From assembly GCF_003610915.1 (NCBI RefSeq), contig NZ_NSDJ01000001.1:3968001-4032000 (forward strand): a stretch of 64,000 nucleotides of DNA, read 5' to 3'. Position numbers and translations under genes: made by a program. Every line of letters starts with the position of its first letter. The stretch's first letter is position 1. Under the pieces are notes generated by a model. The model was not told the origin of the DNA. It made no database searches and was given only the letters and a program-made list of their open reading frames with translations. Positions 1 to 64,000 of this stretch are shown here, one piece after another. The DNA is from Rahnella variigena (GTDB lineage: Bacteria > Pseudomonadota > Gammaproteobacteria > Enterobacterales > Enterobacteriaceae).

Positions 1-855
1 GATCAAAATGAACATCACCATGAAGAACGCCGTTTTCAGCGCAAACCAGATCACCGGATACAGGAACGGCCCTTGCCAGCCACCGAAGAACAAGGTGACG
101 ATCAGCGCAGAGACAGTCACGATACCGATGTATTCCCCCACAAAGAACAGACCGAATTTCATACCGGAATATTCAATGTGGTAACCATCGGCCAGTTCCT
201 GCTCGGCTTCCGGCTGGTCAAACGGATGACGGTGGCAAACAGCAACGCCGGCAATCGCAAAGGTCACGAAACCAAAGAACTGCGGGATGATGTTCCACAT
301 GTGCGACTGAGAAATGACGATGTCTTGCAGATTGAAAGAACCCGCCTGCGCTACAACGCCCATCAGCGATAAGCCGAGGAACACTTCGTAGCTCAGCGTC
401 TGAGCGGACGCACGCATCGCACCCAGCAGCGAGTATTTGTTATTACTGGACCAGCCAGCGAACAACACGGCATAGACGGTCAGACCGGCCATCATCAGGA
501 AGAACAAAATGCCGATGTTCAGGTCTGCGGCGAACCAGGTCGGGCTGACCGGAACAATCGCAAAGGAGATCAACAGGGACGTAAAAGCAATCATCGGCGC
601 CAGCGTAAAGATGGCTTTGTCGGTGAATTTAGGTACCCAGTCTTCCTTGAAGAACATCTTGATCATGTCAGCGACCAGCTGCAGGGAACCGCCCCAGCCG
701 ACACGGTTTGGCCCGTAACGGTTCTGGAACAGCCCCAGCAAGCGACGCTCACCGAAGCTCATAAAGGCCCCGCAGGTCACAACAACCAGCAGGATCACGA
801 CAGCTTTCAGAATGGCGATCAATGAATCAATGACTACAGGTGTAAACCAGCTCAT
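1..855 (-). CDS. nuoH: NADH-quinone oxidoreductase subunit H (3' end lies outside the window)
   Basis: Membrane subunit of respiratory complex I that sits at the junction of the peripheral arm and the proton-pumping arm and helps form the quinone site. The minus-strand translation from the ATG at 855 begins [16 protein letters not shown] and continues with the family motifs [19 protein letters not shown] and [20 protein letters not shown], the acidic loop of NuoH. About 285 codons are present and the frame is still open at base 1; the E. coli protein has 325 residues, so the C-terminus is missing only because the window ends. The start overlaps the nuoG stop as ATGA, which indicates translational coupling. 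Confidence 0.97.
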
Positions 856-3578
856 TGTGCTGCCTCCCGCAGATTTTCAACCGTTGCGCCAACCAGTATC
901 GGAGGAATGCCCGGCAAGCCCAGCGGCAGGCCAACCTGGCCCTGACCCAATGTTTCGCTCAGACGAACCGGCAATCTGAGGGTCTGACCGGCACAGGTGA
1001 ATTCCACCTGAGAACCTGCGTTCACCCCTAATTGCGCGGCATCTGCCGGGTTAACCATCACATACGCCTGTGGCATACGTTGCTGGATCACCTTAGAGCG
1101 CTGTGTCATTTCTTCGCTGCCGAACAGGTGATAATAAGGCGCAACACGCCAGTTATCGCTCTGCGCAGTAAAGGCAGCCGGAATAGTGGTGAAGTAATCG
1201 AGTGTCCCCTCACCTGCTTCAATCAAGCGCACACCCGGATCACCATGGCGCAGACTGCCGCCGACTTCGCTCTGGAATTTGTTCCAGGCTTGTGGTGAGT
1301 TCCAGCCCGGCGCCCAGGCGAATGGCACCTGATTGCGGTTGGCTGTCGGGCTGTTGTTCCCTTCCATTGAGAAGGCAAACATGGTGTCTTTATCTTGCGG
1401 CTGACGCGGTTCATGAACGCTGATGTTCGCACGCATGGCGGTACGACCACTGGAACGTGCCGGAGAACGCGCCAGTTTCTGACCACGGATACGGAAGCTG
1501 GCGTTTGGCGCAGCTTCTACCATGCCTTTCAGCTGTGGCAGTGCTTCAACGCAGGCTTCAATGACGTGATCCAACTGCGTCCAGTCAACATGGCGGCTGT
1601 TGATGGTGGAATGCAGCGAGTGCATCCAGCGCCAGCTTTCCAGCATGGCAACCGTTGTGTCGTAGTAAGCCGGATCGTAAACCTGGAAGAAGCGCTGTGC
1701 GCGGCCTTCCTGGTTCACCAGCGTGCCGTCGCTTTCTGCGAAACTTGCCGCAGGCAGGATCAGGCTGGCTTTATCCATAATGCGCGTACGCTGATGGTCA
1801 ACGACCAGCAAGTTCTGCACATTCGCTAATGCCGCATCAACTTTCGCTTCAGGCGCCTGACGGTATAGGTCATTTTCCATCACGATCGCGCTGTCAGCTT
1901 CGCCGCGGGTCAGCAATTCAAGAGCTTCGTCCAGCGTACCACCACCAATCATCGAAAGACCGATGCTGTTTGCCGCAGAAGCCACGAACGTAATGCCGAC
2001 ATCGCTGCCAGCCACTTTCAGGGCTTTGGCGATATTTGCAGCGGCTTCGATGATGGCGTCAGAACCAGCGCTAGTACCGGTGATGATCAGCGGCTTGCGC
2101 GCACCGGTCAGTGCCTGCACGATCACGTCTATTTTCTTGTTCAGGCCATCAGCAAGGTCGCTGACCGCGGGCGCAGAATTATCCAGCGCATGGGCGATAG
2201 CAAAGCCGAAACGCGCCTGCTCATCGACCGGTGCACGGTAATTGTAAGCCGCGATATCGTCGAGTTTGGTGTTGTCCACGTTAGTGATGAACAGCGGATG
2301 TTTGGCGTGCTGACCGATGTTCTGGACTGCCGCGATTTGCCAGTCGGCTACGCGCTGAGCCGCAGCCATCGCACGGGCTTTGCCTTTAACGGCCTGACGA
2401 ACAGATAACGCGATACGCGCGCCGGTCTGAGTCAAATCTTCGCCCAGCACCAGAACGGCATCGTATTCTTCGATTTCACGCAGCGCCGGTGTGTGAACAC
2501 CGCTGTTGCGCAGAACGTTCAGCATCAGTTGCAGACGGTCCTGCTCTGCCGCGTTGATGCCGGTATAGAAGTTTTCGGCGCCGACCAGTTCGCGCAACGC
2601 AAAGTTGCTTTCCAGACTCGCGCGCGGAGAACCGATACCGATGGTTTTCTTCGCCTGACGGATAATGTCTGCCGCGCCCTGCATCGCCTGTTCAGCGTTA
2701 AGTTCGATCCAGTCGTTACCACGCAGCTGCAATGGTTTCTTCGGACGATCTTTCAGGTTCACGTAGCCATAACCGAAACGACCACGGTCGCACAGGAAGT
2801 AATGGTTTACGGTACCGTTATAACGGTTTTCGATACGACGCAGTTCGCCGTAACGCTCACCCGGGCTGGTGTTACAGCCAACAGAACATTGCTGACAGAT
2901 GCTTGGCGCAAACTGCATGTCCCATTTACGGTTATAGCGTTCGGAGTGCGTTTTATCGGTGAATACGCCGGTCGGACACACTTCTACCAGGTTACCGGAG
3001 AACTCGCTTTCCAGCGGGCCATCTTCCGGACGACCGAAATAGACGTTGTCGTGCGCGCCATAAACACCCAGATCGGTACCATCTGCGTAATCCTTGTAGT
3101 AGCGGACGCAGCGGTAACAGGCGATACAGCGGTTCATTTCATGAGAGATGAACGGACCGAGATCCTGGTTGTTATGGGTACGTTTGGTGAAACGGTAACG
3201 GCGCATACTGTGGCCGGTCATGACTGTCATATCCTGCAGGTGACAGTTACCGCCTTCCTCACACACCGGACAGTCGTGCGGGTGGTTGGTCATCAGCCAT
3301 TCCACGACGCTTTCACGGAATTCTTTCGCTTCAGAGTCGTCGATGGAAATGAAGGTGCCATCAGACGCTGGTGTCATACATGACATCACCAGACGACCGC
3401 GCGTGTCTTCCGCGTTTTGGTATTGCTTAACCGCACATTGGCGGCAAGCGCCGACGCTTCCCAGCGCCGGATGCCAGCAAAAATAAGGAATATCGAGGCC
3501 GAGAGAGAGGCAAGCCTGTAACAGGTTGTCCGCTCCGTCTACGTCGTATTCTTTGCCGTCTACATGAATCGTAGCCAT
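852..3578 (-). CDS. nuoG: NADH-quinone oxidoreductase subunit G
   Basis: Large iron-sulfur subunit of the NADH-oxidising arm of complex I. The N-terminal ferredoxin-like [2Fe-2S] ligands are visible at C34, C45, C48 and C67. They are followed by the His/Cys-ligated [4Fe-4S] motif in [15 protein letters not shown], the CIACYRC-type cluster, and the CQQCSVGC motif of the extra N7 cluster of bacterial NuoG; the rest is a molybdopterin-oxidoreductase-like fold. The frame extends 15 codons upstream, but the ATG at 3578 ([11 protein letters not shown]) gives 908 residues, as in E. coli, and has a GGAAG about 10 bases upstream. The gap to nuoF is 141 bp, with a small hairpin just before the ribosome site. 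Confidence 0.97.
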
Positions 3579-3719
3579 AGTCAGCATGCTTCCACGTGGC
3601 CCGCCTAAACGGGCGTTAATCAAAAATTCTTGCCGGGTTGGCGTATATCATTCGACAGCGCGTCCCTTGTTCCGGAAATTCGCGCACAGCGGGCTCACGT
3701 CCGCTGCCTGTTGCCTTCA

Positions 3720-5081
3720 CTACCAGCGCTCTTTCAGCAGATTGTTTGGCTGAATGCCCGCAATCGCATGTGCGTTGTTGTAATGCTGTTTGGCGATACC
3801 CGCCTCAAACTCTTCCCGGAAATATTTAATCGCACTCTGCAATGGTTCCACGGCACCTGGCGCGTGTGCGCAGAAGGTTTTGCCGGGGCCAAGCTGGCGG
3901 CAAAGCTGCAGGAGAGTTTCGATATCCCCCGGCTGGCCTTCACCACGTTCCAGCGCACGAAGAATTTTCACACTCCACGGCAGACCATCGCGGCACGGTG
4001 TACACCATCCGCAAGATTCACGGGCGAAGAACTCTTCCAGGTTACGCACCAGCGGCACCATACCGATTTCATGATCGACGGCCATCGCCAGGGCGGTCCC
4101 CAGACGGCTACCGGCTTTACCAATGCTGGCAAAGTCCATCGGCAGATCCAGATGATCGGCGGTCAGGAAGTCAGTCCCTGCCCCGCCCGGCTGCCAGGCT
4201 TTAAATTTCAGGCCATCACGCATGCCACCGGCATAGTCTTCGAGAATTTCACGTGCGGTAGTCCCAAACGGCAATTCCCAGACGCCAGGATTTTTTACCC
4301 GACCAGAGAAGCCCATCAGTTTGGTACCGGCATCTTCACTTTTGCCCGCAGACATACCTTTGTACCAGTCCACACCGTGCTCCAGGATGGCTGGCACGTT
4401 GCACAAGGTTTCGACGTTGTTAACACAGGTCGGTTTACCCCATGCACCGGCAGATGCCGGGAACGGTGGCTTGGAACGTGGGTTAGCACGGCGGCCTTCC
4501 AGCGAGTTAATCAGTGCGGTTTCTTCACCGCAGATGTAACGCCCTGCGCCGGTGTGAACAATCAGTTCAAAATCAAAACCGGTGCCGAGAATATTTTTAC
4601 CCAGCAGGCCCGCTTCAGTGGCTTCCGCAATCGCACGACGCAGATTCACAGCCGCTTCGATGTATTCGCCACGCAGGAAGATGTAACCACGGTAAGACTT
4701 CAGCGCGAATGCCGAGATCAACATGCCTTCCACCAGCAGGTGCGGCATTTGCTCCATCAGCATACGGTCTTTATACGTACCCGGTTCCATCTCATCGGCG
4801 TTACACAGCAGATAGCGGATGTTCATGCTTTCGTCTTTCGGCATCAGGCTCCACTTCAGACCGGTGGAGAAACCTGCGCCGCCGCGCCCTTTCAGGCCAG
4901 CGTCTTTTACCAGATTGACGATTTCTTCCTGAGCCATACCTTTAAGTGCTTTTTCTGCACCGACGTAACCGTTTTTGCTGCGGTATTCGTCAATCCAGAC
5001 AGGCTGCTTATCATCACGCATACGCCATGTCAGCGGGTGCATTTCTGGCGTGCGTTCGATGTGTCTTGGGATGTAGGTCAT
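3720..5081 (-). CDS. nuoF: NADH-quinone oxidoreductase subunit F (NADH/FMN-binding)
   Basis: Flavoprotein subunit of complex I that oxidises NADH with FMN and passes electrons into the iron-sulfur chain. The glycine-rich FMN/NADH motif [15 protein letters not shown] lies near residues 60–75 and the N3 [4Fe-4S] ligands are in [12 protein letters not shown], with a further Cys in [10 protein letters not shown] near the C-terminus. At 453 residues it is slightly longer than the E. coli protein (445), the difference being at the N-terminus. It overlaps nuoE by 4 bp, so E and F are probably translationally coupled. Confidence 0.97.
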
Positions 5082-5614
5082 GCGTAGCGCTCCAGTAGCG
5101 AACCGATCGCTTCTGGCGTCAGATGGCTGTGCGTGTCCTCATCAATCATCATTGACGGGCCTTTGTCACAGTTACCGAGGCAGCAGGTCGGCAGCAGGGT
5201 AAAACGTCCGTCTTCGGTCGTTTCGCCCGGCTTGATGTGCAACTGTTGTTCCAGAGCAGCCTGGATCCCCTGATAACCGGTGATGTGGCACACCACGCTG
5301 TCACAGTAACGGATCACATGGCGGCCCACCGGCTGACGGAAGATCTGGCTGTAGAATGTCGCCACACCTTCAACGTCGCTGGCAGGAATGCCCAGAACAT
5401 CGGAGATCGCGTAGATAGCGCCATCAGGCACCCAGCCACGCGCTTTTTGCACGATCTTCAGCGCTTCGATAGAGGCCGCACGGGCATCCTCGTAGTGATG
5501 TTTTTCGTGCTCAATCGCTTCGCGTTCAGCGTCGCTCAGCACAAACACCGGCGGCGCGACGGGCTCGCTGACGTTGATGTACTGAACTTCTGAGTCTTTA
5601 TTGATATCTGTCAT
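5078..5614 (-). CDS. nuoE: NADH-quinone oxidoreductase subunit E
   Basis: 24-kDa-type thioredoxin-fold subunit of complex I carrying a [2Fe-2S] cluster. The ligand pairs are visible as CDSVVCHI and [13 protein letters not shown]. The conserved core from [19 protein letters not shown] onward matches the enterobacterial protein closely. The N-terminus is about 12 residues longer than in E. coli (178 against 166). It starts 2 bp after the nuoC stop and overlaps nuoF by 4 bp, as expected for this operon. Confidence 0.97.
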
Positions 5615-5616
5615 CG

Positions 5617-7416
5617 TTAGCGGTCCACATCTGACATTACAAAATCGATACTGCCCAGATACACGATCAGGTCGGATACCAGGCTGCCACGGATTACGGA
5701 CGGGATCTGCTGCAAATGCGGGAAGCTTGGCGTACGGACACGGGTGCGGTAGCTCATGGTGCTGCCGTCACTGGTAAGGTAGTAGCTGTTGATCCCTTTG
5801 GTTGCTTCAACCATCTGGAAAGATTCTTGCGCAGGCATGACCGGCCCCCACGACACTTGCAGGAAGTGCGTGATCAGGGTTTCGATGTGTTGCAGCGTGC
5901 GCTCTTTCGGTGGCGGCGTGGTCAGCGGGTGATCCGCCTTGAACGGGCCTTCCGGCATGTTTTTGTAGCACTGTTCCAGAATGCGCAAGCTCTGACGCAG
6001 CTCTTCTACTTTGAGCATCACGCGGGAATAGCAGTCACTGACGCCATCACCTGTCGGGACTTCAAAGTCAAAGTTTTCGTAACCAGAGTATGGACGCCAT
6101 TTGCGCACATCGAACGGGATACCCGTTGCGCGCAGGCCAGCACCGGTGGTGCCCCAGGCCAGAGCGTCGTCTGCGTTATACGCAGCTACGCCTTTTGAAC
6201 GGCCAATCAGAATGGTGTTTTTCAGCGCCGCTTTGACATAGGAATCCAGACGCGCTGGCATCCAGTCAAGGAACTCGCGCAGCAGACGATCCCAGCCCTT
6301 CGGCAGGTCATGCGCTACGCCACCAATACGGAACCAGGCCGGGTGCATACGGAAACCGGTGATCGCTTCCACCAGATCGTAGATTTTCTGACGATCGGTA
6401 AAGGCGAAGAACACCGGAGTCATTGCGCCCACGTCCTGAATAAACGTAGAGATGTACAGCAGATGGCTGTTGATACGGAACAGTTCAGACAGCATGACAC
6501 GGATGGTGTTAACGCGATCCGGCGTCACGATACCGGCGAGTTTTTCAACGGCCAGCACGTAGGGCATTTCGTTAACACAACCGCCCAGGTATTCGATACG
6601 GTCGGTGTAAGGAATGTAGCTGTGCCAGGACTGGCGTTCGCCCATTTTCTCAGCACCACGGTGGTGGTAACCAACGTCCGGAACACAGTCGACAATCTCT
6701 TCGCCATCAAGCTGCAGGATGATACGGAAAGCACCGTGCGCGGACGGGTGGTTAGGACCGAGGTTGAGGAACATGAAGTCCTCATTTTCGGTACCACGCT
6801 TCATGCCCCAGTCTTCAGGCTTGAAGGTTAACGACTCCATCTCGAGTTCTTCTTTCTGCTTGGTCAGCTCGTAAGGATCGAACTCGGTGGCGCGTGCCGG
6901 ATAGTCTTTACGCAGCGGGTGCCCTTCCCAGGTCTGCGGCATCATGATGCGCGTCAGGTGCGGGTGGCCATCGAAGGTAATACCGAACATTTCCCACGTT
7001 TCGCGCTCATACCAGTTAGCGTTCGGGAACACTTTGGTGATGGTCGGAACATGGAGATCGTTTTCTGCCAATGCCACTTTGATCATGATGTCGCGGTTAC
7101 GCTCGACCGAGATCAGGTGATAGAAAACGGAAAAATCCGCGGCCGGTAAACCGTCGCGGTGAGTACGTAAACGCTCGTCAAAGCCATGCAAATCGAAAAG
7201 CATGACATAAGGTTTTGGCTGTTTTCGTAAAAAGGTAATCGCTTCCAGTAACTGTTCACGTTTGAACCACACCACGGGAATTCCGGTGCGGGTCGCCTGA
7301 ACAGTAAAGGCCTCTGGCCCAAAACGGTTACGCAATTCGCCGATAACCGGATCATCGAGATGATCACGGGTATGCCATGCTGGCAGGGCGGAATCTTGCG
7401 TCGTCAAATCTGTCAT
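5617..7416 (-). CDS. nuoC: NADH-quinone oxidoreductase fused subunit C/D
   Basis: Fusion of the 30-kDa (NuoC) and 49-kDa (NuoD) subunits of complex I, as usual in enterobacteria. Roughly residues 1–190 are the NuoC domain (ending near [20 protein letters not shown]) and residues from about 215 onward are NuoD, with [13 protein letters not shown] and [16 protein letters not shown], which build the quinone pocket next to NuoB. Length 599 residues, close to E. coli. An 89-bp gap separates it from nuoB and only 2 bp from nuoE. Confidence 0.97.
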
Positions 7417-7505
7417 ATTTTTTTCACCACACTAAATGGTCATTTATGCCGTAAGGGGGATATTCATAAACACCTCCCCTCAGGGTTGACTCTCAGACCG
7501 CAGTG

Positions 7506-8180
7506 TTAAATCTCGTCCGGCGAACGCAGATTTGTCACTGCAATACGCTCAGCACGTTTACGCTCTTTTTCAGACTGCATATTCGCGCGGTAAACACCCT
7601 GATCGCCAACAACCCATGACAATGGGCGACGTTCTTTGCCGATGGATTCCTGCAGCAGTAACAGAGCCTGCATATAGGCTTCCGGACGCGGCGGACATCC
7701 CGGGATGTACACATCGACAGGCAGGAATTTATCCACGCCCTGAACGACAGAATAAATATCGTACATACCGCCGGAATTCGCACAGGCACCCATCGAAATG
7801 ACCCATTTTGGTTCCAGCATCTGATCGTACAAACGCTGAATAACCGGCGCCATTTTGGTGAAGCAGGTCCCGGCTACCACCATAAAGTCAGCCTGACGTG
7901 GTGAAGCACGCAGAACTTCTGCGCCAAAACGCGCAACGTCATGCACCGCAGTGAATGACGTCACCATTTCCACGTAACAGCATGAAAGACCGAAGTTATA
8001 CGGCCAAAGGGAATTCTTACGACCCCAGTTCACCATGCCATGCAGTGATTCCTGGAGATTTCCCATGAAGACGCTGCGTTTAACCTGTTCCTGAAGAGGA
8101 TCGCCGACGACCTCCTGAGATTGCAGGGGGTAACGGTCGTTCTCACCGTCCGGGTCTATGCGGGTGAGCGTATAGTCCAT
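7506..8180 (-). CDS. nuoB: NADH-quinone oxidoreductase subunit B
   Basis: PSST-type subunit that holds the terminal N2 [4Fe-4S] cluster of complex I, which reduces quinone. The characteristic tandem cysteines are in [10 protein letters not shown], with further ligands in [12 protein letters not shown] and [12 protein letters not shown]. 224 residues against 220 in E. coli. It is the second gene of the nuo operon, 22 bp after nuoA. Confidence 0.97.
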
Positions 8181-8202
8181 CTTAATGCCTCGCTATGACT
8201 GC

Positions 8203-8646
8203 TTACTGAGGGTGACTGTTGGTATTAATCGCCGGGCTTGGTTTAACAGGTCCTTTCGAACGTGTTGGTGTCCAGTCGAGTGCGCCAATACGCACCAGAT
8301 AGAACAAACCAGCCAGCAGTACCAAAATGAAAATGGTGGCTTCAACGAATCCGGTCCAGCCGCTTTCGCGAATAGATGTTGACCATGCATACAGATACAG
8401 GGCTTCAACGTCGAAAATGACGAAGAACATGGCGACCAGATAGAACTTGGCGGACAGACGCAGTCGGGCAGTGCCGACAGAGGCAATACCTGATTCAAAA
8501 GGCGTGTTTTTGTAACGCGCTCTGGCTCTCCCGCCAAGAAACGCGGCGCCCAGTAACATCAGGCAACAAAGACCCATTGCGACGACAAGAAAAACGGCGA
8601 ACGCCCAGTGTTGAGCGATGACTTCAGTGGCTGTTGACATACTCAT
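8203..8646 (-). CDS. nuoA: NADH-quinone oxidoreductase subunit A
   Basis: Small membrane subunit of complex I, first gene of the nuo operon. The start [16 protein letters not shown], the conserved loop PFESGI and the segment [12 protein letters not shown] match the family; three hydrophobic stretches are visible. ATGs at 8646 and 8640 are both possible; 8646 agrees with the E. coli start. About 700 bp of non-coding DNA lies upstream and holds the operon's control region. Confidence 0.97.
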
Positions 8647-8805
8647 TGCTTACTCATCAAAAGTGGCACTTTGGCATCTGCTCTGTAAGGTCGGCAGCTT
8701 GCGCACCACATCGATTCAAGGGAAGGATTAAAAACCACACAGTTCACGGCTCAACAAGGCATTAAGCCAGTGATTTGTTGTGGGCTTTTTACCCTTTTCT
8801 ATAAC

Positions 8806-8827
8806 CTTTTGTCAACTTTGACAAAAG
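8806..8827. promoter_or_regulatory. Perfect inverted repeat in the nuo control region
   Basis: Ten-base arms CTTTTGTCAA and TTGACAAAAG separated by two bases, about 160–180 bp upstream of nuoA. It could be a protein-binding site or a structure in the leader. Spacing and core do not fit a standard FNR box. No binding protein can be assigned from sequence. Confidence 0.5.
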
Positions 8828-8857
8828 TATCTCCACATTAGTTTACATGCATAGCAT

Positions 8858-8867
8858 TTAATTAACA
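8858..8867 (-). promoter_or_regulatory. Candidate ArcA-P box upstream of nuoA
   Basis: On the minus strand the sequence reads TGTTAATTAA, which fits the ArcA recognition consensus (A/T)GTTAATTA(A/T). It lies about 212–221 bp upstream of nuoA. ArcA repression of nuo under anaerobiosis is established in E. coli; the assignment here is by motif match only. The rest of the 8647–9360 interval is AT-rich and shows no gene. Confidence 0.5.
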
Positions 8868-9306
8868 TATCATGCGCCGGTACTTAAGCTAAATCGTGTC
8901 AGTAAAATACTCTGGTAAAGCATGAGCCTGTGATGGGAGTTATGACATCTTTCGTACTTTCCTATTGTCGCAGGAATAGGCAGCGCTTCCACTCTCTTAA
9001 TAGGGTTATTTTTTTGATCTGTGTCAGAGTTCTGTCAATTTTGATAGATAAAAAGACACACTTTTAACAAGTTTTGTTGATTTTCAAAAAACGACAAGCG
9101 ATTTACGGAAAAATTTGATGCTATTTTTTAACGTTGAAAAGTGCTGGATTTTTCGCCATTTAGTCGCTTAATTGTGGACGCAGAGTGTTGCAGACAGGGG
9201 TCTTTACGGATAGCGGAAAGAGATAAGGGTATAAAAGACGGGTTTTACGCGAAATAGTAAACAGAAGCACTAAAAGTATAACTCTTGCACCTCAAAAGAG
9301 GTAGAA

Positions 9307-9348
9307 GCCTTTACCCCCGCCCCGTTAAGCGGAGGCGGAAGGTAAAGC
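9307..9348 (-). terminator. Hairpin after lrhA
   Basis: GCTTTACC-type arm at 9341–9348 pairs with its complement at 9307–9315, with inner CCGCC/GGCGG pairing. It sits directly downstream of the lrhA stop on the minus strand. There is no clean T-tract, and a second small hairpin (ACCTC-TTTT-GAGGT) follows, so termination is likely but may be inefficient. Confidence 0.45.
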
Positions 9349-9360
9349 TGGGAGTAAATC

Positions 9361-10305
9361 TTAGTTTTGGGAATCTGCCAGGAACTCCTGATCATCATCC
9401 ACTACGGGACGCGGACCATAAGCGCTAAGCGAATAAGGATCATTCCCCTGCTCAACGGCATTGAAAATCGCCATGGCCAGTTCATTTTCACAACGCGCAT
9501 TTTTGTACAGCACATATTGCGTGTCAGGCAGTCGTGGTAAACCGTCCTGTTCGCCCAGAACACGTAACTCCGGACTCATCATTTCGATAGGTCGCGCGGT
9601 CACGCCCAGACCGGCACGCACTGCCGCACGAATGGCTGACAATGTAGAAGCCACATACGCAATACGCCACGGGATCCCCGCCTGATTAAGATGTTCTGTC
9701 GCCATTAAACGATAAGGGCTTGGCTCATCAAGCACCACCAGTGGCACGCTGTCCCCGGAAGGATAAGCGAAATCCGCTGAACAGTACCAGAGCGTTGGCG
9801 AAGTGCGCAGAACGATGTGCGGATGGTCGGTATTGGTCATCGTAGTGATGGCCAAATCCACTTCCTCACTTTCAAGCATCGATAGCATGAAAGGACTGCG
9901 TTTCACGCGGACATCAATCGACAACTTAGGATAGATCGACGTCACCCGGCTGAGCAGGAAAGGCAAAATGGTGTCAGCTGTATCATCTGACGCACCAATC
10001 GTTATCCCGCCCTGAACATTGCTGTACATCAAAGAGGTGCAGGCTTCATCATTGAAACGAAGGATTTTGCGTGCATACCCCAATAACTGAATACCATGTT
10101 CAGTTAATAATTTATTGCGTCCATGTCTGGCAAACAGTTCTTTTCCAACGAGTTGTTCTAGACGTTGCATTTGTTGGCTTACCGCCGACTGAGTACGACA
10201 CACAGCAGCAGCAGCCGCAGCGAACGTATTTAAATCAGCAACAGCTACAAATGTCCTCAACAGGTCAAGGTCGAGATTGAGGATTGGACGATTTGCAATT
10301 GTCAT
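9361..10305 (-). CDS. lrhA: LysR-type regulator LrhA (HexA/PecT group)
   Basis: Transcription factor that in E. coli represses flhDC (motility) and influences fimbriae and RpoS; in plant-associated relatives the HexA/PecT orthologues control exoenzymes and virulence. The N-terminal winged helix-turn-helix is clear ([20 protein letters not shown] then [19 protein letters not shown], residues about 13–60), followed by a LysR substrate-binding domain. 314 residues, close to E. coli (312). Its position between nuo and alaA, with a very long upstream region, is the conserved enterobacterial arrangement. Confidence 0.95.
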
Positions 10306-11291
10306 AGTTTTTCTTCACTTTATAGAATCTAATAACAAGCTACCCTGATGGTGCGTCAAAGTACCCGCAAAAAGCAGAATACCAGATATGTCGGATACTC
10401 ACTCATTTGATAAGCTAAATTGAGAAATATTTGTGCATGAAAATTTTCGCCATTGCGAGCATGCGGGCATTAACTTCGCCCACTCTAAATCCACATAAAG
10501 GCTAAATGATTAGAGCATCTTAATTAATATAGTCTGTCCTGCTGAACCCTTCCATAACCCGCCTGCGTGCGCTTTCTGTCTGCAACAGCCGAAAATCCGC
10601 ACGATCTCACGCGCTGAAAACATAAGCCAAATTAATTAATAAAATCAGCCAGTGGAAATATAATTCAACAAATTCATTGAGTCACGCGAATAACGGAATT
10701 TCTCCTCCCTGTATAGTTAAAGCCAGATTAAGATTTTTCTAGTTTCTTCAAAATTTGTTTGCGCTGACAAATTAAAATATAGCGTTCTAAAGCATTTACC
10801 TGCTTTAATAAAATAGCTTTCAGATATCATTAAGAACATGATCATCTATCCAGCATTAATTATTATACATTAGCGAAATAACACTGACTCTTGTTAAGAA
10901 TGTTTATCAATAAAGCAGGAGTGCCCAATTTTTTTTTCAGAATTTATCGAGCTTTGGTAAGTTTTCATGATGTTCAGCTCAAAATTCGCTCTGATGGGAT
11001 TAACGCATAAATCGGCGCAGCCAGCGAAAACAGTGAATTTATTGTTCACAAAGCGTACTTTTGCAAAATATAAAAACGCATAAAACACAAAAATAAGAAT
11101 TAAAAACCACATGATGATTCAAACACTTTGTTAAAAGCCCGCCTCAGTTGACTTTACTGCTGTTTTTCACCAAAACGGTGCAAAGCCCTTCTCATGCCCT
11201 CTGTCGGGGAGTAAATTGTGCCATTCGCACTGCTCTGCGGCCGCTCGTCGCCAGGGAAGAACAGGCTTTACTGCAAAAGGCTCTCATTTAC
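10306..11291. other. Long AT-rich intergenic region between lrhA and alaA
   Basis: Nearly 1 kb without a convincing gene. A 72-codon minus-strand frame at 10894–11112 has no recognisable features and is probably chance. The region must carry the divergent promoters of lrhA and alaA; in E. coli the lrhA leader is several hundred bases long, which would fit. Several ATTAATTAAT tracts make it a plausible H-NS-type silencing target, by inference. Confidence 0.6.
10729..10742 (-). promoter_or_regulatory. Possible RcsB/RcsAB box in the lrhA leader region
   Basis: The minus strand reads CTAGAAAAATCTTA, about 10 of 14 positions of the RcsAB consensus TAAGAATATTCTTA with both AGA and TCTTA cores kept. 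It lies about 425–437 bp upstream of lrhA. In E. coli lrhA is activated by RcsB at a box near the start of its long leader, so position and sequence agree, but the match is imperfect. Confidence 0.3.
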
Positions 11292-12506
11292 ATGTCCCCG
11301 ATTGAAAAATCCCACAAACTGGACAACGTCTGTTATGACATTCGCGGCCCGGTGCTTAAAGAAGCAAAACGCCTTGAAGAAGAAGGTAACAAAGTCCTTA
11401 AACTGAACATCGGCAACCCGGCGCCATTCGGATTTGACGCACCGGACGAAATTCTGGTCGATGTCATCCGTAATCTGCCCACGGCGCAAGGCTACTGTGA
11501 TTCCAAAGGTCTGTTTTCTGCCCGTAAAGCGATCATGCAGCACTATCAGGCGCGCGATATGCGCGACATCACGGTTGAAGATATCTATATCGGCAACGGT
11601 GTTTCTGAGCTCATCGTTCAGTCAATGCAGGCATTACTGAACACCGGCGACGAAATGCTGGTGCCTGCGCCGGACTATCCGTTGTGGACTGCAGCGGTTT
11701 CACTTTCCGGTGGTAACGCGGTGCATTATCTGTGTGACGAGGGCGCGGACTGGTTCCCGGACATCGCCGATATCCGTGACAAAATCACCCCGCGCACCCG
11801 CGGGATAGTGATCATCAACCCGAACAACCCGACGGGTGCGGTCTACAGCAAAGAATTGCTGATGCAGATCGTGGACATCGCCCGCGAGCACAACCTGATC
11901 ATCTTCGCAGACGAAATTTACGACAAAATTCTGTATGACGAAGCCCAGCATATTTCAATCGCCTCACTGGCGCCGGATCTGCTGACCGTCACCTTTAACG
12001 GTCTTTCAAAAACCTACCGCGTGGCCGGATTCCGCCAGGGCTGGATGGTTCTGAACGGGCCGAAGAAACATGCGAAAGGTTATATCGAAGGTCTCGAAAT
12101 GCTGGCCTCTATGCGTCTGTGTGCCAACGTGCCGATGCAACATGCTATACAAACCGCATTGGGCGGATACCAGAGCATCAGCGAGTTTATTCAGCCGGGC
12201 GGACGTCTGGTTGAACAGCGTGACCGCGCATGGGAGCTGATCAATGAAATCCCGGGAGTTTCCTGCGTGAAGCCGAAAGGCGCGCTGTATATGTTCCCGC
12301 GTATTGACGCCAAACGTTTCAACATCCATGACGACCAGAAAATGGTGCTCGACTTGCTGCTTCAGCAAAAAGTCTTGCTGGTTCAGGGTACCGCCTTTAA
12401 CTGGCCGTATCCGGATCACGTCCGCATCGTCACGCTGCCGCGCGTGGACGAACTGGAAATGGCCGTTAACAAACTGGGCCGTTTCCTCGAGACCTACCGC
12501 CAGTAA
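11292..12506 (+). CDS. alaA: Alanine transaminase AlaA
   Basis: PLP-dependent glutamate–pyruvate aminotransferase, one of the main alanine-forming enzymes of enterobacteria. Fold type I aminotransferase; the PLP lysine is in [16 protein letters not shown], and [11 protein letters not shown] and [12 protein letters not shown] are the cofactor-contact motifs. The open frame extends 48 codons upstream, but the ATG at 11292 ([19 protein letters not shown]) matches the E. coli start and gives 404 residues. Divergent from lrhA; a strong terminator follows. Confidence 0.96.
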
Positions 12507-12511
12507 TGTTC

Positions 12512-12546
12512 AGGGCGCAGCATCCACGGCTGCGCCCTTTTCTCTT
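12512..12546 (+). terminator. Rho-independent terminator of alaA
   Basis: Nine-base stem GGGCGCAGC/GCTGCGCCC with a 7-base loop, then TTTTCTCTTT, starting 6 bases after the alaA stop codon. Confidence 0.9.
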
Positions 12547-12616
12547 TCGCCTATTTACATCACTGCCCCGCACTGCTCACAATGGACGCTCATTCACCGT
12601 TGTTATTGAGAGTGCT

Positions 12617-13216
12617 ATGAATCAGAGTCATTTTTTCGCCCATCTTTCCCGCCTCAAACTGATCAGCCGCTGGCCGCTGATGCGCAACGTCCGCACAGAG
12701 AATGTCTCTGAGCACAGCCTGCAGGTTGCCTTCGTGGCTCACGCTTTAGCTGTCATTAAGAACCGTAAATTTAACGGCAATCTGAACGCTGAACGCGTTG
12801 CCCTGCTCGCGATGTATCATGACGCCAGTGAAGTGCTGACCGGTGATATGCCGACGCCCATCAAGTATTACAATCCGCAAATTGCGCATGAATACAAAAA
12901 GATTGAGAAAATCGCTCAGCAAAAGCTGATTGAAATGTTACCGAAGGAATTGCAGGAAGATTTCCGCCCGCTGATTGACGAGCATTATTACTCTGAAGAT
13001 GAAAAGCTGACGGTCAAACAGGCTGACGCCCTGTGCGCTTATCTGAAATGTCTGGAGGAATTGTCCGCCGGAAACAATGAATTCACCCTGGCAAAGGCAC
13101 GCCTGGAAAAAACGCTGGCAGACAGAAAAAGCCCGGAAATGGACTACTTTATGGAAGTCTTTATTCCGAGCTTCAGTTTGTCACTGGATGAGATCAGCCT
13201 CGATTCCCCGATGTGA
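12617..13216 (+). CDS. yfbR: 5'-deoxynucleotidase YfbR
   Basis: HD-domain phosphohydrolase that dephosphorylates deoxyribonucleoside 5'-monophosphates. Metal ligands of the HD fold are visible: H in [12 protein letters not shown], the HD pair in [17 protein letters not shown], and a later Asp in [11 protein letters not shown]. The longer open frame would start inside the alaA stop region; the ATG at 12617 ([19 protein letters not shown]) matches the family and gives 199 residues. The TGA stop abuts the stop of convergent yfbS with no intergenic base. Confidence 0.95.
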
Positions 13217-15049
13217 TCAGAACGGGAAAAGCACCGGCACCAGAAACACGCTGACGACCATCACCATCAGCGTAAAAGGCACGCCGATGCGGATAAAGTC
13301 GCCGAATTTATAGTTACCCGGCACCATCACCAGCGTGTTCACCGGTGAAGATACCGGTGTCATAAAGGCAGCAGACGCGGCAATCGCGATGATCATGGTG
13401 AACGGGTAAGGCGAAACGCCCATCTGATGCGCCGCCGCAATCGCGATTGGCGCCATCAGCACGGCAGTCGCCGTATTGGAAATAAACAGCCCGATCCCCG
13501 CGCAGAGAATGAACAAACTCAGCAGCATCATATAAGGGCCGTAGCCGCCACTGACTTCCATTAACCCCTTCACTATCAACGCTACGCCGCCGGTTTTTTG
13601 CAGTGCCAGCGCAAAAGGCATCATCCCGATGATCAACAGCAGGCTCGGCCAGTGAATGGCTTTATAAGCGCCTTCCATTGTAATGCAGCGGAATTTGCCC
13701 ATCAGAATGCAGGCGATAATGGCGGCAATCGCATTGGGTACGTCGTCGGTGAGCATCAGCGCGACCATCAGCGCCAGACAAAACAGCGCATGAGGCGCCT
13801 GGCTCAGCGCAGGCGCGACTTCGTCCACTTCAGCGGGAAGATTTAGCACGATGAAATCATGCATCTGTTGCTGAAGCTGGCGGATAAGTTTCCAGTCACC
13901 AATCACCAGCAACATATCGCCCAGCTGTAATTCCTCATCCACCAGTCTGCCTTCGAGCGCTTCCCCCTGACGGCGGATGCCGACAACGTTCAGGCCGTAG
14001 GTCGAACGGAAAGCCACGTCACGCAGTGTTTTGCCTAACAACTCGGAATCAGGGATTAACGACACTTCGGCCATACCGACATCTCTCGATTGTTCAGAGA
14101 AATACTCGCCGCGTAACACCATAGGCTCAAGCATTTCATCGGTACAAAACTGCCTGAATGATATGCCGGAATCGGACATATCAATCAGCAAGACATCGCG
14201 GGCAAACAGTTCGGTATTCCCTGTCGCGCTGACCATCACACGGCGAAACTTACGCCAGCGTTCAATGCCCACCACGTTGGCGCCATAACGCGAACGCAGG
14301 TGTAAATCATCCAGCGTGCGTCCGACCAGCGGAGAAACGGGGCGGACGGTTACCCTTCGCGCCCGGCCGGTCAGACGATAGTCGCGGATCAAATCGCGAA
14401 AAGTCCGGCGTTTCCAGCGCTGTTTATCCTGCAAAGCGTTATCGGATGAGAGCCAGCGACGGGCGATCAGCATATAGCCAACGCCCATGACCAGCACGAC
14501 CAGTCCGACCGGTGTGACCCCGAAGAAACCAAAACCATCAAATCCTTCACGCAGTAATTCACTGTTAACCACCATATTCGGCGGTGTCGCAACCAGCGTC
14601 ATCATGCCGCTGATAAGCCCGGCGAAACTCAGTGGCATCATCAGCCGTGCGGGAGAGGTTTTCATGCGGGCAGAAACGCTGATGACAACAGGAATGAAGA
14701 TCGCGACCACACCGGTGGAGCTCATAAAAGCACCGAGACCGGCCACCGTGAGCATCAGCAAAACCAGCATCCGTGTTTCACTGTTACCGGCGACTTTCAT
14801 CAGCCAGTCGCCAACCTGATAGGCCACACCGGTTCTCACCAGACCATGCCCGACGACAAACAGGGCAGCAATCAGAATCACGTTGGGATCACTGAATCCC
14901 GCCAGCGCTTCATTGATGGTCAGCGTACCGCTTAGCACGAAGGCAATGATCACCAGCAACGCCACAATATCCATTCGCAGCGTATTGCGTGCGAACAGCA
15001 CCATAGCAATAACAAGTAACGTGACTACCCAAAATAATTCACCGGTCAA
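13217..15049 (-). CDS. yfbS: SLC13/DASS-family transporter with two TrkA-C domains (YfbS)
   Basis: Predicted inner-membrane ion or dicarboxylate transporter; substrate not known. Hydrophobic helices fill residues 1–200 and 400–610. Two soluble TrkA-C-like domains lie between them, around residues 210–290 ([26 protein letters not shown]) and 300–385 ([23 protein letters not shown]); the shared 'gkTLrd…YGaNVVGI' pattern shows they are duplicated. 610 residues, as in E. coli. TrkA-C domains often bind small regulatory ligands. Confidence 0.93.
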
Positions 15050-15103
15050 AACACACTCCGTTTGCGTTGAGATTGAGAGGCAGGACGGGTATCAGAATGG
15101 CAT

Positions 15104-15130
15104 AAAAAAACCCCGCATAAGCGAGGTTTA
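15104..15130 (-). terminator. Rho-independent terminator of yfbT
   Basis: On the minus strand AAACCTCGC-TTAT-GCGGGGTTT followed by a run of T, between yfbT and yfbS. It suggests that yfbS has its own promoter. Confidence 0.8.
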
Positions 15131-15167
15131 TATCAATTTAAAGAAGGAAACTGTGTTTTTTCTGTAC

Positions 15168-15827
15168 TTAACGCAGGCTGACTTTTACGCCTTCGCCGGA
15201 ACTGCTGACCAGCAGAATTTCCAGAGTCGACAGGTCAAAATCAACGTTTTCAATGCCCGGAGTGTCATCAGGCGCATTAACCGCAATGACTTTGCAGCCC
15301 GCAGCCAGACCGGCCATCACGCCCGCAGCGGCATCTTCGACAACCACACAATCTTCCGGTGCCAGACCTAAACGTTCTGCGCCAAGCAGATAGGCATCCG
15401 GTTGCGGTTTGCCGTGTTTCACCTGCTCCGCAGTGATAAATACTTCGGGCTCTGGCAGATGCGCCGCTTTATGGCGGGCACTGGCGACAGGCATCGAACC
15501 GGAGGTCACAATCGCCCAGGGAATGTTCTGGCGGTTAAGCTCGCTTAACAGTAAATGCGCGCCGGGAAGCGCCGTCACGCCTTCGGTGTCGGTCGCCTCG
15601 ATTTGTTCCAGTTTTATAAACTCTTTCTGAATCGTTTCTTCACTTTCGCCTTCCATGAAATGACGTAAGGAAGTAATCGCCTGTTTGCCGTGAATAAACG
15701 CCAGAACATCCTGAGGATTGACTCCCCAACTGAGCGCCCAGTTAATCCATGAACGCTCAACTGCCGGTAATGAATCCACTAACGTCCCATCAAGGTCGAA
15801 CAAGAAACCTTTGCACTCCACAGGCAA
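15168..15827 (-). CDS. hxpA: HAD-family sugar phosphatase (YfbT/HxpA)
   Basis: Haloacid-dehalogenase phosphatase that hydrolyses sugar phosphates; the E. coli orthologue is a hexitol phosphatase. The catalytic motif I FLFDLDGTLVDS holds the nucleophile/acid Asp pair; motif II is IVTSGSM, motif III lysine is in KHGKPQPDAYL, and motif IV is VVVEDAAAGVMAG. 219 residues. It has its own terminator downstream and yfbU upstream by 21 bp. Confidence 0.93.
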   Translation of the reverse strand: MPVECKGFLFDLDGTLVDSLPAVERSWINWALSWGVNPQDVLAFIHGKQAITSLRHFMEGESEETIQKEFIKLEQIEATDTEGVTALPGAHLLLSELNRQNIPWAIVTSGSMPVASARHKAAHLPEPEVFITAEQVKHGKPQPDAYLLGAERLGLAPEDCVVVEDAAAGVMAGLAAGCKVIAVNAPDDTPGIENVDFDLSTLEILLVSSSGEGVKVSLR

Positions 15828-15848
15828 TTCCCCTTTGGTTATTTCGCA

Positions 15849-16343
15849 TTAAGCATTAATGATTTGCGCGATCTCTACCGCACTCAGATGGTACTGACGC
15901 GGGCACGATTGCCATACCGCCAGCATACGCTGGTATTTATCCCACATTTTGGTCTGCGAGTTAAAGCCATGCGTGCCTGCATCGAAGTCAGTGTAACGCC
16001 CTTCGGTATTCACCATAAAACGAACATAGCTTAAATAACGGGATTCAGTGGCGGCATCGAAACCAAGGAAATCAATACGGCGACGATCCAAATCCTGTGT
16101 ATCTTTCAGATTGGTCCATGACACCTGCATGGCATGGTGCATTTCCATAATATTAATCACTGTGCGACAGGTTTCTTCCGGCAGCTCACCGAAATCTCTG
16201 TCCAGCTCGCGCATTTGCAAACCAAAACCGCGTTCAATTACCGTCTGTAACCGGCGATACCGTTCCGCATTATCGGGATCCAGCATGGTCATCATTTTGT
16301 ATTGATTCGATAAAATCAGGCGTTGAGCGTTAGTCATTTCCAT
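15849..16343 (-). CDS. yfbU: YfbU family protein
   Basis: Conserved enterobacterial protein of unknown biochemical role; the E. coli gene has been linked to cell-death phenotypes. The translated product [20 protein letters not shown]… with the conserved ending [14 protein letters not shown] matches YfbU along its length. The frame is open 48 codons further upstream, but the ATG at 16343 gives 164 residues, the family length. It lies 21 bp upstream of hxpA, so the two may be co-transcribed. Confidence 0.93.
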
Positions 16344-16538
16344 CGTGAAAATCCTCATGTCTGCATAATGAGCAAAGCATGGCATAGCGCAAAGTTCTGC
16401 GAAATCGCAAGCACACCATTCTTTGATTTGAGTCGGGATCTCATCTGAAATAATCACCGGAGGGGACTTTCCTCCGGTGTCATGCAACTCATGAAAGACT
16501 ATAGATGATGGCTGACAGGGTCAGTGGGGAAATCAGGC

Positions 16539-16994
16539 TTACAGATCGTCTAAAAATGTTTTATCGAGTTGCTTGAACGCGCGTTTAAGCACGTCAGCTA
16601 AAGACTGATAGGTCGGGGTGCCTTCAATCGGTGCCAGCGCTTGCCCGGCTTCTGCAAGCTTATTGCGCACATCATGGAACCAGCCGAGTAAACCAGGAGG
16701 CAGAGGCGTCACGGAACGGCGACCGAGCCACCACAAGCCCTGCATTGGCAAACTGCAGGCAAAAATCGCTGTAGCTACCGCCAGCCCGAGCTGACCACCG
16801 AGGGCAATTTGCCACGTCAGGGTAAATACCGCCACCGGCGGCATAATACGCACGGCAAAACGGGTGGCCGTAGAGATGCGGTTCTCCGGAAACATAGGAG
16901 CCAGGCGCTTATCTGACGGCCATGTCTTCATATAGTGCTGTCCGCGCTGGAAGATCTGAAACCAGCTTACGGAGCCTGTTGGCTTACTCGTCAT
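16539..16994 (-). CDS. yfbV: UPF0208 membrane protein YfbV
   Basis: Small inner-membrane protein of unknown mechanism; E. coli YfbV has been implicated in insulating the Ter macrodomain. Two hydrophobic segments are visible around residues 45–90 ([20 protein letters not shown] and [21 protein letters not shown]), followed by a soluble C-terminal part rich in charged residues. 151 residues, the family length. It keeps its conserved place beside ackA, transcribed away from it. Confidence 0.92.
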
Positions 16995-17513
16995 CTTTGC
17001 ACCTCAACTTCACGTATAAAATTTAAAAAATAGTTGTAAAACACAAACTGGAGTTTACCACGATAAAATATATTTTGTTTTTACTGACACTGTCGGTATT
17101 CTATCGCAGCCTCGCAACCCTCTCAGGCAACGACATCATAATAAAGTTGGGATACAAACGGTAATTTGCAATGTTTGCTCCCTATATTAAGCATAGTGCC
17201 TTGCTCTGGGTGGTTTTGTAATTAGTTATTGTATTTTTTGTTAGTGTTTTTACTGATTAGTAACATCCTGAAGGCGCATAACAGAGATACTTTGTGCCCG
17301 TGCACAGATTATTCCCCTGTTATCAGAGGGCTTGAACAACCAGAGCCCGGCGATTCTCCAGCTTTTTCATCATCATGCCGGTTTTGGCTCTCCGGCATGA
17401 TGTTAATCATAATTGTCACCGCCATTATGCGCTACGCTTGATGTCAGATTGACGATTTATTAACCACGTGTATTGTTTTTCTTAAACAGCACCAACAATA
17501 AATAGGTACTTCC
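16995..17513. other. Intergenic region between yfbV and ackA
   Basis: Divergent promoter region of about 520 bp. A 70-codon plus-strand frame at 17229–17441 looks like chance coding. The one strong structure is the 11-bp inverted repeat at 17371–17402, described separately. Operators for ArcA or FNR, known for ackA in E. coli, could not be identified with confidence. Confidence 0.6.
17371..17402. repeat. Perfect 11-bp inverted repeat upstream of ackA
   Basis: Arms CATCATGCCGG and CCGGCATGATG with a 10-base loop, about 112–143 bp before the ackA start. No T-tract follows in either direction, so a simple terminator is unlikely. It may be a leader hairpin or a protein site. Confidence 0.6.
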
Positions 17514-18716
17514 ATGTCGAGTAAGCTTGTACTGGTTCTTAACTGTGGTAGTTCTTCCCTTAAGTTTGCCATCATTGATGCTGCAAATGGTGAAGAACAC
17601 ATTTCAGGTTTAGCCGAATGTTTCCATCTGCCAGAAGCACGCATTAAATGGAAAATGGACGGTGGCAAAGAAGAAGCCGCTTTAGGTGCGGGTGCCGCAC
17701 ACAGTGAAGCGCTGAAGTTTATCGTTAACAACATTCTGAGCAAAAAACCTGAGCTGTCCGCAGAGCTGGTTGCAATCGGCCACCGCATCGTTCATGGCGG
17801 CGAAAAGCTGACCAAGTCCATGCTGATCAACGACGCTGTCATCGAAGGTATCAAAGAATCTATCCCGTTTGCACCGCTGCATAACCCGGCTCACCTGATC
17901 GGTATCGATGAAGCGCTGAAATCTTTCCCTAAACTGGCTGATAAAAACGTTGCCGTTTTCGACACCGCTTTCCATCAGACCATGCCTGAAGAGTCTTATC
18001 TCTACGCCCTGCCGTACAGCCTGTATAAAGATCACCATGTCCGTCGTTACGGCGCACACGGCACCAGTCACTTCTATGTGACTCAGGAAGCCGCAAAAAT
18101 GCTGAACAAGCCAGTGGAAGAAGTGAATCTGATCACTTGCCACCTGGGTAACGGCGGTTCTGTCAGCGCCATCCGTAACGGTAAATGTGTAGACACTTCC
18201 ATGGGTCTGACCCCGCTGGAAGGTCTGGTGATGGGTACACGTAGCGGTGACATCGACCCGGCTATCATCTTCCATCTGCATGATTCTCTGGGCATGAGTG
18301 TTGATCAAATCAACAAAATGCTGACCAAAGAATCTGGCCTGCTGGGTCTGACCGAAGTCACCAGCGACTGCCGTTATGTGGAAGACAACTACACCACCAA
18401 AGCGGATGCAAAACGTGCAATGGACGTGTTCTGCCATCGTCTGGCGAAATACATCGGTGCGTATACTTCACTGATGGAAGGCCGTCTCGACGCCGTGGTA
18501 TTCACTGGCGGTATCGGTGAAAACGCCGCAATGGTTCGCGAACTGTCTCTGGCTAAACTGGGCCTGCTGGGCTTTGAAGTTGACCACGAACGCAACCTGG
18601 CTGCCCGTTTCGGCAAATCCGGCGCGATCAATAAAGAAGGCACCCGCACCGCTCTGGTCATCCCGACCAACGAAGAGCTGGTGATTGCACAAGACGCCGC
18701 GCGTCTGACTGCATAA
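17514..18716 (+). CDS. ackA: Acetate kinase
   Basis: Cytoplasmic enzyme interconverting acetyl phosphate + ADP and acetate + ATP; with Pta it forms the acetate overflow and assimilation route and sets the acetyl-phosphate pool. ASKHA-fold motifs are clear: [13 protein letters not shown] at the N-terminus, [19 protein letters not shown], the phosphate loop [11 protein letters not shown], and [13 protein letters not shown]. 400 residues as in E. coli. A hairpin separates it from pta, 165 bp downstream. Confidence 0.97.
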
Positions 18717-18728
18717 TCGATTCAAGAC

Positions 18729-18753
18729 TGCCCGCGTCATGCGGGCAATTTTT
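18729..18753 (+). terminator. Hairpin-T terminator between ackA and pta
   Basis: TGCCCGC-GTCAT-GCGGGCA followed by ATTTTT, 12 bases after the ackA stop. Some read-through into pta is likely, since the two genes are usually co-transcribed; the hairpin may set the ratio, with an extra pta promoter in the remaining gap. Confidence 0.75.
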
Positions 18754-18881
18754 CACTCAAAGGCAAACGCCGCCCGTTTGGACGCACCGCGCAGGATAAT
18801 CATCGCGCTTATGCTGATCATTATCCCCTTTGCACAAACCTGCGAATGTCCCTGCCTGGCAACCGTTAAAGAGGTTTAGCC

Positions 18882-21041
18882 GTGTCCCGTACAATTATGT
18901 TGATCCCTACAGGCACCAGCGTTGGTCTGACCAGCGTCAGCCTGGGCGTGATCCGTGCCATGGAACAAAAAGGCGTCAGCCTGAGCATCTTCAAGCCAAT
19001 CGCTCAACCGCGTGCTGGCGGCGATGCTCCTGACCAGACCACCACCATCATTCGTGCTAACTCTACCGTGACTGCAGCTGAACCGCTGAAAATGAGCCAC
19101 GTTGAAACGCTGCTGAGCTCCAACCAGCAGGACGTGCTGATGGAAGAGATCATCGCGCGTTACCATGAAAATACCAAAGACGCAGAAGTGGTGCTGGTGG
19201 AAGGTTTAGTGCCTACCCGTAAACACCAGTTCGCCAACGCGCTGAACTATGAAATCGCTAAAACCCTGAACGCAGAAATCGTCTTCGTTCTGGCGCTGGG
19301 CAATGATTCTCCTGCGCAGCTCAAAGAACGTATCGAACTGGCCCGTTCCAGCTTCGGCGGCAGCAAAAATAAAAACATCACCGGCGTTATCATTAACAAA
19401 CTGAATGCACCGGTTGATGATCAGGGTCGTACCCGTCCTGATCTGTCTGAAATCTTTGATGATTCAACCAAAGCCAGCGTGGCAAATATCGACCCGACTC
19501 AGCTGTTCGCCAACAGCCCGCTGCCGGTTCTGGGTTGCATTCCATGGAGCTTCGAGCTGATTGCCACCCGCGCAATCGACATGGCCAAGCACCTGAACGC
19601 CCGCATCATCAACGAAGGCGACGTTAAAACCCGCCGCGTGAAATCCGTGACTTTCTGCGCACGCAGCATTCCTCATATGCTGGAGCATTTCCGTCCGGGT
19701 TCCCTGCTGGTCACTTCTGCTGACCGTCCGGACGTGCTGGTTTCAGCCTGTCTGGCCGCCATGAATGGCGTAGAAATCGGTGCGATCCTGCTGACCGGCG
19801 GCTACGAAATTGATGAGCGCATCAACAGCCTGTGCGAACGCGCCTTCCAGACCGGCCTGCCAGTCTTCATGGTAGATACCAACACCTGGCAGACGTCCCT
19901 GAGCCTGCAAAGCTTCAACCTGGAAGTTCCTGCAGATGACCATCAGCGCGTAGAGAAACTGCAGCAGTACGTGGCGTCTCACATCAATGCTGACTGGATC
20001 AATTCCCTGAGCGCCCACTCCGAGCGTTCACGTCGTCTGTCTCCGCCAGCCTTCCGTTATCAGCTGACCGAACTGGCACGTAAAGCCGGTAAACGCATCG
20101 TTCTGCCAGAAGGCGACGAGCCACGCACCGTGAAAGCGGCAGCGCTGTGTGCTGAACGTGGTATCGCGGAATGCGTTCTGTTGGGTAATCCTGACGAGAT
20201 CAAACGCGTTGCAGCGGCTCAGGGTGTGACGCTGGGTAAAGGCATCGAAATCGTTGATCCGGTTGTTGTGCGCGAAGAATACGTGGCACGTCTGGTTGAA
20301 TTGCGTAAAAGCAAAGGCATGACCGAAGTGGTTGCGCGCGAACAACTGGAAGATAACGTGGTTCTGGGCACGCTGATGCTGGAACAAGGTAACGTTGACG
20401 GTCTGGTTTCCGGTGCTGTTCACACCACCGCAAACACCATCCGTCCACCGTTGCAGTTGATCAAAACCGCGCCGGGCAGCTCACTGGTTTCTTCTGTGTT
20501 CTTCATGCTGCTGCCCGACCAGGTTCTGGTGTATGGCGACTGTGCGATCAACCCGGATCCAACTGCTGAGCAACTGTCTGAAATCGCGATCCAGTCTGCG
20601 GATTCCGCTGCGGCATTCGGTATCGAACCACGCGTTGCGATGATCTCCTACTCAACCGGTAACTCCGGCGCAGGTAGCGATGTCGAGAAAGTGCGTGAAG
20701 CTACCCGTCTGGCCCAGGAAAAACGACCAGATCTTATCATCGATGGTCCGCTGCAATACGACGCCGCAATCATGGCTGACGTTGCAAAATCCAAAGCGCC
20801 AAACTCGCCGGTTGCGGGTAAAGCGACCGTGTTCATCTTCCCAGACCTGAACACCGGTAACACCACGTATAAAGCGGTACAGCGCTCTGCGGATCTGGTC
20901 TCTATCGGGCCGATGCTGCAAGGTATGCGTAAACCGGTTAACGACCTGTCCCGTGGCGCACTGGTAGACGATATCGTCTACACCGTGGCACTGACCGCGA
21001 TTCAGTCTGCTCAGGCAGAAGCTGCGGTTCAGGCTAAATAA
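18882..21041 (+). CDS. pta: Phosphate acetyltransferase
   Basis: Converts acetyl-CoA and phosphate to acetyl phosphate and CoA. This is the long enterobacterial form: an N-terminal P-loop-like domain ([20 protein letters not shown]), a central DRTGG-type regulatory domain (around residues 220–330, [16 protein letters not shown]), and the C-terminal catalytic PTA domain from about residue 395 ([20 protein letters not shown] to [16 protein letters not shown]). 719 residues against 714 in E. coli. A strong terminator follows. Confidence 0.97.
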
Positions 21042-21074
21042 GCCAGAATCTCTGAGCGTAAAACTTCTGAACGC

Positions 21075-21107
21075 AAAACGCCGGGCTTAATGTCCGGCGT
21101 TTTTTTT
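21075..21107 (+). terminator. Rho-independent terminator of pta
   Basis: Ten-base stem AAAACGCCGG/CCGGCGTTTT with a 9-base loop and eight consecutive T on the plus strand. The upstream A-run means it may also stop transcripts of the convergent transketolase operon. Confidence 0.92.
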
Positions 21108-21126
21108 GTCGTTTTTTCGGTAAATC

Positions 21127-22080
21127 TCAGAGCAACGTTTTCGCGGCTTCAAGAATATGTTCAGCCGTCAGGCCATATTCCTGCTGCAAGAACTCCTGCG
21201 TTCCTACCTGACCGTAACGCTCTTTCACGCCCACACGGCGCATTGGCACCGGCTGGTTTTCCACCAGCACTTCCGCTACCGCCGATCCCAGCCCGTTGTG
21301 AATACTGTGGTTTTCACAGGTCACAATTTTGCCCGTTTTCGCGGCGTATTTGATGATAATGTTTCTATCAATCGGCTTGAGGGTGAACATGTCGATGACT
21401 GCCGCACTGACGCCTTCGCGTTCCAGCATTTCTGCCGCTTTCAGCGCTTCGGCAACCATAATCCCGTTGGCGATCAGCGTAACGTCAGTACCGTCCCGCA
21501 GCAGATTAGCTTTGCCGATGGTGAACGTCGACCCTTCCTGATAAACCTGCGTGGCCTGTTTGCGTATGGTTCGCACCCAGTAGAAACCTTTCTGATCCAT
21601 CAGCTGCAACAGGATATTGCGGAACATCACCGCATCCGTCACTTCCATGACTACGGAATTTGCCAGCCCGCGCACGATGCCCATATCCTCAAACGACATA
21701 TGCGTGCCACCGTTATGACAGGCGCTGACGCCCGCATCTGACGCGATAATTTTGACGTTATTCTTCTGATAATCCAGCGACATAAATAATTGATCGAAAC
21801 AGCGGCGGCTGGCGAACGCGGTAAAAGTATGCACAAACGGCACGCGACCGGTCAGCGACAAACCTGCTGCAACGCCGATCACATTGGCTTCCATAATGCC
21901 GCAGTTAATCACATGATCAGGATGATCTTTATGCACGCCGTCCATCGCCATCGAGCTCATCAGGTCGGCTTCAAGCGCAATAATCGGCGTATTTTCCACA
22001 ATCTTTTCACGCATGGTATTGGCGTAAACTTTGCGCATTTCCACCACGTCTTTTTGTAATTCAAGAGAGACTTCAAACAT
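21127..22080 (-). CDS. Split transketolase, C-terminal subunit
   Basis: C-terminal half of a thiamine-diphosphate transketolase: pyrimidine-binding domain and C-terminal domain. The catalytic Glu that activates TPP is expected at E64 in INCGIMEANVIG; GGTHMSFEDMG (about residues 124–134) is the conserved His motif of this domain. 317 residues. The start overlaps the 3' end of the N-terminal subunit gene by 8 bp and has a GGAGG six bases before the ATG, so the halves are made together. Similar to the Salmonella STM2340/STM2341 type. Acceptor and donor sugars are unknown. Confidence 0.88.
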   Translation of the reverse strand: MFEVSLELQKDVVEMRKVYANTMREKIVENTPIIALEADLMSSMAMDGVHKDHPDHVINCGIMEANVIGVAAGLSLTGRVPFVHTFTAFASRRCFDQLFMSLDYQKNNVKIIASDAGVSACHNGGTHMSFEDMGIVRGLANSVVMEVTDAVMFRNILLQLMDQKGFYWVRTIRKQATQVYQEGSTFTIGKANLLRDGTDVTLIANGIMVAEALKAAEMLEREGVSAAVIDMFTLKPIDRNIIIKYAAKTGKIVTCENHSIHNGLGSAVAEVLVENQPVPMRRVGVKERYGQVGTQEFLQQEYGLTAEHILEAAKTLL

Positions 22081-22912
22081 GGGTGGCCTCCAGCTCAGCG
22101 ATAGCGTTTTCGATTTCCAGTTTCACATCCGGGGTCAACCGCAGATGGTGCGAGTTCGCCAGTTGTTCGAGATACTTCACGCCCTGCCCTTTGATACTGT
22201 CGAGTATCACCACCAGCGGACGCTGTTCGGCGTGACGAACCGGTGTGACCGCCTCGCTTATCGCTACAATGTCATCGCCTTTAATGGTCTCAACATCGAA
22301 ACCAAACGCACTGAATTTTCCGGCCAGATCAAACGGTTTAATGACTTCATCCAGCGTGCCGTCGAGTTGCTGTTTGTTGTAATCGATGAACAGCGTCAGA
22401 TTGTGCAAATTGTGGTGCGCAATAAACTGGAAGGCTTCCCAGCACTGGCCTTCGTTGAGTTCGCCGTCGCCAAGAATGCAGAATACACGGTTGCTGCGAC
22501 CGGCCAGTTTATGCGAAAGCGCCATGCCTGCAGCGATGGAAACGCCCTGCCCCAGCGAACCGGTGGTAGCATCGACGCCGGTGGTGCGCAGCCTGTCCGG
22601 ATGGCTCGGTAACCGGGTGCCATTCTGGTTCAGTGTTTGCAATTCACTGACCGGGAAATAGCCTTTCAGCGCCAGCGTCGCATACAGCGCCGGTCCCGCA
22701 TGGCCTTTGGATAACACGAAATAATCGCGATCCTGCCAGTCTGGTTTTTTCGGGTCGATGCGCATGACATCGCCATACAGAACCGCCAGCGTTTCCACCA
22801 CTGACATGCTGCCGCCATAGTGCCCGAATCCCAGACCGGTCAACATTTTCAGCGTCTCGATGCGGATATGGCGGGCCAGATCACGAACCTCCTGGACATC
22901 TTTCATCTTCAT
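22073..22912 (-). CDS. Split transketolase, N-terminal subunit
   Basis: N-terminal (diphosphate-binding) half of a two-subunit transketolase. The TPP/metal motif begins GDGELNEG at residues 148–155 and ends near N179 (FIDYNKQQ); SKGHAGPALY (68–77, with H71) and TGSLGQG (about 117–123) are the usual active-site elements. 279 residues, against about 660 for a full single-chain transketolase, because the remainder is the downstream gene. It follows the PTS IIC gene by 114 bp and is probably in the same transcript. Confidence 0.88.
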   Translation of the reverse strand: MKMKDVQEVRDLARHIRIETLKMLTGLGFGHYGGSMSVVETLAVLYGDVMRIDPKKPDWQDRDYFVLSKGHAGPALYATLALKGYFPVSELQTLNQNGTRLPSHPDRLRTTGVDATTGSLGQGVSIAAGMALSHKLAGRSNRVFCILGDGELNEGQCWEAFQFIAHHNLHNLTLFIDYNKQQLDGTLDEVIKPFDLAGKFSAFGFDVETIKGDDIVAISEAVTPVRHAEQRPLVVILDSIKGQGVKYLEQLANSHHLRLTPDVKLEIENAIAELEATHV

Positions 22913-23026
22913 TGATCCTTATTTTAGTGAGCACTTATCCTGGCCTGTTATTTCTAACAGGCAGGACAGTGTTTCCCGGATGGTCTTACAAAACGTATTC
23001 GTTAAAAAACGGTGTGATGCAGGGAT

Positions 23027-24409
23027 TTACTTCTCTGTGACTTCTTTCTCAGCTACCGGTTTTTTACCGAGATAGTTCCAGGCAACCAGTACCGCGAAGA
23101 TACCGACGATCAGCGCCATGATGCCTTCCTTGGACATGAAGCGCGCCAGATTGCCCAGCAGGATGCCGATAACGCCGAAGTCCGCGTCAGAGAACGTTGC
23201 ATTAGCAAAGCCCAGCGCACCCAGCACCGGCAACAACAGAACCGGCAGGAAGGTAATCAGTATGCCGTTAGCAAACGCCCCGACCATCGCGCCACGACGT
23301 CCGCCGGTCGCATTACCGAACACACCCGCTGTTGCACCAGTGAAGAAGTGCGGCACCACGCCCGGCAGGATCAGCACCAGATGCATTTGCCCTAACAGGA
23401 ACAGGCCGACCAGACCGCCGAGGAAACTGAACAGGAAGCCAATCAGCACAGCATTTGGTGCGTACGGATAAACCACCGGACAGTCCAGCGCCGGACGGGC
23501 ATTTGGCACCAGTTTTTCAGAGAAGCCGACGAATGCCGGGACAATTTCTGCGAGGATGAGACGCACACCCTGCAGAATGATGAACACACCCGCCGCAAAG
23601 GTAATCGCCATGATGATGGCGTACACCAGATAGTTCTGGCCCGCGCTGTAGGTCGCTTCAACAAAGACCTGACCGGCGAACACCGCCATGATCAGATAGA
23701 TAATGATCATGGTGAGGGAGATTGAAATGGAACTGTCGCGCAGGAAGCTCAGGTTTTTCGGCAGATTCATTTCTTCCGTAGAACGTGAACCTTTGCCAAC
23801 TTTACTGCCGATCCAGCCTGATAAGACGTAACCGATGGTGCCGAAATGGCCGAACGCCACGTCATCGCTGCCGGTGATTTTGCGCATATAACGCTGCGCC
23901 AGCGCCGGGAAGAACGCCATGATAAGGCCGAGCGTCAGGGAACCGGTGAAGACAAGAGCAACCCCTTCAAAACCGGCAACGGTCAGAATGACGCTGATCA
24001 TACAGGCCATATAGAACGTGTGATGTCCGGTCAGGAAGACATATTTCAGCCGGGTGAAACGCGCCACAATCAGGTTTGCCACCATACCGAACGCCATGAT
24101 TAAAGCGGTCGGCGCACCGAATTTCTCCAGCGCAATGGAAACAATGGCTTCGTTATTTGGAATAATACCCTGGATATTAAAGGCGTGTTCAAACATACCG
24201 CCTAATGGATTAAGAGAGCCGACTAATACCGTGGCACCACCGCCCAATACTAAAAAGCCCAGTATTGTTTTTACCGTCCCTTTGACCACATCAGAAAAGT
24301 TTTTCTTTTGCGCGACCAGGCCGATTAATGCGATAAGCCCCACCAGTACGGAAGGCACTTTTAATATATCAACCACAAACTTGAGCGTTTCCTGGATAAA
24401 CATATCCAC
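23027..24409 (-). CDS. PTS sugar transporter subunit IIC, ascorbate (UlaA/SgaT) family
   Basis: Integral-membrane permease component of a phosphotransferase system. About 460 mostly hydrophobic residues with the family features PSVLVGLIALIGLVAQKK at the N-terminus and HTFYMACMISVILTVAGFEG in the middle; IIB and IIA are encoded separately upstream. The ascorbate-type family is recognised, but the ula catabolic genes are absent here, so the substrate need not be ascorbate; the linked transketolase points to a sugar whose phosphate is a ketose. Mid-operon position. Confidence 0.85.
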   Translation of the reverse strand: MDMFIQETLKFVVDILKVPSVLVGLIALIGLVAQKKNFSDVVKGTVKTILGFLVLGGGATVLVGSLNPLGGMFEHAFNIQGIIPNNEAIVSIALEKFGAPTALIMAFGMVANLIVARFTRLKYVFLTGHHTFYMACMISVILTVAGFEGVALVFTGSLTLGLIMAFFPALAQRYMRKITGSDDVAFGHFGTIGYVLSGWIGSKVGKGSRSTEEMNLPKNLSFLRDSSISISLTMIIIYLIMAVFAGQVFVEATYSAGQNYLVYAIIMAITFAAGVFIILQGVRLILAEIVPAFVGFSEKLVPNARPALDCPVVYPYAPNAVLIGFLFSFLGGLVGLFLLGQMHLVLILPGVVPHFFTGATAGVFGNATGGRRGAMVGAFANGILITFLPVLLLPVLGALGFANATFSDADFGVIGILLGNLARFMSKEGIMALIVGIFAVLVAWNYLGKKPVAEKEVTEK

Positions 24410-24452
24410 CTCGTTTGTCTATTTGTTTTATTTGTAGGGTTATTCAGTGACG

Positions 24453-24734
24453 TCAGGACACTGGGTGTTTTTCAAAATGCGCAATCAGTTTGGTTTCGAG
24501 TTCATTGATATCAATAATGTTAGTGATCACCACTAACTGATTTGCCGGGATGCTGGCGCTGGCAGCGATGTCTTTCGCCATCACGAACAGGTCAGCTTCA
24601 CCGGGAATGGCAGAAGACAAATCAGAGTGCTGAACATCCGCCTGAATATTCAGTTTCTTCAGCACTTTTTTAATGTTCATTTCAACCATAAAGCTGCTGC
24701 CTAAACCGGAACCGCAAATCGCCATAATTTTCAT
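24453..24734 (-). CDS. PTS subunit IIB, lactose/ascorbate type
   Basis: Small cytoplasmic phosphocarrier that takes phosphate from IIA and passes it to the sugar during import through IIC. The phospho-cysteine is in the N-terminal P-loop ICGSGLGSSFMVEMN. I prefer the ATG at 24734 (MKIMAICGSG): it is preceded at 8 bases by CAGG, whereas the alternative GTG at 24743 overlaps that site. 93 residues, typical of SgaB/UlaB. Gap of 43 bp to the IIC gene. Confidence 0.86.
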   Translation of the reverse strand: MKIMAICGSGLGSSFMVEMNIKKVLKKLNIQADVQHSDLSSAIPGEADLFVMAKDIAASASIPANQLVVITNIIDINELETKLIAHFEKHPVS

Positions 24735-24860
24735 TTTATTCACCTGTTCTTTATCTGTTTTTGAATGCGTAACATAGCGTATCAGTTGCCCGTATTCAGG
24801 CCTCTGACTGTTTATATTTCCTGATTGGAATGATCTTCCCTGTGACGGTATTAACTCAAA

Positions 24861-25304
24861 TTAATAGCGGGAAATCACATCCTGTATTTCACTGATGCTT
24901 TTCGCCTGATGGATTTTCTGCATATCTTCATCACTGGAAAATAATTCAGCCAGCTCAGAAATTAGCTCAATATGACTGTGCTTATCAGGTGCGGATAACA
25001 TGACGACCGTATACACCGGATCGTTATCCTCTGAATTAAATTTCACCCCCTGCGGTAACGTCAGCAGCGATAACCCCAGTCCATTAACTCCCTCTTCCGG
25101 TCTGGCATGTGGCATGGCGATGCCCGGCGCCAGAACAAAATACGGCCCCAACTTTTCCCGCTGCGCAAAAATTGCGGTCAGGTAATCCGGGGTAATTGTC
25201 CCTTCTTTCAGCAGTGGCTCAGCGCTCACTTCCACTGCCTGCCGCCAGTCCGTGATATCCGTTCTGATCTGAATTCGTTCAGATGTCAGCCAATCATTCA
25301 GCAT
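24861..25304 (-). CDS. PTS subunit IIA, mannitol/fructose-type (UlaC/SgaA-like)
   Basis: Phosphocarrier that receives phosphate from HPr. The phosphorylated histidine is expected at H66 in APGIAMPHARPEEGV, the standard motif of this IIA family. 147 residues. It is the first gene of the operon, with CGGAG seven bases before its ATG. Upstream, a CRP core site and operators for the divergent LacI-type regulator are seen. Confidence 0.87.
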   Translation of the reverse strand: MLNDWLTSERIQIRTDITDWRQAVEVSAEPLLKEGTITPDYLTAIFAQREKLGPYFVLAPGIAMPHARPEEGVNGLGLSLLTLPQGVKFNSEDNDPVYTVVMLSAPDKHSHIELISELAELFSSDEDMQKIHQAKSISEIQDVISRY

Positions 25305-25383
25305 AGTGATGCTCCGTTATATTTTTGAAGATGGCCGGTCAAATTTCCCCCAGACCGCACCAACGATCCAGACTCTACTTCAG

Positions 25384-25397
25384 CGGTAGCGTTAACA
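25384..25397. promoter_or_regulatory. Degenerate operator half of the LacI-type control region
   Basis: CGGTAGCGTTAACA shares 10 of 14 bases with the palindrome at 25452–25465. It lies 33 bp (centre to centre) from the middle site, on the operon side of the CRP site. It is the weakest of three related sites. Confidence 0.4.
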
Positions 25398-25399
25398 TC

Positions 25400-25415
25400 T
25401 GTGATACAACTCACA
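25400..25415. promoter_or_regulatory. CRP (cAMP receptor protein) site of the PTS/transketolase operon
   Basis: TGTGATACAACTCACA is an exact TGTGA-N6-TCACA core. The centre is about 103 bp upstream of the IIA start codon. A possible -10 (TAGAGT on the minus strand, 25377–25372) lies about 33 bp downstream of the centre, which would put CRP near -41.5 as a class II activator. The promoter element is tentative; the CRP core is clear. Confidence 0.75.
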
Positions 25416-25416
25416 A

Positions 25417-25430
25417 AGATAGCGCTACCA
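25417..25430. promoter_or_regulatory. Second operator for the LacI-family regulator
   Basis: AGATAGCGCTACCA matches the perfect palindrome at 25452–25465 in 12 of 14 bases, keeping the central TAGCGCTA. It starts two bases after the CRP core, so bound repressor would interfere with CRP or RNA polymerase. Confidence 0.65.
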
Positions 25431-25451
25431 AACTTCTATCATTGAGATCTG

Positions 25452-25465
25452 TGATAGCGCTATCA
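25452..25465. promoter_or_regulatory. Palindromic operator for the LacI-family regulator
   Basis: TGATAGCGCTATCA is a perfect 14-base palindrome with the central CG usual for LacI/GalR-family operators. It lies between the divergent operon and the regulator gene at 25657, so it may also serve autoregulation. Confidence 0.75.
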
Positions 25466-25656
25466 AAAATAATCGCGCTGCGGTATCACCGGCCAGCGGC
25501 TGTCACAAATAACGGTATACTTTGTCAGGAAATTGCCGATAATTTACCGAATTCTGCCGTAGTTTCCGTTATGCCGGTCCTGCTGCGGCCCGCTTTTTCG
25601 TTATGCCAGCAGGTATACATTGTGCGCAAGATGCGCAGTTAAGGTCAGGATCGTGA

Positions 25657-26673
25657 ATGTCCATTAACAAGAAAAGACGCAGTACCGGAAGAGTCACACT
25701 GGCGGATGTCGCGCAGCTGGCCGGCGTAGGCAGCATGACCGTTTCCCGCGCGCTGCGAACGCCGGAGCAGGTTTCCGACAAGCTGCGGGAAAAAATCGAA
25801 GAAGCCGTCAGTCAGCTGGGTTATCTGCCTAATCAGGCCGCGAGTTCACTGGCTTCTGCCTCGTCCAATACCATTGCGATGATTGTGCCCAGCCTGTCTG
25901 AATCTGGCTGCGCGGAGATGTTTGCCGGATTGCAAAAAGTGCTGCAACCGGCGGGATACCAGATCATGCTGGCCGAGTCCCAGCACCGGATGGAGCGTGA
26001 GGAAAAGCTGCTGGAAACGCTGCTGTCGTACAACCTGGCGGCGGCTATTTTGCTTTCCGTCGAGCACTCCGCGAATGTCAGGCAATGGCTTGATAATCTG
26101 ACCATTCCGGTTCTGGAAATCGGTGCGCTGACCGATTCACCTATCGACATGAATATTGGTATTGATTACGTCGAGGCGATGTTTCAGCTGACGCAGACCG
26201 TGGTGGCAAAGGGTTACCAGAACATCGGCATGCTGTGTGCTAATCAGGAACAGTGGATTTTCCAGCAGCATTTGCAGGGCTGGCGAAAAGCGATGCTGAA
26301 AGCGCACATGTCGCCGCACCGGGTGATTAATGCCGCGGAACCTGCCTGTTTTTCTACCGGAGCCCAGCAACTGCCTGAGTTTCTGCTGGCCTGGCCTGAA
26401 CTCGACGCGCTGGTATGTGTGTCAGACGATCTCGCCTGCGGTGCGCTGTATGAATGTCAGCGCAGAAGAATCAAAGTGCCGGACGATCTGGCTGTGGTCG
26501 GTTTTGGTAATTCGGACGTCAGCAAAGTCTGTCAGCCACCGCTGACCACCATTGCTATTCCGCATAAGGAAATCGGGGTGCGTGCGGCACAGGCGCTACT
26601 GGCGAGGATTAATGATGAGGAATGGGAAGAGGTGACGATCGCATCGTCATTGTGCAAGCGGGACAGTTGCTAA
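25657..26673 (+). CDS. LacI/GalR-family transcriptional regulator (GntR-like)
   Basis: DNA-binding repressor or activator, probably of the divergent PTS/transketolase operon. The N-terminal helix-turn-helix with hinge is clear: VTLADVAQLAGVGSMTVSRAL (residues about 13–33) and LGYLPNQAASSLAS. The rest is a periplasmic-binding-protein-like effector domain with the typical ending DLAVVGFGNSDVSKVCQPPLTTI. 338 residues. The inducer is not predictable from sequence; by context it is the imported sugar or its phosphate. It is the counterpart of the regulator next to the Salmonella STM2340–2344 genes. Confidence 0.88.
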   Translation: MSINKKRRSTGRVTLADVAQLAGVGSMTVSRALRTPEQVSDKLREKIEEAVSQLGYLPNQAASSLASASSNTIAMIVPSLSESGCAEMFAGLQKVLQPAGYQIMLAESQHRMEREEKLLETLLSYNLAAAILLSVEHSANVRQWLDNLTIPVLEIGALTDSPIDMNIGIDYVEAMFQLTQTVVAKGYQNIGMLCANQEQWIFQQHLQGWRKAMLKAHMSPHRVINAAEPACFSTGAQQLPEFLLAWPELDALVCVSDDLACGALYECQRRRIKVPDDLAVVGFGNSDVSKVCQPPLTTIAIPHKEIGVRAAQALLARINDEEWEEVTIASSLCKRDSC

Positions 26674-26701
26674 AAAACCACGGGCGATAGTATATCGCCC
26701 G
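26671..26701 (-). terminator. Rho-independent terminator of yfcD
   Basis: On the minus strand, CGGGCGATA/TATCGCCCG nine-base stem with a 3-base loop, then TGGTTTTTT. The T-tract overlaps the stop codon of the convergent LacI-type gene, so the element is shared by both genes. Confidence 0.8.
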
Positions 26702-26712
26702 CGAGATGCCGA

Positions 26713-27327
26713 TCAGATATCGTCTTCGGTCGACGAATCTTCATTAGCTTTCACACTTTCCACCGCCGGTGTTGCTTCTTCACGCGTCAGAGGCTTACCG
26801 TGTTCTTTCTCGTTATTGCGCGTCATCCACAATGACAGTGCTTTCAGAGAATCAGGCGTAAATTCATCACAGCGCGCAGTGATTTCTTCCGGAGTCATCC
26901 AGCGCACTGCGTCGATTTCTTCTTCCTGCAACGCGAACGGTCCATGGGATACGCAACTGAACAGTGCGCCCCAGACGCGGCATTTGTTCTCTTCCTCGAA
27001 GTAGAACTGACCGTGCTCGGCAAAAGGCACACCGGCAATGCCTAACTCTTCTTCGGCTTCACGACGCGCTGAATCCAGAATATTTTCACCGCTTTGCACC
27101 ACGCCACCGGCCGTTGCATCCAGCCAGCCAGGGTAGAAATCTTTGGTTTCAGTCCGGCGCTGAATCAAAATATTTCCCATGCCGTCATGAACCACGATAT
27201 AGCTGGCACGGTGACGCAGGACCTGAGCGCGCATTTGTTGTCGGCTGGCCTGGGCAATGACTTCGTTATCTTCGTTGACGATATCAACCCACTCATCCGT
27301 ACTGATGTTTTGCTCTTGTTCTGACAT
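26713..27327 (-). CDS. yfcD: Nudix hydrolase YfcD
   Basis: Putative Nudix (nucleoside-diphosphate-X) hydrolase; natural substrate not established. The Nudix box GX5EX7REUXEEXGU is intact: [11 protein letters not shown] then REAEEELGI, about residues 73–96. 204 residues against about 180 in E. coli; the excess is an acidic, low-complexity C-terminal tail (ending [10 protein letters not shown]) after the folded domain. It is divergent from yfcG. Confidence 0.9.
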
Positions 27328-27639
27328 CCGCTGGAACCTTCTCTTTTAAGCGCTGGTCTGTGCGCAATAAGTCTGTGCGCTGTGATTTTGCAACACGTCG
27401 ATAATGTCCGGAGATTCTATTGGGTCTGCTGGGTTGCTTCAATAGCTATGGGTGCGCAGATACACCGTAAAAGTTATGTCAGCCCACAAAGTTCGCCATC
27501 AGACAACTCTGACATAGACAGCCGTTCATATGCATTATGATAACCTATTACTCAGGATATAAAGTTTGTGATTATCAATCCCCCATTGGCGCATCCCGCC
27601 CCGCAAGTCGCGGAGTCTGATTAAAACGCAGGAGGCAAT
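27328..27639. other. Divergent intergenic region yfcD–yfcG
   Basis: Just over 300 bp holding the promoters of both flanking genes. The only repeat noticed is GTCTGTGCGC occurring twice close to yfcD. No operator or RNA gene was recognised. Confidence 0.5.
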
Positions 27640-28266
27640 ATGATCGATCTCTATTACGCACCCACACCCAACGGTCACAAAATTTCTCTTTTTCTTGAAG
27701 AGAGTGGGCTGCCCTACCGGCTGTATCGAATTGATATGAGCGCCGGAGAGCAATTCAGGCCTGAATTCCTGGCCATTTCTCCCAACAATAAAATCCCGGC
27801 CATTGTTGATAATCAACCCGTGGATGGCGGCGCACCGCTCAGCGTCTTTGAGTCTGGCGCAATTTTGCAATATCTGGCAGAAAAAACCGGCAAATTCCTC
27901 AGCCAGGAACTGCGCGAAAGAACGATCACGCTGCAATGGCTGACCTGGCAGGTTGCCGGATTCGGCCCGATGCTGGGTCAGAATCATCATTTCACCCACT
28001 ACGCCCCGCAGCCTGTGCCTTATGCCATCGAACGTTTCCTGCAGGAAACCCGGCGGTTGTATGGGGTGCTGAACCGCCAGCTGGAGAAAAATGCCTATAT
28101 CGCGGGTGAGAATTACAGCATTGCTGATATTGCCACTTACCCGTGGGTGGTGGCGCATGAGCGCCAGCGCGTTGATCTGGCGGAGTTTCCTGCCGTGCGC
28201 AACTGGTTTGAGCGGGTGAAAAGCCGTCCGGCGACGCAAAAAGCCTATGCGTTGGCGCAGGCATAA
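27640..28266 (+). CDS. yfcG: Glutathione-dependent disulfide-bond oxidoreductase YfcG
   Basis: Glutathione S-transferase superfamily member of the Nu class. The E. coli enzyme has little transferase activity but reduces disulfides using bound glutathione. The N-terminal thioredoxin fold begins MIDLYYAPTPNGHKISLF, with the GSH-contact segments NNKIPAIVD and LSVFESGAIL; the helical C-terminal domain has GENYSIADIATYPWV. 208 residues (E. coli 215). A strong AGGAGG precedes the ATG. A short GC hairpin follows. Confidence 0.93.
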   Translation: MIDLYYAPTPNGHKISLFLEESGLPYRLYRIDMSAGEQFRPEFLAISPNNKIPAIVDNQPVDGGAPLSVFESGAILQYLAEKTGKFLSQELRERTITLQWLTWQVAGFGPMLGQNHHFTHYAPQPVPYAIERFLQETRRLYGVLNRQLEKNAYIAGENYSIADIATYPWVVAHERQRVDLAEFPAVRNWFERVKSRPATQKAYALAQA

Positions 28267-28278
28267 TCCGCCCCGATG

Positions 28279-28303
28279 CCTCCGTACTTTGCCGGAGGTG
28301 TTT
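28279..28303 (+). terminator. Short terminator-like hairpin after yfcG
   Basis: CCTCCG/CGGAGG six-base stem followed by TGTTTTC, 13 bases after the yfcG stop. Weak but well placed. Confidence 0.5.
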
Positions 28304-28418
28304 TCCCTTCTGCAAAATAAAAACACTTAATTGTGCTCCATATCGCGAGTTAATGGCGGTGACTCATCTATGATTATAGGCAGTTCATCCGCGAATTCAG
28401 ACAGTTAAGGATCACGAT

Positions 28419-29315
28419 ATGAAAGTCCTGATAACCGGCGCAACCGGGCTCATCGGTCGAAAACTCACCGGGCGACTTCTTGAACAATCTCATCAGATTA
28501 CCGCACTGAGCCGCGCCCCTGAACGAGCGGCGAAGCTGTTAGGCTCGCAGGTTCAGGTATGGGAAACGCTGGAAGGCAAAACCACCCTCGACGGTTTCGA
28601 CGCCGTCATCAACCTTGCCGGTGAGCCGATCGCGGACAAACGCTGGACGAAAGAACACAAAGCCCGGTTATGTGAAAGCCGCTGGCAGCTCACTGAAAAA
28701 CTGGCGACGCTGATTAATGCCAGTCAGACGCCACCTTCAGTCTTCATTTCCGGTTCAGCGGTCGGGTATTACGGCGATCAGGGGCAGGCGCTGGTGCCGG
28801 AAGATGAGCCGCCGAACAAGCAATTTACCTGGCAACTGTGCGCCCGCTGGGAAGCCCTTGCAATGTCCGCACAAAGCCCGTCCACGCGAGTTTGTCTGCT
28901 GCGAACCGGGATCGTACTGGCCGAAAAAGGCGGTGCGCTGGCAAAAATAGTGCTGCCCTTCCGCGCCGGTCTCGGTGGCCCGATCGGCGATGGTCAGCAA
29001 TATATGCCGTGGATCCACATCAATGACATGATTGACGGGATCCTTTTCCTCCTCGCCCACGAAACGCTCTCAGGGCCGTTCAATATGGTATCGCCTTATC
29101 CGGCACGTAATGAACAATTCAGCGCCCTGCTCGGGCAAGTCCTCCACCGTCCGGCGTTTATGCGCGCACCTGCGCCTGTGGTTCGTTTGCTGATGGGTGA
29201 ATCAGCAGTGCTGGTGCTGGGAGGTCAGCGAGCCGTGCCACGCAGACTGGAGGCCGCAGGGTTTGAATTTAAGCATCAGGAATTGAAGGAAGCACTGGAG
29301 GATTTGCTGGCGTGA
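28419..29315 (+). CDS. yfcH: TIGR01777-type sugar-nucleotide epimerase-like protein YfcH
   Basis: Extended short-chain dehydrogenase/reductase family protein; activity unknown. The NAD(P)-binding glycine motif is at the N-terminus ([19 protein letters not shown]). [24 protein letters not shown] and the C-terminal [14 protein letters not shown] are diagnostic of the TIGR01777 group. 298 residues. E. coli has folX between yfcG and yfcH; here there is no room for it. Confidence 0.93.
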
Positions 29316-29350
29316 AGGGTCTTGCAGCCCTTCACCCTGCTCAACCTGAT

Positions 29351-29370
29351 GGGGATGTTTCGGCTTCTCA
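29351..29370 (+). repeat. Extra 20-bp copy of the element's left end
   Basis: It reads the same as 29417–29436 with one difference in 20 (GGCTTC for GGTTTC), 66 bp upstream in direct orientation. The rest of the element does not follow, so it is a remnant or a duplicated end. Confidence 0.7.
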
Positions 29371-29416
29371 CAGGTACAATGGCGCGGTACTGGCGCCTTT
29401 TAAAAACTGATCGGGG

Positions 29417-29655
29417 GGGGATGTTTCGGTTTCTCAATAACTGCGCTCACATAGGCTATTTCGCCGAAACCGAGCAGAGGGGAAAAGCTTTTCCCCTCTG
29501 CACTCCCCTCGCTTTTTCACTGCGCGCTGTCGCTGGAATGAAGGACATGTTCCGGCACATTGGTGTGTGGCGCAAAATGTCATCGCTCCGCGATGCCCTC
29601 ATTTCAGGATTCGAGCCTCTGGTCTCGAACCATTCATTCGGTGCCATTTTTGAGC
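29417..29655 (+). repeat. Structured intergenic element, copy 1 (plus orientation)
   Basis: Ordered inverted repeats: TCGGTTTC (29426–29433) with GAAACCGA (29466–29473); a perfect 28-bp palindrome at 29474–29501; then an outer stem GCGCAAAATG (29570–29579) with CATTTTTGAGC (29645–29655) enclosing CATCGC-TCC-GCGATG (29581–29595) and TTCGAG-N8-CTCGAA (29610–29629). The same plan appears in copy 2 with different stem sequences. Non-coding; function unknown. Confidence 0.75.
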
Positions 29656-29724
29656 ACGCCAATCAACCTATCTAAAAGATAAAAAACGGTCAGCCGTTGA
29701 ATTTAAGATCTCACGGGCGAATCA

Positions 29725-29957
29725 GAAATCTTGCTGAACGGAGCGGCTTCGAGACCCAGGGCTCGAAGACCGAGAGAAGGAACCGCAAAGCGGCAAGATT
29801 TCCAGCCTGTCACTGTGGTTGCTGAAACATAGCCAGCGAGCGAAGCACTTGTTGAAAAGGCGAGGAGGAATCCAAAGGAGGAAAAGCACTTTCCTCCTTT
29901 GGGCGGTTTCGGCGCAGAAAATTATGTGAGCACAATTATTGAGAAACCGAAACGTCC
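29725..29957 (-). repeat. Structured intergenic element, copy 2 (minus orientation)
   Basis: In plus coordinates: outer stem GAAATCTTGC (29725–29734) with GCAAGATTTC (29793–29802), enclosing CTTCGAG…CTCGAAG (29747–29768) and a CCGC/GCGG mini-hairpin (about 29783–29793). Next come a 13-bp stem CCAAAGGAGGAAA (29872–29884) with its complement (29890–29902), and CGGTTTC (29904–29910) with GAAACCG (29943–29949). Order and spacing mirror copy 1 in the opposite orientation, ending 25 bp before the DppA-like stop. Confidence 0.75.
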
Positions 29958-29981
29958 ACAATTCAATTCCCCCCTCAGGTT

Positions 29982-31577
29982 CTACTCCTTCACATCCACC
30001 TGATAAAAAACATGTTTCCCAAACGGATCCACTTCATAGCCGGTCACTTCTTTGCGGACCGGTTCGAAAATGGTCGAGTGGGCGATCATCACCGCAGGGG
30101 CCTGATCGTGCATCATCTGCTGCGCCTGCTCGTAAAGTGCGACGCGTTTTGCATGATCGGTGGTTTCTTTCGCTTCGGTAATCAGCTTATCGAACGGTGC
30201 GTAACACCATTTGGCTGAGTTCGAACCGCCCTTCGCGGCGTTACAGGTAAACAGCGGACCGAAGAAGTTATCCGGGTCACCGTTCGCCGTCGTCCAGCCC
30301 ATCAGAGCCGCCATGTGCTCGCCGTTACGGATGCGGGTCTGATATTCGCCCCATTCGTAACTGACGATATGCGCTTTGACGCCGATTTTCGCCCAGTCCG
30401 CCTGGATCATCTCCGCCATGCGACGGGCATTCGGATTATAGGGACGCTGAACCGGCATCGCCCACAAGTCGATATCAAAACCGTTCGGCATTCCGGCTTC
30501 GGCCAGCAGCGCTTTGGCTTTCTCAGGCGAATAATCGTAATCCACCAGCTTGTCGTTATAGCTCCAGACACCGGTCGGCAGCAGCGTTTTGGCCACGGTT
30601 CCGGTGCCATGGAATACCGCTTCGATGATTTGCGGTTTGTTAATCGCCATGGTCAGCGCCAGCCGTACTTTCACATTATCCAGTGGCGCTTTCTGCGTGT
30701 TGAACGAGAGGAAACCGGTGTTAAGGCCAGCCTTGCTCATCAGATTGATGTCTTTATTTGCACGCATACGCTCAAGATCGGCCGGATTCGGGAACGGCAT
30801 CACCTGACACTCGTTTTTCTCAAGTTTAGCAAGACGCATCGAAGCATCAGGGGTGATGGTATACACCAGACGGTCAATCTTAGATTTGCCCTGCCAGTAT
30901 TCAGGGAACGCCTTGTACAGCAGACGCGTGTCTTTCTGGTATTGCATCAGCTCGAACGGTCCGGTTCCGACAGGATCCTGATCGACCTTTTCCGGCGTGC
31001 CGGCTTTAAGCATCTGATCGGCATATTCCGCAGAGAGAATCGATGCGAAATACCACGCCAGATCCGCCACGAATGGCGCTTCCGGACGGGTCAGATTGAA
31101 GCGGACAGTGTAGTCATCCACCTTATCAATGCTGCCGATAAGGTCACCCATTTTCAGGCTGTCGAAATTCAGGTAGGTGCCGCCGGAAATTTTATGGTAC
31201 GGGTTATTTTCGTCTTTCTGACGCATGAACGAGAAGATCACGTCGTCGGCGTTGAAGTCGCGCGTCGGCTTGAACAGTTTGTTGCTCTGGAATTTCACGC
31301 CCTTGCGCAAATGGAAGGTATAGGTTTTACCGTCCGCACTGACATCCCAGCTTTCCGCCAGGCTAGGGATCAGCTCCGTGGTACCGATTTTAAAATCCAC
31401 CAGACGGTTATAAATTGGCGCCGCGCTGGCATCCACAGAGGTGCCAGAGGTGTAAAGTTGCGGGTTGAATTGCTCAGGCGAACCTTCAGAACAATACACC
31501 AGCGTTTTTGCAGAAACGCCACCTGTGATGGCCAGCGCCAGTAAACCTGTGCTTATTTTTAATATGTTGTGTTTCAT
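29982..31577 (-). CDS. Dipeptide/heme-type ABC transporter substrate-binding protein (DppA-like), orphan
   Basis: Periplasmic solute-binding protein of family 5 (peptide/nickel/heme type). A Sec signal peptide is visible (MKHNILKISTGLLALAITGG, cleavage likely after VSA). The mature protein starts KTLVYCSEGSPEQFNPQLYT and carries the family motifs DGKTYTFHLRKGVKFQ and PVGTGPFELMQYQ. 531 residues, near E. coli DppA (535), and its cysteine pattern is DppA-like. No permease or ATPase genes adjoin it, so it probably feeds a dpp-type importer encoded elsewhere. It is divergent from pepT. Confidence 0.85.
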   Translation of the reverse strand: MKHNILKISTGLLALAITGGVSAKTLVYCSEGSPEQFNPQLYTSGTSVDASAAPIYNRLVDFKIGTTELIPSLAESWDVSADGKTYTFHLRKGVKFQSNKLFKPTRDFNADDVIFSFMRQKDENNPYHKISGGTYLNFDSLKMGDLIGSIDKVDDYTVRFNLTRPEAPFVADLAWYFASILSAEYADQMLKAGTPEKVDQDPVGTGPFELMQYQKDTRLLYKAFPEYWQGKSKIDRLVYTITPDASMRLAKLEKNECQVMPFPNPADLERMRANKDINLMSKAGLNTGFLSFNTQKAPLDNVKVRLALTMAINKPQIIEAVFHGTGTVAKTLLPTGVWSYNDKLVDYDYSPEKAKALLAEAGMPNGFDIDLWAMPVQRPYNPNARRMAEMIQADWAKIGVKAHIVSYEWGEYQTRIRNGEHMAALMGWTTANGDPDNFFGPLFTCNAAKGGSNSAKWCYAPFDKLITEAKETTDHAKRVALYEQAQQMMHDQAPAVMIAHSTIFEPVRKEVTGYEVDPFGKHVFYQVDVKE

Positions 31578-31735
31578 TATTTTCCCTTTTTCCCTGTCCG
31601 GAGAGTGTTTAAATCTTCTTCATCGTGGAACATAAAGCAAAAACAGATTAACATCTGGATAACACGTAGTAATACTTTGTTATATATGAAAATCTTATAA
31701 CAGGGAACAATATTTGCGCACATTCAGAGGTCAAG

Positions 31736-32968
31736 ATGTCGACAACAATTGCAAAACAGCTTACCGAACGTTTCTACCGCTATCTCTCCGTAACATCACA
31801 AAGTGATGCCAGCGCGACCACTCTGCCAAGCACACCAGGCCAGCACGATATGGCGCGCTTACTGGCCGATGAGCTGCACCAGCTCGGTCTGGAAAACATT
31901 CAGATCGACGAATACGCGACAGTGACAGCAGTGAAATCCGGCACCAAAAAAGGTGGTCCGCGCATCGGTTTCATCACGCATATTGATACCGTGGATGTCG
32001 GCCTGCGCCCGGACATTCACCCGCAGACGTTGCGTTTTACCGGCGAAGATGTGTGCCTCAATAGTGAAAAAGATATCTGGCTGCGCCCTGCCGAGCGCCC
32101 TGAGATCCTGCCGTACAAAGGCGAAGACATTATTTTCAGCGACGGCACCAGCGTGCTGGGCGCGGATAACAAAGCGGCGGTGACTGTCGTGATGACATTG
32201 CTGGAAAACCTGACCGCTGAGCAGGAATACGGCGATATCGTGGTGGCGTTTGTGCCGGACGAAGAAATCGGACTGCGCGGCGCCAAGGCGCTGGATCTTG
32301 CCCGCTTCGATGTGGATTTCGCTTACACCATCGACTGCTGCGAACTCGGGGAAGTAGTTTACGAAAACTTTAACGCAGCGGCGGCGGAAATCACCTTTAC
32401 CGGCGTGACCGCGCATCCGATGTCAGCCAAAGGCGTGCTGGTGAATCCGCTGCTGATGGCACAGGATTTCATCAGTCATTTTGACCGTGCAGAAACGCCT
32501 GAAAACACCGAAGGCCGTGAAGGTTATGTCTGGTTCAATGGCATGAGCGCGTCGCAGCAAGGCGCGGAACTGAAAGCCTCCATTCGGGATTTCGACAGCG
32601 CCAATTTTGCAGCACGCAAGCAAAAAATTCATGATGTCGCGAAAGAGATTGCCGCGCAGTATCCGACGGCAAAAGTCTCGGTTGAGATCAGTGACACCTA
32701 CAGCAATATCAGCAGCGCCATCGGTGAAGATCGCCGGGCGATTGATCTGATCTTTGCAGGTTTGAAAGAGATCGGCGTTGAGCCAAAAGTGATCCCGATG
32801 CGCGGCGGCACCGACGGTGCAGCGCTGTCAGCCAAAGGTTTACTGACGCCGAATTACTTTACCGGCGCGCATAATTTCCACTCGAAATTCGAGTTCCTGC
32901 CGGTGAATTCTTTTGTGAAATCTTATGAACTCACCGTTCAGCTTTGCCTGCTGGCGGCGAAGGGTTGA
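31736..32968 (+). CDS. pepT: Peptidase T (tripeptide aminopeptidase)
   Basis: Cytoplasmic dizinc M20-family peptidase that releases the N-terminal residue of tripeptides. Metal and catalytic residues are visible: H82 and D84 in THIDTVDVG, D144 in LGADNKAAV, the catalytic/ligand pair E176–E177 in VPDEEIGL, D200 in YTIDCCELG, and the late His in GAHNFHSKFE. 410 residues. It is divergent from a dipeptide-binding protein gene, which suggests joint peptide uptake and breakdown. Confidence 0.96.
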   Translation: MSTTIAKQLTERFYRYLSVTSQSDASATTLPSTPGQHDMARLLADELHQLGLENIQIDEYATVTAVKSGTKKGGPRIGFITHIDTVDVGLRPDIHPQTLRFTGEDVCLNSEKDIWLRPAERPEILPYKGEDIIFSDGTSVLGADNKAAVTVVMTLLENLTAEQEYGDIVVAFVPDEEIGLRGAKALDLARFDVDFAYTIDCCELGEVVYENFNAAAAEITFTGVTAHPMSAKGVLVNPLLMAQDFISHFDRAETPENTEGREGYVWFNGMSASQQGAELKASIRDFDSANFAARKQKIHDVAKEIAAQYPTAKVSVEISDTYSNISSAIGEDRRAIDLIFAGLKEIGVEPKVIPMRGGTDGAALSAKGLLTPNYFTGAHNFHSKFEFLPVNSFVKSYELTVQLCLLAAKG

Positions 32969-32992
32969 TTTACTTTAGGTAAAATCATCCCA

Positions 32993-33018
32993 GCCTTCCC
33001 CTCGTGCGAGGGGAAGGC
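32993..33018. terminator. Strong bidirectional hairpin between pepT and hisP
   Basis: Perfect 12-base stem GCCTTCCCCTCG/CGAGGGGAAGGC with a 2-base loop, between convergent pepT and hisP. No T-tract of note on either side, so it may protect mRNA 3' ends as much as terminate. Confidence 0.65.
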
Positions 33019-33029
33019 GCGTACGGATG

Positions 33030-33803
33030 TTACTTCAACGCACCTGAAAGGAACTGTTGCAGACGGGCACTTTTCGGGCTGCCAAAGACTTCGGAAGGAT
33101 CGCCCTGCTCTTCAATCACGCCCTGATGCAGGAAAATAACGTGGCTGGAGACATGACGGGCAAACTCCATTTCATGCGTCACCACCACCATGGTTTTCCC
33201 CTCTTCTGCCAGTTTTTGCATAATACGCAGCACTTCGCCGACCAGTTCAGGATCGAGCGCAGAGGTCGGTTCGTCAAACAGCAGCACTTCAGGCTCCATC
33301 GCCAGTGCGCGGGCAATAGACACGCGCTGTTGCTGACCGCCTGACAAATTCACCGGATACTTACCCTGTGCGCGGGCATCAATGCCCACTTTATCGAGAT
33401 ACTTCACCGCACGTTCACGCGCTTCCGCTTTGCTTAGCCCCAGCACCTGCACCGGCGCTTCCATAACGTTTTCCAGCACGGTCATGTGGCTCCACAGGTT
33501 GAAATGCTGGAACACCATCGTCAGTTTGGTACGCAGCAGTTGCAGCTGTTTTTTATCAAACACTTTCAGCTGACCGTCGGTGTCGCGCACCATGCGGATA
33601 TCCTGATTATTGACGCTGATCGAGCCTTCGCTTGGTTTCTCAAGAAAGTTAATGCAGCGCAGGAAGGTACTTTTTCCGGATCCTGATGAGCCGATAATAC
33701 TGATCACATCACCCGCATTGGCAGACAAAGAAACGCCTTTCAGCACTTCATGGTCGCCATAGCGCTTGTGGAGATCGAGAACCGCTAATTTGTTTTCTGG
33801 CAT
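33030..33803 (-). CDS. hisP: Histidine/lysine-arginine-ornithine ABC transporter ATPase
   Basis: ATP-hydrolysing subunit of the basic amino-acid importer HisQMP2. Walker [10 protein letters not shown] (about residues 38–46), signature LSGGQQQR, Walker [13 protein letters not shown] and the switch His in [10 protein letters not shown] are all present. The ORF opens five codons earlier; the ATG at 33803 ([16 protein letters not shown]) gives 257 residues as in E. coli. Last gene of the operon, 34 bp after hisM. Confidence 0.96.
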
Positions 33804-33837
33804 AGTTTTTATCCGCAATAATTATTGGTTGGCTTTT

Positions 33838-34554
33838 TTAATGGGCAGACTGAGGCTTAACATGCGCCAGCCAGCGTTTTTCCGCCTTGCGGAACAGACC
33901 AATCAGGACAAAAGAAACACAAAGATAAATCACTGCTGCGATCCCGAAAGCATAAAACGGCTGATACGTCGCCGAGTTGATGTCGCGGGCGATTTTCAGC
34001 ACGTCCGGTACCGTGGCGGTAAACGCCAGCGCGGTGGAATGCAGCATCAGAATGACTTCATTACTGTATGCAGGCAGCGCTGTGCGTAATGCCGACGGCA
34101 AAATAATGCAGGTATACAGTTTAAAGCGTGAGAATCCGTAGGCATTGGCCGCTTCAATTTCACCGTGCGGAACAGAACGGATCGCACCGGCAAAAATCTC
34201 GGTGGTGTACGCGCAGGTATTGAGCGTCAGCGCCAGAATCGTACAGTTCAGTCCGCTGCGGAAGAAGGCATTCAGGAAGTCTGTGCCACGCACGATTTCC
34301 AGGCTGTACATCCCTGAATAAAACACCAGCAACTGGACATACAGCGGTGTTCCGCGGAAAACGTAGGTATACAACCAAATCGGGTAGCGGATGAATTTGT
34401 TGGAAGACACGCGCCCCACGGCCATCGGCACTGCCAGTAACCCGCCGATAACGACGGAGCTGATCAGTAACCACAGGGTGATCGCCAGACCGGTGAAACG
34501 GTAGCCGTCGCTGTAGAGCAGTGACATACCGTATTGTTGTAAAATCTCGATCAT
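33838..34554 (-). CDS. hisM: Histidine/LAO ABC transporter permease HisM
   Basis: One of two inner-membrane permease subunits for histidine, lysine, arginine and ornithine. The cytoplasmic EAA loop is visible as PHGEIEAANAYGFSRFKLY, which contacts HisP. 238 residues, with several hydrophobic helices. The start overlaps hisQ by 4 bp. Confidence 0.95.
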   Translation of the reverse strand: MIEILQQYGMSLLYSDGYRFTGLAITLWLLISSVVIGGLLAVPMAVGRVSSNKFIRYPIWLYTYVFRGTPLYVQLLVFYSGMYSLEIVRGTDFLNAFFRSGLNCTILALTLNTCAYTTEIFAGAIRSVPHGEIEAANAYGFSRFKLYTCIILPSALRTALPAYSNEVILMLHSTALAFTATVPDVLKIARDINSATYQPFYAFGIAAVIYLCVSFVLIGLFRKAEKRWLAHVKPQSAH

Positions 34555-35237
34555 AGATCAGCCCTCTTCACACCCAGCGAATAACGGCGATCAAGCCACA
34601 CCAGCACGCCGTTCGACAGCGTGGTGAAAATCAGATAAACCACACCCGCTACAATCGCAAAGTAGAACGGCTGATACGTGCCTTTACCGGCCAGCTGCGT
34701 GGCTTTGACCACGTCATTCAGACCGAGCAATGACACCAGCGCAGTGGCTTTGAGGATAACCTGCCAGTTGTTGGCAATACCCGGCAGCGCAAAACGCATC
34801 ATGGCCGGGAACAGAATTCGACGGAAAATTTGTGAGCCGCTGAAACCAAATGCGGTCGCCGCTTCGATTTGCCCGCGCGGAACCGCCATAAACGCGCCAC
34901 GGAACGTCTCTGTGAAATAAGCGCCGTAAATAAAGCCCAGCGTGATGATACCGGCGCTCATCGGGTCGATATCAATCTGCGACATGCCGATGGATTCGGT
35001 CAGGCTGTTGAGAGCAATCTGCAAACCGTAAAAAATTAATAACATCAATACCAGATCAGGTACGCCGCGGATAAGCGTGGTATAGCAACCAAAAAAACCA
35101 GAAATAATCCGGCTCTTCGACAGTTTCCCACCAGCCCCGATAAGCCCTATCACCAGCGCTAAAATAACTGACGAAATCGCCAGCTCCAGTGTCACCAACG
35201 TGCCCTGGATAATTACCTGGGAATACCCATACAGCAT
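34551..35237 (-). CDS. hisQ: Histidine/LAO ABC transporter permease HisQ
   Basis: Second permease subunit of the basic amino-acid importer. EAA loop PRGQIEAATAFGFSGSQIF; start MLYGYSQVIIQGTLVTLELA as in enterobacterial HisQ. 228 residues. It follows the binding-protein gene after 106 bp that hold two hairpins, and overlaps hisM. Confidence 0.95.
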   Translation of the reverse strand: MLYGYSQVIIQGTLVTLELAISSVILALVIGLIGAGGKLSKSRIISGFFGCYTTLIRGVPDLVLMLLIFYGLQIALNSLTESIGMSQIDIDPMSAGIITLGFIYGAYFTETFRGAFMAVPRGQIEAATAFGFSGSQIFRRILFPAMMRFALPGIANNWQVILKATALVSLLGLNDVVKATQLAGKGTYQPFYFAIVAGVVYLIFTTLSNGVLVWLDRRYSLGVKRADL

Positions 35238-35284
35238 GGTTTTTTCCTGTCTTTAATGGATCCCTGCGCAGGCAAAACGGCAAC

Positions 35285-35320
35285 CTGCGTCAGAACCGCA
35301 GGGAGCGGCAAACCGCTCCC
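35285..35320 (-). terminator. Hairpins in the binding protein–hisQ gap
   Basis: GGGAGCGG-CAAA-CCGCTCCC (35301–35320) with an adjoining CTGCG/CGCAG pair (35285–35301). There is no T-tract. By analogy with the REP sequences at this position in E. coli/Salmonella, it probably protects the binding-protein mRNA and lowers expression of hisQMP. Confidence 0.6.
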
Positions 35321-35343
35321 TTTGGCACATCTCACAGCGCGAA

Positions 35344-36126
35344 TCAGCCGCCGTAAACGTCAAAGTCGAAGTATTTTTTCGCCAGTTTGTCGTAAGTCCC
35401 GTCTTTACGCATGCTGTCAAACGCCTTGTTCAGTGCGTCTTTCAGGTCGGTTTCATTCTTACGCAGACCCATGCCGGTGCCCACGCCAAAGAATTTATCG
35501 TCTTTCACTGAAGGGCCTGCAAACGCATAGTCTTTGCCCGCAGACTGCTTCAGGAAGCCTTCGCTGCCTGCCACTTCATCCTGGAATGCTGCGTCCAGAC
35601 GACCAGATGCCAGATCTGCATAAATCAGATCCTGGTTCTGGTAAGCCACCACGTTGATGCCTTTTGGCTGCCATTGTGCGTTGGCATAGGCTTCCTGAGT
35701 GGAACCCTGCAATACGCCAACGTTTTTGCCTTTCAGGGCATCCAGAGTAGGCAGAATTTTGGAGCCTTTAGGCGCGATAAGGCGGGCGTTAGCGGCATAA
35801 AGTTTTTCAGTGAAATCAATTTCCAGCTGACGTTTTTCAGTGATGGATAATGAGGAAATAATCGCATCAATTTTTTTGGCTTTCAGGGAAGGGATTAGTG
35901 CATCGAAATCACTTTCAACATAAGTACATTTGATGGCTGCACGTTTACACATTTCGTTAGCCAGGTCGATATCAAAGCCAACCAGCTTGCCGCTGGAGTC
36001 TTTTGATTCAAATGGGGCGTAAGTCGGATCAGTACCGATATTAATTGCTTTAGGCGCGGCAGCAAATGCACTACCTGCACTGGCTAAGACCAGAACCAGC
36101 GGAAGAACCTTGAACAACTTTTTCAT
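35344..36126 (-). CDS. Lysine/arginine/ornithine–histidine periplasmic binding protein (single ArgT/HisJ)
   Basis: Periplasmic receptor that delivers basic amino acids to HisQMP. A 22-residue signal peptide ends SAGSAFA, with mature protein starting [11 protein letters not shown]. It mixes features of both paralogues: [13 protein letters not shown] and the end FDFDVYGG look like HisJ, whereas [19 protein letters not shown] and GSTQEAYAN look like ArgT (LAO). Mature residue 52, the known binding-pocket difference, is Phe as in LAO (Leu in HisJ). E. coli has argT and hisJ in tandem; only one gene lies here, hence no symbol. Confidence 0.93.
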
Positions 36127-36448
36127 ACATTAGCCTCAGTGATTATTCATCTGTTGTGGTTGTGTGTGCGTGAATGAACGTCTTTTTATAGTTTGCTGAA
36201 CGATGCAAATGGCTTTTTGCCAGATTTTCTCATGCACTTTTCGTGCCGTTTCTCAGCACAGCCACTTTCCGCTGTGAGAGAACGAAAACCGGTCAAAAAA
36301 GCATCGGGATAATGAAAGTTTTCAAAGGTCTGAAGAAAGAATAGCTGAAGGGGTGGCGAACACTGCACCTTAATGAATCAATTTGTGATCATTGTTGGTG
36401 CAATGTAACCGAACTGCGCGAAATGAGTGCGGATTGGGAGAAGAAAGA
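36127..36448. other. Promoter region between ubiX and the binding-protein gene
   Basis: Non-coding 322 bp, tandem orientation, so it must hold the promoter of the transport operon. A sigma-54 promoter, known for argT in E. coli, was sought; TGGCA and TTGC elements occur on the minus strand near 36205–36225 but the spacing is wrong. Nothing else was recognised. Confidence 0.5.
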
Positions 36449-37021
36449 TTAACGACTGCCCTGCCATCGAACAAATAAGTCTTCAGGGAGCTCAATATCA
36501 AACTGATCAATCACCCGGTTTACAGTCTGATCGATAATATCTTCGACAGATGTCGGGCGGTGATAAAACGCCGGAACCGGCGGCATAATAATAGCGCCGA
36601 GCTCAGCGGCCTGGGTCATGAGTCGTAAATGCCCGAGATGCAACGGCGTTTCACGCACGCATAAAACCAGACGGCGGCGTTCTTTAAGCACCACGTCCGC
36701 TGCACGGGTCAGCAGGCCGTCGGTGTAACTGTTCACGATACCGGAAAGCGTTTTGATCGAGCAGGGTAAAATCACCATTCCTGCCGTCTTAAAAGAGCCG
36801 GAAGAAATGCTGGCAGCGATATCACGTGAATCATGCACCACATCCGCCAGTGCCTGAACATCACGCAGCGTCAGATCCGTTTCCAGGGTCAGCGTCTGGC
36901 GGGCGGCATTGCTCATCACCAGATGAGTTTCGATATCAGGCACGCTCTGCAATACCTGCAAAAGCCTGACACCATAAATTGCGCCGCTGGCGCCGGAAAT
37001 ACCGACGATAAGTCGTTTCAT
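36449..37021 (-). CDS. ubiX: Flavin prenyltransferase UbiX
   Basis: Makes prenylated FMN, the cofactor of the UbiD decarboxylase in ubiquinone synthesis. The FMN-binding Rossmann-like fold is recognised by VGISGASGAIYGVRLL, the segment LPCSIKTLSGIVNSYTDGLL and the RRLVLCVRETPLHLGHLR phosphate-site motif. The ORF opens earlier; the ATG at 37021 (MKRLIVGISG) gives 190 residues, the family size. It follows purF and its terminator. Confidence 0.95.
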   Translation of the reverse strand: MKRLIVGISGASGAIYGVRLLQVLQSVPDIETHLVMSNAARQTLTLETDLTLRDVQALADVVHDSRDIAASISSGSFKTAGMVILPCSIKTLSGIVNSYTDGLLTRAADVVLKERRRLVLCVRETPLHLGHLRLMTQAAELGAIIMPPVPAFYHRPTSVEDIIDQTVNRVIDQFDIELPEDLFVRWQGSR

Positions 37022-37083
37022 GAACACTGCCTTAGAAAATGTTACCAGACCTGATGCTGCCAATACTGACATAAATCCAGACA

Positions 37084-37126
37084 TAAAAAAACGCGCCCGC
37101 CCGGTTGTTCACCGGAGGGACGCGTT
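37084..37126 (-). terminator. Rho-independent terminator of purF
   Basis: GC-rich stem (ACGCG…CGCGT ends, with inner CCGGT/ACCGG pairing) followed on the minus strand by seven T. It separates purF from ubiX. Confidence 0.88.
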
Positions 37127-37151
37127 TATGCGGATGTCAGCAACCGGCTAA

Positions 37152-38669
37152 TCAGCCTTCGTTGTGCATCTCAAGGTTTTCAGCTTCCTGCTGACCACGC
37201 AATGCCTGAGCATCGTCGTTACGCAGGGCTTCGAGGTATTCCAGATAGTTCTGGTCAACGTCTTTAGTGACGTAAACACCGTCGAAGACTGAACATTCAA
37301 ATTTCTCGATGTCGGTATTGTCTTCTTTCACTGCGGCGATCAGGTCGCTCAGATCCTGGAAAATCAACGCATCAGCACCAATCATCTGATTGATTTCGCT
37401 GACTTCACGGCCATGCGCAATCAGTTCATTGGCACTTGGCATATCAATACCGTAGACGTTCGGGAAACGAATTTCCGGCGCCGCTGACGCCAGATAAACA
37501 CGTCTCGCACCCGCTTCACGCGCCATCTCAACAATCTGCTGAGAGGTGGTGCCGCGCACGATGGAGTCATCCACCAGCAGCACGTTTTTATCGCGGAATT
37601 CAGCACGGTTGGCATTCAGTTTACGGCGTACCGATTTACGACGTTCCTGCTGACCCGGCATGATAAAGGTACGGCCCACGTAGCGGTTTTTCACAAAACC
37701 CTGGCGATACGGTTTATTCAGGATACGGGCGATTTCCAGCGCGATATCGCAGGAGGTTTCCGGGATAGGAATGACCACGTCGATATCCAAATCTTCCCAT
37801 TCACGGGCAATTTTCGCGCCCAGCTTTTCACCCATACGAACACGGGCGCTGTAGACGGAAATCTTGTCGATGAAGGAGTCAGGACGCGCGAAATACACAT
37901 ACTCGAACAGGCACGGATTGTACTGAGGATTTTCAGCACACATGCGGGTGTAGAGCTGGCCTTTTTCGGTGATGTACACCGCTTCGCCTGGCGCAACGTC
38001 ACGCAGGAACTCAAAACCTAATGTATCGAGTGCCACACTTTCAGATGCCACCATGTACTCATTACGGCCACCTTCCAGCGTGCGCTTACCGATAACCAGC
38101 GGACGGATACCGTGCGGGTCACGGAACGCCAGCATGCCGTGACCGATGATCATCGCCACACAGGCGTAAGCGCCACGGATTTTCAAATTCACCGCGGCAA
38201 CCGCAGCGAAAATGTTATCGGCTTCCAGCGGGTAATGCTGGAAACGATCCAGTTCACTCGCCAGGATATTGAGCAGAATTTCAGAATCGGAAGTGGTGTT
38301 CACATGGCGGCGCTGGCCTTCGAACAGGTTGCTTCGCAATTCGTGAGCATTGGTCAGGTTACCGTTATGCGCAAGGGTGATGCCGAACGGAGAGTTGACG
38401 TAAAAAGGTTGAGCTTCTGAAGCGCTGGAACTGCCAGCCGTTGGGTAGCGCACATGGCCAATACCCATGTTGCCCTGTAAGCGTTGCATATGGCGGGCTT
38501 CGAAAACATCCTTCACCAGGCCATTCGCTTTCCGTAAACGGAAGTTATTATTGGCATCAATGGTGACGATGCCTGCGGCATCCTGCCCACGGTGTTGTAA
38601 CACCGTTAACGCGTCATAAATCGACTGGTTTACCGGCATGAAACCGGCGATACCGACAATACCGCACAT
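37152..38669 (-). CDS. purF: Amidophosphoribosyltransferase
   Basis: First committed enzyme of purine synthesis: PRPP + glutamine to 5-phosphoribosylamine. Class II glutamine amidotransferase with catalytic Cys2 exposed after Met removal ([10 protein letters not shown]). N-terminal glutaminase domain to about residue 230; the C-terminal phosphoribosyltransferase domain has the PRPP loop [14 protein letters not shown]. 505 residues as in E. coli. It is 30 bp after cvpA and shares the PurR-controlled promoter. Confidence 0.97.
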
Positions 38670-38699
38670 GTTGTCTTTTCCTCTTCAGCGCTGCCAGAA

Positions 38700-39191
38700 C
38701 TAAATATGTTTTGGCAAGAAACTCGACGTGCTCTGCAGGTAGTCAAAGAACCACCTGATGATATAACTGAATTGTGGGATCAACTGGGATTGTTTCCAGT
38801 CTTCACTTTGTGAAAAACTGGTGAAGGTATCCAGGAAGAACAGCATCGCAGAGACGATTAACACCCCGCGCAGTGCGCCGAAGCACACACCTAACACCCT
38901 GTCAGTGCCGGACAACCCGGTTTTTTCCACCAGTGAACTGATCACATAGTTGACAATTGCACCTACGATCAACGTCGCGATGAACAAGATGGCAATTGCG
39001 ATCCCGTTTCGAACTAACTCATCTTCGAAACGCGTGAAGTAGATGGCGAGATAAGGGTAATAATGGCTGGCAACAAAGAAGGCGCAAGCCCAGGTTACCA
39101 GCGATAAAGCCTCGCGAACAAAACCACGGATCAAACTGACTAAAGCAGAAAATCCGATAACCGCAATAATGACGTAATCAATCCAGACCAT
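38700..39191 (-). CDS. cvpA: Colicin V production/membrane protein CvpA
   Basis: Inner-membrane protein needed for colicin V production in E. coli and linked to envelope stress and bile tolerance; mechanism unknown. Several hydrophobic helices, with the conserved stretch IDYVIIAVIGFSALVSLIRG at the N-terminus and LVEKTGLSGTDRVLGVCFGA in the middle. 163 residues. First gene of the cvpA-purF operon. Confidence 0.95.
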   Translation of the reverse strand: MVWIDYVIIAVIGFSALVSLIRGFVREALSLVTWACAFFVASHYYPYLAIYFTRFEDELVRNGIAIAILFIATLIVGAIVNYVISSLVEKTGLSGTDRVLGVCFGALRGVLIVSAMLFFLDTFTSFSQSEDWKQSQLIPQFSYIIRWFFDYLQSTSSFLPKHI

Positions 39192-39260
39192 TAACTATTC
39201 CAGTGTCTAATCCAGTCACGTCTACCCCGGCATCCAGTTCGCGGCGAATTCTAACAGAAA

Positions 39261-39276
39261 AAGAAAACGTTTGCGT
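39261..39276. promoter_or_regulatory. PurR operator of cvpA-purF
   Basis: AAGAAAACGTTTGCGT matches the PurR consensus ACGCAAACGTTTGCGT in 14 of 16 positions with an intact CAAACG-type core in palindromic form. It lies 70–85 bp upstream of cvpA. Purine repression of cvpA-purF through PurR is established in E. coli. Confidence 0.9.
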
Positions 39277-39371
39277 AGGGGAAATCTGCCGGCCAGACAA
39301 ATTAATAATAGCGATTAAAAAAACCTCAATCGCAGCATAAACCTATAAAAACCCAACCAGAGGATCTTATA

Positions 39372-39399
39372 GAAAAAGGGCACAAATCGCTTGTGCCCT
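39372..39399 (-). terminator. Rho-independent terminator of dedD
   Basis: On the minus strand AGGGCACAA-GCGAT-TTGTGCCCT, nine-base stem, then TTTTT. It lies after dedD and the dispersed repeat. Confidence 0.88.
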
Positions 39400-39432
39400 C
39401 CGTGGTATTTATCATTATCAGACCCAGGCAAT

Positions 39433-39540
39433 TGGAGTTGCAGCAAGGCAGCAAATGAGAGGATCCCGATGAGCTGACATTAGTCAGTGATTCGGGTCCT
39501 CGATTGCAGCGAACACAGCTGCGGCTTCAAGTGCGCAGGG
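39433..39540. repeat. Dispersed palindromic intergenic repeat, copy A
   Basis: Begins GGAGTTGCAGCAAGGC; its middle forms a hairpin (GGATCCCGATGAGCTGAC with GTCAGTGATTCGGGTCC) and it ends GCTGCGGCTTCAAG. It aligns over about 105 bases with copy B at 55498–55604. It lies directly after the dedD stop. Confidence 0.75.
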
Positions 39541-40332
39541 TCAGTGAGCGCTGTATGCCCGAACCTGCCCGCCTAATCCGCTCAGCTGTTGCAATTGCGG
39601 AAGTGACGCTTCAAGTTTCTGCTTCGATGCATCAGGCCCCACATACAGGCGCGTGATCTGCCCCTGTACCGGTGTTGCAGGCACTGTGTAAGCACGGAAA
39701 CCAGACAACCGCAGATTGGCCACAATCTCATTGGCTTTCGCGGCGTTCTTCAGCGCACCCAACTGCACAACATACGACTGCCCTGCCGGTGCTTTCTCTT
39801 CCGCCGCAGGTTTAGGTTGCTCAACAGGTTTTGGCTGCTCGGCAACCGCTTTAGGCTGCTCAACCGGCTTCGGCTGTTCAACAGGTTTAGGTTTCACCGT
39901 CGGTTTTGCTTCCACCATCGGCTTAGGCTCAATCGTTTTCGGCTTCTGCTGTACAGGTTTGACCGGAGCCGTCTGCACCGGTTTTTTCTGTTCAGGCATC
40001 GTGGTGACCGGCGGCTGCGATTCCACCGTGGTATTACCCGGTGCCACATTGCCATGATTGGCGGCGTTGGTGTTGTTGGCAGAACTGTCAGTATTCTGCC
40101 CGCCCGTCATGGACTGATCTGCCCCTTCCGGTGGCTGAGCAGGCAGCGATTGCGTGACCGGAGGCACCGAATCCTGTTCCTCAACATCACCCGGTTTTGG
40201 CACCAGGGGAATCGACGCAAATTCGTCTTCGTAATGCTTTTTCTTGCCGTCGAGTAAACCGGGCAGAATGATGACGCCCAGCGCCACCAGAATAATGGTC
40301 CCGACCAGACGATTTTGAAACTTACTTGCCAC
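39541..40332 (-). CDS. dedD: Cell-division protein DedD (SPOR domain)
   Basis: Inner-membrane septal-ring protein that binds denuded peptidoglycan and stimulates septal wall synthesis. A single N-terminal transmembrane helix (NRLVGTIILVALGVIILPGLL), then a long Pro/Lys/Gln/Glu periplasmic linker with repeated PKPVEQ units (about residues 110–180), then a C-terminal SPOR domain (SYVVQLGALKNAAKANEIV to LGGQVRAYSAH). 263 residues; E. coli has 220, the extra length being linker. Overlaps folC by 11 bp. Confidence 0.94.
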   Translation of the reverse strand: MASKFQNRLVGTIILVALGVIILPGLLDGKKKHYEDEFASIPLVPKPGDVEEQDSVPPVTQSLPAQPPEGADQSMTGGQNTDSSANNTNAANHGNVAPGNTTVESQPPVTTMPEQKKPVQTAPVKPVQQKPKTIEPKPMVEAKPTVKPKPVEQPKPVEQPKAVAEQPKPVEQPKPAAEEKAPAGQSYVVQLGALKNAAKANEIVANLRLSGFRAYTVPATPVQGQITRLYVGPDASKQKLEASLPQLQQLSGLGGQVRAYSAH

Positions 40333-41608
40333 TGGTTTTCCCCGTGTCTATAGCATCCATTACGTGAGCTACGGTATGAAACGAGCCGCAGACAATCACA
40401 ATATCCTGAGGAGCCGCCTCCTGCATAGCCTGTCTCCAGGCAGACTCCACATCATCAAATGGGCGTGCCTGAGGTAAATGTACCGTCAGTTCGGCAACGC
40501 TGGCACCGCGCGGGCCTTCCAGCGGTGCGCAATACCATTCATCGACCTGAGGCGACAGACAAGCCAGCGTACCGGCAATATCTTTGTCTTTCAACATTCC
40601 GACGACGGCGCGTACCTTGCCGCCATTACGTGGCTGTTCAGCCAGGCGTCCGGCCAGATAAGCTGCGGCATGCGGGTTGTGTGCGACATCCAGTATGAGT
40701 CGTGGCGACTCACTCACCGTCTGGAAACGCCCCGGCAGCGCGGCGCGCTGTAAGCCGCTGCGGAGTGCGGCTTCAGGAACATTCAGACCGGAATAATGCA
40801 GTGCTGCCAGCGCGCTGGCCGCATTCGCCAGCGGCACATTAGGCAACGGCAAAGCATCCAGAATATTCACTTCTTTACCGGCGTCGAGTGCCGCCCAGCG
40901 CCAGCATCCTGCATCAGCAGAAAAATGCCAGTTCACACCGCGGCGGTATAAATCAGACTGTTTTTCCTGTGCGACGTCAGCAATAGATTGAGGCATATCC
41001 GGCTCACCGACTACAGCAGGTTTACCAGCACGGAAAATTCCGGCCTTTTCGCGACCAATGCTTTCACGGTCAGAACCCAGCCAGTCAGTGTGATCGAGGG
41101 CAATACTGGTGACAACAGACACGCTGGCATCAACAATATTGGTCGCATCCAGACGTCCGCCCAGACCGACTTCCAGGATAACCACATCCAGCTTAGCCTG
41201 TTTAAACAGATGCAATGCCGACAATGTGCCGTATTCGAAATAGGTCAGAGAAATATCGCCCCGCCCGGCTTCGAGTACCGCAAAAGATTCGCAGTGCGCA
41301 GATTCCGGCAACTCTTCGCCCTGAATACGCACACGCTCGGTATAACGCACCAGATGCGGGGAACTGTAAACACCCACACGGTATCCGGCAGCCATCAGGA
41401 CTGATTCAAGTGTCGCGCAGGTCGTGCCTTTACCGTTGGTTCCGGCTACGGTGAAAACACGCGGCGCAGGAGTCAGTAAATCGAGTTTTTCGGCAACCGC
41501 CCTGACCCGGTCAAGGCCAAGCTCTATGGCCTGAGAATGGAGATGTTCGAGATAATAAAGCCACGTGGCCAAAGGCGACGTGGCTTGGGGAATAAGTTGA
41601 TTTTGCAT
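40322..41608 (-). CDS. folC: Bifunctional folylpolyglutamate synthase/dihydrofolate synthase
   Basis: Adds glutamate to dihydropteroate and to reduced folates in an ATP-dependent Mur-ligase-type reaction. The P-loop VTGT-type motif is VAGTNGKGTTCATLES; further motifs are LEVGLGGRLDATN, SIALDHTDWLG and DVAHNPHAAAYLAG. 428 residues (E. coli 422). Between accD and dedD as in E. coli. Confidence 0.96.
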   Translation of the reverse strand: MQNQLIPQATSPLATWLYYLEHLHSQAIELGLDRVRAVAEKLDLLTPAPRVFTVAGTNGKGTTCATLESVLMAAGYRVGVYSSPHLVRYTERVRIQGEELPESAHCESFAVLEAGRGDISLTYFEYGTLSALHLFKQAKLDVVILEVGLGGRLDATNIVDASVSVVTSIALDHTDWLGSDRESIGREKAGIFRAGKPAVVGEPDMPQSIADVAQEKQSDLYRRGVNWHFSADAGCWRWAALDAGKEVNILDALPLPNVPLANAASALAALHYSGLNVPEAALRSGLQRAALPGRFQTVSESPRLILDVAHNPHAAAYLAGRLAEQPRNGGKVRAVVGMLKDKDIAGTLACLSPQVDEWYCAPLEGPRGASVAELTVHLPQARPFDDVESAWRQAMQEAAPQDIVIVCGSFHTVAHVMDAIDTGKTSGK

Positions 41609-41795
41609 GAGTCCCGTTCAACCTTATCAGGTTCACTTCGACACTACATCACCAGACTGTGAAAGCAGGCAATGCCCTCTTTGTCAGAATTCACCGACAG
41701 AGTAAAAGCACGGGCTGCCTGTTTTGCAGAGAAACAGCGGGCGGCACAACATCAGATGGCCGCCCGACTCACTGACCGGCTTTTACCCTGTTCGA

Positions 41796-42710
41796 TCAGG
41801 CGTCCTGGTTGTCAGCGGCAGAACCGTTGACAGGAACATGGACGTCAACCACATTCGGCTCCGGATGTCCGGTCAGCTTCGCCAGAACGCTGCCCAGTTT
41901 GGCGCGCATGTCCGGACGACGTACGATCATATCAATCGCACCTTTCTCGATCAGGAACTCACTGCGCTGGAAGCCCGGCGGCAGTTTTTCACGTACGGTT
42001 TGCTCGATAACACGTGGACCGGCGAAACCGATCAATGCTTTCGGCTCAGCGACGTTAATGTCACCCAACATCGCCAGACTGGCTGACACACCGCCCATGG
42101 TTGGGTCTGTCAGTACAGAAATGTACGGCAGGCCGCGCTCCTGTAATTTCGCCAATGCTGCACTGGTTTTCGCCATCTGCATCAGCGACATTAGCGCTTC
42201 CTGCATACGTGCGCCGCCACTGGCAGAGAAACACACCAGAGGACAGTTATCTTCCAGCGCCTGTTCGACGGCACGTACGAAACGCGCACCCACAACAGAA
42301 GCCATTGAACCGCCCATGAAAGCAAATTCAAAAGATGCCACCACAATTGGCATACCGTACAGGGTGCCTTTCATGACGATCAGTGCATCTTTTTCGTTGG
42401 TTTCTTTCTGAGCAGCCACCAGACGATCTTTATATTTCTTGGAATCTTTAAACTTCAGAACATCTTTAGGCTCAAGCTCGCTGCCTAATTCAACCTCACT
42501 GCCCTCGTCCATGAAAGTGGACAGACGCATACGCGCGGTAAGGCGCATATGGTGGTCGCACTTAGGGCACACCATGAGGTTGCGCTCAAGCTCGGCGCGG
42601 TAAAGAACCTGCCCGCAGCTGTCGCATTTAGTCCAGACGCCCTCAGGAATGCTTGCCTTACGGGTTTGCGAGTCAGTGCTCTTACTAAGAATTCGTTCAA
42701 TCCAGCTCAT
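41796..42710 (-). CDS. accD: Acetyl-CoA carboxylase carboxyltransferase subunit beta
   Basis: With AccA forms the carboxyltransferase that transfers CO2 from carboxybiotin to acetyl-CoA. An N-terminal C4 zinc ribbon is visible at C27, C30, C46 and C49 (CDSCGQVL and VCPKCDHH). The crotonase-fold core includes [18 protein letters not shown] and [17 protein letters not shown]. The ORF opens earlier; the ATG at 42710 ([11 protein letters not shown]) gives 304 residues, equal to E. coli. The 187-bp gap to folC has an 8-bp GC hairpin but no gene. Confidence 0.97.
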
Positions 42711-42973
42711 CGATAACCTTTCTGTTTGAACCCGGCCGAAGCCAGTCCGCTGTTCATGCTGTAACAAGTCCCCTGAAACCTACCCAAAATCGCCTGTGTG
42801 CGGGGTGATAAAAAATCTCACACACCGCGCCACAGAAGGGTTGTTCGCAGGAACAGACCATAAATTGTCGCTCATTAAACCATAACGGCCAGACACTGTG
42901 GATAAAAAACTGGTCTTACCCTCAGGTTTAATGCCTTAAATTTTAAAGCGCTCGCACAAAAAATCGTCAGAGA

Positions 42974-43642
42974 TTAATCCTGCTGACGCTTTTCTTTCGC
43001 CGCTGCGCGTTTGTGCCGCCAGATTTCAACCACACCTGGCAGGATTGACACTACGATGATAGCGACGATCAGTAATTTCAGATTTTCCTGAACAATCGGC
43101 AGATCGCCAAAAAGGTAGCCAGCATAGGTAAATAACAGCACCCAAACCAGCGCACCAATCACGTTATACGCAGCGAAATGACGGTAGGACATATGTCCCA
43201 TACCGGCCACGAACGGCGCAAACGTGCGGACGATCGGCACGAAGCGCGCAAGAATAATCGTTTTGCCGCCATGTTTCTCGTAAAACTTGTGCGTCTTGTC
43301 CAAATAACTGCGACGAAAAATCTTTGAGTCCGGATTACTGAACAGACGTTCACCAAATACCCGACCGATAGTGTAATTCACCGCATCACCCACGATTGCC
43401 GCAATCGCCATCAGTGCGACCATCACGTGAACATTGAGATCATTGCTGGGTAATGCCGCCAGCGCACCCGCCACAAACAGCAGCGAATCCCCCGGCAGGA
43501 ACGGCGTGACCACCAGACCCGTTTCGCAGAATAAAATCAGGAATAAAATGCCGTATACCCAGATGCCATACTGCGCAACCAGTTCCGCTAAATGCACATC
43601 AATATGCAAAATGAAATCAATGACAAAGTGAATAAAGCCCAT
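42974..43642 (-). CDS. dedA: DedA family membrane protein
   Basis: Inner-membrane protein of the DedA/VTT family, involved in membrane homeostasis and probably lipid transport. Typical motifs: [26 protein letters not shown] and the arginine-rich segment [16 protein letters not shown] in the form [20 protein letters not shown]. 222 residues (E. coli 219). Between accD and truA as in E. coli. Confidence 0.94.
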
Positions 43643-43716
43643 TAGATCCTCAACCTCTTCCTGGTCAAAAACGCTGTATTGATAAACGTTAATGCGATAA
43701 ACGTTAAAAGTGTCCC

Positions 43717-44547
43717 TTAATCTTCCAGGAACAGTGGCCCCATATTCACCTGAGGTAATGCAAATTTCTCAGGATAATCAACAGACACCAGATACAAACC
43801 TTCAGGCTTGCCCGTCGCCGCCGCGAGATTACGATCTTTCGCCGCCAGCAATTCTGACATCCAGCCCACAGGCTGATTGCCCGCACCAATCTCAACCAGA
43901 CTGCCGACAATATTGCGCACCATATGATGCACAAAGGCATTCGCTTTGATGTCCACCACCACGTAATTACCGTGACGGCTGACGTTGAGATGCATGACAT
44001 AACGCCACGGCGTACGCGACTGGCATTGAGATGCGCGGAAAGACGTGAAATCGTTTTCGCCCAGTAACGCCTGCCCGGCCAGCTGCATTTTTTCCACGTC
44101 CAGCGGCATATGCACATGGGTCACGCCAGTGTGCAAAATCGCTGAACGGTAGCGGTTATTGTAAATAACGTAACGATACCGGCGGGCGGTGGCACTGAAA
44201 CGGGCGTGGAAATCCTCGCTCACGTTTGCGCACCAGCGAACCGCAATGTCCTTTGGCAGATGGGTATTTACACCCATCGTCCAGGCGGCATCTTTACGCA
44301 GAACCGGCGTATCAAAATGCACCACCTGTCCGGTGGCACTGACACCGGCGTCAGTTCGCCCGGCGCAGAACACCACAATCGGCGTATTGGCCACACGGCT
44401 CAGCGCTTTTTCCAGACATTCCTGCACACTGGCCGCGCCCTGCTGACGCTGCCAGCCAAAATACGCGCTGCCATTATATTCAACGCCTAACGCCACACGT
44501 CCGGCGACCGGAGCCGCACCGACGTCAGCGATAACTTCATCGGACAT
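43717..44547 (-). CDS. truA: tRNA pseudouridine(38-40) synthase TruA
   Basis: Isomerises uridines 38–40 in the tRNA anticodon arm. The catalytic Asp is in the motif [33 protein letters not shown] and [13 protein letters not shown] are family segments. 276 residues, with an N-terminus slightly longer than in E. coli (270). It starts 2 bp after the usg stop. Confidence 0.96.
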
Positions 44548-44549
44548 AA

Positions 44550-45560
44550 TCAGTACCAGTACTCGTTAATCAGCTTCTCGGCGGTTTCCACCGCCATCAG
44601 CGCGCCGCCGAAACGAACGTTGTCAGCCACTGACCAGAATTGCAGCAACTCAGGAATGCCGTAATCATTACGAATACAACCAATGCTCAGATTGGCGTTG
44701 CCGGAGGCGTCGCTGACCTGAGTCGGGAAATCATCTTCATCGCTGAGATTAATGTCATCAATGCGCTCAAGTTCAGCACGTGCTTCTTCCGCCGACAGCG
44801 GACGCAGACCTTCGAGATGCACCACCTGCGCGTGACCGTAGAATACCGGCGACTGCACACAGCTGACGGAAATCGGCAGACCCTCGTCCTGCAACACTTT
44901 ACGTACCTGATCAACCAGACGACGTTCCTGATGCACGCTGCCCTCTTCATCGCTCACCAGCGGTAAAAGGTTGAAAGCCAGCTGCTTGCTGAAAATACCT
45001 TCTTCTGCCGGAATACCGTTCAGCAGACGCGCGCTCTGACCGGCCAGATCGTCAACCGCGGCTTTACCCAGCGCTGAAACGGAAAGCAGAGAAGTAACGT
45101 GCAGACGGGACAAACCGGCCTGTTCGGTCAGCGGTTTAATGGCAGTCAGCAACTGGCTGGTCAGGCTGTCAGCCACGGCCACGATGTTGCGGTTGCGATA
45201 ATGCGACAGCGCATCCGGATTCACACCCGGCACCACCAGAGGAATGTCGTGTTCAAGGGAGAACAGACCGCTGCTGTCGATCACCAGACAGCCCTGATTT
45301 GCCGCTTCTTCGGCGTAAAGCGCAGAGGCTTCAGAACCGGCAACAAAAAATGCCAGCTGAACCTGCGACCAGTCGAATTCAGACGCCTGCTGCACGCGCA
45401 GGCTTTTACCGTTAAAACGCACGGTCTGACCGGCGCTGCGCTCACTTGCCAGCGGGAAGAGCTCACCAACCGGGAACTGACGATCAGCCAATAATTCCAG
45501 TAACGCATCACCGACTGCGCCCGTTGCGCCAAGCAGCGCAATATTCCAGCCATCAGACAT
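44550..45560 (-). CDS. usg: Aspartate-semialdehyde-dehydrogenase-like protein Usg
   Basis: Homologue of aspartate-semialdehyde dehydrogenase of unknown function. The NAD(P)-binding start [17 protein letters not shown] is present. The position of the catalytic cysteine in true dehydrogenases (NPNCSTIQ) reads VADSLTSQ here, as in E. coli Usg, so the protein is probably not an active dehydrogenase. The ATG at 45560 ([11 protein letters not shown]) gives 336 residues; the open frame starts earlier. Directly upstream of truA. Confidence 0.93.
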
Positions 45561-45690
45561 GTTGGTATTCTCCAGAAATAAAAGTACAAAATACAAAGGG
45601 GCGATGAATATTCACCGCCCGGCTATTCAAAATATTTATCGCATCACTGCAGATGAAAAAGCGTAAGGCTGAGTTAAGTCGTCGCTCAAC

Positions 45691-46818
45691 TCAACCTAAC
45701 TGGCTGTTGAAACCCAGTTTTTTCAGCACATCAGCGGTGGCTGCATCGTCGCAAATCACCCGTAAAGATGACCACTCACGACGTTCTTCATAGAACTTAC
45801 GCAGCTTGTCGAATTCACCCGGTTTCCCGGCGACACGGCGCAAAGGCCGGTCATCGCGGCGCACATCATACACTAAGTGAATAAGACGCAGCAGTTTGGC
45901 TTCGCTCAGTGCGCCACTCAGCGTCACTTCGGCAAATTCCGGCGCCGGAAGTAAGGATTCCAGCGGCACGGTTTGTGGCTGACCGATAAACTGGCTGAAT
46001 GCTTCAAACACCTGCGTGGTGCCGCGCGCTTTGCCTTCCAGGCTGTAACCGGCAATATGAGCGGTGCCAATGGCGACTTTATCCAGCAGCGCCAGCGATA
46101 AATCTGGTTCAGGTTCCCAGACATCCAGCACGGCGGTCAGTTTTTTATTGCCGCTCAGCGCATCGAGCAGTGCCGCGTTATCCACCACTTCGCCGCGACA
46201 GGCGTTGATCAGAATGCGATCCGCGGGCAGACGCGCCAGCAAATCCGCATCCACCAGATGATGCGTCGCATAAGGGCCGGACATATTCAGCGGCGTATGG
46301 AAAGTCAGGATATCCGCTTCTGCCACCAGTTTTTCCAGCGGCCAGAACTCACCTGCATCGCCACGGTCAGCACGCGGCGGATCGCACAATAACGTGCGCA
46401 CACCCAGCGCTTCGAGGCGGGCATTCAGGCGTGATCCCACGTTACCGACGCCGATAATTCCGACCGTTTTGTCGCGCAGCTGGAAACCGTCGCGCTGGGC
46501 AAGGATCAGCAAAGATGAGAAAACATATTCCACAACGGCAATGGCATTACAGCCCGGCGCCGCAGAGAAACCAATTCCTGCGCTGGCCAGCCATGCATCA
46601 TCAACGTGATCGGTGCCCGCGGTGGCGGTCCCAACAAATTTCACCGGTTTTCCCGCCAGCAAACTCTCGTTCACTTTCGTCACAGAACGCACCATCAGCG
46701 CATCGGCATCATTCAGGGCGTCTTGCGGGATGGGACGGCCGGGAACGGCCTGCACGTTCCCCAGTCGGCTAAAAAGCTCGACGGCATACGGCATATTTTC
46801 ATCAACCAGGATTTTCAC
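45691..46818 (-). CDS. pdxB: Erythronate-4-phosphate dehydrogenase
   Basis: Second step of pyridoxal 5'-phosphate synthesis: oxidises 4-phospho-D-erythronate. D-2-hydroxyacid dehydrogenase fold with the NAD motif [18 protein letters not shown], catalytic Arg in [10 protein letters not shown] and His in [17 protein letters not shown] choose the GTG at 46818 ([12 protein letters not shown]): a GGAG lies six bases upstream, and it matches the E. coli N-terminus. The in-frame ATG at 46836 has no such site. 375 residues. Confidence 0.95.
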
Positions 46819-46918
46819 GTTTGTCTCCGGCAGCATGGCCTAAAGAAAGAATAGAAAATAAAGAGGGCATTGATTTTGCCACGATACGGGGGCAGATCCC
46901 AACTTTCAGGGCACAGCT

Positions 46919-47710
46919 TTACCTGTCGTTACGAAAACGCTGCGGCGTCGTGCCGGAAATCTGCTGGAACATGGCGATAAACGCCGAAGACGAGCTGTAA
47001 CCCAGATCGAGCGAGACGTCGTGCACCGTTTTACCCTGCTCGAGCAGAGAGATCGAATGCAGAAAACGCAACCGCTGACGCCACTGTGCAAAGCTCATCC
47101 CCAGTTCCTGCTGACAGCGCCGCGAGAGAGTGCGTTCGGTGGTATAGACCTGCTTTGCCCATTGTGCCAGCGACGTATTATCCGCCGGGTTTTTCTCCAG
47201 CGCATTCAGAACCGGTGCCAGCAGCTTATTTTCGGACGTCGGTAAATAGGTATTCTGTCGCGGTGCCAGACTGATTTGATCCAGCAAAACGCGGCACATG
47301 CGCAGGTCCGCTTCAGTTTGCGGCTCCGTCATATTTCGCGAGAAACAATCATCGGCAATGGCATTAAAAATGGCCGTCGGTGTCAGCAGGCAAGGCTCAG
47401 CGGGCAAATCCGTATCGAGTTCCGGCGCAATATCGATGGCACAAAAACGCGTGGTCTTGCGGTTATAGCTTGAATGCTCAACCCCGGCAGGTACCCAGAT
47501 GGCGAATTCACGCGGAGCCAGATAGCGCTGGCCGTTGACCAGCATGGCGAGAACGCCGGATTTCACGCAAATAATCTGGCTCCACGGATGTGAATGACGC
47601 ACATATTCGGAATTCCCTTCCACAATCTCGCCGCGAAAAAGCAGCGTGACCGGCATTTTCTCGGGCAGTGGCGGATAATAACGGGGAGGCGCTGTACGGG
47701 GAGAAAGCAT
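46919..47710 (-). CDS. AraC-family regulator with cupin sensor domain (NimR-like)
   Basis: Transcription factor with an N-terminal cupin (HSHPWSQIICVKSGVLAM and WVPAGVEHSSYN) and a C-terminal double helix-turn-helix (SLAQWAKQVYTTERTLSRRCQ; VHDVSLDLGYSSSSAFIAMFQ). 263 residues. It is divergent from an EamA-type exporter gene. The 128 bp between them hold three direct repeats and one inverted copy of a TTGTCTG motif, 21–22 bp apart, as expected of an AraC-type operator. The effector is unknown. Confidence 0.88.
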   Translation of the reverse strand: MLSPRTAPPRYYPPLPEKMPVTLLFRGEIVEGNSEYVRHSHPWSQIICVKSGVLAMLVNGQRYLAPREFAIWVPAGVEHSSYNRKTTRFCAIDIAPELDTDLPAEPCLLTPTAIFNAIADDCFSRNMTEPQTEADLRMCRVLLDQISLAPRQNTYLPTSENKLLAPVLNALEKNPADNTSLAQWAKQVYTTERTLSRRCQQELGMSFAQWRQRLRFLHSISLLEQGKTVHDVSLDLGYSSSSAFIAMFQQISGTTPQRFRNDR

Positions 47711-47719
47711 AAAAACCTT

Positions 47720-47799
47720 TTGTCTGTGACGCGCGCGAGGGTTGTCTGAATTGCGCGATGTGTTGTCTGATTATCGTTATATCGAAGAAATAAGACAAC
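47720..47799. promoter_or_regulatory. AraC-type operator repeats
   Basis: TTGTCTG occurs at 47720–47726, 47742–47748 and 47763–47769, with GTTGTCTGA shared by the last two at exactly 21 bp spacing. AGACAAC (the inverse) is at 47793–47799. Two-turn spacing of direct repeats is typical of AraC-family binding sites. The target is probably the divergent eamA-type gene. Confidence 0.65.
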
Positions 47800-47838
47800 C
47801 GTACACTAGCGTGACGATTTACTCAGGGATAATAATCA

Positions 47839-48744
47839 ATGAATGCGCTGTTTCCTCTTTTTGCTGTACTCATCTGGTCGCTGAATGCGGTGGTGAGTAA
47901 AGCCTCGGCTTCCGCGATCGATCCGGCGGCCATTTCGTTCTACCGCTGGCTGCTGGCTTTAGTGACGCTCACCCCATTTGTGCTGCCCGGCCTGCTGCGT
48001 AACCTGCAAGCGGTAAAACAATACTGGTGGAAACTGCTGATCCTCGGTCTTCTGGGTATGGTGCTGTACCAGAGTCTGGCGTATTACGCCGCCCACAGCG
48101 TCAGCGCGCTGTTTATGGGGATCCTCAATTCGCTGATCCCATTGCTGACCGTGCTGATTGGTCTGGTGGTGCTGCGCATCGTCCCTACCGTCGGCGTCGC
48201 ACTGGGCAGTATTATTTCACTCGGCGGCTTATTGTGGCTGGTGAGTGCGGGTGATCCATCGCAGCTGTTGCAGCACGGCATCGGCAAGGGAGAACTGATG
48301 ATGTTCGCCGCGTCTGCGTCTTATGCGTTGTACGGCGTATTAACCAAGCGCTGGGCGATACCGCTGCCGAACTGGCAATCGTTGTATGTGCAGATCATTT
48401 TCGGCGTGTTGCTGCTGTTGCCCAACTTCCTGCTCGCCAGTGATGTCAGCCTGAACGCACATAATATTCCGCTGGTGCTGTTCGCCGGGATCCCGGCGTC
48501 GATTATTGCGCCCTTCCTGTGGATCCAGGGCGTTATCCGACTTGGTGCCAATAAAGCGTCTATTTTCATGAACCTGTCGCCAATTTTCACGGCGGTGATC
48601 GCCGTGCTGTTCCTGCACGAACAGCTGCACAGCTATCATCTGATCGGCGGTGGTATCACGCTTGCCGGTGTGATCCTCGCGCAGCGTTTACGTAAACCGC
48701 TTTACTCCCGCAAGCCGCCTGCGGCACAAAAAGACCTCGGTTAA
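47839..48744 (+). CDS. EamA/DMT-family transporter
   Basis: Inner-membrane drug/metabolite transporter, probably an exporter. About ten hydrophobic helices in two EamA repeats: LIWSLNAVVSKASASAIDPA in the first, GELMMFAASASYALYGVLTKR in the second. 301 residues. Substrate unknown; the neighbouring AraC-type gene is its likely regulator. It replaces nothing obvious; in E. coli pdxB and flk adjoin. Confidence 0.87.
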   Translation: MNALFPLFAVLIWSLNAVVSKASASAIDPAAISFYRWLLALVTLTPFVLPGLLRNLQAVKQYWWKLLILGLLGMVLYQSLAYYAAHSVSALFMGILNSLIPLLTVLIGLVVLRIVPTVGVALGSIISLGGLLWLVSAGDPSQLLQHGIGKGELMMFAASASYALYGVLTKRWAIPLPNWQSLYVQIIFGVLLLLPNFLLASDVSLNAHNIPLVLFAGIPASIIAPFLWIQGVIRLGANKASIFMNLSPIFTAVIAVLFLHEQLHSYHLIGGGITLAGVILAQRLRKPLYSRKPPAAQKDLG

Positions 48745-48751
48745 ACCATTG

Positions 48752-48783
48752 CGCCATCCGGAAAAAGGATGGCGTTTCTTTCT
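48752..48783 (+). terminator. Rho-independent terminator of the EamA gene
   Basis: CGCCATCC/GGATGGCG eight-base stem with a 7-base loop, then TTTCTTTCT, immediately after the gene. Confidence 0.85.
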
Positions 48784-49002
48784 GCTTTTCGCTTTCGCGC
48801 CCCGCAATACGTTTTCGCCCGCTGTTTTAAGCAACAATATCTTCAGGAATCTCCGCCAGTCAGCTTTTCACGGTGTCGGTGAAAACACTTTGCAGGTATG
48901 ATGAGGCGCTTCCGCGCTCTGCGCCGTACTTGTTACTTTTAACCTGAGTTTATTAACCTTAAGTTTAAGTGACGTTTTTAATTTCCAGCGAAGGACGGTG
49001 AT

Positions 49003-50052
49003 ATGCAACCTTTGAGCGGCCCGGGTATGCCGGTTGGCGACAACAGAACACAACCACAGGGTCAAACCGTTCCTGCAAAAACAGGCGCTGAGCTGCCATT
49101 AACACCGGTACAGCGCACGACGCTGGAAAAACTGATCGTCAAGCTCATGGCACTGATGCCGGTCAAATCCGCTGAAATCTGGGCCAGCCTGCGCCACGAG
49201 CTTTCGCTGCCGCATGGCGCAGAAATCACCTCACAGCAGTTCCCGCAGGCTGAAAGCCTGTTACAGGGAAAGCTGACTCAGGCGCAGGACAGCCACGCCT
49301 CGCGCCAGCTGATGGTGCAACTGACCGAACTGTTGCCGCAGGGCAATAACCGTCAGGCAGTCAGTGATTTTATCCGCCAGAATTTCGGGCACACCGTACT
49401 GAGCCAGCTGACGCATTCGCAGCTGCAACAGGTGCTGGACCTGATCCAGACCCGTCAGATGAATATCCCGCAACCGCAGCAGACGCCGGTCACAGACCGT
49501 CCTTTACTGCCTGCCGAGCACAACAGCCTGCAGCAGCTGGTAACCCGTCTCAGTGCAGCGACCGGCGAAGCACCGGTCAAAGTCTGGCAAACGCTGTTTA
49601 CACTGGTGGGCGTTAAAGTCGGTGAACCTATCCCGGCAAAACATTTCCAGGTGCTGAGCCAGTTCTTGCAGGTGAAAGCCTCACTCAGCCAGCAGACCAC
49701 GGCCCCGACGCTGACCACGCTGCTCAGCGTGCTCAAGCAACCGGCCAGTACGCATGAAATCCATCAGCTGACCGAATATGCCGATAACCGCTTCAGTGCG
49801 ACGTTGTCTACACCGCTCAATCAGGCGCAGATCAGCGATCTGATCGGTGTGCTGTTCAGCCAGCGTGTTGATCGTTCACCGCGTGCGCACGAGACCGACG
49901 ATGTATTCACGACCGTTTCGCGCATCGATCCGCAGCCGATCATGAATCCGCTGATCGCTATGTTGCCGCCTTCCATGCAGGCGATTGGCGGCAAACCGCT
50001 GCTGTTTATTGCGTTCGTGGTCGTCGTGATCCTGCTGTGGATCGTGTTTTAA
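49003..50052 (+). CDS. flk: Flagellar hook-length/rod regulator Flk (RflH)
   Basis: Membrane-anchored checkpoint protein that in Salmonella prevents premature export-specificity switching and FlgM secretion before the flagellar hook is complete. It is largely soluble, with two similar halves (TDRPLLPAEHNSLQQLVTRLSAATGE in the second), and has a C-terminal tail anchor (PLLFIAFVVVVILLWIVF) with no residue after Phe. 349 residues against 331 in E. coli. An AAGGACGG site precedes the ATG. The stop overlaps the convergent rhodanese gene by 4 bp. Confidence 0.92.
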   Translation: MQPLSGPGMPVGDNRTQPQGQTVPAKTGAELPLTPVQRTTLEKLIVKLMALMPVKSAEIWASLRHELSLPHGAEITSQQFPQAESLLQGKLTQAQDSHASRQLMVQLTELLPQGNNRQAVSDFIRQNFGHTVLSQLTHSQLQQVLDLIQTRQMNIPQPQQTPVTDRPLLPAEHNSLQQLVTRLSAATGEAPVKVWQTLFTLVGVKVGEPIPAKHFQVLSQFLQVKASLSQQTTAPTLTTLLSVLKQPASTHEIHQLTEYADNRFSATLSTPLNQAQISDLIGVLFSQRVDRSPRAHETDDVFTTVSRIDPQPIMNPLIAMLPPSMQAIGGKPLLFIAFVVVVILLWIVF

Positions 50053-50504
50053 ACGCAGCCGCAATCATCAGGGGCCTGTGCCTTTGAATAGTTTCCGCGT
50101 TCTTCACCTGTCGCCAGCGGGTGCTGATCGCGGATCCAAAAATCCAGCCCGCCAATCATTTCCTTCACCCTGAATCCCAGCGTCGCCAGTTTGTACGCGC
50201 CCTGTGTTGAACCGTTGCATCCGATCCCGTCGCAATACGTCACATACACCTGCCTTTTACTGAGTTCGCGGGTGCTTTCTGCCGTCATCAGTTTATGCGG
50301 AAAGCTGACCGCACCCGGTACATGACCGCGCGCATAATGTTCAGCAGAACGGGTATCAATAACCACAATCCCGCTGACTTCATTTTGCAAATCCGCAGCG
50401 ACATCAGCAGCATCGGTATAAAAACTGAGTTTCGACAACAGATAAGCCGCGCTGATTTCCGGCGACGGGGGTGCAAAACCCAAAACATAAGACTCTTGTT
50501 GCAT
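50049..50504 (-). CDS. Rhodanese-like domain protein
   Basis: Single-domain sulfurtransferase-like protein of unknown substrate. The N-terminal half has IVVIDTRSAEHYARGHVPGA, and the active-site loop is YCDGIGCNGS with C91 as the expected catalytic cysteine and C96 as a second one in the loop; the C-terminus ends DDCGCV. The open frame extends to 50663, but the ATG at 50504 has GAGGAAG five bases upstream and gives 151 residues. It is divergent from a MocR-type regulator, which may control it. Confidence 0.82.
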   Translation of the reverse strand: MQQESYVLGFAPPSPEISAAYLLSKLSFYTDAADVAADLQNEVSGIVVIDTRSAEHYARGHVPGAVSFPHKLMTAESTRELSKRQVYVTYCDGIGCNGSTQGAYKLATLGFRVKEMIGGLDFWIRDQHPLATGEERGNYSKAQAPDDCGCV

Positions 50505-50529
50505 AAACGCTTCCTCATAAGGTGATGGG

Positions 50530-50562
50530 ACTAAAAACAGTTCCATCATCGCTGTTTTTGGT
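50530..50562. promoter_or_regulatory. Inverted repeat between rhodanese and MocR genes
   Basis: ACTAAAAACAG (50530–50540) and CTGTTTTTGGT (50552–50562), 10 of 11 positions complementary, spaced by 11 bases. It is a likely operator of the MocR-type protein and sits in the divergent promoter region. Confidence 0.55.
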
Positions 50563-50600
50563 CTTATGATTAATGCCAATTCCTGATCAACAATAAGACC
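50560..50600. promoter_or_regulatory. GGTCTTAT…ATAAGACC inverted pair before the MocR gene
   Basis: Perfect 8-bp arms at 50560–50567 and 50593–50600, ending five bases before the MocR start codon. They overlap the first inverted repeat by three bases. A possible second regulator site or a leader hairpin. Confidence 0.45.
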
Positions 50601-50604
50601 GATT

Positions 50605-52083
50605 ATGCCCGCGTCCCCTCTGCCATCCGCACTGATTACGCTTTTCGAAAACACGGCAGCCACAGCGTCAGGAACCCCCGCGGGTTTACGCGACAGGCTG
50701 TGTGCAGCGTTGCGTCAGGCAATAAATACCGGCGCTTTAGCTGGCGGAGCACGTCTGCCCTCTTCCCGGATGCTGGCGGCCGACCTCAAACTGTCACGCG
50801 TCACCGTGGAAGCCGCTTATGCACAAGTTGAAGCCGAGGGATATTTACAACGTCAGACCGGCAGGGGCACTTTCGTCAGCGCATCGCTGCCGGACACTCG
50901 CGTGTCGCGCAAAAACAAAACCGCCACTTCGGGGCTTTCAAGGCTTTCAGCACGGGGACACAACATGGTGGCTACCGGCGGATGCCGTGATCCGCTGTCA
51001 CCGGTTCCCTTCGCCGCCGGTTCCCCTGATCTGCGTGCTTTTCCGCTGAAGATCTGGAAGCAAATCACCGCCAGACAGTTACGGGCGCAGGGCGAACGGT
51101 TACTGGGGTATGGCGATCCGCAGGGGTATCAGCCTCTGCGTGAGGCGGTCGCCAGCTATCTGCAGCAATCGCGGGGCGTTTTGTGCAGCCCTGAACAAAT
51201 CCTCATTACTACCAGTTCGCAGCAGGCACTCCAGCTGCTGGCCATGTTGCTTGTCGATCCAGGTGATACTGTCTGGCTGGAACAACCCGGATACTTAGGC
51301 GCACGAAACGCCTTTGCCAGCGCAGGAGCCGACATTCGCGCTATTCATGTTGATAGTCAGGGAATGGCGCCGGAACCAGATTTACCCGTACCGCGCCTGA
51401 TCTATCTGACGCCGTCGCATCATTATCCGACGGGTGTAAGTCTGAGTTTGCCACGGCGTCTGCACCTGCTCGATTATGCAAAACGTCACGCCAGCTGGAT
51501 TATAGAAGACGATTACGACAGCGAATTGCATTACGACGCGCGACCACTGCCTGCCATGCAAGGGCTGGATAAACATCAGCAGGTCATTTATCTCGGCACT
51601 TTCTCAAAAGTATTATTCCCGTCTTTGCGGCTGGCCTACGTTGTATTACCGCCGGCCCTCGTTGCGCCAATGGTGACACTGCGCACGGTGAATGACGGCC
51701 ATTCTTCGCAGCTGATGCAGGCCGTTACTGCGGAATTTATGCAGGCCGGACATTTCGCCTCGCACCTGCGTTTCACCCGCCAGCTTTACCACAGCCGCCG
51801 TGATCATCTGCTTGACCAAATCAGGCAGAAAGTTGAATGGCTCCGTCCGCAAATAGCGGCGGGCGGATTACAACTCGCTGCCCGTCTTCCTGCCGGACAG
51901 GAACAGTATTTCAGCGAACTTGCCGCGCGGGCTGGCATTGAAACACCGCGTCTTTCACCGTTATTTTTCGGTAATACCGGCCAGCACCAGGACGGCTGGC
52001 TGCTGGGGTTTTCAGCATTAACGCCTGCTGAAATCACCGCTGCCGTAAACCGTCTGGCCTCGCTAAAAGTGGCCGTTATTTAG
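50605..52083 (+). CDS. MocR/PdxR-family regulator (GntR HTH fused to aminotransferase domain)
   Basis: Transcription factor with an N-terminal GntR winged helix (LPSSRMLAADLKLSRVTVE, residues about 50–70) linked to a fold-type I aminotransferase-like domain that binds PLP. The PLP lysine is in LGTFSKVLFPSLRLAY, and the Asp/Tyr contacts in IIEDDYDSELHYD are present. 492 residues. Targets are unknown; the divergent rhodanese gene with two inverted repeats between them is the obvious candidate. Its stop overlaps convergent ybiR by 8 bp. Confidence 0.88.
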   Translation: MPASPLPSALITLFENTAATASGTPAGLRDRLCAALRQAINTGALAGGARLPSSRMLAADLKLSRVTVEAAYAQVEAEGYLQRQTGRGTFVSASLPDTRVSRKNKTATSGLSRLSARGHNMVATGGCRDPLSPVPFAAGSPDLRAFPLKIWKQITARQLRAQGERLLGYGDPQGYQPLREAVASYLQQSRGVLCSPEQILITTSSQQALQLLAMLLVDPGDTVWLEQPGYLGARNAFASAGADIRAIHVDSQGMAPEPDLPVPRLIYLTPSHHYPTGVSLSLPRRLHLLDYAKRHASWIIEDDYDSELHYDARPLPAMQGLDKHQQVIYLGTFSKVLFPSLRLAYVVLPPALVAPMVTLRTVNDGHSSQLMQAVTAEFMQAGHFASHLRFTRQLYHSRRDHLLDQIRQKVEWLRPQIAAGGLQLAARLPAGQEQYFSELAARAGIETPRLSPLFFGNTGQHQDGWLLGFSALTPAEITAAVNRLASLKVAVI

Positions 52084-53203
52084 CGAAAAGCGCCAGCAAA
52101 AACCAACCCGCAACACCGCTGAATAGCAGGAACGGGAAGGAATAATAGTGAAATCTGAGCCAGATCTTTTTGTCATTCGCCATGCGCAGCGCGATGAGAT
52201 TTGCCAGCGACCCGATCGCCAGCCCGAACCCCCCCGCATTCACGGCGTAGGCCAGCAATGCGCCGGAAGGCAGATAGTTGATCATCAAAATCGTCGCCGG
52301 TACGTTGCTGATCACCTGAGAAAGTCCGATGCTGAGCAGATAATGCGCGTAATCCGGCAGGCCGTGGATCTGCGCAAATGCTGGCTGTAGAACCGGTAAG
52401 CCTACAATCAGGCGCACATCGATAAACATCACGATGAAAACCAAAATCAGCGGCCAGTCAATGCGCAGCAGAACCCCGCGTGCCAGCAGCAGGAAACATA
52501 CAACCACCGCCAGCAAGCCATACAGCGCCAGCCCCAGATCCACACAGGCGATAAACACTACGTACAACGCCACGCAGCAAACCAGTAATCGTTTCTGGAA
52601 CGGGTAGCCCTGATTGCTCTCCAGCTTTTTCAGGCTGTGTGAAGGAAAACAGAACCAGGTGACCGCCAGCAGCGCGACCAGCGTGATCAACGCCAGCGGT
52701 GCCATCTGCCCGATGAAATGCAAAAACGATAAACCGGACTTATTCCATAACAGGATGTTTTGCGGATTGCCTATCGGTGTGAGCAGCGAACCGGCATTCA
52801 CCGCCAGTGCTTCAAATATGATCAACCGCGTCACCGGCAACGACGTCATTTTTTTCAGTGTGATCGTCAGCGGAATAACGATAAACAACGCCACATCGTT
52901 GGTCATAAACGTGGAAAGCACCGCCGCCGCCATCACCAGAAACAGCGCCAACCTGCGTTCATTATCAATGGCGTTGATCATCTTGCGGCCAACAAAATCA
53001 AAATAGCCGCTGACCTCAACGCCTTTGGTCAGCATCAGTAATCCCAGCAATGTGACGATGGTGTCCCAGTCAACAAACTGCGGGAACTGAAATATTTTTG
53101 CAGGCTGAAACAGGGTCAGTGCGATACCCAGCACAATCAGCAGATGCAAAAATCTGTCCCGTAAAAAAGGTTTCAATACAGTGCCAAACGCCGCTATCAA
53201 CAT
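52076..53203 (-). CDS. ybiR: Anion transporter, YbiR family (ArsB/NhaD superfamily)
   Basis: Predicted inner-membrane ion transporter; substrate unknown. It is similar throughout to E. coli YbiR, with LTKGVEVSGYFDFVGRKM, FMTNDVALFIVIPLTI and AVNAGSLLTPIGNPQNILLW conserved, and ends with GFGLAIGSLANLIALRMAN. The ATG at 53203 (MLIAAFGTVLKPFLRD) gives 375 residues, about the E. coli size (372); the longer open frame upstream runs through a terminator and is not used. In E. coli ybiR lies elsewhere, next to mntR. Confidence 0.9.
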   Translation of the reverse strand: MLIAAFGTVLKPFLRDRFLHLLIVLGIALTLFQPAKIFQFPQFVDWDTIVTLLGLLMLTKGVEVSGYFDFVGRKMINAIDNERRLALFLVMAAAVLSTFMTNDVALFIVIPLTITLKKMTSLPVTRLIIFEALAVNAGSLLTPIGNPQNILLWNKSGLSFLHFIGQMAPLALITLVALLAVTWFCFPSHSLKKLESNQGYPFQKRLLVCCVALYVVFIACVDLGLALYGLLAVVVCFLLLARGVLLRIDWPLILVFIVMFIDVRLIVGLPVLQPAFAQIHGLPDYAHYLLSIGLSQVISNVPATILMINYLPSGALLAYAVNAGGFGLAIGSLANLIALRMANDKKIWLRFHYYSFPFLLFSGVAGWFLLALFAK

Positions 53204-53292
53204 GGTTATTCTTCGCTGAACAAGATGCGCTGACGTTACCCGAAGAATCCAACCTCTGCCACTGCAAAAATGATTTCTCCGCGACATCGCGC

Positions 53293-53321
53293 AAAAAAAA
53301 CGAGGCTCATACAGAGCCCCG
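53293..53321 (-). terminator. Rho-independent terminator of the PepSY gene
   Basis: On the minus strand CGGGGCTC-TGTA-TGAGCCTCG then eight T, between the PepSY gene and ybiR. Confidence 0.85.
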
Positions 53322-53378
53322 TCATGATGTTGCGGCACGTCCCGCAAATTGTTTATGTCACGTCACGTCCGCGCAGGT

Positions 53379-54854
53379 TTAACCGACAGCAGACTGGACT
53401 TTCACTGCACGCCTGTTTCTCTGCCAGCGGAAAACATCTATCAGCAGAAAAATCACCAGACTCGCCCCCATCACCGGCAGGGAAATCGCCAGCCCGAGAG
53501 TGATGACAAAAATCGGGCATTGCAGACTGAACGGCACGGTTCTCCAGGTTTGTAACAGCGTAACAGCCGGATTACTGGCGTCATTACTGACCGTTCTGCG
53601 CAGCCACCACAGACGATATCCCCAGGCAATCATCACGCAAAGCCCGATTCCAAAAATCACCAGAATGGCCTGATTCCAGATACCGAAGAGAATCCCCATA
53701 TGCGCATCCACACCCCAGCGGGTCAGTTTGGCGAGCAGAGGAAAATCAGCAAAACGGGTGTGATCGACAATCTGCATCGAACGGGGGTCGACTGAAACCG
53801 CATCAACCTGCGTCGGCCAGCTGCGGTCCACTTCCGTCACCGTCCAGGCTTTACCGGCTGAATAAGCCGGGCGAATTTCGATTTTATGCGCCTCAATCCC
53901 CGAATCACGCGCCGCCTGAACAACGGCATCAAAAGCCGGAGAAGAAACTGTTACAGCCTGCGGCACAGCAGGCATTGCGTGTTCTGACATGTTCATTCCC
54001 GGCATATCAGGCATGTCTGCCATTTGCGCATGATGCTCCGCATGTTCATCGGCCGGTACAGCCTCTGCCAGCGGATCCAGACTGGTTTTCACGGCAGGCG
54101 TCATCCAGCCCATATAAGCGCGCAGTACGCCAATATTGTCTCCAGCCCATTGTGACCACGTCAGACCGGTAGCGGAGAAGAACAGCAAGCCCGCCAGTAA
54201 TATCAGGCCGAGCGAGCTGTGCCAGCGGCGGCTGTGCTGCTGTTTCTCGATTTTCTCACTCAGCTTGCGCGGCGTACGGGATTTGCGGCTGGTCAGCCAG
54301 AGGACGACTCCGCCAAGCGCGGCAACCCATAGCCATGAAGCGGCGAGTTCGCTGTAAATGCGCCCTGCATCGCCCAGCAACAGGCCACGATGTAAATCAT
54401 CCAGCCAGGTACGGAAAGGCAAAATACCGCTGGTGCCGTACACCGTCATGTCGCCTTTCACCGCCAGCGTGATGGGATCGATAAAAATCGCACGGCTTTT
54501 GGATGCCCCGAGTTGCGGATCAGAAAACATCACCCGCGTCGTTTCCCCCTCGAACGGTGCCGGTCTGACCGCATAAATCTTTTTATCCTGACCGGTTACG
54601 TTTAGCGCCGCATCAATCTGTCGCGAAAGGGGCTGTGGTTCGCCCTGTGAGGACGTAAAGAGCGCATCAGAGTAGAGATAATTTTCGAACTGAGGGGTCA
54701 GCACATATAACGTGCCGGTCAGTGCCGCGATAAAAATGAACGGGCCCACGAACAGGCCAATGTAAAAATGCACACGGCGCAGCAACGCCATAAAGGCCGC
54801 TTGCGCAGGCATTTTTTTACCCGCGCCGGAAGGCAGGTTTGCAGGTTGATTCAT
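53379..54854 (-). CDS. PepSY-associated membrane protein with Met/His-rich loop
   Basis: Inner-membrane protein of the PepSY-TM family (PiuB-like), often linked to metal uptake or reduction. Hydrophobic helices lie at about residues 25–55, 185–205, 230–250 and 375–400, with more at the C-terminus. Between them, a periplasmic segment near residues 275–300 reads EHAEHHAQMADMPDMPGMNM, rich in His and Met, as in copper-binding proteins. The ATG at 54854 (MNQPANLPSGAG) is preferred to the longer frame: 491 residues. It probably follows the DUF2946 gene in one transcript. Confidence 0.8.
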   Translation of the reverse strand: MNQPANLPSGAGKKMPAQAAFMALLRRVHFYIGLFVGPFIFIAALTGTLYVLTPQFENYLYSDALFTSSQGEPQPLSRQIDAALNVTGQDKKIYAVRPAPFEGETTRVMFSDPQLGASKSRAIFIDPITLAVKGDMTVYGTSGILPFRTWLDDLHRGLLLGDAGRIYSELAASWLWVAALGGVVLWLTSRKSRTPRKLSEKIEKQQHSRRWHSSLGLILLAGLLFFSATGLTWSQWAGDNIGVLRAYMGWMTPAVKTSLDPLAEAVPADEHAEHHAQMADMPDMPGMNMSEHAMPAVPQAVTVSSPAFDAVVQAARDSGIEAHKIEIRPAYSAGKAWTVTEVDRSWPTQVDAVSVDPRSMQIVDHTRFADFPLLAKLTRWGVDAHMGILFGIWNQAILVIFGIGLCVMIAWGYRLWWLRRTVSNDASNPAVTLLQTWRTVPFSLQCPIFVITLGLAISLPVMGASLVIFLLIDVFRWQRNRRAVKVQSAVG

Positions 54855-54939
54855 AAATCTGATTTCCTGAATTTCAAATAGCACGCCGTCAACAGCGATA
54901 AAAATCGCGGTTGACTTGAAAGAAATTATTCAGAGGCTG

Positions 54940-55425
54940 TTACAGAAAAACAGGTGGTGCGCGGGGTTGGGAATCCGTGAAGAACAGTGAAGGGATCAGA
55001 CGTTGTATGACAGCGCGCGGTGGGGCACGGCTGGAGAAATCCAGCGACCACAGCATCGGCATGGCCTGTAAATCGAGCATCGGTAAATGCACCAGCAGCA
55101 CGCAATAACCGCACGCGGCATCGCTCATGTCACCGGAAAGCATCGCTTTCACCGCATCCTGCGGCGCTGATTTACAGGTTTGCTTCTGACAATGTTCCAT
55201 AGATGAGACGTGATGGTCTGACAACGCCATGTCAGCCATCTCTGCGTCCGGCATATCCATGTCCATATCGGACATCATCATGCCGGGCATCATCATATGC
55301 TGCGCACCCTCAGCCACCAGTGATTTGGAAATCACCGGCGCAATAAACAACATCAGGATCGCCACAATTCCGAGCCAGGCCGGAACATGCAGATGTCGAT
55401 GATGGAGGTGTCTGAGTGAGAGCAT
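54940..55425 (-). CDS. Met-rich DUF2946 family protein, putative metal handling
   Basis: Small exported or membrane protein. An N-terminal hydrophobic helix (WLGIVAILMLFIAPVISKSL) follows a His-rich start (LRHLHHRHLHVP). A cluster MMMPGMMMSDMDMDMPDAEM is next, then HCQKQTCKSAP and a CGYCVLLVHLPML motif typical of DUF2946. 161 residues. No good ribosome site was seen before the ATG, so the start is uncertain. Immediately upstream of the PepSY gene (85 bp), hinting at a copper-related operon. Confidence 0.75.
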   Translation of the reverse strand: MLSLRHLHHRHLHVPAWLGIVAILMLFIAPVISKSLVAEGAQHMMMPGMMMSDMDMDMPDAEMADMALSDHHVSSMEHCQKQTCKSAPQDAVKAMLSGDMSDAACGYCVLLVHLPMLDLQAMPMLWSLDFSSRAPPRAVIQRLIPSLFFTDSQPRAPPVFL

Positions 55426-55497
55426 TATGTCAACAAGGTGAAAATAAGAAGCGGCGAAATTGTACCTGAATTGTTGAGAAACATATCCAAAATCATT

Positions 55498-55604
55498 CGA
55501 GTTGCATCAAGGCGGCGAGAGAATGAATCCTCAGGAGCTTACAAAAGTAAATGACTGAGGTGAATGAACGAAGCCAACGCAGAGGCGGTTCGAAGGATGA
55601 CAGA
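55498..55604. repeat. Dispersed palindromic intergenic repeat, copy B
   Basis: Begins TCGAGTTGCATCAAGGCGGC; the central hairpin is CCTCAGGAGCTTAC with GTAAATGACTGAGG, and it ends GCGGTTCGAAGGATGACAG. It aligns with copy A (39433–39540) over its length; the outer stem bases differ in both arms together. It lies between the DUF2946 gene and the fabB terminator. Confidence 0.75.
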
Positions 55605-55608
55605 TGTA

Positions 55609-55637
55609 AAAAAGCCCGCTCGGAAGCAGGCTTTTAT
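55609..55637 (-). terminator. Rho-independent terminator of fabB
   Basis: On the minus strand AAAAGCCTGC-N6-GCGGGCTTTT and a T-run, 20 bases after the fabB stop. Confidence 0.88.
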
Positions 55638-55657
55638 TCAGACATGAACGACGGGAA

Positions 55658-56878
55658 TTATTTGTCGTTTTTCAGCTTACGCATGACCAGCGTGGCGTTG
55701 GTGCCGCCGAAGCCGAAGCTGTTAGACATCACTGTCGTCAGCTCGCGCTGAGTCGGTTTAGTGATGATGTCCATGCCTTCTGCCTGCTCATCGAGATTAT
55801 CGATGTTGATGCTTGGCGCGATGAAGCCGTGTTCAGCCATCAGCAAGGTGTAAATGGCTTCCTGAACGCCAGCGGCACCCAGAGAGTGACCGGTCATGGC
55901 TTTGGTAGAAGACAGCGCCGGGGTTTTATCGCCGAACACTTCACGGATAGCACCCAGTTCTTTCACGTCGCCGACCGGAGTGGAAGTTCCGTGCACGTTA
56001 ACGTAATCGATTGGGGTATCCACGCCGTTCATTGCCATTTTCATGCAACGCACTGCGCCTTCGCCAGATGGAGCCACCATGTCTGCGCCGTCAGACGTTG
56101 CGCCGTAGCCAACGATTTCTGCGTAGATGTGTGCGCCACGTGCCAGAGCATGTTCCAGCTCTTCGACAACAACCATACCGCCGCCGCCTGCGATAACGAA
56201 ACCGTCACGCGCTTTGTCGTAGGTACGGGAAGCTTTGTCTGGTGTTTCGTTGTAGCTGGTGGACAGTGCGCCCATCGCGTCGAATTCACACGCCATTTCC
56301 CAGCACAGTTCTTCACCGCCGCCTGCAAACACAACGTCCTGTTTGCCCAGCTGAATCATTTCTACCGCGTTACCGATGCAGTGTGCAGAGGTGGCGCAGG
56401 CAGAACTGATGGAATAGTTCACACCGCGAATTTTGAACGGCGTCGCGAGGCAGGCAGAAACGCCGGAGGCCATCGCTTTGGTCACCATGTAGGGACCCAC
56501 GCCGCGCAGGCCTTTGGCACGCATACCGTCGGAACCCGCAACCTGGTTGCGTGGTGAACCGCCGCCGGAACCTGCAATCAGGCCGGTACGTTCGTTGGAG
56601 ACCATTTCAGAGGTCAGACCGGAGTCTTCAATCGCCTGTTGCATGGACAGGTAAGCGTAGATCGAGGCATCACTCATGAAACGCACAATCTTACGATCGA
56701 TAAGGCCTGCGGTGTCTAATTTGACATCACCCCAGACGTGACTACGCATCCCGGCATCTTTCAGCTCTTGCGAGAAGGTGATCCCAGAGCGACCTTCCTG
56801 CAGAGATGCAAGAACTTCCTGCTTGTTGTTACCGATGCTCGAGATGATACCCAGGCCAGTAATCACTGCACGTTTCAT
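55658..56878 (-). CDS. fabB: 3-oxoacyl-[ACP] synthase I (KAS I)
   Basis: Condensing enzyme of fatty-acid elongation, essential for unsaturated fatty acids. The catalytic triad is visible: Cys in [16 protein letters not shown], His in [12 protein letters not shown], His in [14 protein letters not shown]. 406 residues as in E. coli. The divergent upstream region holds adjacent FabR and FadR sites. Confidence 0.97.
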
Positions 56879-56927
56879 TTAATACCTCTTGTACTATTCA
56901 CCATTTGGGATTTCGTCACGCACTCTA

Positions 56928-56943
56928 GCGTACAGTTGTACGC
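56928..56943. promoter_or_regulatory. FabR operator of fabB
   Basis: GCGTACA-GT-TGTACGC, a perfect 16-base inverted repeat matching the known AGCGTACA…TGT-type FabR site. About 50–65 bp upstream of fabB. FabR repression of fabB is established in E. coli. Confidence 0.85.
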
Positions 56944-56945
56944 CG

Positions 56946-56962
56946 AACAAGTCCGATCAGCA
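56946..56962 (-). promoter_or_regulatory. FadR site of fabB
   Basis: On the minus strand TGCTGATCGGACTTGTT fits the FadR consensus (ARCTGGTCYGAYNTGTT) in about 14 of 17 positions. Three bases from the FabR site, on its upstream side, the order known for E. coli fabB, where FadR activates. Confidence 0.8.
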
Positions 56963-57047
56963 ATTCCTTGTGTAAATCGTGGTAAATTTGCGCAGGGTCA
57001 AACGCAGCGTTAAACTCCGGCATCGCCTTGAACTGAGAGAGTTTCAC

Positions 57048-59078
57048 GTGAGCCATAACCCGATCACGCCCGCCGAATTAAGCTGGAACGAACAGGGTAC
57101 ACCTGTTTCCCGACATTTTGATGACGTCTATTTTTCCAACCAGAACGGCCTGCTGGAAACCCGTCATGTTTTTCTCAACGGCAACCATTTTCCGGCGCGT
57201 TTTGCCGCGCACCCTCGCCCGCTGTGTATCATCGCGGAGACCGGTTTTGGCACCGGTCTGAACTTTCTGTCGCTGTGGCAGGCCTTCGATGCGTTTCACG
57301 CCGAAAACCCTGACGCCACGCTGCAACGTCTGCATTTCATCAGTTACGAAAAATTCCCGCTGTCTGCCCGTGATCTCGCGACAGCGCACACGCAGTGGCC
57401 CGAAATCGCTGCGTATTCCGCACAGCTTTGCGAACAATGGCCGATGGCCTTCTCCGGCTGCCATCGCCTGCTGCTGGCGGGCGGACGAGTCACGCTCGAT
57501 CTGTGGTTCGGCGATGTGACTACCCTGCTGCCCGCATGTGACACCAGTATGAATCAGCAGGTCGATGCCTGGTTTCTTGACGGCTTCGCGCCTTCCAAAA
57601 ACCCCGACATGTGGACCGAAGACTTATTCCGTTCGATGGCGATAATGACCCGTCCGCAAGGCACCTTCGCGACATTTACCGTGGCCGGTTTCGTGCGCCG
57701 CGGATTGCAGGACGCAGGTTTTGACATCAGCAAGGTGCCGGGATTCGGCGAAAAGCGGCATATGTTAGCCGGTGTGCTGCCGGCAAAAATTGATGTACCG
57801 CATCCCGCGCCGTGGTATGTGCGTCCCGCAGCAAAAAATGCCACAGAATTCGCGGTGTCAGGCGGCGGTGTTGCCAGCGCCGTGTTATCGCTGGCGCTGC
57901 TTCGGCGTGGATACGCGGTCACGCTGTATTGCGCCGATGAAAAACCAGCACTCGGCGCTTCCGGCAACCGTCAGGGCGCGGTTTATCCACTGCTCAATGG
58001 TCGTGGTGATACGCTGGAAAACTTCTTTGCTCACGCTTTCACCTTCGCCCGCCGTCAGTATGCGCAGCTTGAAAAACGGGATGTGCCTTTCGATCACGGC
58101 TGGAGCGGCGTGACGCAACTCGGTTATGACGAAAAAAGTCAGGGCAAAATCGACGGGATCCTCAAAGGCGGCTGGCCGGAAGAACTGGCAAAAGGACTGA
58201 GCGAAGAAGACGTTGAAGCGTTGTGCGGATTACCGTGCGGCAGCGGCGGCATCACCTATCCGCTCGGCGCCTGGCTGTGCCCGGCCGAACTGACCGCCTC
58301 ACTGATTTCGCTTGCCGAAACGCAAGGCTTAACCGTGCATTATGGTCAGCGTGTGACCGCATTAGAATCTGACGGCGATTCAAAGTGGACGCTGACCTTT
58401 GCCAGCGGGCACACAACCTGTCATCAGGCTGTCGTCCTGGCGAACGGCGCGGATATTACGGATTTCAGCCAGACGGAAAAACTGCCGGTTTACGCGGTCA
58501 GCGGTCAGGTTTCGCATATTCCAACCACACCGGCGCTGAGCAAACTGAAGCAGGTGCTGTGTTACGACGGCTATATGACGCCGGTCAGCCCGCAAAATCA
58601 GCATCATTGCATCGGTGCAAGCTATCACCGCGCAGACAAATGCACGGATTACCGCGACGACGATCAGCAGGAAAACCGCCAGCGTCTGATCAGCTGTCTG
58701 CCGGAACAGCAATGGCCGCATGACGTGGATGTCAGTGAAGGTGAAGCGCGTAACGGTGTGCGTTGTGCGACGCGGGATCACCTGCCGATGATCGGCTCCG
58801 TATCGGATTACGATGCGTTACTGGAAAGTTATAAAAAGCTGGATCTGGATGTTAAGCGCCATCGCCCCATTGCAGAAGCGCCGGTCTATGAAAACTTGTT
58901 CCTGTTTGGTGCGCTGGGCTCGCGCGGGCTAAGTTCCGCGCCGCTGGGTGCAGAAATACTGGCCGCGCAGATTGCCGGTGAACCGATACCTATGGACAGC
59001 GAAACGCTGGCAGCATTGAACCCGAACCGCATGTGGGTCAGAAAGCTGCTGAAAGGCCGCCCGGTCGAATCGCATTAA
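57048..59078 (+). CDS. mnmC: Bifunctional tRNA wobble uridine modification protein MnmC
   Basis: Last steps of mnm5s2U34 synthesis in tRNA. The N-terminal methyltransferase domain has the SAM motif [18 protein letters not shown] and [15 protein letters not shown]. The C-terminal FAD domain begins with a Rossmann-like [19 protein letters not shown] at about residue 270 and has [14 protein letters not shown]. No ATG lies near the conserved N-terminus; the GTG at 57048 ([17 protein letters not shown]) with AGAGAG upstream gives 676 residues against 668 in E. coli. Divergent from fabB. Confidence 0.93.
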
Positions 59079-59100
59079 TCCGCCCCTTCTCAGACAATAA

Positions 59101-59138
59101 AAAAGCGCAGCCGGTTAATCCGTCGCTGCGCTTTTTTT
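59101..59138. terminator. Bidirectional terminator between mnmC and yfcL
   Basis: AAAAGCGCAGC with GCTGCGCTTTT (11-base stem) and eight T on the plus side; A-run on the other side. It serves convergent mnmC and yfcL. Confidence 0.9.
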
Positions 59139-59151
59139 TAATGAAGAGAGA

Positions 59152-59430
59152 TTACTGAGGGAGAGATGCCTGATACAGATTTTCCCACATCCCCTGCACC
59201 AGAAGCTGATCGCGCGGCGAAAGTTCGCCGGCTCTGATGGCTTTGTCCAGACCATCCTGAACACGGATTTTCAACGCTTCAGCGGTGTGTTCACCGTTCT
59301 CTTCCGCTTCTGCCACGGCGACAGTCAGGTGGCCTCGCAGATAGCCACTGGCAAATAACTCATCGTCGCTGGCGCTTTCGACCATATCGTCGATCAGCGT
59401 TAAAATCCGCGTTTCAAATTCTGCGATCAT
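59152..59430 (-). CDS. yfcL: YfcL family protein
   Basis: Small acidic protein of unknown function conserved beside epmC in enterobacteria. 92 residues; [20 protein letters not shown] and [20 protein letters not shown] are the conserved ends. No catalytic motif is visible. It follows epmC by 24 bp and is probably co-transcribed. Confidence 0.9.
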
Positions 59431-59454
59431 TACTCTTCCTCTCGTGTTCAGTTC

Positions 59455-60012
59455 TTATTCGATCGGCTGCAATGCAGGGAAATCTGCAGGCGTCAAAGGG
59501 GCCGTATTGTAAAACGATTGTAACGCTTTAATAAAGCGCGCCGGTCTTTCAGGGATGCCCTGCTCCAGCATACGCAACACTTCTTCACGGACTTTATTCT
59601 GGAAACCCACGCGGTCCGGCTCGCAATCGCCGCTCAGGTTGTCACAACTGACGTTGAAATTAAAACCCGCCGCCGCGCAGAACAGCCATTCGTAAGATTG
59701 TGGTTTGATTTCCACTTTCTCAAATTCACTTTGCGTTTGTGCGTCACGACCGTCCGGGCAATACCAGTAGCCGAAATCCACCAGTTTATGGCGCTCAGCA
59801 CCGGCCACGCACCAGTGAGAAATTTCATGCATGCCGCTGGCGTAATAACCGTGTGCGAACACAATGCGGTTAAACGGTTCTTGTTCATCAGCAGGCAGAT
59901 AGATCGGTTCGTCGTCGCCTTTCACTAAGCGAACGTTGAATTCCTCAAAAAAGCAGGAATCAAAAATGTCGATCAATTGATGATAGTTATGTGTTGCAGT
60001 CGAATCAGACAT
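59455..60012 (-). CDS. epmC: Elongation factor P hydroxylase EpmC
   Basis: Hydroxylates the beta-lysylated lysine of EF-P, the last step in its modification. Metal-ligand-like motif HEISHWCVAG (about residues 62–71), and the family segment FGYWYCPDGRDAQTQ is present. 185 residues (E. coli 182). Lies upstream of yfcL, as in E. coli. Confidence 0.93.
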   Translation of the reverse strand: MSDSTATHNYHQLIDIFDSCFFEEFNVRLVKGDDEPIYLPADEQEPFNRIVFAHGYYASGMHEISHWCVAGAERHKLVDFGYWYCPDGRDAQTQSEFEKVEIKPQSYEWLFCAAAGFNFNVSCDNLSGDCEPDRVGFQNKVREEVLRMLEQGIPERPARFIKALQSFYNTAPLTPADFPALQPIE

Positions 60013-60114
60013 AATTGCAGTGAAACTCGTTAAAGTAAGATCAGGGGCGACAATATACCCCTGTTTAAACGCGTGTTTTCATGACTTCGGGCAAGCATTC
60101 TGCTGCTCCGGACA

Positions 60115-60915
60115 TTATAAATGCAGGCTTAACCACTGATGAATTTCGGCACCATGATTGTCGTAAATCAGCTTGCAGCTCATGACGACGGAAACAGCGA
60201 CCACCATCGGGCGGATCATCTTCTGACCCTTACTGAGTACCATACGTGCGCCCAGTCGTGCGCCGATAAACTGTCCGGCGGCCATGACAAATCCCAGCAC
60301 CCAAATCACTTTGCCGCCCAGTATAAAGAAGATCAGGCCGCCCAGGTTTGAAGTGAAATTCAGGACTTTCGCATGTGCCGTGGCTTTTGCCAGGTTAAAC
60401 CCGCATAACGTCACGAAGGCCAGCGCGTAGAAAGAACCGGCACCGGGACCAAAAAATCCATCATAGAAACCAACACAACCGCCGCCCACCAGCGCATACG
60501 GCAATGCGTTTAGGCGTCTTGCCCGGTCACTTTCACCCAGCCGTGGCGTCAGTAAAAAATATAAACCGATGCAGATGATCAGCAGCGGTAGCACCTGACG
60601 CAACATGTCAGCGCGAAGGTGCTGGATAAGGATCGCACCAATCACCGAACCGACAAAGGTACAGGCAATATTCAGCTTCTGATCGTTAAGATCCACCACA
60701 CCACGCCGCACAAAGTACAGGCTGGCAGAAAAGGATCCGCCTATAGACGATAGCTTATTGGTCGCAATCGCCTGAGCTGGCGGAACCCCCGCCGCGAGCA
60801 GCGCTGGCAGGCTGATCAGCCCGCCACCACCCGCGATGGAATCAATGAAACCGGCAAACAGTGCAACGAAAAATAAAACCACTAAAACCCACGGGGCAAC
60901 AATCAACCAGTCCAT
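60115..60915 (-). CDS. yfcA: TSUP/TauE-SafE family permease YfcA
   Basis: Inner-membrane protein of the sulfite/sulfur-compound exporter family; substrate unproven. Start FAGFIDSIAGGGGLISLPALL and the repeated GFYDGFFGPGAGSFYALAFV are the two family glycine motifs, one in each half. 266 residues with several hydrophobic helices. Between epmC and mepA, 45 bp after mepA's partner strand. Confidence 0.93.
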   Translation of the reverse strand: MDWLIVAPWVLVVLFFVALFAGFIDSIAGGGGLISLPALLAAGVPPAQAIATNKLSSIGGSFSASLYFVRRGVVDLNDQKLNIACTFVGSVIGAILIQHLRADMLRQVLPLLIICIGLYFLLTPRLGESDRARRLNALPYALVGGGCVGFYDGFFGPGAGSFYALAFVTLCGFNLAKATAHAKVLNFTSNLGGLIFFILGGKVIWVLGFVMAAGQFIGARLGARMVLSKGQKMIRPMVVAVSVVMSCKLIYDNHGAEIHQWLSLHL

Positions 60916-60960
60916 TTTTCTGTCAGCTCGCTATGCGTGGCGAAGAGTAAGTGAAACCTG

Positions 60961-61812
60961 TTAAAGAACGTGTTTATCCAGCAGCGCCTGACATGAAGGC
61001 GGCAACGGAGGCGGCTCTTTTTTCACAGAGGTTCCTCTGCCCGGTTTCGGCGGCAGGAACCAGCTTTGCAGCTCAGCGCCACAACCATCACCCGGAGGTG
61101 GCGGTGCCTGATTCTCACACTCAAGATTACCGACCGGACAACGCAGGCGAACGTGCATGTGCGCGCGATGACCAAACCACGGACGCACTTTATGCAGCCA
61201 CTCACGATCCGTTCCGGCATCCAGACATAATTGCTGTTTGATGGCCGGATTGACGAAGATCCGCACGACGTCTTTATCCTGCGCGGCCATTTTGATCAGC
61301 GTTTCAATCCGTGGCTGCCACTGGCTCTTCACAATGGATTTACCGTTAGCACTGACCAGATCGATAGGCTGCGGTTTGAGCAGCATCTGCTCGCTCCAGC
61401 GCTGGCGCGGCAGTTGCAGCCAGATATCCACATCCAGCCCTGACTGATGGCTGGCGTGACCGCTGCTGAAACGACCACCGGCTGGCATCGCCATATCACC
61501 GACCAGCATAGTACCCAGGCCTTTTTGCTGCGCCTGCGTGCCGAGACGGGTAATAAAGGCCAGTAAATCCGGCTGGCCGAAATAACGGCGCTGATCGGTG
61601 CGCATGACCTGATAAGCCGGCGAGTTCAGCGGCAATGGCTGAGCGCCAACCTGACAACCATTGGCATAGCTGCCGATCGCTTCAGGCGTGCCTGCGACAG
61701 GGTGGGTGATTTTCTGCCACGGCGTTGCTGCCATCGCAGGTGCGCAAAGCGCCAGCGCCAGAAGACCGGCGCTGACGGCTTTTATCGCTGCAAATGTGCG
61801 TAAGGTTTTCAT
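60961..61812 (-). CDS. mepA: Penicillin-insensitive murein DD-endopeptidase MepA
   Basis: Periplasmic LAS-type zinc metallopeptidase cutting D-Ala–mDAP cross-links of peptidoglycan. Signal peptide [20 protein letters not shown], cleaved near PAMA. Zinc ligands are in [15 protein letters not shown] and [12 protein letters not shown]. The ORF opens 14 codons earlier; the ATG at 61812 puts the signal peptide at the true N-terminus and gives 283 residues (E. coli 274). It follows aroC by 7 bp. Confidence 0.94.
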
Positions 61813-61819
61813 CAATGAA

Positions 61820-62905
61820 TTACCAGCGTGGCACGGAAGAATGAACGTCGCCATTCTGGGCGCGCTGACGCAATAAGTGATCCATCAGCACGATCGCCAT
61901 CATCGCTTCGGCAATTGGCACGGCGCGGATACCCACGCAAGGATCATGACGACCTTTGGTAATCATCTCGACCTGCTCACCTTCACGGTTGATCGTGCGT
62001 CCCGGAACGGTAATGCTGGAGGTAGGTTTCAGCGCAAGATGAGCAACAACCGGCTGACCGCTGCTGATCCCGCCAAGAATGCCGCCTGCGTGGTTGCTTT
62101 CGAAACCGTTCGGTGTGATTTCATCACGGTTTTCACTGCCGCGTTTATTCACCACCGCAAAGCCGTCACCGATTTCCACGCCTTTCACCGCATTGATGCT
62201 CATCAGCGCGTGCGCCAGATCGGCATCCAGACGGTCAAACACCGGCTCGCCAAGACCGACCGGCACGTGATCTGCCACGACGGTGATTTTAGCGCCGATG
62301 GAATCGCCTTCTTTTTTCAGCGCACGCATCAGTTCATCCAGCGCTTCCAGCTTGCTTTCATCCGGACAGAAGAATGGGTTGGTTTCGACCAAATCCCAGT
62401 CTTTCAGTTCACAGGTGATATCGCCCATCTGGGACATATAACCGCGCACTTTAACGCCAAATTTTTCCACCAGATATTTCTTGGCAACCGCGCCAGCAGC
62501 AACACGCATCGCGGTTTCACGGGCAGAAGAACGACCGCCGCCTCGATAATCGCGCACGCCGTATTTTTGTTCGTAGGTGTAATCCGCATGTCCCGGACGG
62601 AACACGTCTTTGATCGCGCTGTAATCCTGAGAACGCTGATCGGTATTCTGGATAATCAGACCGATGCTGGTGCCGGTGGTCACGCCTTCAAAAACGCCGG
62701 AAAGAATTTTTACTTCATCGGCTTCGCGGCGCTGCGTGGTGTAACGCGAGGTGCCCGGACGACGACGGTCGAGATCGTGTTGCAGGTCTGCTTCGGTCAG
62801 CGCAATACCCGGCGGCACGCCGTCAATAATACAGCCCAGTGCCACACCGTGGGATTCGCCAAAAGTAGTGACGCGGAAAAACTGCCCAATACTGTTCCCT
62901 GCCAT
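61820..62905 (-). CDS. aroC: Chorismate synthase
   Basis: Last step of the shikimate pathway, EPSP to chorismate, using reduced FMN. Motifs: [19 protein letters not shown] at the N-terminus, [36 protein letters not shown] and [16 protein letters not shown]. Two adjacent ATGs exist; the second (62905, [10 protein letters not shown]) matches E. coli and gives 361 residues. It lies between prmB and mepA. Confidence 0.97.
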
Positions 62906-62996
62906 CACGGCTCCTTAACCATTATGTTGATTGTTTTCTGAATGACCGGTGATGAACCGGCCATTATTTTTTAGTCGATCAATCGCAATTTTTTGA

Positions 62997-63929
62997 TCAG
63001 TCGCGGTACGCTTTGAAATGTTCAGCGCAATCTATCAGCTGCTGCCTGGTCAGCATGAATACGCCGTCGCCACCGTTTTCAAATTCCAGCCAGGTGAACG
63101 GAATATCAGGATACTGGTCCATCAGATGCACCATGCTGTTGCCCACTTCACATACCAGCACGCCGTTATCGGTCAGGTAATCCGGCGCACAGGACAGAAT
63201 GCGGCGGGTGAGTTTCAGGCCATCGCTGCCGGAAGCCAGACCCAGTACAGGCTCGTGGCGATATTCCTGCGGCAGGTCAGACATATCTTCTTCATCCACA
63301 TACGGCGGATTGGTCACAATCAGGTCGTACTGCAACGCAGGCAATTCGCGGAACAGGTCAGAGCGAATTGGGGTCACCCAGTTCTCGATGCCGTGCGTGT
63401 CGATATTGCGCTCGGCCACTGCCAGCGCGTCGGCAGAAATATCTACCGCATCCACTTCGGTTTCCGGGAACGCGTAAGCGCAGGCGATAGCGATACAGCC
63501 GCTGCCGGTACACATATCGAGAATGTGCTGCGGTTTATCCTGCAGGATCCCGGCGAAGCGGTTGTTGATAAGTTCACCAATCGGAGAACGCGGCACCAGC
63601 ACGCGTTCATCGACATAAAACTCCATGTCGCAGAACCAGGCTTTATTGGTCAGATAAGCGACCGGTACGCGTTCGTTAACACGGCGGATCACGCGCTCAA
63701 CGATGCGGTGGCGCTCGCTGGAAGTCAGACGCGCGGTGTGCATATCTTCAGGAATGTCGAGCGGCAAAAACACGCTTGGCAAAACCAGCTGCACTGCTTC
63801 GTCCCACGGGTTATCGGTGCCGTGACCGTAATAGACATTGGCCGCGTTCAGGCGGCTGACGGTCCAGCGCAGCATATCCTGAATGGTATGCAGTTCACTG
63901 ACAGCTTCGTCGACGAAAATTTTGTCCAA
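62997..63929 (-). CDS. prmB: Ribosomal protein uL3 N5-glutamine methyltransferase PrmB
   Basis: Methylates a glutamine of ribosomal protein L3 (Gln150 in E. coli). The SAM motif [20 protein letters not shown] (about residues 133–153) and the glutamine-methylase signature [12 protein letters not shown] are both clear. 310 residues as in E. coli. The 71 bases after its start contain no gene. Confidence 0.95.
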
Positions 63930-64000
63930 TTTTATTCTCCAGGCAGTGCACGGGTTTTTAACAGACGTTTAACCCATTATTTGCCGCATAGTTTGCCACG

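Follow-up and report, generated by a model that had tools for sequence, protein, structure and literature searches.

In the 64-kb window (the whole stretch of DNA analysed, 64,000 nucleotides), positions 29424–29952 hold a single non-coding inverted dimer of about 530 bp, which lies between two convergent ORFs from the ORF list: a 298-aa ORF on the plus strand (28419–29315), which we take to be yfcH-like, and a 531-aa ORF on the minus strand (29982–31577), which presumably resembles an ABC-transporter substrate-binding protein. An earlier note on this DNA described two structures in opposite orientation; these are the halves of one element, and the end hairpins, both palindromes, the outer stems, the mini-hairpins and the TTCGAG/CTCGAA hairpins that it named are all present where it placed them. 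The limits of the element follow from BLAST copies and from the positions of its two E-type end motifs, i.e., TGAGAAACCGAAA at the right end (29940–29952, plus strand) and TTTCGGTTTCTCA at the left end (29424–29436, minus strand). The motif search that located them also found an outlying extra copy with one mismatch at 29358–29370 on the minus strand.

Each half, from the centre outward, consists of a three-helix module of about 100 nt, one arm of a long-range stem, a palindrome and an end hairpin, and the two divergent modules are separated by an A+T-rich central spacer (29660–29715, read from the sequence). The left module, recognized by profile search and alignment, is of the alpha type with its sense strand on the minus strand (29561–29659). 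The right module, recognized by inverted-repeat search and alignment of modules, is of the beta type with its sense strand on the plus strand (29716–29816), where its helices are P1 (29725–29734 with 29793–29802), P2 (29747–29756 with 29759–29768) and P3 (29783–29786 with 29790–29793). An inverted-repeat search places a palindrome of the GCAGAGGGGAAAAG type on the left (29474–29501) and one of the CCAAAGGAGG type on the right (29872–29902). In both end hairpins, read directly from the sequence, CGGTTTC pairs with GAAACCG: 29427–29433 with 29466–29472 on the left (whole hairpin 29427–29472), and 29904–29910 with 29943–29949 on the right (29904–29949).

The outer arms, 80 nt each, show 76% complementarity and form the sole inverted repeat of at least 45 nt that an ungapped search reported in the window. 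Compared with shuffles, the 529-nt element gave z-scores of −12.2 in DNA folding and −13.7 in RNA folding, values reached by 0 of 100 shuffles in either case. In both kinds of folding, the predicted structure ties the halves together through the long-range stem that closes the core, with its left arm at 29508–29519 pairing with its right arm at 29852–29864. The element has no match at the gathering score in Rfam 15, its five sub-threshold hits being unrelated families; the only gathering-score match in the window is a nuoG RNA (RF01748) at 3589–3629 on the minus strand. A simple scan found no sigma-70-like promoter, and a central promoter pair for divergent RNAs is unsupported. Terminator-like sites were likewise no commoner in a simple scan than in shuffles (1 found vs. 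1.0 expected), and a role as an intrinsic terminator is therefore unsupported.

The window element is one copy of a long, mosaic, palindromic repeat family. BLAST searches of its own genome with the two halves returned 42 and 45 matches (40 candidates scored each), and a profile begun from one module found 56 modules in 27 fetched stretches, corresponding to about 30 elements. A covariance model run over the whole genome likewise gave 56 modules among the 150 candidates scored. Four sequence types can be told apart among the modules (alpha, beta, gamma and delta). The earlier note held that only the first and last hairpins share sequence between the halves; this has to be revised, as left and right halves are homologous throughout and a profile begun from one module finds the other. 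The outer ends are of two kinds, the TGAGAAACCGAAA type and GTGGGC-type hairpins, the latter often beside hexamers such as AAGGTC and TTCAAC. There are 18 exact genome matches to TGAGAAACCGAAA, all at or just beside element copies; the window copy carries the end motif at both ends as terminal inverted repeats, and many other copies end differently. Arrays of hexamers (TTCAAC, AAGGTC and TTCAAA types) were seen at element ends (L064, L070, L073 and L208), in another genus too. At a further locus (L124:354-962), amplification has been local and in tandem: three alpha-type modules stand as direct repeats at intervals of about 177 bp, next to one of the beta type.

The inverted geometry is a property of the family. 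The fetched loci contain 329 module matches, 280 of them distinct sequences, and among distinct adjacent module pairs within 320 nt, 126 of 132 diverge, six point the same way and none face each other, so that two units in inverted orientation, a feature of REPINs, are also found here. Before removal of duplicates, 143 of 150 close pairs were divergent, with a median spacing of 57 nt, and 36 modules were unpaired. The gaps that bear elements are mostly between convergent genes (61 convergent, 33 tandem and 5 divergent; n = 99, simple ORF caller), compared with 61, 223 and 105, respectively, among other gaps of at least 40 bp (n = 389; Fisher p = 8e-19). When false ORFs overlapping modules were masked and the window was left out, the element gaps were 71 convergent, 36 tandem and 5 divergent (n = 112) and the others 48, 185 and 94 (n = 327; p = 8e-22). 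Ten flanking proteins were scanned, of which eight belong to ordinary metabolic, transport or envelope families and two have no match; no transposase family was found among them.

The earlier note proposed that paired arms had changed together between the two halves. Two copies alone are insufficient for this claim, but covariation is seen in 56 own-genome modules and in 150 modules from a wider set. A structure was drawn by hand on a MAFFT alignment of the 56 own-genome modules, 54 distinct rows of which were scored; it has 8 pairs in P1, 10 in P2, which includes a bulged A, and 4 in P3. Of the 1188 cells, 94.9% pair, whereas slid controls pair in 29–49%, a comparison that tends to favour the structure simply because it was drawn on this same alignment. 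Changes on both sides occur in 12 of 22 pairs (168 cells), and the covariation score is 0.389, compared with 0.130 in shuffled and at most 0.115 in slid versions. Two of five shuffle measures were unremarkable, namely the number of pairs with both-side change, which 51 of 500 shuffles reached, and further pair types, reached by 498 of 500.

From 195 matches in 100 loci, the best 150 were taken for the wider alignment, which was made against the covariance model and hence leans to the structure. L181–L202 and rows that plainly belong to other organisms are not in it, and genera g115 and g23 are represented among the 45 matches dropped. Here, 95.4% of 3186 cells pair, both-side changes occur in 13 of 22 pairs (399 cells), and the covariation score is 0.360 vs. 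0.120 in shuffles, with further pair types as the one unremarkable measure of five (158 of 500). RNAalifold run on these 150 modules recovers the P2 and P3 pairs, and P1 is absent. As for the phylogenetic background, parsimony on a tree built from the 55 unpaired columns only, a rough stand-in, counts about 48 Watson–Crick-to-Watson–Crick changes over 13 of 22 pairs, a number that recombination between copies may inflate. Stems are linked through G-T intermediates, e.g., CCTGAAG/CTTCAGG, CCTGGAG/CTTCAGG and CCTGGAG/CTCCAGG. The bulged A is kept in 149 of 150 modules, and the P3 mini-hairpin has a GNA triloop in 136 of 150. In many copies, then, changes on both sides preserve the base pairing of the module, and since paired bases changed together, selection seems to maintain the fold itself. 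With the element multi-copy and such changes in many copies, neither of the outcomes that the earlier note had named as counting against it (no other copies, or no covariation above phylogenetic background) was obtained in the tests run.

Which strand folds can be approached through the mismatches. When modules are read outward, G-T outnumber A-C mismatches by 31 to 2 in the own-genome alignment (56 modules) and by 65 to 4 in the wider one (150 modules), although the copies are related and these counts are therefore not independent. One doubtful pair contributes 34 of the 65 G-T cells, and without it the counts are 31 vs. 4 and, for the own-genome alignment, 18 vs. 2. The palindromes read outward lean the same way (36 vs. 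5 in 104 distinct palindromes, with a detection scoring that treats both strands alike). G-A mismatches are commoner still in the wider set, where 90 G-A and 10 A-G compared with 8 C-T or T-C give the same asymmetry. An excess of G-T over A-C indicates a single strand that folds, the outward one in each half, and this suits RNA made from either side better than one excised DNA strand. For the GTAG and CGTC families of REP/REPIN sequences, G-T pairs in stems have been read as an indication that the repeats are transcribed (PMC3733652). The earlier note left the choice between a structured RNA family and a non-autonomous mobile element; the asymmetry favours the structured RNA. Single-sequence RNA folding leaves the strand unsettled, as predicted energies do not consistently favour the sense strand (sense vs. 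other strand, −29.0 vs. −32.1 kcal/mol for alpha, −36.7 vs. −34.8 for beta and −32.4 vs. −28.5 for gamma).

Matched arms could also arise by mutation, if template switching at hairpins corrects one arm against the other with no selection on the fold. Such correction would fit the near-perfect palindromes, which turn over as wholes between orthologous sites, e.g., CCAAAGGAGG vs. CCAAAAGGGG types at L061. However, an excess of G-T over A-C confined to one strand is not expected from it, and the module stems are joined by G-T intermediates and keep their bulge and triloops. We consider this explanation quite improbable.

The family belongs to Rahnella and a few related genera. The covariance model matches all 14 genomes of the genus, with 9 to 113 matches each (best 150 candidates per genome scored). 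At the family level, 7 of 198 genomes matched (20 candidates scored per genome); they represent 4 of 154 genera, of which one contributed a single weak match. At the order level, 3 of 295 genomes matched, in 2 of 99 genera (13 candidates per genome). With so few candidates scored, misses are possible and the counts at all three levels are bounds. BLAST with the window element returned 12 plasmid records, all Rahnella, and nothing from an E. coli set. An exact module pattern occurs in 115 stretches of a contig collection, and among the matches listed most are Rahnella, with a few scattered other organisms. In a relative from another genus (L214), the element lies between the same two genes, with flanks 78% and 84% identical. 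No paper on such a Rahnella element was found in the open-licence literature, judged by title or start of abstract.

Orthologous sites were then compared at the window site in 13 same-genus relatives and at eight more sites in up to five, giving 45 rows (18 sites prepared and nine typed, with parts of the L063 and L066 sets typed by script alone). One site, L075 (G000:C1:2903900-2906800), was excluded: its flanks adjoin each other in the own genome but are separated by about 7 kb in five relatives, as if a segment beside the element had been lost. Both modules are present in 18 rows, one module in 3, and only ends, palindromes or fragments in 8; by script, 16 rows have no module, E-type end or family palindrome. 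No clean empty site was seen by eye among the 13 relatives at the window site or among the 32 rows at the other eight; the earlier note had proposed looking for such sites in sister strains. In 4 of the 18 two-module rows the sides are exchanged (the window site in G001 and G008, L066 in G001 and L070 in G003), i.e., the modules and at least one palindrome change sides and the flanks stay, which would amount to an inversion or to replacement by an inverted copy. These rows fall at 3 of the 8 sites having a two-module relative; the G008 contig ends inside the right palindrome, and at L070 the partner module also differs in type (alpha vs. gamma). L063 in G005 may be another side-swapped case. 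Where the element is shortened to one fused palindrome, a deletion seems to have run from one repeat to another at the palindrome arms. At the L062 site, G013 carries an insertion with a small reading frame (L263).

A second hairpin family, around CCCCTTCGCAGGGG, is present at the compared sites that lack the element. Its pattern is present in all 16 rows without element pieces and in 0 of the 29 other same-genus rows, with two exceptions by eye at the window site, where G006 keeps an element fragment and G010 has a related-looking hairpin pair missed by the pattern. The family has 131 exact matches in the own genome and 40, 111 and 132 in three relatives (G001–G003), and often occurs in divergent pairs about 100 bp apart (L223, L225, L228, L230 and L245–L250); none was found in the 64-kb window with one mismatch allowed. 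On megaplasmids, 12 gaps beside fhuE in 6 records show a less tidy pattern: five have a module (one of them also the second family), five the second family alone, and two neither, namely R. sikkimica and pRAHAQ01, where the hairpin is interrupted. The inverted pair found inside the second-family hairpin of pRAHAQ01 (L224:1222-1497) resembles IS50/Tn5 ends. The chromosomal sites behave as if a two-sided hairpin device were kept between convergent genes, with recombination changing which one; recombination between copies could explain much of the site turnover. Parasites that share tolerated positions may, however, give the same picture as selection on a device.

That unrelated hairpins hold the same sites is also what might be expected of a double-stranded DNA element, i.e., a cruciform or protein-binding site relieving supercoiling between convergent genes. 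BIMEs bind gyrase or IHF, and both the location between convergent genes and the strong DNA folding agree with such a role. However, both strands of a cruciform fold at once and the strand asymmetry would be unexpected, making this explanation unlikely.

The dispersed copies, together with a site occupancy that differs between relatives, bear on the remaining alternative, a selfish DNA element of the MITE or REPIN kind, non-autonomous and mobilized in trans via single-stranded DNA, whose hairpins would serve enzyme recognition and whose 3′-end location would reflect tolerance. Symmetric end motifs fit such an element. The conserved bulge and triloops fit it as well, since GNA triloops are stable in DNA too and a transposase that reads DNA hairpins could use such features as well. 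Tolerated parasites likewise show enrichment between convergent genes (PMC3049150). However, the Y1 (RAYT) transposase, PF01797, is absent from the own genome, in a search whose positive control was found in 5 of 14 named genomes. Module pairs spaced 140–5000 nt apart, considered as a possible parent element, gave 7 cases (two being one copy) with no enzyme by eye. The largest frame among them lies at L159:2879-3668, where two opposite modules 595 nt apart enclose a small gene; by its Pfam match this is an ordinary gene for a winged-helix DNA-binding protein and not a transposase. Neither a target-site duplication nor a clean junction was seen by eye, the flanks often being repeats themselves, and the one plasmid gap that lacks the element has an unclear junction. 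In addition, if one strand were excised, there would be no reason for the asymmetry to run outward in both halves. Of the mobile-element half of the earlier claim, then, the variable occupancy stands and the signs of transposition were not found, and we regard a selfish element as possible but doubtful.

We infer the function and movement of the element from these patterns, and put at roughly even odds, about 50%, the reading that it is a BIME-like mosaic repeat on which selection acts to maintain folding at the 3′ ends of genes, probably in RNA form, and whose copies are renewed as they recombine with one another. Read-through from either of the convergent genes would let the outward strand fold as RNA, and the folded end would act as a two-sided 3′ boundary that guards messages from 3′ exonucleases, slows opposing polymerases, or both. 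Recombination between copies sharing symmetric ends would replace and invert them. A more specific form of this BIME-like reading, which we offer tentatively and think rather unlikely to hold in full, is a two-way boundary built from two divergent copies of one structured RNA; whichever convergent gene is read through, its transcript would be capped by the far copy. Such a boundary would be interchangeable with the unrelated second hairpin family, with selection keeping some device while recombination swaps or flips which one.

Among known repeats, BIME, REP and REPIN sequences, as described in PMC3733652, are likewise extragenic, palindromic, often oppositely paired and mostly between convergent or unidirectional genes. 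However, their units are 20–40 bp, whereas the element here is about 530 bp and adds a three-helix module to the palindrome. It also differs from REPINs with a RAYT in that its own genome lacks a Y1 transposase, and it was found here only in Rahnella and a few genera. ERIC (RU-1) and YPAL are enterobacterial intergenic repeats that fold into hairpins. The present element is larger and has divergent modules; the likeness to YPAL is by description alone, and the ERIC2 primer sequence gave 0 matches in the window with up to 3 mismatches. The pneumococcal BOX element resembles it in being modular, predicted to fold if transcribed and over-represented between convergent genes, with modules gained and lost between strains (PMC3049150). 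BOX is a boxA-boxB-boxC series, whereas the Rahnella element is an inverted dimer, and the likeness noted is one of description.

What palindromic repeats do in bacteria has been asked for a long time, and repeats that are short give little signal of covariation. Here the repeat is long, most of the 14 genus genomes carry it in tens of module copies, and it shows enough compensatory change to suggest selection for folding of one specific strand. The Rahnella element is thus a model for separating 3′-end function, selfish spread and copy replacement.
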